DNA of 36,253 nt from a virus. The stretch lies in IMG/VR virus record IMGVR_UViG_3300027749_000273, positions 1 through 36,253 of that record; one strand, given 5' to 3'. The notes under the pieces were generated by a model that was not told the DNA's origin, made no database searches, and was given only the letters and a program-made list of their open reading frames with translations. Each line of letters opens with the position of its first letter. The stretch's first letter is position 1. Positions 1 through 36,253 of this stretch are shown piece by piece. Made by a program: the position numbers and the translations under genes.

Positions 1-2
1 AC

Positions 3-590
3 TGGCAAACCGCGATGGGCGACGGCAACACCAACATGAACTATGGCGCAAACGGCGGTCTAATGGCTGCATATGCAGGTGGCGGTTCAACAGTAGGCAA
101 AAACCCAGTTGAGCGTATGTCCAATGCAAATGCGGTCGGTGCTAATACGGGTTTCCCCCAAGCATATATGCCGACTAACCAGTTTGCTACACCAACACAA
201 ACGCCTGTAGCTCAAAATGTGTTGCTGGGCGCTGGGGATGTTAGGGTTGACCCCTATACAGGTGAAAAACAAATGGCTACAGGGGGTATCTCAGATGCGA
301 GATATAACTTGGGTAGCTATTCTGACGGTGGTCGCTTACTTCGCGGGCCGGGCGATGGCGTATCTGATTCGATACCTGCCGTAATTGGTAAGAGACAACC
401 TGCTCGTTTAGCCGACGGTGAATTTGTTGTGCCCGCACGGATTGTTTCTGAGTTAGGTAACGGCTCTACTGAAGCTGGCGCACGTAAACTGTATGCCATG
501 ATGGATCGCATCCAAGCATCTAGAAAGCAAAGTATCGGTAAAGGTAAAGTGGCTAAGAACAGTCGTGCAGATAAGTATTTACCTGCGTAA
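3..590 (+). CDS. Partial phage structural protein with Gly-motif (5' end missing)
   Basis: The frame is open to the left edge (W-Q-T-A precede the first visible Met at 15), so this is probably the C-terminal 195 residues of a longer protein. It is Gly/Ala/Asn-rich at first, with GGLMAAYAGGG near the start. A compact segment follows, built on SDGGRLLRGPGDGVSDSIPA and ADGEFVVPARIVSELGNGS. The GxGDGxSDSIPA...DGEFVvpA pattern is familiar to me from many environmental phage virion proteins whose role is unknown. The C-terminus is basic. It sits 2 bp upstream of the next gene in the same virion operon. A virion or internal-protein role is inferred from position only. Confidence 0.75.
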   Translation, partial: WQTAMGDGNTNMNYGANGGLMAAYAGGGSTVGKNPVERMSNANAVGANTGFPQAYMPTNQFATPTQTPVAQNVLLGAGDVRVDPYTGEKQMATGGISDARYNLGSYSDGGRLLRGPGDGVSDSIPAVIGKRQPARLADGEFVVPARIVSELGNGSTEAGARKLYAMMDRIQASRKQSIGKGKVAKNSRADKYLPA

Positions 591-592
591 CG

Positions 593-1000
593 ATGCCGCT
601 CTACCACGTTAGCCCTAATCATTTGCCGACTGTATGGCCTATTGCGCTCCCGTTGCTAAAGAAGGCAATGGACTTAGAGCCGGGATCACACAATGAACAG
701 TTTATTGAGTGGAGTATCCGTAAAGGACAAACCCAGTTACTAGTTTGGGAAGAACCAGACGAAGGTATTACTGGTGCGTGTACAGTGGAATTTATTGACT
801 ACCCTATGGAACGCATTGCGCATGTGAACTTGATGGGCGGTAAAGGTATTGTCAGAGACTACGTGTTTGATGAAGCTAAAAACTTTATGCGTGCTAACGG
901 GGCTACAAAAGCCCAATGTTGGGCACGGGGAACACTAGTTGATATGTACAGGAAAATGGGTTTAGAAAACACCCACCAAGTAATGAGGGTTGATCTATGA
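593..1000 (+). CDS. GNAT-like small phage protein
   Basis: 135 aa. It starts 2 bp after the previous stop with no clear Shine-Dalgarno, so translation is probably coupled. It ends in a 4-bp ATGA overlap with the next gene. The order of elements suggests an acetyltransferase-like fold: a helical N-terminus, beta strands around QLLVWEE and GACTVEFID, a strand followed by a glycine turn (HVNLMGGKGIV) where GNAT enzymes bind acetyl-CoA, a helix (EAKNFMRANGA), and a C-terminal strand region with MYRKMGLENTHQVM, which resembles the usual 'yekhGF' ending of GNATs. GNAT-like proteins are common beside the ejection proteins of podoviruses. Catalytic activity is not shown by any unique residue. Confidence 0.65.
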   Translation: MPLYHVSPNHLPTVWPIALPLLKKAMDLEPGSHNEQFIEWSIRKGQTQLLVWEEPDEGITGACTVEFIDYPMERIAHVNLMGGKGIVRDYVFDEAKNFMRANGATKAQCWARGTLVDMYRKMGLENTHQVMRVDL

Positions 1001-3408
1001 GAACAAGTTATTCACGTCGTGAACTGTATGCTTTGGGCGAGCCGCTCGGAAATAGCGCTACCTATTTAAAAGCAGGTGGTGGATTAATTTTGGGTGATGG
1101 CGGCGGTGGTGGTGGTGGCAGTGCCCCGTCTAACACTACGTCTACTTCAACTCAAACTGCTGAATTGCCAGAATGGGCAAGGGGTTACGCTAAAGACGTA
1201 TTAGCTAAAGGTGCGGCTCTAACCGACATTAACCAAAACCCATACCAAACGTATAACCAGCCACGGATTGCAGGGTTTACCCCAATGCAACAAGCCGCCC
1301 AACAAGGCGCGGCAAACATGGGTGTTTCTAAACAACTAGGAACTGGTACAAATTTAGCCACAGCTTCTGGACAAGGCGGTCTCGGTATTGCTGCATCAGC
1401 AAATCCAGAGAATTTTCAAAGTCAAGTTGGCGGGTACATGAACCCGTACATGAAGAATGTATTAGACCCACAGATGGCGGAAATGCGTCGTCAATACGGT
1501 ATTTCTGGAACCCAGCAAGCAGGTGCAGCTACACAAGCAGGTGCATTTGGCGGTTCGCGTGACGCAATCATGGCGGCTGAAAATCAACGCAATCTAGGCA
1601 CGGCGCAAAACCAAGCGATTGGGCAAGCCTACGGTAATGCATTTAACGCTGCGCAAAATCAATACAACCAAGGACAGAACCAAGCACTGCAAGGTATGCA
1701 GTTGGCTGGACAAAATGCCGCTACTCTTGGGCAGTTAGGTCAACAAGATTACACTCAAAAAATGGGTATTAACCAACTGCAAAACCAGTATGGTACTCAA
1801 CAACAAGCGCAAACACAACAAGGTCTTACACAAGGTTACCAAGATTTTATAAATCAACAAAATTACCCATACAAACAGTTAGGCTTCATGTCTGACATGA
1901 TTCGTGGTATGCCACTGGGACAACAATCTACTGCGGCTGTTTATCAACCACCACCCTCTACAGCGCAAACTATTGGATCACTGGGTTTGGGTGCGTATGG
2001 TATTGGACAGTTGTTCAAAGCCGAAGGCGGTCAAGTTCATGGGTACGCCGCAGGCGGCTTAGGCGGTACAGTTCCACGCGGCAGTGTAATGACTCGCGAG
2101 TTTAAAGAAGACGCTGTTAACCAAATTCCTGATGAGCGTTCTTTGCAGACAGCGCAAACCAACGCCGCTAACCGTAGTGACTTTGATACTGAATTGGCGG
2201 CTAAGCAGAAGATGGCGCAAGATGCCGCTATAAGAGGGCAAAGTGCGGCTATTAATCGCGGGATCGCTGGGCAGTTACCAGAACAGTTTGCTGATAATGT
2301 AGTGCGCGCGGCTAAAGGTGGTATTTTGGCTTTTGCTGCACCCACTGCGGCTAATAACTACAGCCTAACTAATTCGGGTGAAGGCGAAGGCGACGGCGAT
2401 GGGCAGACTATTCAAGTTGCTGCGCCAGCAGGTGACCCCGCGCTTTATAGGCAGTTTGGTAGAAGAGCGATGTCGTCAATTGATGCGTACTCTAATCTCC
2501 AAGCACCTAAACCATACACGCCAGAAGAAGAAGAGGCCCTTGATGCACGAAGCATGGCGCGAGCAAGAAAACTTATTGGCCCTAGCCCGACCGAAGGGAT
2601 AAAAGCTGAGTTAGAAGACCTTAAAACTCAAAGTAAAGAAGCGCTACAGCAGGGTAAAGGCCTAGCTGCATTATCCGCAATGGAAGGTATGTTACAACCC
2701 GGTGGCGCTCTTCGTGGTCTTGGCCGAGCAGGAAAGAATTTTGTTGAGGCTTATGCTCCAGCAGTTAGAGCTGACCAAGATTTAAGAAAATCTACGGCGC
2801 TGATGAATATTAACTTAGCTAATGCACAACGTGCAGAAAACATGGGCTTAGGTAAAGAAGCTATGGCTTACACCAATCAAGCCGCAGCAGCCAGAAAAGA
2901 AGCAGGTAAAGCTGAACGCGAGTTGGCGCTCAAAGAAGCCGAGCTCAACCTTAAAGGCGCAACTGCATTTCGCCCACCATCCAAGGGTTCTGGTGGTGCT
3001 GGCGGCGGTCAAAAAGAATACGTTTATGCTACACAAAAGTATCTGCCAAAAATTAAAGCGATGTACCCCACAATGCCCCCAGACCAACAAGAAGCCGCGG
3101 CGTATCAGTTGTATCAACAAAATAAATCTGCGGGATTGGAAGGCGCAAATGTACGTGCAAATTCTGCAGAGAACTTAAAGGCGCAAGAAAACTTTAATAA
3201 TGAGCTTAACTATGGCGTGAGCGCCGCTGCTAAAGCATACCGCGCTGCTGATAAAGCAGGAAATGAACCAGAAAGACAGCGACTTAGAAATCAGATTGCT
3301 AAGGAACAAGGATATACACTACCGGATGGAGCTCCCGCCAATAGCGGTGGCGGTGGTGGCGCTGGAAACGCCCCTCCTCTTCCCCCCGGTTTTAATCCTG
3401 TACGTTAA
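997..3408 (+). CDS. Gln/Asn-rich internal virion (ejection-type) protein
   Basis: 803 aa, preceded by GAGGG with a 7-nt spacer. Residues about 28-45 are a Gly-rich linker. About 140-200 hold a conserved-looking helical block (YMNPYMKNVLDPQMAEMRRQ, then AGAFGGSRDAIMAAE) that I know from many environmental phage virion proteins. About 205-300 are extremely Gln/Asn-rich. Two Gly-hydrophobic motifs follow: EGGQVHGYAAGGLGG near 342 and AKGGILAFAAP near 440. The C-terminal third is charged, alpha-helical and coiled-coil-like, ending in a Gly/Pro-rich tail. Its place just before the giant polyvalent protein matches the internal-protein block of podoviruses. A role in DNA ejection or tail-tube assembly is inferred; no enzymatic motif is seen. 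Confidence 0.8.
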   Translation: MRTSYSRRELYALGEPLGNSATYLKAGGGLILGDGGGGGGGSAPSNTTSTSTQTAELPEWARGYAKDVLAKGAALTDINQNPYQTYNQPRIAGFTPMQQAAQQGAANMGVSKQLGTGTNLATASGQGGLGIAASANPENFQSQVGGYMNPYMKNVLDPQMAEMRRQYGISGTQQAGAATQAGAFGGSRDAIMAAENQRNLGTAQNQAIGQAYGNAFNAAQNQYNQGQNQALQGMQLAGQNAATLGQLGQQDYTQKMGINQLQNQYGTQQQAQTQQGLTQGYQDFINQQNYPYKQLGFMSDMIRGMPLGQQSTAAVYQPPPSTAQTIGSLGLGAYGIGQLFKAEGGQVHGYAAGGLGGTVPRGSVMTREFKEDAVNQIPDERSLQTAQTNAANRSDFDTELAAKQKMAQDAAIRGQSAAINRGIAGQLPEQFADNVVRAAKGGILAFAAPTAANNYSLTNSGEGEGDGDGQTIQVAAPAGDPALYRQFGRRAMSSIDAYSNLQAPKPYTPEEEEALDARSMARARKLIGPSPTEGIKAELEDLKTQSKEALQQGKGLAALSAMEGMLQPGGALRGLGRAGKNFVEAYAPAVRADQDLRKSTALMNINLANAQRAENMGLGKEAMAYTNQAAAARKEAGKAERELALKEAELNLKGATAFRPPSKGSGGAGGGQKEYVYATQKYLPKIKAMYPTMPPDQQEAAAYQLYQQNKSAGLEGANVRANSAENLKAQENFNNELNYGVSAAAKAYRAADKAGNEPERQRLRNQIAKEQGYTLPDGAPANSGGGGGAGNAPPLPPGFNPVR

Positions 3409-3418
3409 AGGCTAATTC

Positions 3419-6400
3419 ATGGAAAAGGCATACAACCCATCCACTGGGGAGGTTTTGTTTTTGGTTGGCGATCAGTGGACTAAACCAGAACAAACTGCTG
3501 AAAATCCCAAGACGGGCGAACGCGCGTATCTTGTAGGTAATCAATGGGAAGTATTTAAACCGCCATCCGTAGAGAAGCCAAAAGCTTCTACTGCTTCAAA
3601 TCTTAGTGGGCCTGTGGAAGGCGTTGATAGCCCTATGGGTGAAGACTTTGGCTCGGCGATTATGGGGCAATCTACACCCAAAAAAGAGAGCGTACTACAA
3701 CAGCAGCCTATGCCGGAACCATTGCCGACAGAAGATAGAGCGGTCTTAAACCCTAAATTTACAAATGCAATACAAGCGAAATTAAATTCGCTACCCGAAG
3801 AAGAACGTACCGCTGCTTTAGAAACGTTAACTAAACGTGGTGATGTATATGGGCGTGCAGCTAGGGCTATCGCTGGACGATACGACTCATTAAACAAAAT
3901 ACAAACCCCTACAGGTCAAAAGTTTGACCCACGTCTTGAAGCTCAACAAGAGCGTTTCATGAAACAAGGTATGTCTCCCGAAGTTGCGGAGCAAGCTGCA
4001 ATACGACAAGCCGAGAGCGGTCAGTTTATGCCTGACTATGCTCAGATGACTGAAACGCCCGAAGAAGTTATTAAAGCACAAGAAGAGTACGGCTTCCGCA
4101 AAGATATGACGCCAATTGAAGAAACATTACGTACGCTAAAACGTACGGGTGCAAAAGGCGTAACTGCAGGCGAACAAGGTTATCGTGGCGCAAAACAGTT
4201 TGTTGCCGACTCTCTTGGCATTGACGCCCCCGACAACAAGCAAAGACTAAATGAGTTAAACGGTCTTATGCAAAACATGGGTGAGTCTAAGTACAAACCC
4301 ATACAAATACTTGAAAACGCTGGCGCATCTATTATTCAACAAGCGCCTGCAATGATTGCTGGAGCTTTTACTGGTGCTACGCCGCTTGTTTTTGGTAGTA
4401 TGTTTGCACAATCATTTGGTCAGACTTACGATGAGAGTCGTCGGCTTGGGTTAGATGTTCGAGAAAGTGCGGCACGTTCCGCTGCTTTTGCTGCTTTTGA
4501 AGTACTAGGTGAAAAAGTTGGGTTTGGCGCTGAAATGAAAGCGCTTCGCAAAACAGCACAAAATATCCCACTGTCTGAGCTTACTGGCTACTACGCAAAA
4601 GCTTTAGCTAAACAAATACCCGGCGAAGAGTTTACGTATACGGGTCAAACTATTGTTGATAAAGCACACGGGTTAAACAAAGAAGCCGGGATAAAAGAAT
4701 TCTTGGACGGTGCTGTTGATACCATGCTTGCTACTGTTGCACAAGGCGGCATGATGTTAGCTGGTGGCGCTGCGGCTAATAAAGCGCTAGGTAGATTTAG
4801 AAGACCTGCAACAAATGAAACAGAAAATACAAAAGTTGGCGGCAAATCTATAAACGACATTATTAAAAATATTGACGCCCTTACCGCCGAAGAAGAAGCA
4901 CGTACTGAACGTGAAGCTATTCAAGCGCCACCAGTAGAAGAAAACCCTTTAGAGGGTCCAGAGCCACCTGATATTTTTGGAGAACAAAATGTTAGACAAC
5001 CTATCCGTGGAACAAGTGGAGAAGGCGTTGGCGTGGCTAGCAAACCCAGTGCAGACATTCCCACCACCGCAGGAGTTGAAGGAAGTGGAGCCGCGGGAGT
5101 GGTTCCTACTGGAGAAGTTACTACACGGCCTGATAGCGGAAAAACTACACAGCCAACTACATTAGAAGCCTATGAGATAACTGACCCCAAACAAACCCCG
5201 ATGTTTAAGTACATCACGGGAATCAACAAAACGCTAGATACTTTTTACAACCAGCTATATACAAACAACCACGATCAACTACCTGACGATCTTAGAACGA
5301 CACGGTTTATATTGGATGGCGTCAACGACGCCATGAGAATGGTCCAAACTCGTTTAGCAGCATGGGATCACCCTGCTATTGCAGGTGCAACTGAGTCTGA
5401 ACGTCGGATGGGGAAAGCAAGGGCAACTGCTGAAGACCGTGAACTTCTTGGTGCAGCTAGTAACTTAAGCGCTATCGGCACTAGGATTGCTAATCAATCG
5501 ATGGCGCTCTACAAGGGCTATAAAGGTAAAAAGGCGGGCAGCCAAGAAAAAATTAATGCCTCGGAAAAGGAACTAGAAAAAGAATTTCATCGTGCGCTTG
5601 ACCTTATGCACGCAAGGGGCCTTTTAAACGAAGAAGAGTCTAAAGAGTGGGAGGTCATGAAGGCGGCTAGACCAAAGCAAGAAACGCCCCCAGCACAAGA
5701 ACTTTTTACGCCAGAAGAGCCTGCGCCAACACCAGAAGAGCCACCAAAAGATTTAGTTAAAAAATATCAAGAACAGGGGTTCGCCCCAGATGACGCTAAA
5801 CGCGAAGCAGCTGTTGAAGCAGGTGTAAATCCGGAACAACCCGCTCCGTATTTTGGTAGCGATGAAATCAATGCTCTCGGCGACAAAATTAAAGATGCTA
5901 TTAACACCATCACAAACGACTTTATGGTCGGCGATATGGTGCGTTACGGAAACACAACCGGCACTGTTGTCGGCACTGATGCTACGCATGTAAAGTTGCA
6001 TCCTGACGGGGCTAAGTCTCCAAAGGCGTTTTACCGTGTTCCTAAAGCTCGCATTGAACTTGTTGCGCGACCAGATACTGTTTCTAAGAGCGCTGCTATG
6101 GCTATGTCCGGCGAAGATAAGAAGTTTGGCACTGAACAAGGTAGGCTTGATGCAGACTTGGGCGGTTTGGCACGGCTGCTTGGACAAAATATGTATGCGT
6201 CCGCCATTGCTGAAGTATCCATAAAAGAATTGTTACAAAACTCTTTTGACGCTGTAAAAGGCGCTGTGTCTAGTAAAAATTCCCCATCACTTTATAAAGT
6301 TGGTGAGATTGTTATTACGCTAGATGAGGAGAACCGCACCATTACTGTACAAGATAACGCACGGGGTATGACACCTAGTATTGTACGAGATGCGTTTTTT

Positions 6401-9400
6401 ACTATTGCGGGTTCCGATAAGTCTGATCTTGATCCTTCTGAACGAAGCGGTGGCTTTGGCCTTGCAAAAATGGGGTTTATGATTGGTACCGATCGTTTAA
6501 TTCTAGATACCGTACGTGATGGCGTACGCATAACTGTAGATACAACGGCTAAAGATATTTTAGATAACAATTTTAAAATAAATAAAAAAGCTGCACCCAA
6601 AGGTGAGCATGGCACTACTGTTACCGTTAAGATTCCTGAGTACTACATTGATCCAAAAAATGGAGAGAAAAAAGATATATATTTTGACTCTGATCCAAAG
6701 TACTCTACCCCATTAAAGAAACCTTTAATTGGTCCCGTTATTGTAAAAACAGTGCAGAAGAGCGCGTTTAGAAATGAAGAAAAAACATTACCTGTAGGTG
6801 TTAACTTTCCACTAGATAAGTACATACCTCTTAAAGTTAATTTTTCATGGGGCAGTGCAGATGTGTATTTTGGCAAAGATCGTATAACGAGAGAGTACGA
6901 TACCAAGCATGAAGTATTGTCTGGTGGCGTGTATCAGTTTGATGGAAGAGGTAAGTATCAAACTCACTTTAAATTATCAGAATCTGAAATTATTCCATTC
7001 AATTTAATAATAAACGTCAAGCCTAATGTTGAAGCTAAGCATCCTGACTATCCGTTTGAAAATAGTCGTGAGCGTTTTAAAGATAGGTTAAAGGAAGACG
7101 TTGACTCTCTAGTAAGCTATCTTGCGCAAATAGCCCGTGGTAATGAGGCTGCTGATCTACAGGATAACTTTAAAAACATCGTATCAATGCCTCGTGTTGA
7201 TGTTGGACAAGATATCACCGACGTTACTAATAAACTGCAGAAGTCTTTTGACCGCCGAGGTAAAGTAGAACGCCGTGAATTACCGCCAATGCCATCAGAA
7301 GTGCGGGTTGAAGGCACTCGGGTTATTTCTGTTGATACTGGCAAAACAATTACTGATACCGCTAAAGAAAAAGAAAAACAAACCAAAGGTACATTCCAAG
7401 CCGATCAAGCCGCTCCTGAGATGAAGGATTTCTTGCTTAACATGGCACAGAATCCAAATCAGCCAATTTTTCATAACAACACCAACGTAGATTTCCTAGA
7501 GGTTGGTCGTCAATACGGTAACCCCGAAATGTTCTTTGCTGAGCTCGGTACGGTTATGGTTGAAATGAAAGAGGCTCTTGCCAACAGTGGATTTTATAAC
7601 TACGAACAACTTAAGCCAGAGAATTTATTCTTTGGCGGCGTTTCAATTGACAAAGGCTATGGCGGCGTGCATATCAAAGTACCGTACAAGGCGGTGTTGA
7701 TTAACCCGTTCTACGACTTTGGCGCTAAGACTTTGTTTGGTGCCCGCGAGTATTTGTGGGAAACTATGACGCACGAGATGGCTCACACAGGTGACATGGG
7801 TCACGGCGTAGGTCACAACACGCACATGTTAAAAGTGCGTCAATATCTTGCAGATGAAGGTTTAGCAGATTACTTCCGTGATGCACTCATGGAGATTTTG
7901 ACTAAACACGAGTCAGCCTTTACAGCAATGAGGGAAGCGTATGGAAAATCAACAACTAAAAACACTGCAAAGTCTCTTGAGGACTACGGAAAAGGTTCCG
8001 CCTCAATATCGGATGGAAGCGCTAGAAGTAGCGGCGACGACACAGTGGACGCTCTATCAGCAAGAGAACGATCCGGAGGGGATGGCGATATACGCCCCGC
8101 TAGTGGAGGCAATCAAACAAGCGAAGTCGGTGGACGAGATAGAACGCCTAGCAGCGTAAAAGGTTTACACCCATCCGTCGTTGCTGCAATAAACAACAAC
8201 GATATTAAAGGTGCATTACGTGCGCTAGCCAAAAACACGTCGGGGCTATATGCGGAACTTGCTAGTCGTTTGGCTGAGTTGGATTTACCAACCTCAATAA
8301 GCTTTAACAACGCGCGCAATTTACTTCGCCAACATATAGACAATAAAACTGCGCAACAACAAGTCCGGTTATTTACGTATATACGTCGTGCATATCCTGA
8401 GTTATACGAAAAACACTTCAAAGATTACGACAAAGCCGACAGCTTAGAAAATGTCTATAAAGGGCTGCAAGAGTTAGCTTCGCCTAAATACGATACCAGC
8501 TACGTTAAGACAGAGTTAGATACCTTAAAAGGCGTGTTTGATAAATCAATGCCGGGTCTTACTGCACCGGGGTTCTTTGTACCAGACATCGACGCCATAA
8601 CAATAAACCCAAGTTCTGCGTTTGGTACAGACAATAGAGTGCTACTACATGAAATTGTTCATGCAGCCACAGAATTTACATTACGCGATACGGCGGGTCT
8701 TTCTGACCGTCAAAAGAAGGCTGTTACATCTCTTTATGATATGTACAACAAGGCGCAAGAAACAATGTCGCCTAAAGAGTACGGTTTTACAAACATATTT
8801 GAATTTGTTGCCGAAGCGCTTACAAACCCCAAGTTTCAAGCCAAGCTAAAGAGTATTCAATACAAATCTCAAAAAGCTTCCATGTGGAATTCGCTGCTTA
8901 AGTTCATTACGCAGATGTTTGGGAAAGACAACATAGCCGCGTCGGCAATGATAGAAGCAAATGAAATTTTTTCCGCGCATCGTCCAGTCGGTGCAGTGAG
9001 TGGTATTAGGTTTGCACCGCGTATAAAGGGGCCCGTAAGTAAGCCCGATACTTGGCGCACTGCAGAGACAGTAGAGCACAGCCTAAGACAAATAGGCAAA
9101 GATATTTTTACTGGCAAGATGACTATTGAGGACGCCATAAAAGATATCGGCGCCGCTTTCTACGACCAAAATGGGTTCCGTTATCGTGCGGCATTACTGC
9201 CAATTATGCAAATTCGTCAGCTTCAAGATATGACGAAAAACGTTTTCCCCCAACTTGGCGGAGCGGTGCGTACTGTTGAAAATATGATTTCTTACAGGGG
9301 TCGCAAATTACGCATAGCCGGTGATATCACAAAAGATGCGTTGGATTTACAACGTAGATCGCCTGAACGCTCTATGCTACTTGGTAAGTTAATGATTGAA

Positions 9401-12106
9401 GCAACAATTAGAAAGCTAGATGTAGACCCACTAAGTCGTAATTACGATCCAATAAAAATAAACGCCGAGTTAAAAGATGCGTGGAATGCGTTGGGTCCAA
9501 AGTTCCAAAGCATGTATCGTCGTGTGCGTAACTACAGTACAGATAATATACACGAAACAATACGTGAGATGAAGAGCCGCGCATTGCTGTTACCTAAAGC
9601 TGAACGCCAAAAAATCATTAAAGAAATTAATAGGCAATTTGGCCCAGACAAACTTGTAGAGCCTTACTTTGCATTACGGCGCTTTGGTGATTTCTATTTC
9701 CAAGTTGGTAAAGGTAACAACAAAGAGTTCTATACGTTCCAAAATTCTTTTGATAGAACTTTGGCTATGGAAAACCGTAAACGAGAACTATCGCAAGGCA
9801 ATGCACTGCAACGCGCCCTTGTTGAAACTGTCTATCCCGGCAATGGGATATCAGAGATATTTTCTAAGAACTTAGCAACAACCGCGGCGCTTAAAGAAGT
9901 CCATGACCTGATTGATAACGTATCTTCGTCATCAGTTGCAGATATTAAAAAAGATTTAAAGAGTAGCTTAGACCAGCTAATCTACGTCATGCTGCCACAA
10001 CAAAGCGTGCGCAAGATGTTTATAAACCGCAAGTCAATTCAAGGTGCGAGTGAGGATTGGATACGCGTATTCGCCGACACTGCAGTGCACACTGCGTATC
10101 AGCAAGCGAGGTTTAAGTTCGCCGAACAATATAAAAACGGTGTCCAAGATGCGTACGACCACCTAAATGACTTACGCGAGGCTGGTGCAAACCCAAACAG
10201 AATAGCTGCATATAGGGATTTTGTTAACGAAGTTGACCGTCGCTATAACAACGTATTCGGCGTAGAAGACAAGAGCGCTTGGGCAAAGACGGTTGGCAAT
10301 ATTATGTCAACTACGTTCTACTTTATGCTAAGCGGGCCAGCGAGCGCGTTCACCAACACAATCGGCGCAACAATTACGACGATGCCGTATATAGGTTCTA
10401 GATACGGATACGCTAAAACTAATGGTATCTTATTAAAGAACTTAGCTAAATACATGGCGTCTACTCCAAAGCGTACGCTTTTGCCTTTAGTAACAGGCAA
10501 CTTTTACGGGGTTAGCTTTCCATCTATAGTTGAATCCACAATAAGCAATCCTTTGCTTAGACGCGCTGCCGACAGATTCGTAGACGACGGGGACATAAAT
10601 ATCTCTATCCATAACGACGTGTTTGATTTGGGCGATGCACCGTCGGCGCTTTATACGGGCAGGTTAAATAGCGTTAAGAAGGTAGCTGCTGGTGCGTTTC
10701 ATCAACTAGAACGGTTCAACCGCGAAAACACATTGATGACTACGTTTGAACTAGCGTACAAAGAGTTTAACGGTAACATAAAAAAGAATGCGCAAGGTGT
10801 TGCGCAGAAAGACTCTAACGGTAACCCCCTACGTTATACGGCAGACGAAGCGTTTGAAGAAGCTATTCTCGAAGCCAAAGACATGGCTGGCTTGACACTC
10901 GGCGATCCTACTCGTGCGTTGCGCGGTCGTATATTTGCAAATCCAACTTTCAGCGCTTTGACACAGTTTAAGCAGTATGCGGTTACAACTTTATATATGG
11001 TCGGTCGCAACATACAGCAAAGTTTTGCGCCATTCTCTAAGGGTGAGATAGAAGACTTAAAGAAAATGTATACCAAGGACGGGCTGCCACCACAAGAAAT
11101 AGAACAACGTATAAAAGAAACCCAAGACTATAACGATGAATTGCGTGCCGAAGCCATGAAGCGGTTTGCTGGTATGACTGGCATGGCATTGTTGTGGGGC
11201 GGTATTGCGGCATCGCCATTCTTCTCGTTGCTTGGCTTAATACTACAAGCGCTAAACGCTATAGGCGGCGACGATAAAGATGAGTTTTACGATTGGGAGA
11301 ATTCGTTCTATAACTATATGGAAAACGAATTTGGTGGTTGGGCTGGCGCTTCTCTTGCCAAACTTGGAATGGAAGAAAAGAATGCTAAAGCAACAGGTCG
11401 TAAAATTGGCGAAGCCGCTGGTAGAGGTGTAGTCCCTACAATTACTGGCGCAAGTTTGTCTGACAGGGTAAGCATAGACCCAGTAAATATGCTGTTCCGC
11501 GAGTCAAGGTATTCCCCTGATGCACGCGATGCTGTTATAGAGGCGTTCATTTCTAACGCAGGGCCTAGCGCTGGCCTCGGTTTAAATTGGGCCGATGCAG
11601 TACAAATGGCTCAAAGAGGTCAGTACGAACGTGCATTTGAAATGGCGCTTCCAGCATTGTTAGCAAACCCACTTAAGGCGCATCGTATAAGCAAAGAAGG
11701 TTTAACAAACCGTAAAGGTGAAGTGCTCGGCGGTATTTATGCGGATGAACTAACCCAATGGGAGATTGCACTGCAGGCGGTAGGCTTCCAACCAGAACGT
11801 ATTGCTCAAGCGCAAAAATCTATAATTGCCACGCAGACTAAACAGCAGAAAATAAACGACAAAAGAAACGCGCTTATGGATCGCATATGGATGGACCGTG
11901 AAGCACCAGAATCTTTTGAAACTGCTTTAGATAAAGTACGGGAATTCAATATAAAGTACCCAGATAAAAAGATTTCCCCTAAAGATATTAAAGATTCGTT
12001 TGATGCTCGTGCAAAACACAAAGCTGAAGTTGAAGCTATAGGCGCTAATGTAGAGAAAAAACTAAGGGGTCGACTAGAACCTATGCTTGAATACGGGCAA
12101 AAGTAA
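3419..12106 (+). CDS. Giant polyvalent (DarB/PLxRFG-type) virion protein with GHKL ATPase and two zincin motifs
   Basis: 2895 aa, preceded by AAAGG with a 7-nt spacer. Residues 6-41 hold two copies of NPxTGExxxLVGxQW. Hydrophobic helices lie at about 300-335 and 433-455. About 838-880 form a small beta (SH3/KOW-like) domain. About 900-1100 are a GHKL/Hsp90-type ATPase: N-box IKELLQNSFDA (E937, N941), G1 DNARGM (D979, G983), G2 SGGFG (1010-1014). HEMAH at 1452-1456 is a zinc-protease motif with H1462 as a possible extra ligand. A second, HEIVH at 1744-1748, has EFVAE (1795-1799) as the likely third ligand. PYFALRRFG at 2082-2090 matches the PLxRFG signature of large phage polyvalent proteins. 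C-terminal hydrophobic segments lie at about 2298-2325 and 2585-2615. Such proteins are packaged and injected with the DNA, so early anti-host or anti-restriction work is inferred. Two low-complexity linkers (about 520-580, 1505-1580) carry other-frame ORFs. Confidence 0.88.
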   Translation: MEKAYNPSTGEVLFLVGDQWTKPEQTAENPKTGERAYLVGNQWEVFKPPSVEKPKASTASNLSGPVEGVDSPMGEDFGSAIMGQSTPKKESVLQQQPMPEPLPTEDRAVLNPKFTNAIQAKLNSLPEEERTAALETLTKRGDVYGRAARAIAGRYDSLNKIQTPTGQKFDPRLEAQQERFMKQGMSPEVAEQAAIRQAESGQFMPDYAQMTETPEEVIKAQEEYGFRKDMTPIEETLRTLKRTGAKGVTAGEQGYRGAKQFVADSLGIDAPDNKQRLNELNGLMQNMGESKYKPIQILENAGASIIQQAPAMIAGAFTGATPLVFGSMFAQSFGQTYDESRRLGLDVRESAARSAAFAAFEVLGEKVGFGAEMKALRKTAQNIPLSELTGYYAKALAKQIPGEEFTYTGQTIVDKAHGLNKEAGIKEFLDGAVDTMLATVAQGGMMLAGGAAANKALGRFRRPATNETENTKVGGKSINDIIKNIDALTAEEEARTEREAIQAPPVEENPLEGPEPPDIFGEQNVRQPIRGTSGEGVGVASKPSADIPTTAGVEGSGAAGVVPTGEVTTRPDSGKTTQPTTLEAYEITDPKQTPMFKYITGINKTLDTFYNQLYTNNHDQLPDDLRTTRFILDGVNDAMRMVQTRLAAWDHPAIAGATESERRMGKARATAEDRELLGAASNLSAIGTRIANQSMALYKGYKGKKAGSQEKINASEKELEKEFHRALDLMHARGLLNEEESKEWEVMKAARPKQETPPAQELFTPEEPAPTPEEPPKDLVKKYQEQGFAPDDAKREAAVEAGVNPEQPAPYFGSDEINALGDKIKDAINTITNDFMVGDMVRYGNTTGTVVGTDATHVKLHPDGAKSPKAFYRVPKARIELVARPDTVSKSAAMAMSGEDKKFGTEQGRLDADLGGLARLLGQNMYASAIAEVSIKELLQNSFDAVKGAVSSKNSPSLYKVGEIVITLDEENRTITVQDNARGMTPSIVRDAFFTIAGSDKSDLDPSERSGGFGLAKMGFMIGTDRLILDTVRDGVRITVDTTAKDILDNNFKINKKAAPKGEHGTTVTVKIPEYYIDPKNGEKKDIYFDSDPKYSTPLKKPLIGPVIVKTVQKSAFRNEEKTLPVGVNFPLDKYIPLKVNFSWGSADVYFGKDRITREYDTKHEVLSGGVYQFDGRGKYQTHFKLSESEIIPFNLIINVKPNVEAKHPDYPFENSRERFKDRLKEDVDSLVSYLAQIARGNEAADLQDNFKNIVSMPRVDVGQDITDVTNKLQKSFDRRGKVERRELPPMPSEVRVEGTRVISVDTGKTITDTAKEKEKQTKGTFQADQAAPEMKDFLLNMAQNPNQPIFHNNTNVDFLEVGRQYGNPEMFFAELGTVMVEMKEALANSGFYNYEQLKPENLFFGGVSIDKGYGGVHIKVPYKAVLINPFYDFGAKTLFGAREYLWETMTHEMAHTGDMGHGVGHNTHMLKVRQYLADEGLADYFRDALMEILTKHESAFTAMREAYGKSTTKNTAKSLEDYGKGSASISDGSARSSGDDTVDALSARERSGGDGDIRPASGGNQTSEVGGRDRTPSSVKGLHPSVVAAINNNDIKGALRALAKNTSGLYAELASRLAELDLPTSISFNNARNLLRQHIDNKTAQQQVRLFTYIRRAYPELYEKHFKDYDKADSLENVYKGLQELASPKYDTSYVKTELDTLKGVFDKSMPGLTAPGFFVPDIDAITINPSSAFGTDNRVLLHEIVHAATEFTLRDTAGLSDRQKKAVTSLYDMYNKAQETMSPKEYGFTNIFEFVAEALTNPKFQAKLKSIQYKSQKASMWNSLLKFITQMFGKDNIAASAMIEANEIFSAHRPVGAVSGIRFAPRIKGPVSKPDTWRTAETVEHSLRQIGKDIFTGKMTIEDAIKDIGAAFYDQNGFRYRAALLPIMQIRQLQDMTKNVFPQLGGAVRTVENMISYRGRKLRIAGDITKDALDLQRRSPERSMLLGKLMIEATIRKLDVDPLSRNYDPIKINAELKDAWNALGPKFQSMYRRVRNYSTDNIHETIREMKSRALLLPKAERQKIIKEINRQFGPDKLVEPYFALRRFGDFYFQVGKGNNKEFYTFQNSFDRTLAMENRKRELSQGNALQRALVETVYPGNGISEIFSKNLATTAALKEVHDLIDNVSSSSVADIKKDLKSSLDQLIYVMLPQQSVRKMFINRKSIQGASEDWIRVFADTAVHTAYQQARFKFAEQYKNGVQDAYDHLNDLREAGANPNRIAAYRDFVNEVDRRYNNVFGVEDKSAWAKTVGNIMSTTFYFMLSGPASAFTNTIGATITTMPYIGSRYGYAKTNGILLKNLAKYMASTPKRTLLPLVTGNFYGVSFPSIVESTISNPLLRRAADRFVDDGDINISIHNDVFDLGDAPSALYTGRLNSVKKVAAGAFHQLERFNRENTLMTTFELAYKEFNGNIKKNAQGVAQKDSNGNPLRYTADEAFEEAILEAKDMAGLTLGDPTRALRGRIFANPTFSALTQFKQYAVTTLYMVGRNIQQSFAPFSKGEIEDLKKMYTKDGLPPQEIEQRIKETQDYNDELRAEAMKRFAGMTGMALLWGGIAASPFFSLLGLILQALNAIGGDDKDEFYDWENSFYNYMENEFGGWAGASLAKLGMEEKNAKATGRKIGEAAGRGVVPTITGASLSDRVSIDPVNMLFRESRYSPDARDAVIEAFISNAGPSAGLGLNWADAVQMAQRGQYERAFEMALPALLANPLKAHRISKEGLTNRKGEVLGGIYADELTQWEIALQAVGFQPERIAQAQKSIIATQTKQQKINDKRNALMDRIWMDREAPESFETALDKVREFNIKYPDKKISPKDIKDSFDARAKHKAEVEAIGANVEKKLRGRLEPMLEYGQK
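4989..5165 (+). CDS. Possible nested +1-frame ORF in linker 1 of the giant gene
   Basis: 58 codons, starting ATG at 4989 after GGAG (4979-4982) with a 6-nt spacer, a better ribosome site than most genes here. The product starts MLDNLSVEQVEKALAWLANP, looks like an amphipathic helical protein, and contains Trp and several Leu pairs. The giant-gene frame over the same bases is a Gly/Ser/Thr/Pro-rich linker (around residues 525-580) with little apparent constraint. It may be an overprinted gene, a relic of an inserted gene read in the wrong frame, or chance. Confidence 0.25.
   Translation: MLDNLSVEQVEKALAWLANPVQTFPPPQELKEVEPREWFLLEKLLHGLIAEKLHSQLH
7941..8159 (+). CDS. Probable nested +1-frame ORF in linker 2 of the giant gene
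   Basis: 72 codons, from ATG at 7941 after GAGG (7930-7933, 7-nt spacer) to TAA at 8157. The product has normal protein character: hydrophobic residues at helical spacing, tyrosines and tryptophan, and an ending such as APLVEAIKQAKSVDEIERL. The giant-gene frame over the same bases is a Ser/Gly/Asp/Arg-rich stretch (about residues 1508-1580) between the first zincin motif and the next helical domain, and it looks like the shifted reading of this ORF rather than the reverse. Either a small protein is made from inside the giant gene, or a former gene was captured as linker. No function is recognised. Confidence 0.4.
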   Translation: MENQQLKTLQSLLRTTEKVPPQYRMEALEVAATTQWTLYQQENDPEGMAIYAPLVEAIKQAKSVDEIERLAA

Positions 12107-12304
12107 TTACTTTATACGCCAGACTCGTAGCCCTTTAATTGCGTCTTCAATAACAAGTTTCATGACAACCTTAAATCCAAGCCGCTTAACTACGGCTTGG
12201 ATAGTTTTTTTACTTTCGTCTATACGCAAACATGGCACGAAAAACGAACAGCCAACCTTAAACCTACGCCAGTTAACACTATAGTTAACGTCATTGATCT
12301 TCAT
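12107..12304 (-). CDS. Small conserved-looking phage protein at the end of the replication operon
   Basis: 65 aa. The start overlaps the last 14 bp of the primase gene, so translation is probably coupled; no strong Shine-Dalgarno is present. The sequence is basic, with strand-helix-strand character: NWRRFKVGCSFFVPCL, then TIQAVVKRLGFKVVMKLVIE, ending GLRVWRIK. I recall similar small proteins with the same VIEDGxxGLRVWR ending in phages but cannot name a function. Its stop (12107-12109) directly abuts the stop of the convergent giant gene (12104-12106), with no spacer. It contains the hairpin terminator of the opposite strand within its coding sequence. Confidence 0.75.
   Translation of the reverse strand: MKINDVNYSVNWRRFKVGCSFFVPCLRIDESKKTIQAVVKRLGFKVVMKLVIEDAIKGLRVWRIK
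12175..12211 (+). terminator. Rho-independent terminator of the virion operon
   Basis: A perfect 10-bp stem (12175-12184 with 12193-12202, ATCCAAGCCG and its complement) closes an 8-nt loop and is followed by AG and seven T. It lies about 70 bp after the giant gene's stop and works only on the + strand, because the other side lacks a T-run. It sits inside the coding sequence of the opposing 65-aa gene. Confidence 0.88.
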
Positions 12305-15110
12305 CGTCTTCAGTGTCGTCGGCGGTTTTAACGGCTTCGACGTATATATCTGGGTCTATAAATTCGCCTTTAGAGCAATCAAATACAAACGCATCTACGG
12401 GGGGGATGCCGCTAATCTTAGTGCCTTTAGCCATACGCTTTTTAACTGCGCCCCCATAGACGCCTTCGGCGGTAAGAGAGTTAAGTACGTCTTTCAAAGT
12501 AATCTGATGCGCAGAACACCACGTCCTAAACTTTTTAGCAATGATAAACAGCTTCATCGTATCCGGCTCATACCGGATAATAAGTTCCCTTGATGGCTCG
12601 GCTATAGGTAGAAGCTCTACCCCCGTTCGTTTATCCACCTCACCATTTATAACTAAACTATTACTGCGGTGCTCAGCCCAATACTCACCAATAACACTTG
12701 CATGATTAGTAACAGGGGGTTTTATCTCTTCGCGCATCTGGCCAAACTGTTTAAGCACCCACTTCAATACGCGACCGACATCAATATCAATAAGCCCAAG
12801 ACGCTTGGCGAACAAGGCGCCAGCTATATTACAAGCCGCAACACCCGACCAAAAACGTTCTCTATTCGTAAAACCTATTTTTCTATCAATAATTAGTTGG
12901 ATTTCTTTAATCTCTTTGATGCGCTCTTCAAGGTTGTCGACCAAGTCACGTATGTAAATACGACCGGCATGACCATAGTTTGTATATAACTTCGGATATA
13001 TTTCATCTGCTTCCTGTTTAGATAATAGTTTAGTGCTGGGGATATCGTATTCAATTACACGCATTAACTCGCCGTCGGGCGTAGCCTTCAAAGACTTTAG
13101 CTTATCTACTATCGACGCGTTAGAGCTACATAAAAGAATAGTCTGCCACTTAGCAAAGTTTTTGCGTTCAGCGTTTTCGCTAGACTTCATGCGACCGCGC
13201 CCCCTACCCTGAGATACTGCATACGAAAAGTCAGAGCAGTCGTCGGCTTTCATTTTTGTAATTTCGTCGCAACCCAAACCCATGTTGTTCATAACACCAA
13301 GTCGATGCAAACGAACAGCCATAGTATCCCGCTCAATCAGCATAATTTCTTCTGGGTGCCCAAACACGCTGTGCATTGCCTTAATTGCCGTAGTCTTACC
13401 CGTGCCAGACTCGTTGTTAATCATGTTAATGATTGCGCCTTTAAGGTTCAAATGCTTCATTAGTGGCGCGCCAAATGCAGTAAAAAAGCCAAACGCATGC
13501 GGCTCAAAGCCTTCTCGATCGTAGACATTTATCACTGACTTCCACTCTTCCAACGAACCAACAGGCGCAAATTGCGGTGCTAAGTCGTCCGTGTAGCTTG
13601 ATGGTGGGCTATATCTATCACCGTCGGCGCATATCTCTGTATCTCCTATTACAAACGACGCGTTCTTTTCAGTCCAGCCAAATTGCGTTCTCATAATTTC
13701 TGCCCCTTCTTTGCATTGCAACTCCTTTACGGAACGAACGATGTACGCCATGATTGCGTCCATCTGTTTTTTCATACCTATAACACCATACCAAGCAAGC
13801 TTTTCGCGAAGCTTATCTGCTGTCAACAATTCAACTGCTGGCAAGGCGAACTCTTTTACACCGTCCCTTGGTGTGTGCATACGCATCCAAACAACTTCCC
13901 CACGCTGCGGGTCTTTTAACCGCTTGACCACATACAAGTCGTGCTCATAAATCATTACGGCTTCGGGGTCTTCTTCGTCGTCGGCTTTGCGGTAGACGCC
14001 GCCGTTCTTGCCACGAAAATATGGAAACGGGTAATCTGGTATCGTGTACGTAACTGGTTTAGAGGCTTCTGGTGCGGTGTACTCTATGGTGTTAGTCTCT
14101 GATTCAGCGATCTCGGCACCAAGAACAATCGGAGAAGATATCTTCCCCTTGTGTATGCAGTTAGCGCAACCTCCGGGGTTATACGCCTCAAACTTCTCGC
14201 ATGTGTAGGGGCCCTTTATCTTAGCCACTTTCTCTATCGTAGCATCAGGAGAATAATCTGGATGCTGATTTGATATGTCGTGTATGGCAGTGTCGGCGTC
14301 TACACAATACGCGGGGATAGAAAGGGCGGCCCTCCAACGTGGTTCATCTAAAGACGATTGTTCCGCTATAGAGCTAGTTAACTGAAAGCATCCAGTGCCC
14401 TTAGCGTTTTTATCTATGATGGTGCTAAACCTAAACTGTTTGCTACCCATCAGCGCGCGAGTTAAATCGTTTGTATGCGTGGGTATATAAGACGGCGCTT
14501 CTTCAAGTGTGCCAAGCTTACTGTTAAATTCGTCATAGTCCACAGCCTCAGATATAAGAAGCACGCCGACATCTAAAGGCGGATCACCTTTGTAGTTAAA
14601 TGTCTCAGGCATCCGCATAATTGACGCCGCATCAGCAGTTCTAGCGGGGTCGGCTTCAAGCCCATGCTCATTGCACAATGACTTAAGCCGCTTAGCTGTG
14701 TTGAGCCATTTTTGTTTTGATATCTCCGCAGTCAAACCCCAGTACACGTGTACGCCACGCCCCGAATTCACTAGGGTCGGCTTAGGTAGGCTAAGTGTTT
14801 TACAAAACTTCTTTAGCGCGTCTATACCATCGCCTTGAGTGGCGTACGGCTTACCTTCACCGCAATCTATATCAAGCCAAAATGCTTTAATTTCTTTTAC
14901 GTTATCTACTGTCCTAGATTCGCTTGTTTCGTACTTAGCACATGCAAAGTACACGTCATATTGTTTTGCCAACAACGCCTGCGATATCTCTTCAACTTCT
15001 TCTAGACTCCGTGCAAATTCTTGCTTTGGCAGTCCGGTCTTCTTTAGACCCACTACGCAGTACCACCCATTCGGAGACAGTACTGCCGACAACAAATCTG
15101 TTTTTGTCAT
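12291..15110 (-). CDS. Primase-helicase (AEP-type primase fused to DUF927-like helicase)
   Basis: 939 aa from the ATG at 15110, chosen because AAGG lies 5 nt upstream; an in-frame TTG at 15128 is possible but weaker. The N-terminal domain has archaeo-eukaryotic primase signatures: FWLDIDCGEG (metal-binding D80 and D82) and NSGRGVHVYW (catalytic histidine at about 121). A Cys cluster around YTCEKFEAYNPGGCANC suggests a zinc knuckle between the domains. The C-terminal half is a helicase-type ATPase with Walker A ESGTGKTTA (K572) and Walker B GCDEI (D615, E616), then a polar motif (LLCSSNA) typical of sensor 1. It should prime and unwind at the phage fork, with the polymerase, SSB and SNF2 protein encoded just upstream. 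Confidence 0.88.
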   Translation of the reverse strand: MTKTDLLSAVLSPNGWYCVVGLKKTGLPKQEFARSLEEVEEISQALLAKQYDVYFACAKYETSESRTVDNVKEIKAFWLDIDCGEGKPYATQGDGIDALKKFCKTLSLPKPTLVNSGRGVHVYWGLTAEISKQKWLNTAKRLKSLCNEHGLEADPARTADAASIMRMPETFNYKGDPPLDVGVLLISEAVDYDEFNSKLGTLEEAPSYIPTHTNDLTRALMGSKQFRFSTIIDKNAKGTGCFQLTSSIAEQSSLDEPRWRAALSIPAYCVDADTAIHDISNQHPDYSPDATIEKVAKIKGPYTCEKFEAYNPGGCANCIHKGKISSPIVLGAEIAESETNTIEYTAPEASKPVTYTIPDYPFPYFRGKNGGVYRKADDEEDPEAVMIYEHDLYVVKRLKDPQRGEVVWMRMHTPRDGVKEFALPAVELLTADKLREKLAWYGVIGMKKQMDAIMAYIVRSVKELQCKEGAEIMRTQFGWTEKNASFVIGDTEICADGDRYSPPSSYTDDLAPQFAPVGSLEEWKSVINVYDREGFEPHAFGFFTAFGAPLMKHLNLKGAIINMINNESGTGKTTAIKAMHSVFGHPEEIMLIERDTMAVRLHRLGVMNNMGLGCDEITKMKADDCSDFSYAVSQGRGRGRMKSSENAERKNFAKWQTILLCSSNASIVDKLKSLKATPDGELMRVIEYDIPSTKLLSKQEADEIYPKLYTNYGHAGRIYIRDLVDNLEERIKEIKEIQLIIDRKIGFTNRERFWSGVAACNIAGALFAKRLGLIDIDVGRVLKWVLKQFGQMREEIKPPVTNHASVIGEYWAEHRSNSLVINGEVDKRTGVELLPIAEPSRELIIRYEPDTMKLFIIAKKFRTWCSAHQITLKDVLNSLTAEGVYGGAVKKRMAKGTKISGIPPVDAFVFDCSKGEFIDPDIYVEAVKTADDTEDDEDQ

Positions 15111-15126
15111 AGCCGCCTTACACCGC

Positions 15127-15169
15127 AAAAAAGACTGCGTCCAAGAAGCGCGGGTGCCTCAAGGACGCA
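15127..15169 (-). terminator. Attenuator-like hairpin before the primase gene
   Basis: On the - strand, TGCGTCC pairs with GGACGCA (15136-15142 with 15163-15169) around a 20-nt loop, and GTC plus six T follow. It fills the gap between the HTH gene and the primase start, so it could lower primase transcription relative to the upstream genes. The loop is long for a strong terminator. Confidence 0.45.
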
Positions 15170-15176
15170 AAATGAC

Positions 15177-15410
15177 CTACTTCAGACGTGAGATTACTTG
15201 TTCGATTTTTTCGCAATGACTTTGGCGCGGCTTCCACTCACCAGTAAACCATTTGTATATGGTCATCCGGCTTACGCCAAAGTACTCTGCAATTTCACGA
15301 ACACTGTATTCTTTTTGAATACAGATACGCCCCAGCTTGACACCGAGGAGTTGTTCATCCGCCGACTGGTTAGAACGAATAATTCTTAATGAATAACCTC
15401 TAGCATCCAT
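15177..15410 (-). CDS. Helix-turn-helix DNA-binding protein
   Basis: 77 aa, starting 2 bp after the stop of the SSB-like gene. Residues about 36-60 (EYSVREIAEYFGVSRMTIYKW) form a clear helix-turn-helix: a first helix starting a new reading of DNA, the 'FGVS' turn, and a recognition helix rMTIYKW, followed by FTGEWKPR as in XRE/Cro-type regulators. The C-terminus is a short basic helix. In this position it may regulate the replication operon or act as a replication accessory. It is a candidate binder of the dispersed palindromes, but nothing in the sequence proves it. Confidence 0.8.
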   Translation of the reverse strand: MDARGYSLRIIRSNQSADEQLLGVKLGRICIQKEYSVREIAEYFGVSRMTIYKWFTGEWKPRQSHCEKIEQVISRLK

Positions 15411-15412
15411 TT

Positions 15413-16264
15413 TTATTCATCGTCGGTAGACCAATTGTTGAGCACGTCAACAAAATCTTTTTTGGGTATTGGCTCTGTAGCTTTCTTAGAAGGGCGCTTA
15501 ACTGGCTCAGCTACTTCTTCAATAATCTCTGGTGCTTTAGGTTTAGCTTTAACACCATCGCTAGTAGAAGGGTTCTGTGCAACTGCAGATTTAGCGGCTG
15601 GACTTTCGCCTTTTTCTTTAGCGGAAAGCCACTCTTGTTCAGACAAGAAACGCACGGGCTTAAATGTTAGCTTGGGTGTATCGCTATCACTATCCATACG
15701 CATCTCAGTGACCAAGGTGTTGATGCTCTTGCCTTGTGCGCCAACATACTTAGCGTATTGCTGGAACGGCATCTTGTCTAGATCGCCACGACCAAAGATG
15801 GACTTAGCTGGTAGCACTAACTGATATACATCTCCGTATACGTCGTCGGCTAAAAGAACCGCTAAACGCTGTTGGAAACGGCATGCGCGTGAATCGCCTT
15901 GTCCAGAACCTTTAATGTTTTGCTGGCAACCTTCACAAGTTTTATTTTGTGGCTCTTCAATGCTTGCGTCGGGCTTATCGCCGTCGTTAGACCAGCAGTC
16001 TGGGTGTGTGGTCTCACCCGCCACATACTTACCAGCATAGAAAGAACGAGACACTTTTGACGACCCATTGACGATGACGATGCTCATCGCGCGGTTTTCG
16101 TTTTTAGTAATCTCTTCACCATTGACCATCATGCGGAACACGCCGCCACGAATAGATATGCGCTTAGAGCCAGTGTTGCCAGCCAGTGCGCGTGTCATTT
16201 CATCGAGACCTACTTGTTTTAGGTACGATGGTAGTTCTTGGTTAAACAAAGTTAAATCACTCAT
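15413..16264 (-). CDS. Probable single-stranded DNA-binding protein
   Basis: 283 aa from the second ATG (16264), which has AAGGA at the right distance; the ATG 6 bp upstream touches the Shine-Dalgarno. The N-terminal part looks like a beta-rich OB-type core (RISIRGGVFRMMVNGEEI, then SIVIVNGSSKVSRSFYAGKY) with four cysteines (C90, C110, C113, C128) that could bind zinc. The C-terminal third is disordered, Lys/Pro/Ala-rich, and ends in an acidic tip (NNWSTDDE), as in SSBs that dock partners. Its position between primase and helicase supports the call. It could be another recombination-related DNA-binding protein. Confidence 0.6.
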   Translation of the reverse strand: MSDLTLFNQELPSYLKQVGLDEMTRALAGNTGSKRISIRGGVFRMMVNGEEITKNENRAMSIVIVNGSSKVSRSFYAGKYVAGETTHPDCWSNDGDKPDASIEEPQNKTCEGCQQNIKGSGQGDSRACRFQQRLAVLLADDVYGDVYQLVLPAKSIFGRGDLDKMPFQQYAKYVGAQGKSINTLVTEMRMDSDSDTPKLTFKPVRFLSEQEWLSAKEKGESPAAKSAVAQNPSTSDGVKAKPKAPEIIEEVAEPVKRPSKKATEPIPKKDFVDVLNNWSTDDE

Positions 16265-16294
16265 TTTCATTTCCTTTTACAAAAGTTACTTGCA

Positions 16295-16687
16295 TTACTT
16301 TCTCCTTATTGTGATGTCATACTCAGAATCAATATTTAATCCGGGTGGGTGTGCATCCGGATTGTTCTCTAGGAACTCCTTCATGTTGGTTTGCTGAATC
16401 CGTTTCTCCAGCAGTTCCATACCATCATGCTCTTTCATAAAAGCGTAGAAACTTCCCCAGTCGCTGGTCCAGTATCTATTCTTTAGTGTTCTATACGCTA
16501 TTCCTGTGGGGGTTGAAAAACTAGTTACTCCTGTCTCTTTTGACACCTCAACAATTTTCTCCTTAAGAGTCTTCATGTCTTCGTCTAACTGAGCTACTTT
16601 TTCTTTGAACTCTTGGTAGTAACGGTCACGCTTATCTCGCATCTTTATGTACGTAGTGACGATCTGTTCTATCGGTACGCTTTCCAT
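16295..16687 (-). CDS. Conserved phage replication-cluster protein, function unknown
   Basis: 130 aa, first gene after the internal promoter at 16716-16743, with AAAGGA and a 5-nt spacer before ATG. The N-terminal 55 residues are a charged coiled coil (MRDKRDRYYQEFKEKVAQLD). The C-terminal half is compact and rich in aromatics (PTGIAYRTLKNRYWTSDW, then ENNPDAHPPGLNIDSEY). I have seen this pattern repeatedly next to SSB and nuclease genes in environmental phages but know no assigned activity. A structural role with the SSB or primase is an inference. Confidence 0.85.
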   Translation of the reverse strand: MESVPIEQIVTTYIKMRDKRDRYYQEFKEKVAQLDEDMKTLKEKIVEVSKETGVTSFSTPTGIAYRTLKNRYWTSDWGSFYAFMKEHDGMELLEKRIQQTNMKEFLENNPDAHPPGLNIDSEYDITIRRK

Positions 16688-16715
16688 GTGGGTCCTTTAA
16701 GTTAGTGGGGTAGTT

Positions 16716-16743
16716 ATTATACCAAAGTTCTTTACATTGTCAA
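16716..16743 (-). promoter_or_regulatory. Near-consensus sigma70 promoter for the primase/SSB operon
   Basis: On the - strand, TTGACA (16738-16743), a 16-bp spacer and TATAAT (16716-16721), with TGG before the -10 making it an extended -10. The -35 overlaps the stop codon of the upstream SNF2 gene. Transcription should start near 16709 and run through the 130-aa gene, SSB, HTH protein, primase and the 65-aa gene. Confidence 0.88.
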
Positions 16744-18299
16744 GAGGGATTGGACATTTCATTGTTATACAGATCAATTATTTTTGAATGGAAATCAAGC
16801 TTGGATTGCAACATTGCGTAGATGCTTGCCTCAATCGGACTACCTTCGATATGCACCACAGTTACGGAATTCTTCTGCCCTTGTCGGTGCACCCTAGCGT
16901 TAGCTTGCAGATAAGTTTCGCTTGATGTAACGGGAGCGTACCATATCACAACATTAGCGGCTGTTAGGGTAACCCCATGTGCGGCGGCTTGCGGCTGTAT
17001 TAGTAAAACTTTAGGCTCAGTGTTTTCTTGGAAGCGTTTAAATATATCAGTACGTTTGTTTACAGTTACTTCACCGTTAATAATTTCTGATGAGATTCCG
17101 CTTTTCGATAGAAAATCACTAATAAGCGCGATAGTGTGAGTAAAAGGTATAAATATAAGTACTTTATGTGTAGCTTCTTGAATAACTTCTTCTACTACTT
17201 GTAGCCGATTGGATACATCAAACTCTACTACGCTTTTTGTATCTGTGTAGACTGCGCCGCAAGCTATCTGCAGGAGCTTATTTATTTTAGCCGCAGCGTT
17301 TACGGCGGATACTTCTTCACCTGCCGCCTCTATAAGCATATCTTTCTTTAGCTGCTTGTAGTACTTAATTTGTTGCACAGTCAAAGGAGCGTATCGAGAC
17401 GTGTACGTCATATCAGGCAAATCCAAACAGTCTTTCTTTTCAAACCGAATTGCTGGCTGAAGCAACTGATGCACGATATCTTGTGCCTCTGGTTTCGGTA
17501 CCCATTTAAACCGCGTCATCTGATACATGACCTTATCGCGGTATGTAGTGTATAAATTTGGCGCTCTCGTCGGCACACACATTTTCGCTAGCCCATAAGC
17601 ATCTAAAGGGGACTGTGCGGCTGGCGTACCCGTCATCATCCATACCCATGTCTGCGGAGATAGTATGCTTTTTAATACTTTAAATCGTACGGTTCGTGAG
17701 TTCTTATACGCGTTTGCCTCGTCAATAATTATCAGATCAAAGCTGCTGTTCTTTATCTCTTCTTGAACAATGGCGACGCCGTCAAAGTTAATGACCACAA
17801 ATTCTGCTATGCCTTCAACAATTGCCTTGCGTTTTTTACGATCGCCGTAGGCTACATTCACACTGCGATGAACTGCAAATTTAAATAGATCGGCTTGCCA
17901 TGCGGATTGCATAATCGATAGCGGGCATATAACCAGCACTCTTCTTATGACGCCTTGTTTTATAAGGTAATCCGCCGCCCAGATAGCCGATGCAGTTTTA
18001 CCCGTGCCTTGTTCATTAAAGCAAAAGCTTCGCTGACGCAAAGTTAAAAAAGACGCGGTCTCCTTCTGATGCGCCATAGGTTTATAGATTCCGGGCCAGT
18101 CATAGTCTCGTTCTATTGGAGACGGTACTTTTTTTACGCCTAGCTCCGTAAGAGTTTGAGCTTCTTTTAAGTCCCAACATACAGCTACTTCGGTGATTTC
18201 ACCCTCGGTATCTAAAGCATGGCTCTTAGGTATGGCGGCAGTTATTCTGGCTGGGTTCTTGGTGCGAACTACCAGCGCTTTGTTGTCTATGATTTGCAT
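16740..18299 (-). CDS. SNF2-family DEAD/H helicase
   Basis: 519 aa. Superfamily 2 motifs are clear: Walker A NEQGTGKT (K101), motif II IIDEANAYKN (D193-E194), motif III TGTPAAQSP (223-230), and motif VI QANARVHRQGQ (R469, R472) at the end of the second RecA-like domain. The HRxGQ box and the lack of a nuclease domain fit the SNF2-like helicases often seen in phage replication blocks. It starts directly after the HNH gene stop (no gap). ATP-driven DNA translocation or remodelling at the fork or during recombination is the known family role; the phage target is unknown. Confidence 0.9.
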   Translation of the reverse strand: MQIIDNKALVVRTKNPARITAAIPKSHALDTEGEITEVAVCWDLKEAQTLTELGVKKVPSPIERDYDWPGIYKPMAHQKETASFLTLRQRSFCFNEQGTGKTASAIWAADYLIKQGVIRRVLVICPLSIMQSAWQADLFKFAVHRSVNVAYGDRKKRKAIVEGIAEFVVINFDGVAIVQEEIKNSSFDLIIIDEANAYKNSRTVRFKVLKSILSPQTWVWMMTGTPAAQSPLDAYGLAKMCVPTRAPNLYTTYRDKVMYQMTRFKWVPKPEAQDIVHQLLQPAIRFEKKDCLDLPDMTYTSRYAPLTVQQIKYYKQLKKDMLIEAAGEEVSAVNAAAKINKLLQIACGAVYTDTKSVVEFDVSNRLQVVEEVIQEATHKVLIFIPFTHTIALISDFLSKSGISSEIINGEVTVNKRTDIFKRFQENTEPKVLLIQPQAAAHGVTLTAANVVIWYAPVTSSETYLQANARVHRQGQKNSVTVVHIEGSPIEASIYAMLQSKLDFHSKIIDLYNNEMSNPS

Positions 18300-18566
18300 T
18301 TATTTAATCGTGTGGTCGCTGTTGCGGGCGTATGAACGATTGTCTGTTGCGCTTTTAACTCGTAAATTACTGCGCACAGTCTTGCCGCCTTTGCTTAAGG
18401 CTTTTTTATGGTCAACGTCTTTACCGTCACCCTTATGGACAAGCCCCTCTTTTTCCATCATCGCACGTGCTTTGTTTCGAGCGGCGCGTTTCTTTTTAAC
18501 GGCGGGCGTGCCGTCGTATGTTTCATACTCGTGTTTATACGGTCTAGGTTTATTTACGTAAGGCAT
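18300..18566 (-). CDS. Small HNH endonuclease-like protein
   Basis: 88 aa, strongly basic, with GGGAG and a 6-nt spacer before ATG. The core DVDHKKALSKGGKTVRSNLRV (D52, H53, N67) and the later N76-R77 match the HNH pattern of short phage nucleases in which xVDHxxPLSKGGxxxxxNxxV precedes a terminal Asn. The upstream RNKARAMMEKEG helix is typical of this subgroup. It overlaps the Cas4-like gene by 1 bp (TAATG). It is probably a structure-specific or nicking nuclease in replication or packaging; free homing is less likely given its tight operon position. Confidence 0.8.
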   Translation of the reverse strand: MPYVNKPRPYKHEYETYDGTPAVKKKRAARNKARAMMEKEGLVHKGDGKDVDHKKALSKGGKTVRSNLRVKSATDNRSYARNSDHTIK

Positions 18567-19252
18567 TAGTTTCTCCCATTGTGTTCACAATCTTTTACAG
18601 CACACCAACCACGGCATGTGAAGTTTGGCACTGGATTCCATACATCCGATTCAAATGATTTTTCTAAGCGCTCTATCTCAGGTATCCAACGCTTCCAAAG
18701 TTCGGGCTGATCGTCCGATACAAAAGTAGCTGGCACTAAATCCTCTGCTACTAAAAATACAAGGCAAGCACGAACCGACCTTATATTTGGAAAATGCTTA
18801 AAAACTAATAGCGAAAGCAGTTCCAGTTGTTTCTTGTCAGCGTAGCGACTTGACTTACCTGTTTTCCAGTCAACGATACTAGCCTTATCCCCGTTAAGCA
18901 CAAGCAAGTCGGCGATACCACGAAACCAGACTTCCTTATCGCCAAACTTACACGGCTCAAACTGCTTGGTCAAGCCCATTTCGTACTCGCACAGCTTCTC
19001 ACCAGCCATTTCTTTAAATGGGTCGAGTCGGGGTTTAATAAACGCATACTGTGGTGGTATGGGCGTACCGTCTTTTATGTAGTCCTCAGCAACTTTGTGT
19101 ACTGTTTTTCCATAATCGAGGTGTAATTGTGGCGGTTCCACAATGTCTTTGACCACGCGCATTCGATGATATTTGCGGGGGCATTGTTGAAACAGCGATA
19201 TGCTGGAGTACGACCATGTGTAGCTAACCGACAAACTTTTTTGTTGTTCCAT
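18566..19252 (-). CDS. Cas4-like PD-(D/E)XK nuclease
   Basis: 228 aa. Nuclease core: H52 in GKTVHK, D115 in GIADLL, then D128-W-K130 in IVDWKTGKSS and the Q142LELLSLL helix. Four cysteines lie where Cas4/AddB-type enzymes hold an iron-sulfur cluster: C24 in QQCPRKYH, and C213, C217 and C222 near the C-terminus (FTCRGWCAVKDCE). This points to a 5'-3' exonuclease of the RecB/Cas4 family acting in phage recombination. There is no CRISPR array or other cas gene in the window. The start overlaps the end of the polymerase gene by 29 bp. Confidence 0.87.
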   Translation of the reverse strand: MEQQKSLSVSYTWSYSSISLFQQCPRKYHRMRVVKDIVEPPQLHLDYGKTVHKVAEDYIKDGTPIPPQYAFIKPRLDPFKEMAGEKLCEYEMGLTKQFEPCKFGDKEVWFRGIADLLVLNGDKASIVDWKTGKSSRYADKKQLELLSLLVFKHFPNIRSVRACLVFLVAEDLVPATFVSDDQPELWKRWIPEIERLEKSFESDVWNPVPNFTCRGWCAVKDCEHNGRN

Positions 19253-21062
19253 AACTTTTTCCGTATTTGACCTCGCAGTTTAACGGCAATGTTTCTGCCC
19301 ACTTAGGACGCCAACGCATACACTCTTGTACATACGCGGCGGCTTCTTCGGCCTCTTCATCTCTAGCTATGCAAGCAACAGCGTCATGTACGGTTAGCAC
19401 AACCTGATATCTTTTAGATATCCGCAACATCTGTTCCCCTATCGCGCATCGGGCTAATGCTTGACATATATTTTCTACAACCTTACCGCCATATATTTTA
19501 ACAACTCCACGCCTCGTGTCATACATATATTGCGGTCTACCATGCGTGTCGGCGTGACCTTGCCGTAGATTCATATACTTCAATGGCAACCCACTGGGTA
19601 GGTCAAAGCCAACCCCGGGCAACACGTAAACTGCTTGGTCTTGATATCCAAACTGTGTAGTCTTTAGCTTAGGGTCAGACAACGCCAACAAGCACTGATG
19701 CCCTTGTTCCCATAAAGCTGGAATCTTTGCGTATTCTCGGCGATAAGTATTAAGAATCTGTTGACAAAATAAATCACCAATAGATACGCCAAAGCTTCTC
19801 AGTTGTAGTTGAAACTTAACTGCGCCCATGCCATACCCCGCCCCAAGAATAGTGGTCTTGCCAACAAACCGCTCGGAGTCGTCAATCTCCCATACCTTTT
19901 TGCCGTAAATCTTAGACGCCATAATCTTGTAGACATCCTCACCTTTCTCAAACGCTTGCACCAAGTCGTTTTGCCCTGCTAGCCATGCCAATACACGCGC
20001 CTCGATTTGAGAGGAGTCGGCGTCAATTAAGGTATACCCTTTAGGTGCTGTAATAGCAGACTTCAGCAATGACTTGCGGGGTAGATTTTGCAGGTTAAGT
20101 CTGTCGTCCCCACCCCAACGCCCTGTGTGAGCGGCGTAGTATCTTAGCGGGACCGGCAACTTGCCGCGCTTAGCGATATCAATAAATCGTTGAGTCCGTG
20201 TTTCTTCCAACGTGCTTTTTGTGCCGAGACGTGCGGCAACAAGGGCTTGCACTCTTTCATCAGGGTGTTCTGCCAAAGCTTTAAAACCGTCGTCATTCTT
20301 TGCTAACGCAAGCGTCAATTTACCAGTAGTTGGGCTGTATTTCATAGGGGGTTCTACCCCTAGCCCCTTCAAAACTTCGGCAAACTTTGGGTTTGACAGC
20401 AACTCTTCCCTGTTGGTACTTGCCTTAGCTATTAAACTTTCTTTCTTCTCAACGACCTGTATAAGATGCTGTTCAAGTAGCGGGAGGTCTAAAACCATAG
20501 TCGGCTTAGTAAACATCCTAAGCGTCAGGTCGATAAGCCTAAGCTCTGACTTCTTGAAATGCAAGTTCAATATATTAAACAGATCGTATGTGATTGCAAC
20601 GTCATTCTTGCAATACTCTCCATACTGCGCTAACTGTTCCCGCGAAAAGTCCAGTCGGCGTTTACCCATCGCAAGCACGACCTCTGTACCCTTTTTTCCT
20701 AGGCTGTACCGTTCAGCTAATTTAGCTAGGCTGTTGCCAACTTCAACGCCGTCTACGGCACGCGCCATACATAACGTATCAAGAAGAATAAAGGGGTGTA
20801 TCCCAAACCGCCACGCAAGAATAGCCCCATCAAACATCATATTGTGGGCTAGGACAAACGAATTATCCCAATCAAACTGGCTTAGCCAATCCTTAATCTC
20901 ATCCATCGCCCCAGTGAACCACACAGTCGGCTCGGCGTTAACCTTTAAACCAATACCAATGACTTCGAAACGATCGTCTCTTATGTATTCTTCAGTTGTC
21001 AATTTAGATAAAGAAAAATCTTTGTCGTAGAACGTCTCGAAGTCAAGGGTAATTAGGTTCAT
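19224..21062 (-). CDS. DNA polymerase, family A, with 3'-5' exonuclease
   Basis: 612 aa, AAGG with an 8-nt spacer before ATG. Exonuclease (DnaQ-like) motifs: LDFETF (D7, E9), LAHNMMFDGA (D78) and YCKNDV (D154). Polymerase motifs: A DADSSQIEAR (D349), B RFVGKTTILGAGYG (R398, K402, Y410) and C LTVHDA (H559, D560). All catalytic residues are present. It is short for a Pol I and lacks the 5' nuclease, like T7-type replicative polymerases. It is the replicative enzyme of this phage, with primase-helicase and SSB in the same block. Confidence 0.95.
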   Translation of the reverse strand: MNLITLDFETFYDKDFSLSKLTTEEYIRDDRFEVIGIGLKVNAEPTVWFTGAMDEIKDWLSQFDWDNSFVLAHNMMFDGAILAWRFGIHPFILLDTLCMARAVDGVEVGNSLAKLAERYSLGKKGTEVVLAMGKRRLDFSREQLAQYGEYCKNDVAITYDLFNILNLHFKKSELRLIDLTLRMFTKPTMVLDLPLLEQHLIQVVEKKESLIAKASTNREELLSNPKFAEVLKGLGVEPPMKYSPTTGKLTLALAKNDDGFKALAEHPDERVQALVAARLGTKSTLEETRTQRFIDIAKRGKLPVPLRYYAAHTGRWGGDDRLNLQNLPRKSLLKSAITAPKGYTLIDADSSQIEARVLAWLAGQNDLVQAFEKGEDVYKIMASKIYGKKVWEIDDSERFVGKTTILGAGYGMGAVKFQLQLRSFGVSIGDLFCQQILNTYRREYAKIPALWEQGHQCLLALSDPKLKTTQFGYQDQAVYVLPGVGFDLPSGLPLKYMNLRQGHADTHGRPQYMYDTRRGVVKIYGGKVVENICQALARCAIGEQMLRISKRYQVVLTVHDAVACIARDEEAEEAAAYVQECMRWRPKWAETLPLNCEVKYGKSYGTTKKFVG

Positions 21063-21065
21063 CAG

Positions 21066-21293
21066 TTATACCTTTTCGCAAGCGAATTTAGGGCGTTCCC
21101 AAAGGGACATAGTATGTGGGGTTGCCCCGCCAGCAAGCAGTTCTTCAGCTTTATAAGTGACGTTGTTATATCTTTTGTGAAACCCCGGACCTACATAAAG
21201 CTTGATATCTCTATAGTGTGGTATATAAGTTATTTTGTTGTGCTTGTATACGGTGTACTCTACTCGGTTTGAATATTCTTCAGTAGCTTTCAT
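21066..21293 (-). CDS. Small hypothetical protein before the polymerase
   Basis: 75 aa, basic and tyrosine-rich (ITYIPHYRDIKLYVGPGFHKRY). It starts in an ATGA overlap with the DUF3310 gene, has AGAGG with a 7-nt spacer, and ends 3 bp before the polymerase start. No family is recognised. Tight spacing on both sides supports it as a real gene. Confidence 0.75.
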   Translation of the reverse strand: MKATEEYSNRVEYTVYKHNKITYIPHYRDIKLYVGPGFHKRYNNVTYKAEELLAGGATPHTMSLWERPKFACEKV

Positions 21294-21796
21294 TTAGTAA
21301 CCTCTGGTTGTGTTGAGAACTTTGCAATCTCGCGATTTAAATACCAACGTGCTTTGAGCAAGTCTTCGTAATGGTAGCCTTTATGGTCGGCGCGACTAAT
21401 GTATTTAATCACGTTACCAAGGTTATACCCAAACTCTTTTGCATCAATAAAGTCAATGGTTTCAATACCTCCAACTTTGTAATGCGCGGGACTATTGATT
21501 GGGTCGGTGATATGCTGAGCAAGTACGTCTTTGCGGATTCGATTTGCTTCTTCAGTAGAAACATCAACTGATGGTGTCGCACTCTGCATACGCCGCTTAG
21601 GTCTTGTGTGCTGATGTATTAACTCTGCCATGCGCTCAGGTGTTATATGTGTGACTGGCGGTAAAAGCATTTTGGACTTAACCATGTAGACAACTTGATA
21701 CGTGGTATCAAACTTTTTTGCTACGTCTTTAATAGCAATACTGGGGTTAGCAGTAATGTATCTACGGATTTTCTCGGCTCGACTTAATTTTTTCAT
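21290..21796 (-). CDS. DUF3310 protein with N-terminal helix-turn-helix
   Basis: 168 aa. Residues about 8-42 (EKIRRYITANPSIAIKDVAKKF, then TTYQVVYMVKS) form a winged or simple helix-turn-helix. Residues about 100-157 (NSPAHYKVGGIETIDFIDA, YNLGNVIKYISRADHKG, DLLKARWYLNREI) match the DUF3310 domain, which is widespread in phages and sometimes annotated as a nucleotide kinase-like protein. The fusion to a DNA-binding domain suggests a regulatory or replication-linked role. ATGA overlaps join it to both neighbours. Confidence 0.85.
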   Translation of the reverse strand: MKKLSRAEKIRRYITANPSIAIKDVAKKFDTTYQVVYMVKSKMLLPPVTHITPERMAELIHQHTRPKRRMQSATPSVDVSTEEANRIRKDVLAQHITDPINSPAHYKVGGIETIDFIDAKEFGYNLGNVIKYISRADHKGYHYEDLLKARWYLNREIAKFSTQPEVTK

Positions 21797-21924
21797 AGTA
21801 ATGCTTCCTTGTAATCGTTTTTAATAAATCTTCGGTTTACTTTTTCTAACAGTTTTGGGTCTACTCGCTCGAACGGATTCCAATCGTTCGCGCATATTTT
21901 CGAGATGATTTCTTCGTTCTTCAT
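21793..21924 (-). CDS. Small overlapping ORF coupled to the DUF3310 gene
   Basis: 43 aa from ATG at 21924, starting MKNEEIISKICANDWNPFER and ending in an ATGA overlap with the DUF3310 gene. A weak AGAGA lies 7-8 nt upstream. It shares 104 bp with the zinc-ribbon gene in another frame. The protein looks natural, with helix-forming charge spacing and Trp-Asn-Pro-Phe, and the exact coupling supports it. A longer reading from 22005 is open but has no better start. Confidence 0.5.
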   Translation of the reverse strand: MKNEEIISKICANDWNPFERVDPKLLEKVNRRFIKNDYKEALL

Positions 21925-22066
21925 CAATTGTCTCTTGCGGGATAAAGACTTCCTTGGTTGTAAATCTGTGTTCATTTGCACATTCCCTCCTACGTATATG
22001 CCCAAATGTGGGCGAGTTTCTAGTTTCTTTTACTGTTGTCCATGCCCCGCATTTGGGGCACTTCAT
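21821..22066 (-). CDS. NrdR-like zinc-ribbon protein
   Basis: 81 aa. The N-terminus MKCPKCGAWTTVKETR...RRRECANEHRF has C3, C6, C29 and H33, the zinc-ribbon layout of the NrdR N-terminal domain and of small phage transcription-factor-like proteins. The ATP-cone of true NrdR is missing. The C-terminal half is a basic helix and tail that shares bases with the next ORF. It begins in an ATGA overlap with a membrane peptide. Nucleic-acid binding is inferred. Confidence 0.82.
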   Translation of the reverse strand: MKCPKCGAWTTVKETRNSPTFGHIRRRECANEHRFTTKEVFIPQETIDEERRNHLENMRERLESVRASRPKTVRKSKPKIY

Positions 22067-22167
22067 AAGTCTTCTCGGCTAATCATCACTATCGCTATAC
22101 CTACGGCAACAACAACTATTGCGCCAAGGCACATTAGAAATACTATCCAAGCGATTGTTTCAAGCAT
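22063..22167 (-). CDS. 34-aa single-pass membrane peptide
   Basis: ATG at 22167 after GGAG with a 7-8-nt spacer; stop TGA overlaps the start of the zinc-ribbon gene (ATGA). After MLETIA, residues about 7-29 are continuously hydrophobic (WIVFLMCLGAIVVV and onward), and the tail SREDL is polar. One transmembrane helix, N-out or N-in unknown. Together with the next gene it forms a pair of tiny membrane proteins. A holin-like or membrane-anchor role cannot be decided. Confidence 0.72.
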   Translation of the reverse strand: MLETIAWIVFLMCLGAIVVVAVGIAIVMISREDL

Positions 22168-22270
22168 CTCTGTTCTCCAACTTACGTCTTAGATAGACTA
22201 TTAGTGACTCCACAAGTTTTATTGCGTACGGAGCCAACATACCAAGAAAAAATAATCCTACTTCACTCAT
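22160..22270 (-). CDS. 36-aa membrane peptide
   Basis: ATG at 22270 preceded by AAAGGAG with a 7-nt spacer, one of the best ribosome sites in the window. MSEVGLFFLGMLAPYAIKL and VESLIVYL give one long amphipathic or transmembrane helix, followed by a basic tail (RRKLENRDA). Its last 8 bp overlap the next membrane peptide. No family is recognised. Confidence 0.72.
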   Translation of the reverse strand: MSEVGLFFLGMLAPYAIKLVESLIVYLRRKLENRDA

Positions 22271-22305
22271 CGCTTTTCTCCTTTAAAAAATTTATTAAAT
22301 GTCAT
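22267..22305 (-). CDS. 12-codon leader-like ORF
   Basis: ATG at 22305 preceded by AAAGGAG with an 8-nt spacer; codes MTFNKFFKGEKR and stops in an overlap with the start of the 36-aa gene. It begins in an ATGA overlap with the 52-aa gene. It may serve only to couple translation. Confidence 0.35.
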   Translation of the reverse strand: MTFNKFFKGEKR

Positions 22306-22460
22306 GTGTTCTTCTCCTTTAGTTTGGCTTCTATGGCTTTGGCAAAGTCAATCCATTTATAGTCTTGTTCGTATGCCTTTAATGTTTTATTTATTTCCTC
22401 ATCCGTCAGCCCAACCCAAGGGCGAACGTAGTCTTGGATGTCATCGTCGTCTTCAATCAT
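22302..22460 (-). CDS. 52-aa WVGLTD-motif protein
   Basis: ATG at 22460 preceded by GGAGGG with a 6-nt spacer. It is acidic at the start (MIEDDDD), then PWVGLTDEEINKTLK, and a C-terminal helix WIDFAKAIEAKLKEKNT. The 71-aa protein at 22794-23009 shares the WVGLTDxEI core and a C-terminal helix ending in NT, so the two are paralogues. Similar short proteins occur in other phages, with no known function. It overlaps the next gene by ATGA and the previous by 8 bp. Confidence 0.8.
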   Translation of the reverse strand: MIEDDDDIQDYVRPWVGLTDEEINKTLKAYEQDYKWIDFAKAIEAKLKEKNT

Positions 22461-22797
22461 GCTTACCCTCCAACTCAGTAACCTTGTCAGACAAAACGCG
22501 CACTAACTCAGTCAGCACGGTGACCTCTGCCATTAGTTGCTCTCTAGATGCCCCGATCGGGGCATTTTTTATCACTTCAGAGTGTTTTTGTGCATTTATG
22601 ACCTGATCGGGATATTTTTCGGGCTCTTCAGCAGGCCAACAACGGATGTGCCATTGCTCCCCATACTCTTTTATTGTCAGAAGTGGGTAGCCTTTCCTGA
22701 CAATCCACTCACTCATCTGCCCATCTGTCTCGGGGTCATAGATAGCGGGGAATCCATGTTTCCAACCCTCGGGCGGGTCAACCCATAATTTAGTCAT
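22453..22797 (-). CDS. Hypothetical protein with C-terminal coiled coil
   Basis: 114 aa from ATG at 22797, which has GTGGAG with a 6-nt spacer; a GTG at 22809 is less likely. The N-terminal part is aromatic-rich (KLWVDPPEGWKHGFPAIYDP, IKEYGEQWHIRCWPAEEP). The end (QLMAEVTVLTELVRVLSDKVTELEGKHD) is a heptad coiled coil that probably mediates oligomerisation. It starts in an ATGA overlap with the 71-aa gene. No family is recognised. Confidence 0.78.
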   Translation of the reverse strand: MTKLWVDPPEGWKHGFPAIYDPETDGQMSEWIVRKGYPLLTIKEYGEQWHIRCWPAEEPEKYPDQVINAQKHSEVIKNAPIGASREQLMAEVTVLTELVRVLSDKVTELEGKHD

Positions 22798-23009
22798 GTG
22801 TTTCTCCACTTAAGCATCTCTTCAATCATGCGAGCGGCTTCGTAGAAGGACTTGTTATCAAAGTCTATGTTATATATCTCTTTGTCGGTCAGCCCAACCC
22901 ACTCCGTAGGGTCAGTCCATACCGGTCTGCGTCTGCGTACGGCTGAAATAGTTTCTTTTCTAACCATGCTATCTTTTTCTGTATCGCTGTATTCTTCATC
23001 GGGCGTCAT
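22794..23009 (-). CDS. 71-aa WVGLTD-motif protein
   Basis: Start chosen at ATG 23009: GTGGAG lies 5 nt upstream and it gives an ATGA overlap with the preceding gene; the ATG at 23042 would overlap 37 bp. The acidic N-terminus and RRRR cluster precede WVGLTDKEIYNIDF, the motif shared with the 52-aa protein. The C-terminal helix (FYEAARMIEEMLKWRNT) is also alike. Probably a duplicate lineage within the same operon. Function unknown. Confidence 0.78.
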   Translation of the reverse strand: MTPDEEYSDTEKDSMVRKETISAVRRRRPVWTDPTEWVGLTDKEIYNIDFDNKSFYEAARMIEEMLKWRNT

Positions 23010-23224
23010 AAAATCTCCACTGGTGATGTTGTTTCTATCCATACTTTAGCGCCACAAGACATGGGCTTATCGGGGGAATACACAATCGTGCTAGCCCCGT
23101 GAATCTTTACGCTGTTGGCGTATCTATTTTCTTTGTAAGTTTTGACTGTAAGCACTGGGTCGCTTCTACCGTTTTTAGCGTTAGCTTTTATTACGTGTTG
23201 GTTGACGTGGATTTTGGTTTTCAT
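23006..23224 (-). CDS. Small basic beta-rich hypothetical protein
   Basis: 72 aa, predicted mostly beta: MKTKIHVNQHVIKANAK, PVLTVKTYKENRYANSVKIH, STIVYSPDKPMSCGAKVWIE. The ribosome site is weak (GAGAG well upstream). It lies 19 bp after the VRR-NUC gene and overlaps the next gene by ATGA. The layout suggests a small single-sheet protein. No family is recognised with certainty. Confidence 0.72.
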   Translation of the reverse strand: MKTKIHVNQHVIKANAKNGRSDPVLTVKTYKENRYANSVKIHGASTIVYSPDKPMSCGAKVWIETTSPVEIL

Positions 23225-23243
23225 AAATCGTTAGGGGCTCTCA

Positions 23244-23555
23244 CTAAGCTATGACCGTTCCCTTGCGCCTTGCAAATTTTTTTATTGTGGTTTCTATCTC
23301 GTTGATGTTTGTCTCGTTGACTACCATTGTTAGCCCACCAGCATCAGTTATGAGACGCATCTCTCTCTCCTGCAATGCAGTCGGCTTATTGTTTCCCGCT
23401 TTGCACTCAATAGAAAAGAACACCCCATCATAGCAACCAACTATGTCAGGCACTCCACTACGCCCATAACCAGCAGTTGCTGGCATAAAGTAATACGCAT
23501 CTATCTCATCGAGTATTTTTTTAACTTTAGTTTTTACTCTACTCTCGGGCGTCAT
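23244..23555 (-). CDS. VRR-NUC domain nuclease
   Basis: 103 aa, GAGGAG with a 6-nt spacer before ATG. The whole protein is one VRR-NUC fold, a PD-(D/E)XK subclass: GVPDIVG (D37), SIECKAG (E50, K52), and Q62 in the following helix ALQEREM, then a beta strand GGLTMVV. Such phage proteins are stand-alone Holliday-junction or flap-type nucleases. It is the first gene after the promoter at 23579-23607 and heads the replication operon. Confidence 0.9.
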   Translation of the reverse strand: MTPESRVKTKVKKILDEIDAYYFMPATAGYGRSGVPDIVGCYDGVFFSIECKAGNNKPTALQEREMRLITDAGGLTMVVNETNINEIETTIKKFARRKGTVIA

Positions 23556-23578
23556 AGTTACTCCTCAACTGTTGACTG

Positions 23579-23607
23579 AGTATAGCACATAAAAAAGCCC
23601 AACGCAA
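23579..23607 (-). promoter_or_regulatory. Promoter upstream of the VRR-NUC gene
   Basis: On the - strand: TTGCGT (23602-23607), a 17-bp spacer, and TATACT (23579-23584) with TGC before it, an extended -10. The -35 lies within the loop and stem of the terminator that ends the upstream operon, so end and restart share bases. It should drive the genes from 23555 leftward. Confidence 0.7.
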
Positions 23608-23616
23608 TAGTCGGGC
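23591..23616 (-). terminator. Second tandem terminator of the early operon
   Basis: On the - strand GCCCGAC pairs with GTTGGGC (one G-T wobble; 23610-23616 with 23597-23603) around a 6-nt loop, followed by six T (23591-23596). Confidence 0.75.
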
Positions 23617-23617
23617 G

Positions 23618-23652
23618 AAAAAAAAGACATAATGAGCACTGCCCATTATGTC
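23618..23652 (-). terminator. First tandem terminator of the early operon
   Basis: A perfect 9-bp stem (GACATAATG with CATTATGTC; 23644-23652 and 23626-23634), 9-nt loop, then eight T on the - strand (23618-23625). It lies 26 bp beyond the stop of the 294-aa gene. Confidence 0.88.
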
Positions 23653-23677
23653 CTGAGTAAAAGATTAAATTGTTATG

Positions 23678-24562
23678 TTAGCAAGTTGTTACTGTCTCTC
23701 CCCCCACTAAGTAGAAGTCTTGCACAGTTACTCCCTTTATCTCGGTATCAAACCTAATGCCTACATGGTCTATCGCTTGCGTAGGGTCTACGATCTTTAG
23801 CATAGTTATCTTCTCCTGATAGTTAGTCGGTAGGTCGTAGGTACTAGTATGTTCTGTTACTTCATTAGTACTAAGGTCTAGCATATGAAGAGTACCATCT
23901 TTCTCTATTCGTATCATGACGCCATACAGATTTTCTGCACTGCTTGCGACATTTCTACAAATGGTCATTGTGTCGCCGATACTCTGCCAGTTATCAGGTA
24001 ACTTCGAGAGAATATCATTCTGCAATGGCATAGCGCCATTACGCGCAACATCAACTATGTACGCTAGCACTTCCTCTTGGCATCTACCTAACGCGCGTTC
24101 GACTTCATACCCAGCGTGCCTTTTAACGCTAGTGATCTCACTAACCATTTCGTCGTAAAACTTTTTAGCCCATTTGTCATTGGGCGTTTTAGTAAACATC
24201 TCTACGCCAAGTTTGATAGCATTCTTTATATGTCGCGTTGACTTAGCGCTGCGGTTACCTCTCCGACTCCGTGCTAGTCTAATACGATCAGACTCGATAG
24301 AATAGATTACAAACTTACCATCTGCATCTTCTTCTTCGTTTACCTCTACGCTACCGACTGGCTCGTATCCGTTGAATACTATCGCCTTGCTAACACCCAT
24401 CTCAATCCTACCCTCTTCGTCGGTTTCGGCGAACCGCCACTTCTTAGAATAGGCTTCGAATGTAAGTGTGGGTATCTTGAGATACAGATCGTTAAGTATC
24501 TGCTCTAGTTTGGGTGCTAGTGGTGATGCCTTGTTTTCAAACTTCTTAAAGTCCATTTGCAT
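23678..24562 (-). CDS. Unknown early protein, last gene of the MoxR operon
   Basis: 294 aa, with AAGGA before ATG. The middle has a basic helix (RIRLARSRRGNRSAKSTRHI) then TPNDKWAKKFYDEMVSEI. The C-terminal third looks beta-rich (YGVMIRIEKDGTLHMLDLS, IRFDTEIKGVTVQDFYLVGG). No family is recognised. Its place 11 bp after the DUF3150-like gene and before the tandem terminators suggests it works with the MoxR-VWA module. Confidence 0.8.
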   Translation of the reverse strand: MQMDFKKFENKASPLAPKLEQILNDLYLKIPTLTFEAYSKKWRFAETDEEGRIEMGVSKAIVFNGYEPVGSVEVNEEEDADGKFVIYSIESDRIRLARSRRGNRSAKSTRHIKNAIKLGVEMFTKTPNDKWAKKFYDEMVSEITSVKRHAGYEVERALGRCQEEVLAYIVDVARNGAMPLQNDILSKLPDNWQSIGDTMTICRNVASSAENLYGVMIRIEKDGTLHMLDLSTNEVTEHTSTYDLPTNYQEKITMLKIVDPTQAIDHVGIRFDTEIKGVTVQDFYLVGGETVTTC

Positions 24563-24573
24563 ATGTTGTTTCC

Positions 24574-25446
24574 TTACCAGTTAAATTTGTTAATGATCTC
24601 GTCGACTTTCTGCTTCACGCTCTCACGCACATAGTCGCTTTCTTTCAACACATCAATGTCGGTGTTTGATATCACCGCTTCAAGATCGCGTCTTGCTTGC
24701 TCTAACTTAGGGTCTTGCGTAATGTTTAGTCTCGCCAGCAACCCTACCAATTCTCGGGCATTTGTTATCAGAGTACCGTGAAATACTTTTCGTTTCCCAC
24801 CCTCGTCGCTAGATAAACGCTCGCTCATATGTTTGAGACATTCATATAGTCTCTCCCACACATCACGCATCGCAGTGCCTAGTCTCTCGTTGAACTGACT
24901 TTCATAGTGTTGCATCAACTCGGCTTTGGCTTGCTCACCTATGTCGACTCGGAAATCCCCTGATGTTGGCAAAGGGGATATGGTATAAGAGTAGTTAAAC
25001 TTCGATCTAATCTTGTCTGGTTCAGGGTACTCATCACGATCGAATAGATCACCAAGTTGAAATGCCATTGCCGATATCAGCGTAGGGTAAACAGAATCAA
25101 ATGTATCCACCAGTTTGTAGAACTCATTCTTACGATTGTCTAACTCACGCTTGTATCCACCATTGAACAGATTCTCCATAGTTACTATTCGCGGTCCGCT
25201 ATCTGACCAAGGCACAGTCTGCTTGTTGTTCCACAACCTAGTGTTCGCGGCGTACTTAAGTATTCCATCTAGGTGTGGATTACCTGCTAGCAAATGCTTG
25301 TGATAATTACCCGCTCTCCCTTTGGTGTTCTTAGCGACATCGACTTCTTCAGAAACTTTCTTATCTAGTTTCCTTGCAGTCCAACAGGAGATGTTTAACT
25401 CTACCAACATACTTGATGTTGCAATTCCGATTGATTCGTAAGACAT
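24574..25446 (-). CDS. DUF3150-like partner of the MoxR-VWA module
   Basis: 290 aa. The N-terminus (SMLVELNISCWTARKLDKKVSEEV) and mostly helical body fit DUF3150, a domain known beside MoxR ATPases and CobT/VWA proteins in phages; the match is from memory of the pattern, not a search. The gene starts 2 bp after the CopG-like gene. It contains no catalytic motif that I can see, so an adaptor or substrate role in the chaperone-like complex is inferred. Copy F of the dispersed palindrome covers its first codons. Confidence 0.6.
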   Translation of the reverse strand: MSYESIGIATSSMLVELNISCWTARKLDKKVSEEVDVAKNTKGRAGNYHKHLLAGNPHLDGILKYAANTRLWNNKQTVPWSDSGPRIVTMENLFNGGYKRELDNRKNEFYKLVDTFDSVYPTLISAMAFQLGDLFDRDEYPEPDKIRSKFNYSYTISPLPTSGDFRVDIGEQAKAELMQHYESQFNERLGTAMRDVWERLYECLKHMSERLSSDEGGKRKVFHGTLITNARELVGLLARLNITQDPKLEQARRDLEAVISNTDIDVLKESDYVRESVKQKVDEIINKFNW

Positions 25447-25468
25447 ATCTAGGCTTCCTCAGTTTGTC
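25442..25468 (-). promoter_or_regulatory. Dispersed 27-bp palindrome, copy F
   Basis: GACA-N3-CTAG-N5-CTCA-N3-TGTC in + strand reading; the most diverged copy. It spans the end of the CopG-like gene and the first codons of the DUF3150-like gene. Confidence 0.5.
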
Positions 25469-25637
25469 CGTTGGTGTCGGGCGTTGATTTTTGGGTTTCT
25501 TTGGTTATCAAGTGTTCCACGATTTGCGTTACGCTCGGCTCGAAACCTAGCGTACGCTCTAGTTCACTCTGTAATATCTTTAGTTTCTTTCCTGCATCAG
25601 CACTAATACTGATGCCCAATCGCTTAGGCTTATCCAT
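25449..25637 (-). CDS. CopG/ribbon-helix-helix-like small protein
   Basis: 62 aa, with AAGGAGG before the ATG, the strongest ribosome site in this operon. GISISADAGKKLKILQSELE followed by SVTQIVEHLITK resembles the strand-helix-helix of ribbon-helix-helix regulators; the tail is polar and disordered. It may be a regulator of the early operon, or a small component of the MoxR module. The call is tentative. Confidence 0.6.
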   Translation of the reverse strand: MDKPKRLGISISADAGKKLKILQSELERTLGFEPSVTQIVEHLITKETQKSTPDTNGQTEEA

Positions 25638-25646
25638 ATATCCTCC

Positions 25647-26915
25647 TTACTCTACTAACACACATTTACCGACAGTAGGAACAAAGTCCTTGTTGCCTAT
25701 CACACACCACAAGACTGGCGCGTTGGTCTTAGACCAATCACCACACCCGCCATAAAAATACCCATCTGTGAGCATTACTGTGCATTGCGCATCTATGGCT
25801 TCATCGACCATAAACTTTGGTACACACTCAGGTTGAGTACCGCCCCCTCCCTTCGGTTTAGTTGAATGAATAATGTTTGCTACTTCGCTGTCACGATAAG
25901 TTTCACGGCTTGCTACATGGCTATCCCAATAAAGCAACTCAATACACTCGGGATTAACATCATTTGCAACAGATACGACTTCTGACAAGAATGCGTTTAG
26001 CAACTCGCCTTCTATCGAACCTGACGCATCTGTGCCTATCACGATAGTCTTTGCTTTGTGTGACTCTGCGCTAGGCATGATAATCCCGTTTGCTAAGTAG
26101 CGACGATTTGGTTTGCGCCATGTAGATTGATCGCCACCTCGCGTAGACACCTTGATGAACTCACGCATGGCTTCCTTCCAATCTACTTTGGGGTGTAGAA
26201 GATCACCGATACCGCGAGGGATATTGCCCTTCATCTTCCCTGCTAGGATAGAACCTTCGCGCAAAGCAGAATCGATCTCACGGCTTAGTTCTTCTTTCTC
26301 TTCTTGGGTCATCTCTCTTGCGTTATCCCAGTCATGCTCGTCGAGACATTCTGAGGATTCCTCATTTTGTCCTTGGTCGTGACCGTTTCCGCCCCCTTCA
26401 GAAGTTGTACCGCCGTTGCTTTCCTTACCCTTGCCAGTACCCTTGCGTGGCTTACCGCCTTTCCCTTCCTTCTTAAGAATGTCGTACACTTGCTTGGTAT
26501 CCATCCCACGGAACCGCTCATCTAGGCAACCCATAAGTTCGCCGTCCTGATCTCTTGGCATGGATACATCTTCGCCATATGGGTCGGCGTCTTGTATCTC
26601 CAAGTTAATAACAAAGTCCATAGCGACATTGGTGAGGTGTTGATCTTCTTTTGCCAACGCTTGCCATACCGTCATATGACGATACGCTTTGTGCATTGCT
26701 TCATGCACTATTAAGAAAGCAAGTTGCTTGTCGTTCAACGAATCAACGAACCCTCGCCCATAAGTTACATCTCTGCCGTTGGTGTAAGCAGTATTTATTT
26801 CTTCGTCGACTGTTACTTTGCCTACCATAAACACGCCTGAGAAGAGACAGAATCTCTTGCTCTGCATCAACGACACATGGGCGCGTTGTATCCTTTGCTC
26901 TGCTGTTAATTTCAT
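25647..26915 (-). CDS. VWA-domain protein with N-terminal zincin-like region (DUF2201 type)
   Basis: 422 aa from ATG at 26915 (GGAAG 3-4 nt upstream); an earlier in-frame non-ATG start is unlikely. N-terminal HEAMHKAYRH (H71, E72, H75, H80) is the zincin-like motif of DUF2201 N-terminal regions. A Gly/Asn/Glu-rich linker follows (about residues 150-200). The C-terminal von Willebrand A domain has a metal-ion adhesion site DASGS (D296, S298, S300), later T in GGGTQ, and D in MLTDGYF. VWA proteins of this type pair with MoxR ATPases, here the gene just upstream. Dispersed palindrome copy C lies in the linker-coding part. Confidence 0.85.
   Translation of the reverse strand: MKLTAEQRIQRAHVSLMQSKRFCLFSGVFMVGKVTVDEEINTAYTNGRDVTYGRGFVDSLNDKQLAFLIVHEAMHKAYRHMTVWQALAKEDQHLTNVAMDFVINLEIQDADPYGEDVSMPRDQDGELMGCLDERFRGMDTKQVYDILKKEGKGGKPRKGTGKGKESNGGTTSEGGGNGHDQGQNEESSECLDEHDWDNAREMTQEEKEELSREIDSALREGSILAGKMKGNIPRGIGDLLHPKVDWKEAMREFIKVSTRGGDQSTWRKPNRRYLANGIIMPSAESHKAKTIVIGTDASGSIEGELLNAFLSEVVSVANDVNPECIELLYWDSHVASRETYRDSEVANIIHSTKPKGGGGTQPECVPKFMVDEAIDAQCTVMLTDGYFYGGCGDWSKTNAPVLWCVIGNKDFVPTVGKCVLVE
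26345..26371 (-). promoter_or_regulatory. Dispersed 27-bp palindrome, copy C
   Basis: GACA-N3-TGAG-N5-CTCA-N3-TGTC in + strand reading, half-sites match at 8 of 11 positions. It lies inside the VWA gene where the protein is a low-complexity linker. Confidence 0.65.
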
Positions 26916-26925
26916 ATGCTTCCTT

Positions 26926-28017
26926 TCAGAATAAGTATTGGTTGTCGCGCATCCAAGTAACGAACGCACCGCTCGTCATAAGGATTTGTTTCTTCTCGGG
27001 GTGCTTGCTCGTAGACAAACAGAATACGGATTGAAGTTCTTTCGGTGTACGCTTTAAGTATTCAAACCACTTGCTTATGTTGTTACGATCTATCCGTTGC
27101 ATAGCACCGAATGCCATAATGCTTAGCGCTGCGGGCGAACTCGGTAACTTACAACCTTTTGGATCGTCGATTACTTCTTGCCATGTTGGTAACGAATCAG
27201 CAACTTCTACATACGCAACCATGTCTCGCGCACCGCTCTCACCTATCGTGCCTGACAAACCTGCTATCAAAGCATTACGGCTTATGCGGTTGCGGTTAGC
27301 AATGATGTTGCTCGCTCTCGCCAATGATCGTGGAGACACGAACGATCTCTGTGGAATCTTTGGGTTGAAGATGTATGGGTTGTCGGCTTGGCTCGGGTCT
27401 TTGTATGATGCTAGTGCGTGCGGGTATGCTTTCACCCATGCAACAACCTCGGCTTGGATACCGTGGTTCAAAGCCCATAAGCCCCAAGAGTCGTCGTCAA
27501 CAGTGCCGTCGGCGTTGAACCCTGCGTGTGGTTTCTTAACTGGGTAGATAGTTAGTCGGTTTATCGAATGCGCTTTTAGCATATCGCCTACACCATCAGT
27601 CGCGTTGTTACCAGTTGTCACTACGATACTATCAGGGTGCAAATCAAATCCGCCGATCCGCCTTTCATTAAGTAGTGGGTGCAACATATGTTGTACCGCC
27701 ATGCTCGACGGCTTGGTAAACTCGTCGATGAATACAACCATTGGTTCTTTCTTATGGAAACCCCAATACTCGTTGGGATACAGACTCGTTGTCTTGGTTG
27801 CGTGGTCGGGCATTGGGATACCAATGTCACCTAGTTCTGTGTTAGGCGTATCAATGAATACCCCTTTGTAACCTAGTCTTGCTACGATACTCTCAAACAT
27901 TGCAGTCTTGCCAATTCCAGGTTCGCCCACTAGATGAATAGTGTTCTTGCTACCGAACGAAATGATTGCTTCCTCTGCTTCTTTCAGAGTGACTTCGGTG
28001 TTCATGCGTACTTCCAT
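26926..28017 (-). CDS. MoxR-family AAA+ ATPase
   Basis: 363 aa. Walker A GEPGIGKTA (K37), Walker B VVFIDEF (D98, E99), and sensor 1 VVTTGNNAT (N137-N138) with the MoxR-typical MLHPLLNERR helix before it. Start at 28017 has AAGGAAG upstream; ATG at 28005 with GGAAG is equally possible. MoxR ATPases act with VWA proteins as chaperones that activate or assemble protein complexes; the VWA partner is encoded 10 bp downstream. The phage client is unknown: host enzyme, virion part and replication complex are all possible. Confidence 0.92.
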   Translation of the reverse strand: MEVRMNTEVTLKEAEEAIISFGSKNTIHLVGEPGIGKTAMFESIVARLGYKGVFIDTPNTELGDIGIPMPDHATKTTSLYPNEYWGFHKKEPMVVFIDEFTKPSSMAVQHMLHPLLNERRIGGFDLHPDSIVVTTGNNATDGVGDMLKAHSINRLTIYPVKKPHAGFNADGTVDDDSWGLWALNHGIQAEVVAWVKAYPHALASYKDPSQADNPYIFNPKIPQRSFVSPRSLARASNIIANRNRISRNALIAGLSGTIGESGARDMVAYVEVADSLPTWQEVIDDPKGCKLPSSPAALSIMAFGAMQRIDRNNISKWFEYLKRTPKELQSVFCLSTSKHPEKKQILMTSGAFVTWMRDNQYLF

Positions 28018-28056
28018 TTGATTTCTTCCTTAAGAGTTTTAAATAGTATTTTGTTG

Positions 28057-28083
28057 GACAATCTGAGCATTACTCAATTTGTC
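28057..28083 (-). promoter_or_regulatory. Dispersed 27-bp palindrome, copy D
   Basis: GACA-N3-TGAG-N5-CTCA-N3-TGTC, the most symmetric copy (9 of 11 half-site positions agree). It covers the last codons and stop of the 319-aa gene and the spacer before the MoxR gene. Confidence 0.7.
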
Positions 28084-29033
28084 TGTATGGTTACTAGGTA
28101 TTGGGCGTTCTTGTCTCTGACTGCTTTGCGTTTAGTGACCTCCGTTCTTTCAAATAAATCATTTGCAAATTCAAACTTGATTACCTTGTCAAACCAACGA
28201 TTGAATTGCCCCTTGCTACAAACCCAGTTGGATTGATTCCCCCCGTAGACATAGTGATAGTCTCCCGCGCATCTTGTTGCGTAGTGAGTCAACTCGTAGA
28301 ACATCAGCAACTGTGCGCTGTTATCTTTGTTTGCTATCGCGTTATCGACACTGCATAAGAAGTCGTCTCTGGCTTGTGCGTTACGCTTGTCGTATGTAGT
28401 CCATGTACGCGAGTTAGTCGATACATGCCACATCTCAGGCGTTGGGGTTTCAACCGACACATCTCCCTTGAACTCCTTGGTCAATGACAAGACTTGATTT
28501 ACATAGTCGGTGAACGGCTTATACTTCTCGCGTATGGCTTTGAGTATGTTCTTCTTGGGTGTCCAAACAGTCTCAAGCGTCGATTCGATCGGCTCGTCAC
28601 CTAGCGCGTTAACAGTTACGCCCTTGTCGCTTATATAGTGCAAGCCGTCATGCCTGTCTACATAGTATAGTTTCAAGTGCTTGCGTAATATATGAACTAC
28701 GCCTGTCTCCAATAGCAGTTCTTGCATAGTCTGTGCCGTACTGATCGAGTCGTACGCACCACCACAAAAGAATATGCGCCCATCAGAGTAATACTTCATG
28801 ATTACAGTGTCGTAGTGGGTGACGCTTACGGTGTTGTCGGCATCTTTGGATATACGCAGTCTGCCATAGCGACGATTAGCCCCAAGCGGCCGTTCGCCCT
28901 TGAACTTACCCTTGATGAACGGCTTTGTATTCTCGTAGTGAGCGAGCGCGTTCTTGTGTGTGGATAAGTTTTGCGGTAAGCCGTCAGCCATGCGCGACCA
29001 CCCTCGTGCAAAGTGTTGGTGTGTCATCTCCAT
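28074..29033 (-). CDS. Unknown early phage protein (319 aa)
   Basis: Starts at ATG 29033 (AGGA with an 8-nt spacer). It has an N-terminal segment with FARGWSRMADGLP, a beta-rich part (GRLRISKDADNTVSVTHYDT, DGRIFFCGGAYDSISTAQ) reminiscent of a small sheet domain, and a helical C-terminus with RTWTTYDKRNAQARDD. I have seen this kind of protein next to MoxR genes in phages but know no activity. No nuclease or ATPase motif is visible. Confidence 0.82.
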   Translation of the reverse strand: MEMTHQHFARGWSRMADGLPQNLSTHKNALAHYENTKPFIKGKFKGERPLGANRRYGRLRISKDADNTVSVTHYDTVIMKYYSDGRIFFCGGAYDSISTAQTMQELLLETGVVHILRKHLKLYYVDRHDGLHYISDKGVTVNALGDEPIESTLETVWTPKKNILKAIREKYKPFTDYVNQVLSLTKEFKGDVSVETPTPEMWHVSTNSRTWTTYDKRNAQARDDFLCSVDNAIANKDNSAQLLMFYELTHYATRCAGDYHYVYGGNQSNWVCSKGQFNRWFDKVIKFEFANDLFERTEVTKRKAVRDKNAQYLVTIQTN

Positions 29034-29044
29034 ATGATTAGTCC

Positions 29045-29407
29045 TTATGCTCTCTCGTAGCCGTGGGTTGTAAAGTAGAACTTGCCGTTGTAGATGCTGT
29101 TCAAGCGGTTGCGCATATCCCGCATACCAACTGTCGCACTGAGATATAACTTGTGTACCTCGGTCAACTGTTCTGCGGTAGAGTCGGCGTTGCGCATTAA
29201 CTTAAGTGTTGTTGTCTCCATATCACGATAGTGATTAGTTATTTCTTTCCATGTTTTCAATATGCCGTATACGCTTGGGACATTCTGAGCATTGGTCATT
29301 TTGTCTTTCATTTCTTTTGCTTTCTCAAGTGATCGTGGTTTAATGAAGCGCGTCTCGCGCGTACCCTTGCTTGTGTCATATACAAATACTTCTACGCCTT
29401 CTTGCAT
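29045..29407 (-). CDS. Unknown early protein (120 aa)
   Basis: Start placed at ATG 29407 because TTGGAG lies 6 nt upstream and the previous gene stops 1 bp before; the in-frame ATG at 29446 would overlap 38 bp. MQEGVEVFVYDTSKGTRETR begins a short strand pair; the rest is helical (ITNHYRDMETTTLKLMRNAD). The segment KDKMTNAQNVPS is encoded by dispersed palindrome copy B and recurs almost unchanged in the zinc-binding protein at 29921-30184. Function unknown. Confidence 0.75.
   Translation of the reverse strand: MQEGVEVFVYDTSKGTRETRFIKPRSLEKAKEMKDKMTNAQNVPSVYGILKTWKEITNHYRDMETTTLKLMRNADSTAEQLTEVHKLYLSATVGMRDMRNRLNSIYNGKFYFTTHGYERA
29279..29305 (-). promoter_or_regulatory. Dispersed 27-bp palindrome, copy B
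   Basis: GACA-N3-TGAG-N6-TCA-N3-TGTC, inside the 120-aa gene. It differs from copy A by three bases in 27. Confidence 0.65.
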
Positions 29408-29408
29408 T

Positions 29409-29678
29409 TCATTCTCCAATCGTTGTAATTTGGTTAAATTGGTCATAGTTTTCTAACTCCCTTGCGTGTTGTTGATACTGTGCTTCTTCGAGTAGCGCGA
29501 TATCCGCTTCTTCCTCATTGCTCTCTATTACGATACCGAGAGTCTCCATTGCTTCGATCAGCGCGATATGCACATCTTCAAAGAACATTGATTGATAGTC
29601 TGCGGGGTTCATTAAGAACTTGCGCACATCTTCCTCTACTGCCAATAGCAGTTTGCTAGCCTTGTCAAAGTCAGTCAT
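29409..29678 (-). CDS. Acidic hypothetical protein (89 aa)
   Basis: GGAGGG before the ATG. Strongly acidic and helical (DKASKLLLAVEEDVRKFL, FEDVHIALIEAMETLGIVI, EEEADIALLEEAQYQQ). Such small acidic early proteins can be DNA mimics or inhibitors of host enzymes, but no specific family is recognised. It overlaps the 26-aa membrane peptide by 8 bp. Confidence 0.78.
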   Translation of the reverse strand: MTDFDKASKLLLAVEEDVRKFLMNPADYQSMFFEDVHIALIEAMETLGIVIESNEEEADIALLEEAQYQQHARELENYDQFNQITTIGE

Positions 29679-29751
29679 CTAAACCCTCCACCCATGTAAT
29701 TACAAATACATACAAAAATAAGACAAACGCAACAGTCTGCCCCCAAGTCAT
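29671..29751 (-). CDS. 26-aa membrane peptide
   Basis: ATG at 29751 with GAGGAGG just 4-5 nt upstream. MTWGQTVAFVLFLYVFVIT is one transmembrane helix, ending WVEGLDD. It starts in an ATGA overlap with the 58-aa gene and overlaps the next gene by 8 bp. Confidence 0.65.
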   Translation of the reverse strand: MTWGQTVAFVLFLYVFVITWVEGLDD

Positions 29752-29924
29752 GCTTCCTCCTCGTTGTAGTCAAGAATCTCTGTGAGCATATGCCCTGCCC
29801 ACACGCCAGCCAAGATCAAAGCGAGTCGGTGCAAACCACCATCACCCGACCAACCCAGTAATAAAAAGCCGTTCATGAAACAGCAACCGATAACCCAATA
29901 TGCGGGACTTTGTTTGTTGTTCAT
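29748..29924 (-). CDS. 58-aa two-helix membrane protein
   Basis: ATG at 29924 in an ATGA overlap with the zinc-binding gene, GAGAG/AGCA upstream. Two hydrophobic segments: YWVIGCCFMNGFLLLGW and LALILAGVWAGHMLTEIL, separated by SGDGGLHR; acidic tail NEEEA. Short loop and two passes resemble small holin or membrane-effector proteins, though early-operon placement argues against lysis. Confidence 0.72.
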   Translation of the reverse strand: MNNKQSPAYWVIGCCFMNGFLLLGWSGDGGLHRLALILAGVWAGHMLTEILDYNEEEA

Positions 29925-30184
29925 ATGCTTGCTCTCTTTGGGTTAGTGTTGCGGAGATCGTCGGCGTTCGTAATTAGTTGGTATGCGCCTTTGGAGTAGG
30001 GTATTGCTACGCACCAACCGAGTCGTTCGTCACGCGCCTTATCTTCTGCGCATGGCTTGCATATGGTGTGTCCGTATGCAGAGCGTTTGTTACCCACGCC
30101 GTTCACATGGCATGAGCGACACCAGTTGTTTCGGTATCTTGGGACATTCTGAGGATTAGTCATTTTGTCGTTGTCTGTGGTCAT
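29921..30184 (-). CDS. Zinc-binding early protein (first gene of early operon)
   Basis: 87 aa from ATG at 30184; AAGGGGA lies about 10 nt upstream. Four cysteines in two CxxC pairs (C22, C25 in WCRSCHVNG; C42, C45 in TICKPCAED) make a zinc ribbon or treble-clef. Residues 7-15 (KMTNPQNVP) are encoded by dispersed palindrome copy A. As the first gene behind the strongest - strand promoter, an early regulator or host-takeover role is likely but unproven. Confidence 0.75.
   Translation of the reverse strand: MTTDNDKMTNPQNVPRYRNNWCRSCHVNGVGNKRSAYGHTICKPCAEDKARDERLGWCVAIPYSKGAYQLITNADDLRNTNPKRASI
30143..30169 (-). promoter_or_regulatory. Dispersed 27-bp palindrome, copy A
   Basis: GACA-N3-TGAG-N6-TCA-N3-TGTC, in the 5' coding part of the zinc-binding gene, 72-98 bp downstream of the -10 of the early promoter, where a bound protein could block elongation. 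Confidence 0.68.
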
Positions 30185-30240
30185 ATTAGGTTTTCCCCTT
30201 GAAAGTAATAAAAAGACACAATCTGCCAAAGCAGGAGGTC

Positions 30241-30269
30241 ATTATATCAGAATAACTATACAAAGTCAA
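30241..30269 (-). promoter_or_regulatory. Consensus early leftward promoter
   Basis: On the - strand: TTGACT (30264-30269), 17-bp spacer, TATAAT (30241-30246) with TGA before it (extended -10). Transcription should start near 30234 and run to the tandem terminators at 23.6 kb. The 5' leader contains a small CTGC-TTTG-GCAG hairpin. Confidence 0.9.
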
Positions 30270-30274
30270 GTGAA

Positions 30275-30660
30275 TGTTCCGTTTTATCGGAGAATGTCGC
30301 GCTAAAAGTAATTGCTAAGTATTACAATGTTCTGTGTTTTTATTAAATTCGAACATTACAAGGAAAAATTCGAACATTATAAGATCGTTGATTTTAAAGG
30401 GTTTTTTCGTTTTCTCTCTCTAAAAAGTAATTATATTATATTATATTGTTCTAAATGTTCTGTTGTTCCGTGTGTTTTAGAGAAACTACACAGTTCCACA
30501 ATCGGGACTTACACTTGCCGAGGAGGTCATGCGATCACAGAATTAGAAAAATGGTTTTTCTCAAAAATGGTCGGAACAATAGAACAATACGGAACATTCC
30601 TTATAAATCAACGACTTACATTGTTCTGTGGTTTTGTATTGTTCTGTGATTTTCAGAACA
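30275..30660. repeat. Dyad-symmetric array of 13 GAACA/TGTTC elements (candidate origin or control region)
   Basis: TGTTC starts at 30275, 30328, 30447, 30456, 30464, 30622 and 30640; GAACA starts at 30351, 30372, 30574, 30582, 30592 and 30656. From 30328 on the order is symmetric: TGTTC, two GAACA, arm, three TGTTC, unique centre (about 30469-30573), three GAACA, arm', two TGTTC, GAACA. The arms are an inverted repeat of about 22 bp with one indel (30378-30400 and 30598-30620, core TCGTTGATTT). The region is AT-rich and no gene is supported. It lies between divergent transcription units, which fits a replication origin with iterons, a partition site or a regulatory switch. Confidence 0.7.
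30345..30383 (+). repeat. Direct repeat with 21-bp period
   Basis: Two 18-bp copies of AAATTCGAACATTAyAAG (30345-30362 and 30366-30383) differing at one base; the period equals two helical turns. Part of the dyad array. Confidence 0.8.
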
Positions 30661-30761
30661 TTAGTCTCCATATTCAAAATTTTTAAACTTAAAACTTAGC
30701 AGTTCGAATCCCTCTCGCGTTGAAATGACCGATCCCTACAAAAAATGTCTTTGAATTACTG

Positions 30762-30788
30762 GACATATTGAGGAAAATTAATTTTGTC
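30762..30788 (+). promoter_or_regulatory. Dispersed 27-bp palindrome, copy E (control region)
   Basis: GACA-N3-TGAG-N6-TAA-N3-TGTC. It is the only copy outside a coding or gene-junction site and lies 50-85 bp upstream of the start of the rightward gene's transcript. Its right half-site provides TTGTCT, a possible -35 (17 bp before TATAAA at 30807-30812). Confidence 0.65.
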
Positions 30789-30837
30789 TTTATTAGGGTT
30801 TATCCCTATAAAATAACTAGGATAATATCGGATTTTG

Positions 30838-30846
30838 TGGTATACT
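30838..30846 (+). promoter_or_regulatory. Extended -10 promoter of the rightward gene
   Basis: TGG-TATACT with no good -35. Start would fall near 30853, exactly at the 5' hairpin. A second candidate is TTGTCT (30784-30789), 17 bp, TATAAA (30807-30812), whose -35 overlaps palindrome copy E. Confidence 0.6.
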
Positions 30847-30853
30847 GTAGGCA

Positions 30854-30876
30854 CACGGCGAAAAGGGTTCGCCGTG
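30854..30876 (+). other. 5' UTR hairpin at transcript start
   Basis: A perfect 9-bp stem (CACGGCGAA with TTCGCCGTG) around a 5-nt loop, not followed by T, so not a terminator. It would form the very 5' end of the mRNA and could stabilise it or be a protein-binding site. Confidence 0.7.
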
Positions 30877-30902
30877 AAATTTCCATCAACTAGGAGTTAA
30901 TC

Positions 30903-31547
30903 ATGGAAAAAACTGTAGTAGCAAACGCCGTTGTATATCTTACAAGTGAGCAGACCGAGGCCGCGTTCGATCAAGGCAAACGATTTTCCCGCAACAAGCG
31001 CGAGCGCATTCAGATCGCCACCGAGGCCGCCGAACAATTGGGAACTGAGCCAACCTATCAACAATGGGAGGCTTACCGCATAGAATTTGTGAACGGCCAT
31101 GCGATCGACAATCCCCAGTTAACAGCTAACGCGCATGATACGGCATGGGGAGATTTTGCCAAATTACTGGAGGCTTTATACGGCCTTAAAAAACCCCAGA
31201 ACAAGGGACAAGCCGCGACCAAGAAGCGCGAGGAACGCGCCAAGAAAACCGAGGCCATACTAGAGAAATACGAGGGACATACCGCCGCCGATCTACGCGC
31301 CCAACAAGCCGCCAACTATGAACGACTAGCAAAGAAACCCGACGATAAAGAGGCCGCGAAATCCAACAAGGAACTAGCAGTGGCAATTAAGGCCGTACAA
31401 ACTGAGGAGAACAAGGCGCACGGCGAGGAACTCAAGGCCAAGCGCGGCGAGGTACGCGAGGCCGCCAGTAAGTGTACCGACCTCACCCAGTTAGAGGCCG
31501 CGCTCGATATACTCAGCGGCGGATTCGATATCAACTATGAACTCTAA
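30903..31547 (+). CDS. Charged, GC-rich monocistronic protein of unknown function
   Basis: 214 aa, AGGAG with a 6-nt spacer before ATG. The N-terminal 90 residues look globular (SEQTEAAFDQGKRFSRNKRE, PTYQQWEAYRIEFVNGHAI, AWGDFAKLLEALYGLKKPQ). Residues about 95-190 are a highly charged Ala/Glu/Lys/Arg helix, likely a coiled coil, with a short C-terminal helix-turn. Codons favour GCC, GAG, AAG and CGC, unlike neighbours that use GCA, GAA, AAA and CGT, so it is either recently acquired or tuned for high expression. It has its own promoter, 5' hairpin and terminator. Next to the symmetric array, an initiator, regulator or DNA-binding role is plausible but not shown. Confidence 0.88.
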   Translation: MEKTVVANAVVYLTSEQTEAAFDQGKRFSRNKRERIQIATEAAEQLGTEPTYQQWEAYRIEFVNGHAIDNPQLTANAHDTAWGDFAKLLEALYGLKKPQNKGQAATKKREERAKKTEAILEKYEGHTAADLRAQQAANYERLAKKPDDKEAAKSNKELAVAIKAVQTEENKAHGEELKAKRGEVREAASKCTDLTQLEAALDILSGGFDINYEL

Positions 31548-31566
31548 TCTAATCTAATCCTTTTAC

Positions 31567-31593
31567 GCCGCGCACAATGCGCGGCTTTTTTTT
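31567..31593 (+). terminator. Rho-independent terminator of the 214-aa gene
   Basis: 8-bp stem GCCGCGCA/TGCGCGGC with a 3-nt loop (31567-31585) and eight T. Confidence 0.92.
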
Positions 31594-31605
31594 GTCTCAG
31601 GCCGC

Positions 31606-31634
31606 CACCCAGTAAGAGCCGCCGCACCCAGTAA
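31606..31634 (+). repeat. Short direct repeat in a C-rich spacer
   Basis: CACCCAGTAA occurs at 31606-31615 and 31625-31634, each after GCCGC. The spacer 31594-31943 has no supported gene; it is C-rich on the + strand (runs of C at 31642-31656, 31804-31818 and 31860-31866) and holds the candidate small RNA and terminase promoter. Confidence 0.6.
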
Positions 31635-31741
31635 CCCTAGACCCCCACCACCCCATTTTTTAATTTGGGACTCCCGCGGTACTGACACAGTGTTCCGCAC
31701 GTTTGATATCCACATTTGGTTTTTGCCTATATAATATGTTT

Positions 31742-31797
31742 GCAACTTGCAGTTGCTGGCTCCTTAAGTTATGGACCCCTCCGGGGGTCCTTTTTTT
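31742..31797 (+). ncRNA. Candidate small RNA of about 55 nt
   Basis: A TATAAT (31730-31735) lies 7 bp upstream; the best -35 (TTGATA) is 21 bp away, so the promoter is weak. The would-be transcript holds a 6-bp hairpin (GCAACT-TGC-AGTTGC, 31742-31756), an open stretch, and ends in a strong terminator. No ORF is seen. It could also be a simple terminator with an upstream palindrome. Confidence 0.3.
31773..31797 (+). terminator. Second rightward terminator, before the terminase genes
   Basis: 7-bp stem GGACCCC/GGGGTCC with loop TCCG, followed by seven T (31791-31797). It isolates the packaging operon from upstream transcription. Confidence 0.9.
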
Positions 31798-31899
31798 ATT
31801 TGTACCCCCCACCCCCATATTTTTATTGCGACAAGTTCTCATTTAAGTTTCATGCAAACACCCCCCGGGTAGGAGTCTCAACCTCCCTATTGACAAGTA

Positions 31900-31908
31900 T
31901 GGTATATT
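31900..31908 (+). promoter_or_regulatory. Extended -10 promoter of the terminase operon
   Basis: TGG-TATATT. A TTGACA lies at 31890-31895, only 7 bp before the -10 hexamer, too close to act as its -35. Start near 31915 gives a 5' leader of about 30 nt for the small terminase gene. Confidence 0.5.
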
Positions 31909-31943
31909 CGCGCAAACAACGGAGTGCCCTTTTTCCTCCTGCC

Positions 31944-32579
31944 ATGCAAACACAGTTAACGCCCACTAACGACTACCCCGTACCTACAAATTTGTCAGAG
32001 CAAGTAGGGGAATCCCTACAAGACAATGCAAGAGTAGCATCTAATACAGCTGCGTTAATGTTTGAACTTGGCATGCCGTTTGAGATGACGGAAGAAGATA
32101 ATGTTGCGGCAGCAAAGCTATTTGCTGAAATGGATAAGCAAAAGAAAAGAGGACAGCAAAGCGACGCAATTAATCCGCCGACTTTGTATCAAGGTAACGT
32201 AGCCTTAAAGTTATCCGCCTTACTTAACGAATACGATAAACGAGTTGTATTAGATGCTACCCAAGCACGCACATATATAACTAATAGACTCTTAGAAATT
32301 AGTAGTTGCGGAGAACCAAAAAGCGAACTTCGCGCTCTAGAATTACTAGGAAAACTGTCTGACGTCGGCGCATTTACTGAGAAGTCCGAGATAACTATTA
32401 CGCATAGAAGTTCAAATGATTTAAAACAGGTAATACAGGAAAAAATTAGTAGGTTACTAGCAGGAAGCGTAATAGATGTAGAAGCTAAAGACTTGAATAA
32501 AGAGTTAGGGCTAACAGAAGATATAGATGAACCCACACGAATTACAAAACCTTCTGAAGATAGTACCGAATCTATCTGA
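31944..32579 (+). CDS. terS: Terminase small subunit
   Basis: 211 aa from ATG at 31944; the frame is open further left, but the C-rich upstream sequence is poor coding and would cross a terminator. The ribosome site is weak (GGAG about 19 nt upstream). The protein is helical: SEQVGESLQDNARVASNTAALMF, then RTYITNRLLEISSCG, ELRALELLGKLSDVGAFTEKSE, which is a pattern I associate with small terminases of environmental phages, and a helix before an acidic tail. It overlaps the large terminase gene by 53 bp. It should recognise phage DNA and stimulate the large subunit. Confidence 0.75.
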   Translation: MQTQLTPTNDYPVPTNLSEQVGESLQDNARVASNTAALMFELGMPFEMTEEDNVAAAKLFAEMDKQKKRGQQSDAINPPTLYQGNVALKLSALLNEYDKRVVLDATQARTYITNRLLEISSCGEPKSELRALELLGKLSDVGAFTEKSEITITHRSSNDLKQVIQEKISRLLAGSVIDVEAKDLNKELGLTEDIDEPTRITKPSEDSTESI

Positions 32580-34044
32580 AGCGCAGCTACGTGATCTTTA
32601 TGCTTCTTTAGAGGAGCATGAGATTCTGTCTGACCGGGAGAAAGCACGTAATCATTTCATGCTGTTTGTAAAAAAGGTGTGGCCTACGTTTATTGAGGGC
32701 CCACATCACAAGAAAATGGCAGCGGCGTTTGAGCGAGTGGCCAACGGAACATGCAAAAGGCTAATTATTAACATGCCACCACGGCATACCAAGTCAGAAT
32801 TTGCTAGTTATTTACTACCAGCATGGTTTTTAGGTAAATTCCCCCATAAAAAAGTGATTCAGACGTCCCATACAGCTGAATTAGCGGTAGGTTTTGGTCG
32901 AAAAGTGCGAAATTTGGTCGATCAAGACGTTTATACAGAGATTTTTCCCGGTATTGGGCTGCAAACTGATTCAAAAGCTGCTGGTAGATGGAATACAAAC
33001 CGTGGCGGCGACTATTTTGCGATCGGTGTGGGCGGTGCTGTTACTGGTAAGGGCGCAGACATACTAATAATAGATGACCCACACTCAGAACAAGAGGCCG
33101 CAATGGCTGCGGTCAACCCAGAAGTCTACGATAAGGTGTATGAATGGTATACATCAGGTCCGCGGCAGCGTCTACAGCCGGGAGGGTCTATTGTTATCGT
33201 GATGACACGCTGGGCTATGAGAGACCTGACTGGTCAGGTTATAAAATCAGCGGCACAAAGGGGCGGAGAAGAGTGGGAAGTGATTGAATTTCCTGCAATT
33301 TTACCTTCGGGTAACCCCTTATGGCCCGGATTTTGGTCGCTCGAAGAACTTTCTGCACTAAAAGAAGAACTTCCAAACGCTAAATGGCAAGCCCAATATC
33401 AGCAAAATCCTGTTGGTAATGAGAGCGCTATTATTAAAAGAGACTGGTGGAAGTGGTGGGAAAAAGACGATCCACCACAATGCGACTACATACTACAAAC
33501 TTGGGATACAGCGTTTGAAAAAACGCAACGGGCCGACTACTCAGCGGGGACGACGTGGGGTATTTTTAACAACGACGAGGATCGTGGGGCGCCAAATATT
33601 ATTCTTTTAGATACATATAAGCAGCGCGTTGAGTATCCAGACTTAAAAAAAGACGTACTTGCTAAGTATAAAGAGTATGAGCCTGACGGTGTTTTGATAG
33701 AGAAGAAGGCGTCGGGGGCACCTCTTATATATGAGTTGCGAGCTATGGGCATACCTGTACAAGAGTTTACTCCGAGTAAAGGACAGGATAAGATAGCTAG
33801 GCTTAACTCAGTATCAGACATAATCGCTTCTGGCAAAGTATGGATACCACAGACTAGATGGGCGGAAGAACTAGTCGACGAGATAGGCGCGTTTCCGTCA
33901 GGCGAACATGATGACTTAGTAGATGCAACTACACTAGCGCTTATGCGTTTCCGTGCAGGCGGTTTTTTGCGACTACCAACCGATGAACCCGAAGATATAC
34001 GGTACTTTAAAGGTCACCACCGTGACAAGTACTACACCGTTTAA
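32527..34044 (+). CDS. terL: Terminase large subunit
   Basis: 505 aa. ATPase: Walker A-like MPPRHTKSE (K89, S90), Walker B ILIIDDPH (D183, D184), and motif III IVMTRW (225-229). Nuclease (RNase H-like): TWDTAFE (D327), LIEKKASG (E392), and HDDLVDA (D462, D463, D466). Thus both the motor and the headful or cos-cutting domain are complete. The usual G of PPRHGKS is T88 here. The start overlaps terS; no alternative start gives a better N-terminus. It lies 9 bp before the portal gene, the normal packaging order. Confidence 0.95.
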   Translation: MNPHELQNLLKIVPNLSEAQLRDLYASLEEHEILSDREKARNHFMLFVKKVWPTFIEGPHHKKMAAAFERVANGTCKRLIINMPPRHTKSEFASYLLPAWFLGKFPHKKVIQTSHTAELAVGFGRKVRNLVDQDVYTEIFPGIGLQTDSKAAGRWNTNRGGDYFAIGVGGAVTGKGADILIIDDPHSEQEAAMAAVNPEVYDKVYEWYTSGPRQRLQPGGSIVIVMTRWAMRDLTGQVIKSAAQRGGEEWEVIEFPAILPSGNPLWPGFWSLEELSALKEELPNAKWQAQYQQNPVGNESAIIKRDWWKWWEKDDPPQCDYILQTWDTAFEKTQRADYSAGTTWGIFNNDEDRGAPNIILLDTYKQRVEYPDLKKDVLAKYKEYEPDGVLIEKKASGAPLIYELRAMGIPVQEFTPSKGQDKIARLNSVSDIIASGKVWIPQTRWAEELVDEIGAFPSGEHDDLVDATTLALMRFRAGGFLRLPTDEPEDIRYFKGHHRDKYYTV

Positions 34045-34053
34045 GGATTGAAT

Positions 34054-36253
34054 ATGGCAACGAACATGATGGATAAAGGTTTGTATCAAGCACCTATGGG
34101 TCTCTCCGACCTAGCAGAGCAGCCAGATATGGAGATCGAGATCGAAGACCCAGAAGCTGTGGATATTCACGTAGGTGATATTGAAATCCAATTAAAGCCC
34201 GAAAAAGAAACAGCGGATACGTTCGATGCCAACCTTGCGGAGTACATGGACGATGGTGACTTGTCTGGTCTTGCAGAAGAGTTAGTGGGCGACTTTGATA
34301 AAGACACGATGGACCGCCGAGATTGGATCAAGACATATGTCGATGGTCTGAAGTTGTTGGGTTTGAACTACGAAGAGCGAACAGAACCTTGGCAGGGCGC
34401 GTGTGGTGTATTCCACCCCATGTTGACAGAAAGCGTTGTCAGGTTTCAGTCCGAGGCGATGATGGAGACATTCCCAGCAATGGGTCCAGTTAAGACGCAG
34501 ATCATAGGTGCGATAGACCTACTGCGCGAAGAAGCAGCCGCACGCGTGCGCGAGGACATGAACTATCAGTTAACAGATGTGATGACTGAGTACAGACCTG
34601 AACACGAGAAGATGTTGTGGTCACTGCCCTTGGCAGGTTCAGCGTTTAAAAAAGTTTACTTTGATCCGGGTAAGGGTCGTCAAGTAGCAGTGTTTATTCC
34701 AGCAGAAGACATTGTTGTCCCATACGGCGCGTCAAGTATTGAGGATGCCGACCGCGTTACGCACGTCATGCGTAAAACTGAGAATGAAGTTATAAAACTA
34801 CAAGAAGCTGGGTTTTATGTAGATACAGATTTAGGTGAGCCCGGCTATGAGTTAGATGATATTGAGAAGCAGAAAGCTGAAGAGACAGGGATGTCTGCGA
34901 CGCAGGATGACCGCTTCCGTATCTTGGAGATGCACGTCAACTTAGACCTCAAAGGGTTTGAACATACAGACAAAAAAGGCCGTGAAACAGGTATCGCTCT
35001 GCCGTATGTTGTTACCATAGAGAAGACCTCACGCACTATTCTTGCCGTAAGGAGAAATTGGTATGAAGACGACGTCCTCCACACAAAGCGACAACACTTC
35101 GTCCACTACCAGTACATCCCCGGATTTGGCTTCTACGGATACGGACTCATCCATCTTATCGGAGGCTACGCAAAATCAGCAACGATGCTCATCCGCCAAC
35201 TTGTTGACGCGGGCACTTTATCAAATCTCCCCGGAGGACTTAAATCGAGAGGACTTCGGATTAAAGGTGATGACACCCCGATTCAGCCGGGTGAATTTAG
35301 AGACGTAGATGTCCCTTCCGGAAGTATCCGTGACAACATCTTACCGCTTCCATATAAGGAGCCATCACAAGTATTGATGGCGCTGTTCCAGCAGATCGTG
35401 CAGGAAGGCCGCGCATTTGCATCAAGTGGGGATATGAACGTCAGCGATATGAGCACAAACGCTCCTGTTGGTACAACACTAGCTCTACTAGAGCGTACGT
35501 TAAAAGTGATGACGGCTGTGCAGGCCCGCTTGCACTATGCGATGAAACAAGAGTTCAAACTACTCAAGATCATCATTGCTGATTACACACCAGAAGAGTA
35601 TGACTACAAACCCGAAGAAGGTAGTCGCAAGGCTAAAAAGTCTGACTATGACTCTACAGATGTGATTCCAGTTAGCGATCCGAACGCCGCGACTATGGCG
35701 CAGAAGATCGTGCAGTATCAAGCTGTACTACAGTTAGCACAAAGCGCACCGCAGTTGTACAACTTACCGCTTCTGCATCGTCAGATGATTGAGGTGTTGG
35801 GTATTAAGAATGCTAACAAATTGGTCCCTGTTGAGGACGACCAAATACCGACTGATCCAGTACAAGAGAATCAGAACTTGTTGACTGGCAAACCGGTCAA
35901 GGCATTCATGGAGCAGAACCATGAGGCGCATATCCAGACGCATATGTCTGCGATGCAGAACCCGAAGATCATGCAGTTGCTGCAGATGAACCCACAAGCC
36001 CCTGCTCTACAGGCGGCGATGATGGCGCACATCAACGAGCACATTGCGTTTGAGTATCGCAAGCAGGTTGAGATGGCTATTGGCGCACCTCTACCCGGCG
36101 AAGAGCAGAACAAGCATATGGCCCCCGAGATGGCAGACCAAATTGCGATGGCTACCGCCAAGGCTTCACAGCAGTTGATGCAGCAGGCGCAACAACAAGC
36201 GTCGCAACAACAAGCTCAGCAACAGATGCAGGACCCAGTTGTCCAGATGCAGA
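34054..36253 (+). CDS. Portal protein (3' end cut by the window)
   Basis: At least 733 aa with no stop before the edge; AAGGA with a 6-nt spacer before ATG. The acidic N-terminal arm (MEIEIEDPEAVDIHVGDIEI) precedes the core with RRDWIKTYVDGLKLLGLNYEER, EPWQGACGVFHPMLTESVVRFQ and EAMMETFPAMGPVKT, a strong portal pattern of podovirus-like environmental phages. Later come HYQYIPGFGFYGYGLIHLIGG, the conserved wing/stem part, and PVGTTLALLERTLKVMTAV. The visible end is Met/Gln-rich. It forms the dodecameric ring through which terminase pumps DNA. Confidence 0.92.
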   Translation, partial: MATNMMDKGLYQAPMGLSDLAEQPDMEIEIEDPEAVDIHVGDIEIQLKPEKETADTFDANLAEYMDDGDLSGLAEELVGDFDKDTMDRRDWIKTYVDGLKLLGLNYEERTEPWQGACGVFHPMLTESVVRFQSEAMMETFPAMGPVKTQIIGAIDLLREEAAARVREDMNYQLTDVMTEYRPEHEKMLWSLPLAGSAFKKVYFDPGKGRQVAVFIPAEDIVVPYGASSIEDADRVTHVMRKTENEVIKLQEAGFYVDTDLGEPGYELDDIEKQKAEETGMSATQDDRFRILEMHVNLDLKGFEHTDKKGRETGIALPYVVTIEKTSRTILAVRRNWYEDDVLHTKRQHFVHYQYIPGFGFYGYGLIHLIGGYAKSATMLIRQLVDAGTLSNLPGGLKSRGLRIKGDDTPIQPGEFRDVDVPSGSIRDNILPLPYKEPSQVLMALFQQIVQEGRAFASSGDMNVSDMSTNAPVGTTLALLERTLKVMTAVQARLHYAMKQEFKLLKIIIADYTPEEYDYKPEEGSRKAKKSDYDSTDVIPVSDPNAATMAQKIVQYQAVLQLAQSAPQLYNLPLLHRQMIEVLGIKNANKLVPVEDDQIPTDPVQENQNLLTGKPVKAFMEQNHEAHIQTHMSAMQNPKIMQLLQMNPQAPALQAAMMAHINEHIAFEYRKQVEMAIGAPLPGEEQNKHMAPEMADQIAMATAKASQQLMQQAQQQASQQQAQQQMQDPVVQMQ

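Follow-up and report, generated by a model that had tools for sequence, protein, structure and literature searches.

The closest described relatives of the replication system considered here are those of the staphylococcal SaPI and SCC elements. According to PMC7581432, SaPI Rep recognises the iterons of its origin through the C-terminal domain, apparently as two hexamers, and Cch contains DUF927 and is related to Rep of SaPIBov1. The DNA analysed in this work, referred to as the window, is a 36,253-bp IMG/VR virus record. Features typical of SaPI/SCC-type systems were found in it: a helicase of the DUF927/Cch/Rep family, multiple short non-coding repeats, and an A+T-rich melting tract beside the repeats. 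The repeat region at positions 30275-30660 is very probably the replication origin of a freshwater phage, of the iteron type, assisted by IHF and opened by a self-loading primase-helicase. This assignment draws on computed evidence, namely the array as such and its conservation in relatives, the matches to the IHF consensus, the stability minimum, the modelled helicase fold with its winged helix, and the link to replication genes.

Within the 386 bp of the region, 13 GAACA/TGTTC pentamers were located (Table 1). Local dinucleotide shuffles of the same 386 bp contained 1.3 pentamers on average and 7 at most (5,000 trials), whole-window shuffles (n = 200) never gave more than 6 per 386 bp, and elsewhere in the window an equal clustering density was reached only by poly-A. 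An earlier sequence-only reading, which had placed 13 pentamers here in numbers far above chance, was thus correct in both respects, and the spacings of 8-10 and 18-21 bp that it gave within groups agree with the box coordinates. From 30328 onward the 12 boxes point left, right, right, left, left, left and, beyond the centre, right, right, right, left, left, right, a string that mirrors itself. The mirror claimed previously therefore held with respect to order and orientation, but not to spacing: the inner triples are centred at approximately 30523 and the outer boxes at approximately 30500, so that the symmetry is inexact in distance. A 22-bp inverted arm had also been reported and is present (30385-30406 versus 30593-30614, 17 of 22 bp complementary), although its identity as an IHF site had been missed. 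Finally, the statement that no gene is supported at the array was in line with a comparison of ten relatives, in which a 124-aa TTG-start frame running across the array had no counterpart, arguing against a conserved gene there. No Rfam RNA or tRNA was found, and a DNA-level search with the array region in named phages gave no match.

Table 1. Features of the predicted origin region and of the proposed box reader (columns: feature, position in the window, strand, remarks; numbers in the feature column are pentamer starts).
Putative sigma-70-like promoter, leftward, TTGACT-17-TATAAT	30241..30269	-	11/12 consensus matches, TG before -10; would serve the early/replication operon; located immediately beyond the array's left end
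Site 1, GAACA box, outermost left (30275)	30275..30279	-	not in the mirror set
Site 2, GAACA box, outer left (30328)	30328..30332	-	
Sites 3 and 4, GAACA boxes (30351, 30372)	30351..30376	+	in 18-bp direct repeat TTCGAACATTA(C/T)AAG, 21 bp apart
Left arm, degenerate IHF-like site	30380..30406	-	ATCAA, 5-base spacer, TTA
Predicted DNA unwinding element	30410..30459	.	overlaps left triple; nearest-neighbour stability
Left inner triple (30447, 30456, 30464)	30447..30468	-	spacings 9 and 8 bp
Conserved centre TTACACTTGC	30509..30518	+	consensus TTGCACTTGC
Right inner triple (30574, 30582, 30592)	30574..30596	+	spacings 8 and 10 bp
Right arm, strict IHF consensus AATCAACGACTTA	30606..30618	+	flanked by boxes pointing toward it
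Outer right boxes (30622 -, 30640 -, 30656 +)	30622..30660	.	
Right-hand element CTCTCGCGTTGAAATGACCGATCCC	30712..30736	+	related sequences right of many arrays
Possible extended -10 of a rightward promoter, TGTGGTATACT	30836..30846	+	suggested by the sequence; not found by the promoter scan
945-aa primase-helicase, proposed box reader	12291..15128	-	Pfam, AlphaFold, Foldseek

Approximately 160 loci of relatives were collected in scans with the large terminase, a MoxR-type ATPase and a 214-aa protein. In many relatives a dense array is present at the equivalent place; in the larger genomes checked, it separates the early gene set from the divergently oriented structural one. Removal of near-duplicates left 71 non-redundant arrays of the same design, with the words GAACA (27 arrays), RTAACA (38), TATTAGAA (4) and TATAAGAA (2). 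The full site words differ by group (GAACATT, RTAACATT, TATTAGAA or TATAAGAA) and the layout is kept. The alignment of related phages, which had been proposed as a check, thus showed the design to be conserved in 71 arrays, but the exact mirror only in the closest group, where L089 and L092 carry the identical 12-box string. Distant relatives retain the paired inner sets (the left set pointing left, the right set pointing right), the IHF sites and the easy-melting tract, and lack the mirrored outer boxes. The box consensus of the GAACA group is approximately YVGAACAWTR, and neighbours of the same direction are mostly 8-10 bp apart. Relatives whose MoxR is 45-48% identical have boxes of the type GTAACATT/ATAACATT. 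In L115 and L116 the boxes are ATAACA, yet the MoxR proteins group with those of GAACA phages, and in L108 two site words are mixed in one array. When changes of the site word were counted on trees of MoxR, VWA, TerS and TerL, each tree gave two, so that the trees did not discriminate.

Judged by their sequence, the inverted arms are IHF consensus sites, at which IHF would bind. In the 71 arrays the consensus WATCARNNNNTTR was matched 102 times compared to 5.3 times in dinucleotide shuffles; 65 of the 71 arrays contain at least one match, and the four N positions vary freely among relatives. The window has the strict site in the right arm, in the conserved position, and the degenerate one in the left arm, while several relatives (L084, L097, L106, L117) have a strict consensus at the left side. 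The centre element TTGCACTTGC, allowing up to two mismatches, was found in 54 of 71 arrays versus 12.5 in mononucleotide shuffles, and is conserved whatever site word the group uses; it would perhaps fit a start site for priming. In several phages it is preceded by a C run (CCGCCCCCC). To the right of the arrays a conserved string GGGCTACC...GAGAACTGGT, or ACCAGTTC in the opposite orientation, was noticed (in the window at the right-hand element, and in L149, L153 and L159); it occurs twice in TATTAGAA and TATAAGAA phages.

On the basis of nearest-neighbour energies, the predicted unwinding element is the least stable 50-bp stretch of the whole window. Among 16 genomes the genome-wide stability minimum lies inside the array in eight and directly adjoins it in a ninth; none of the 16 has more than three other loci of lower stability than the array tract. 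GC skew tracks the direction of the genes and therefore gave no separate support for an origin.

The array goes with the replication genes and not with the packaging genes. This link follows from two sets of phages. Pseudomonas phage Rollin has the primase-helicase, the polymerase and the SNF2 helicase in common with the window phage, but not TerL and portal, and combines in one non-coding region an IHF site, TATGCAA boxes, of which three form a tandem with 9-bp spacing, and the AT tract that is its genome minimum. The reverse holds for phages HTVC027P, 023Pt_psg01 and DSL-LC04, which have TerL and portal, though not the primase-helicase module, in common with the window phage; in the 50 kb covered of each, a comparable array was not found. 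Rhizobium phage RHph_TM3_14A shares the replication genes but not TerL and portal; an inverted IHF pair is present in one of its AT-rich non-coding regions, but a clear box array was not found. The circular E. coli phage-plasmid pSTEC648_2 encodes a DUF927 helicase of 28% identity. One of its non-coding stretches brings together tandem CTGTAGCA-type boxes at 10-bp spacing, the IHF arm GTAAGTTATTGATTTATAAG and the least stable 50 bp of the element. Here (L390:32464-35642) the match to the primase-helicase extends past the DUF927 gene into the following one, which may mean that the C-terminal winged helix forms a protein of its own or that the gene is broken in the record. A search for E. coli or phage relatives of the pSTEC648_2 origin found none. 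With the primase-helicase as query, a search of bacterial genomes gave two metagenome-bin contigs only, neither with a firm host, and in one of these (G054) a clear array was not found.

Some further observations were made at these loci. Around the Rollin array (L260:1-500) there are several copies of the 25-bp palindrome AAAAGGTAGCAAGTTACTACCTTTT, probably a separate regulator site. The Pelagibacter phage HTVC027P has GCTTG runs every 7 bp upstream of its large terminase gene (L167:16499-17730), which are unrelated to the array. A MoxR-type AAA ATPase, its VWA/metallopeptidase-like partner and a conserved 290-aa protein (25647-28017 in the window) travel with the replication genes. Beside the MoxR/VWA genes, a 294-aa protein (23678-24562 in the window, and in relatives) evolves much faster than its neighbours, with an identity of 58-59% between TATTAGAA and TATAAGAA phages versus approximately 90% for the neighbours.

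The 945-aa primase-helicase is the likely reader of the boxes, by means of a C-terminal winged helix predicted in its structural model. Its helicase region (residues 377-653) matches Pfam DUF927 (E = 2.7e-25), and phmmer aligned the protein with SCCmec Cch (5dgk) at 2.6e-10. AlphaFold predicted with confidence an AEP primase-polymerase fold at approximately residues 1-205 and a winged helix at 851-917 (pLDDT about 90), and was of low confidence in the middle (approximately 560-690). In Foldseek searches with the full model, the best match was Cch 5dgk (5.7e-10), followed by SaPIBov1 Rep 8tch (9e-9) and, for the N-terminus, by AEP primases; the rmsd values of the Cch and Rep alignments are large. 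The C-terminal domain alone again retrieved Cch and SaPIBov1 Rep and then, weakly, winged helices of heat-shock factors. At the first turn of its predicted recognition helix the protein has TLK in GAACA, NYK in RTAACA and SYK in TATTAGAA phages, and DPK in Rollin. This correlation between helix and box parallels the overall phylogeny of the protein and hence does not count as independent proof. The gene (12.3-15.1 kb) lies approximately 15 kb from the array (30.3-30.7 kb) and is similarly distant in the relatives mapped.

The sequence-only reading had named the primase among three suspects for box binding, and the modelled fold and the differing helix favour it. The other two suspects are not supported: groups with other site words yielded no counterpart of the 214-aa protein, and the HTH protein (HTH77), which was not found in Rollin, hardly varies in its recognition helix when the word changes. 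A ribbon-helix-helix-like protein was likewise rejected as box reader, since in the set compared it was found neither outside the GAACA group nor in G006 or Rollin. The 294-aa protein is only 33-34% identical between phages sharing one box and is therefore not tied to the box.

We propose the following sequence of events. The primase-helicase would bind boxes of 9-10 bp with the core GAACA through its C-terminal winged helix. Host IHF would bind the arms and bend the DNA, so that the outer boxes are folded back onto the inner triples. Helicase, perhaps in the form of two hexamers, would then be loaded by the two box sets, with melting of the AT-rich stretch next to the left triple. First primers would be made by the fused primase, and forks would leave, probably in both directions.

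Beside an origin with initiator sites, which is favoured here, a partition site and a regulator switch had been considered before, and both are disfavoured by the present data. In a transcription switch a phage regulator would fill the boxes and IHF would loop the DNA, such that two divergent operons are switched together. The array indeed lies between divergent gene sets, the -35 box of the strong leftward promoter ends 5 bp from site 1, and 8-bp direct repeats suit ribbon-helix-helix proteins, of which a candidate small protein was recognised by eye at 25449-25637. However, that promoter is located outside the array and not covered by boxes. Phages with other words, G006 and Rollin yielded no counterpart of the ribbon-helix-helix-like protein, the recognition helix of the HTH protein (also not found in Rollin) is independent of the site word, and the genome-minimum melting stretch would be left unexplained. 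Taken together, a switch is unlikely. A partition site of the kind known from P1, where parS consists of an IHF site flanked by ParB boxes, is highly improbable: pSTEC648_2 does encode a ParB-like protein, but none of the 20 window proteins scanned matched the ParA or ParB families, and more than ten boxes together with a melting tract are more than such a site needs.

The design also recalls lambda cosB, in which repeats are combined with an IHF site, and a terS-like gene is situated approximately 1.1 kb from the array. That the small terminase subunit, with IHF, recognises the array as a packaging start (pac or cos) is nevertheless very improbable, because phages sharing TerL and portal show no array in the 50 kb covered of each while a phage sharing the replication genes but not TerL and portal has one, and because the contigs of approximately 60 kb end at varied genes, with none of those mapped ending at the array. 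A phage attachment site would combine integrase arm sites with IHF sites; attP typically has arm-type repeats and IHF sites on both sides of a conserved centre, and a tRNA-like string is present at 30699-30724. However, ARAGORN detected no tRNA anywhere in the window, and relatives have not conserved the string. A search directed at tyrosine integrases (PF00589) was negative in 20 relatives, several of them 60-66 kb in size, and positive in 14 of 14 control genomes. An attachment function is barely credible.

For a large set of uncultured phages, with replication so far unstudied, the locus offers a predicted origin together with a predicted domain that would read it. Comparison of the word set GAACATT, RTAACATT, TATTAGAA, TATAAGAA, TATGCAA and CTGTAGCA with the related helicases makes initiator recognition and its change directly testable. 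The chances appear even that freshwater phages of a widespread group share one origin design, consisting of paired iteron sets, IHF sites, a melting tract and a fixed centre, and that several replacements of the iteron word took place in it, each along with the recognition helix of the fused primase-helicase. If so, origin identity would be a changing label, which perhaps serves exclusion of co-infecting phages or escape from satellites that copy origins, and the two-word relative L108 would be an intermediate.

The locus points to initiation of the SaPI/SCC type, known from staphylococcal elements, in phages of approximately 60 kb and with IHF built in. SaPI origins have short iterons, and Rep, a helicase that loads itself, recognises these with its C-terminal domain, apparently as two hexamers (PMC7581432); the same mode is proposed for the present array. 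An AEP primase takes part in both systems, and SaPIBov1 Rep (8tch) is the second-best fold match. Unlike in SaPIs, primase and helicase are one protein here, IHF sites are built in, and the genome is that of a phage of approximately 60 kb and not of a satellite. In addition, SaPI origins lie directly beside rep, whereas the array is approximately 15 kb from the helicase gene; owing to this distance it is classed as working like a SaPI origin and not as a SaPI origin. SCCmec Cch (5dgk), the best fold match, contains DUF927 as does the protein studied here. The putative SCCmec origin has 5-nt AAGTG iterons read by the C-terminal domain of Cch2; as described in the relevant passages of PMC7581432, it differs from the present array in having three iterons only and a separate primase, and IHF sites are not mentioned there.

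The R6K gamma and pSC101 origins resemble the array in their phased iterons, their A+T-rich opening region and the participation of IHF in opening, and at the lambda origin the iterons adjoin an A+T-rich region that opens upon binding of the initiator (PMC5043065). The plasmid initiators are not helicases, and DnaA is also used, a requirement that is not known here; the lambda iterons are 19 bp long and bind dimers of O, which is not a helicase. Phage P4 alpha is a primase-helicase that also reads iterons, those of ori and crr, and a GAACA-like word in the P4 iterons is a possible lead. It differs from the present protein in helicase family, and P4 ori and crr are far apart. The parts as such are not new, since IHF, iterons and an opening region are well known from plasmids (PMC5043065). 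What is regarded as new, within the limited literature covered, is that these parts occur with a primase-helicase fusion of the Cch/Rep type and that the word changes while the plan is conserved.
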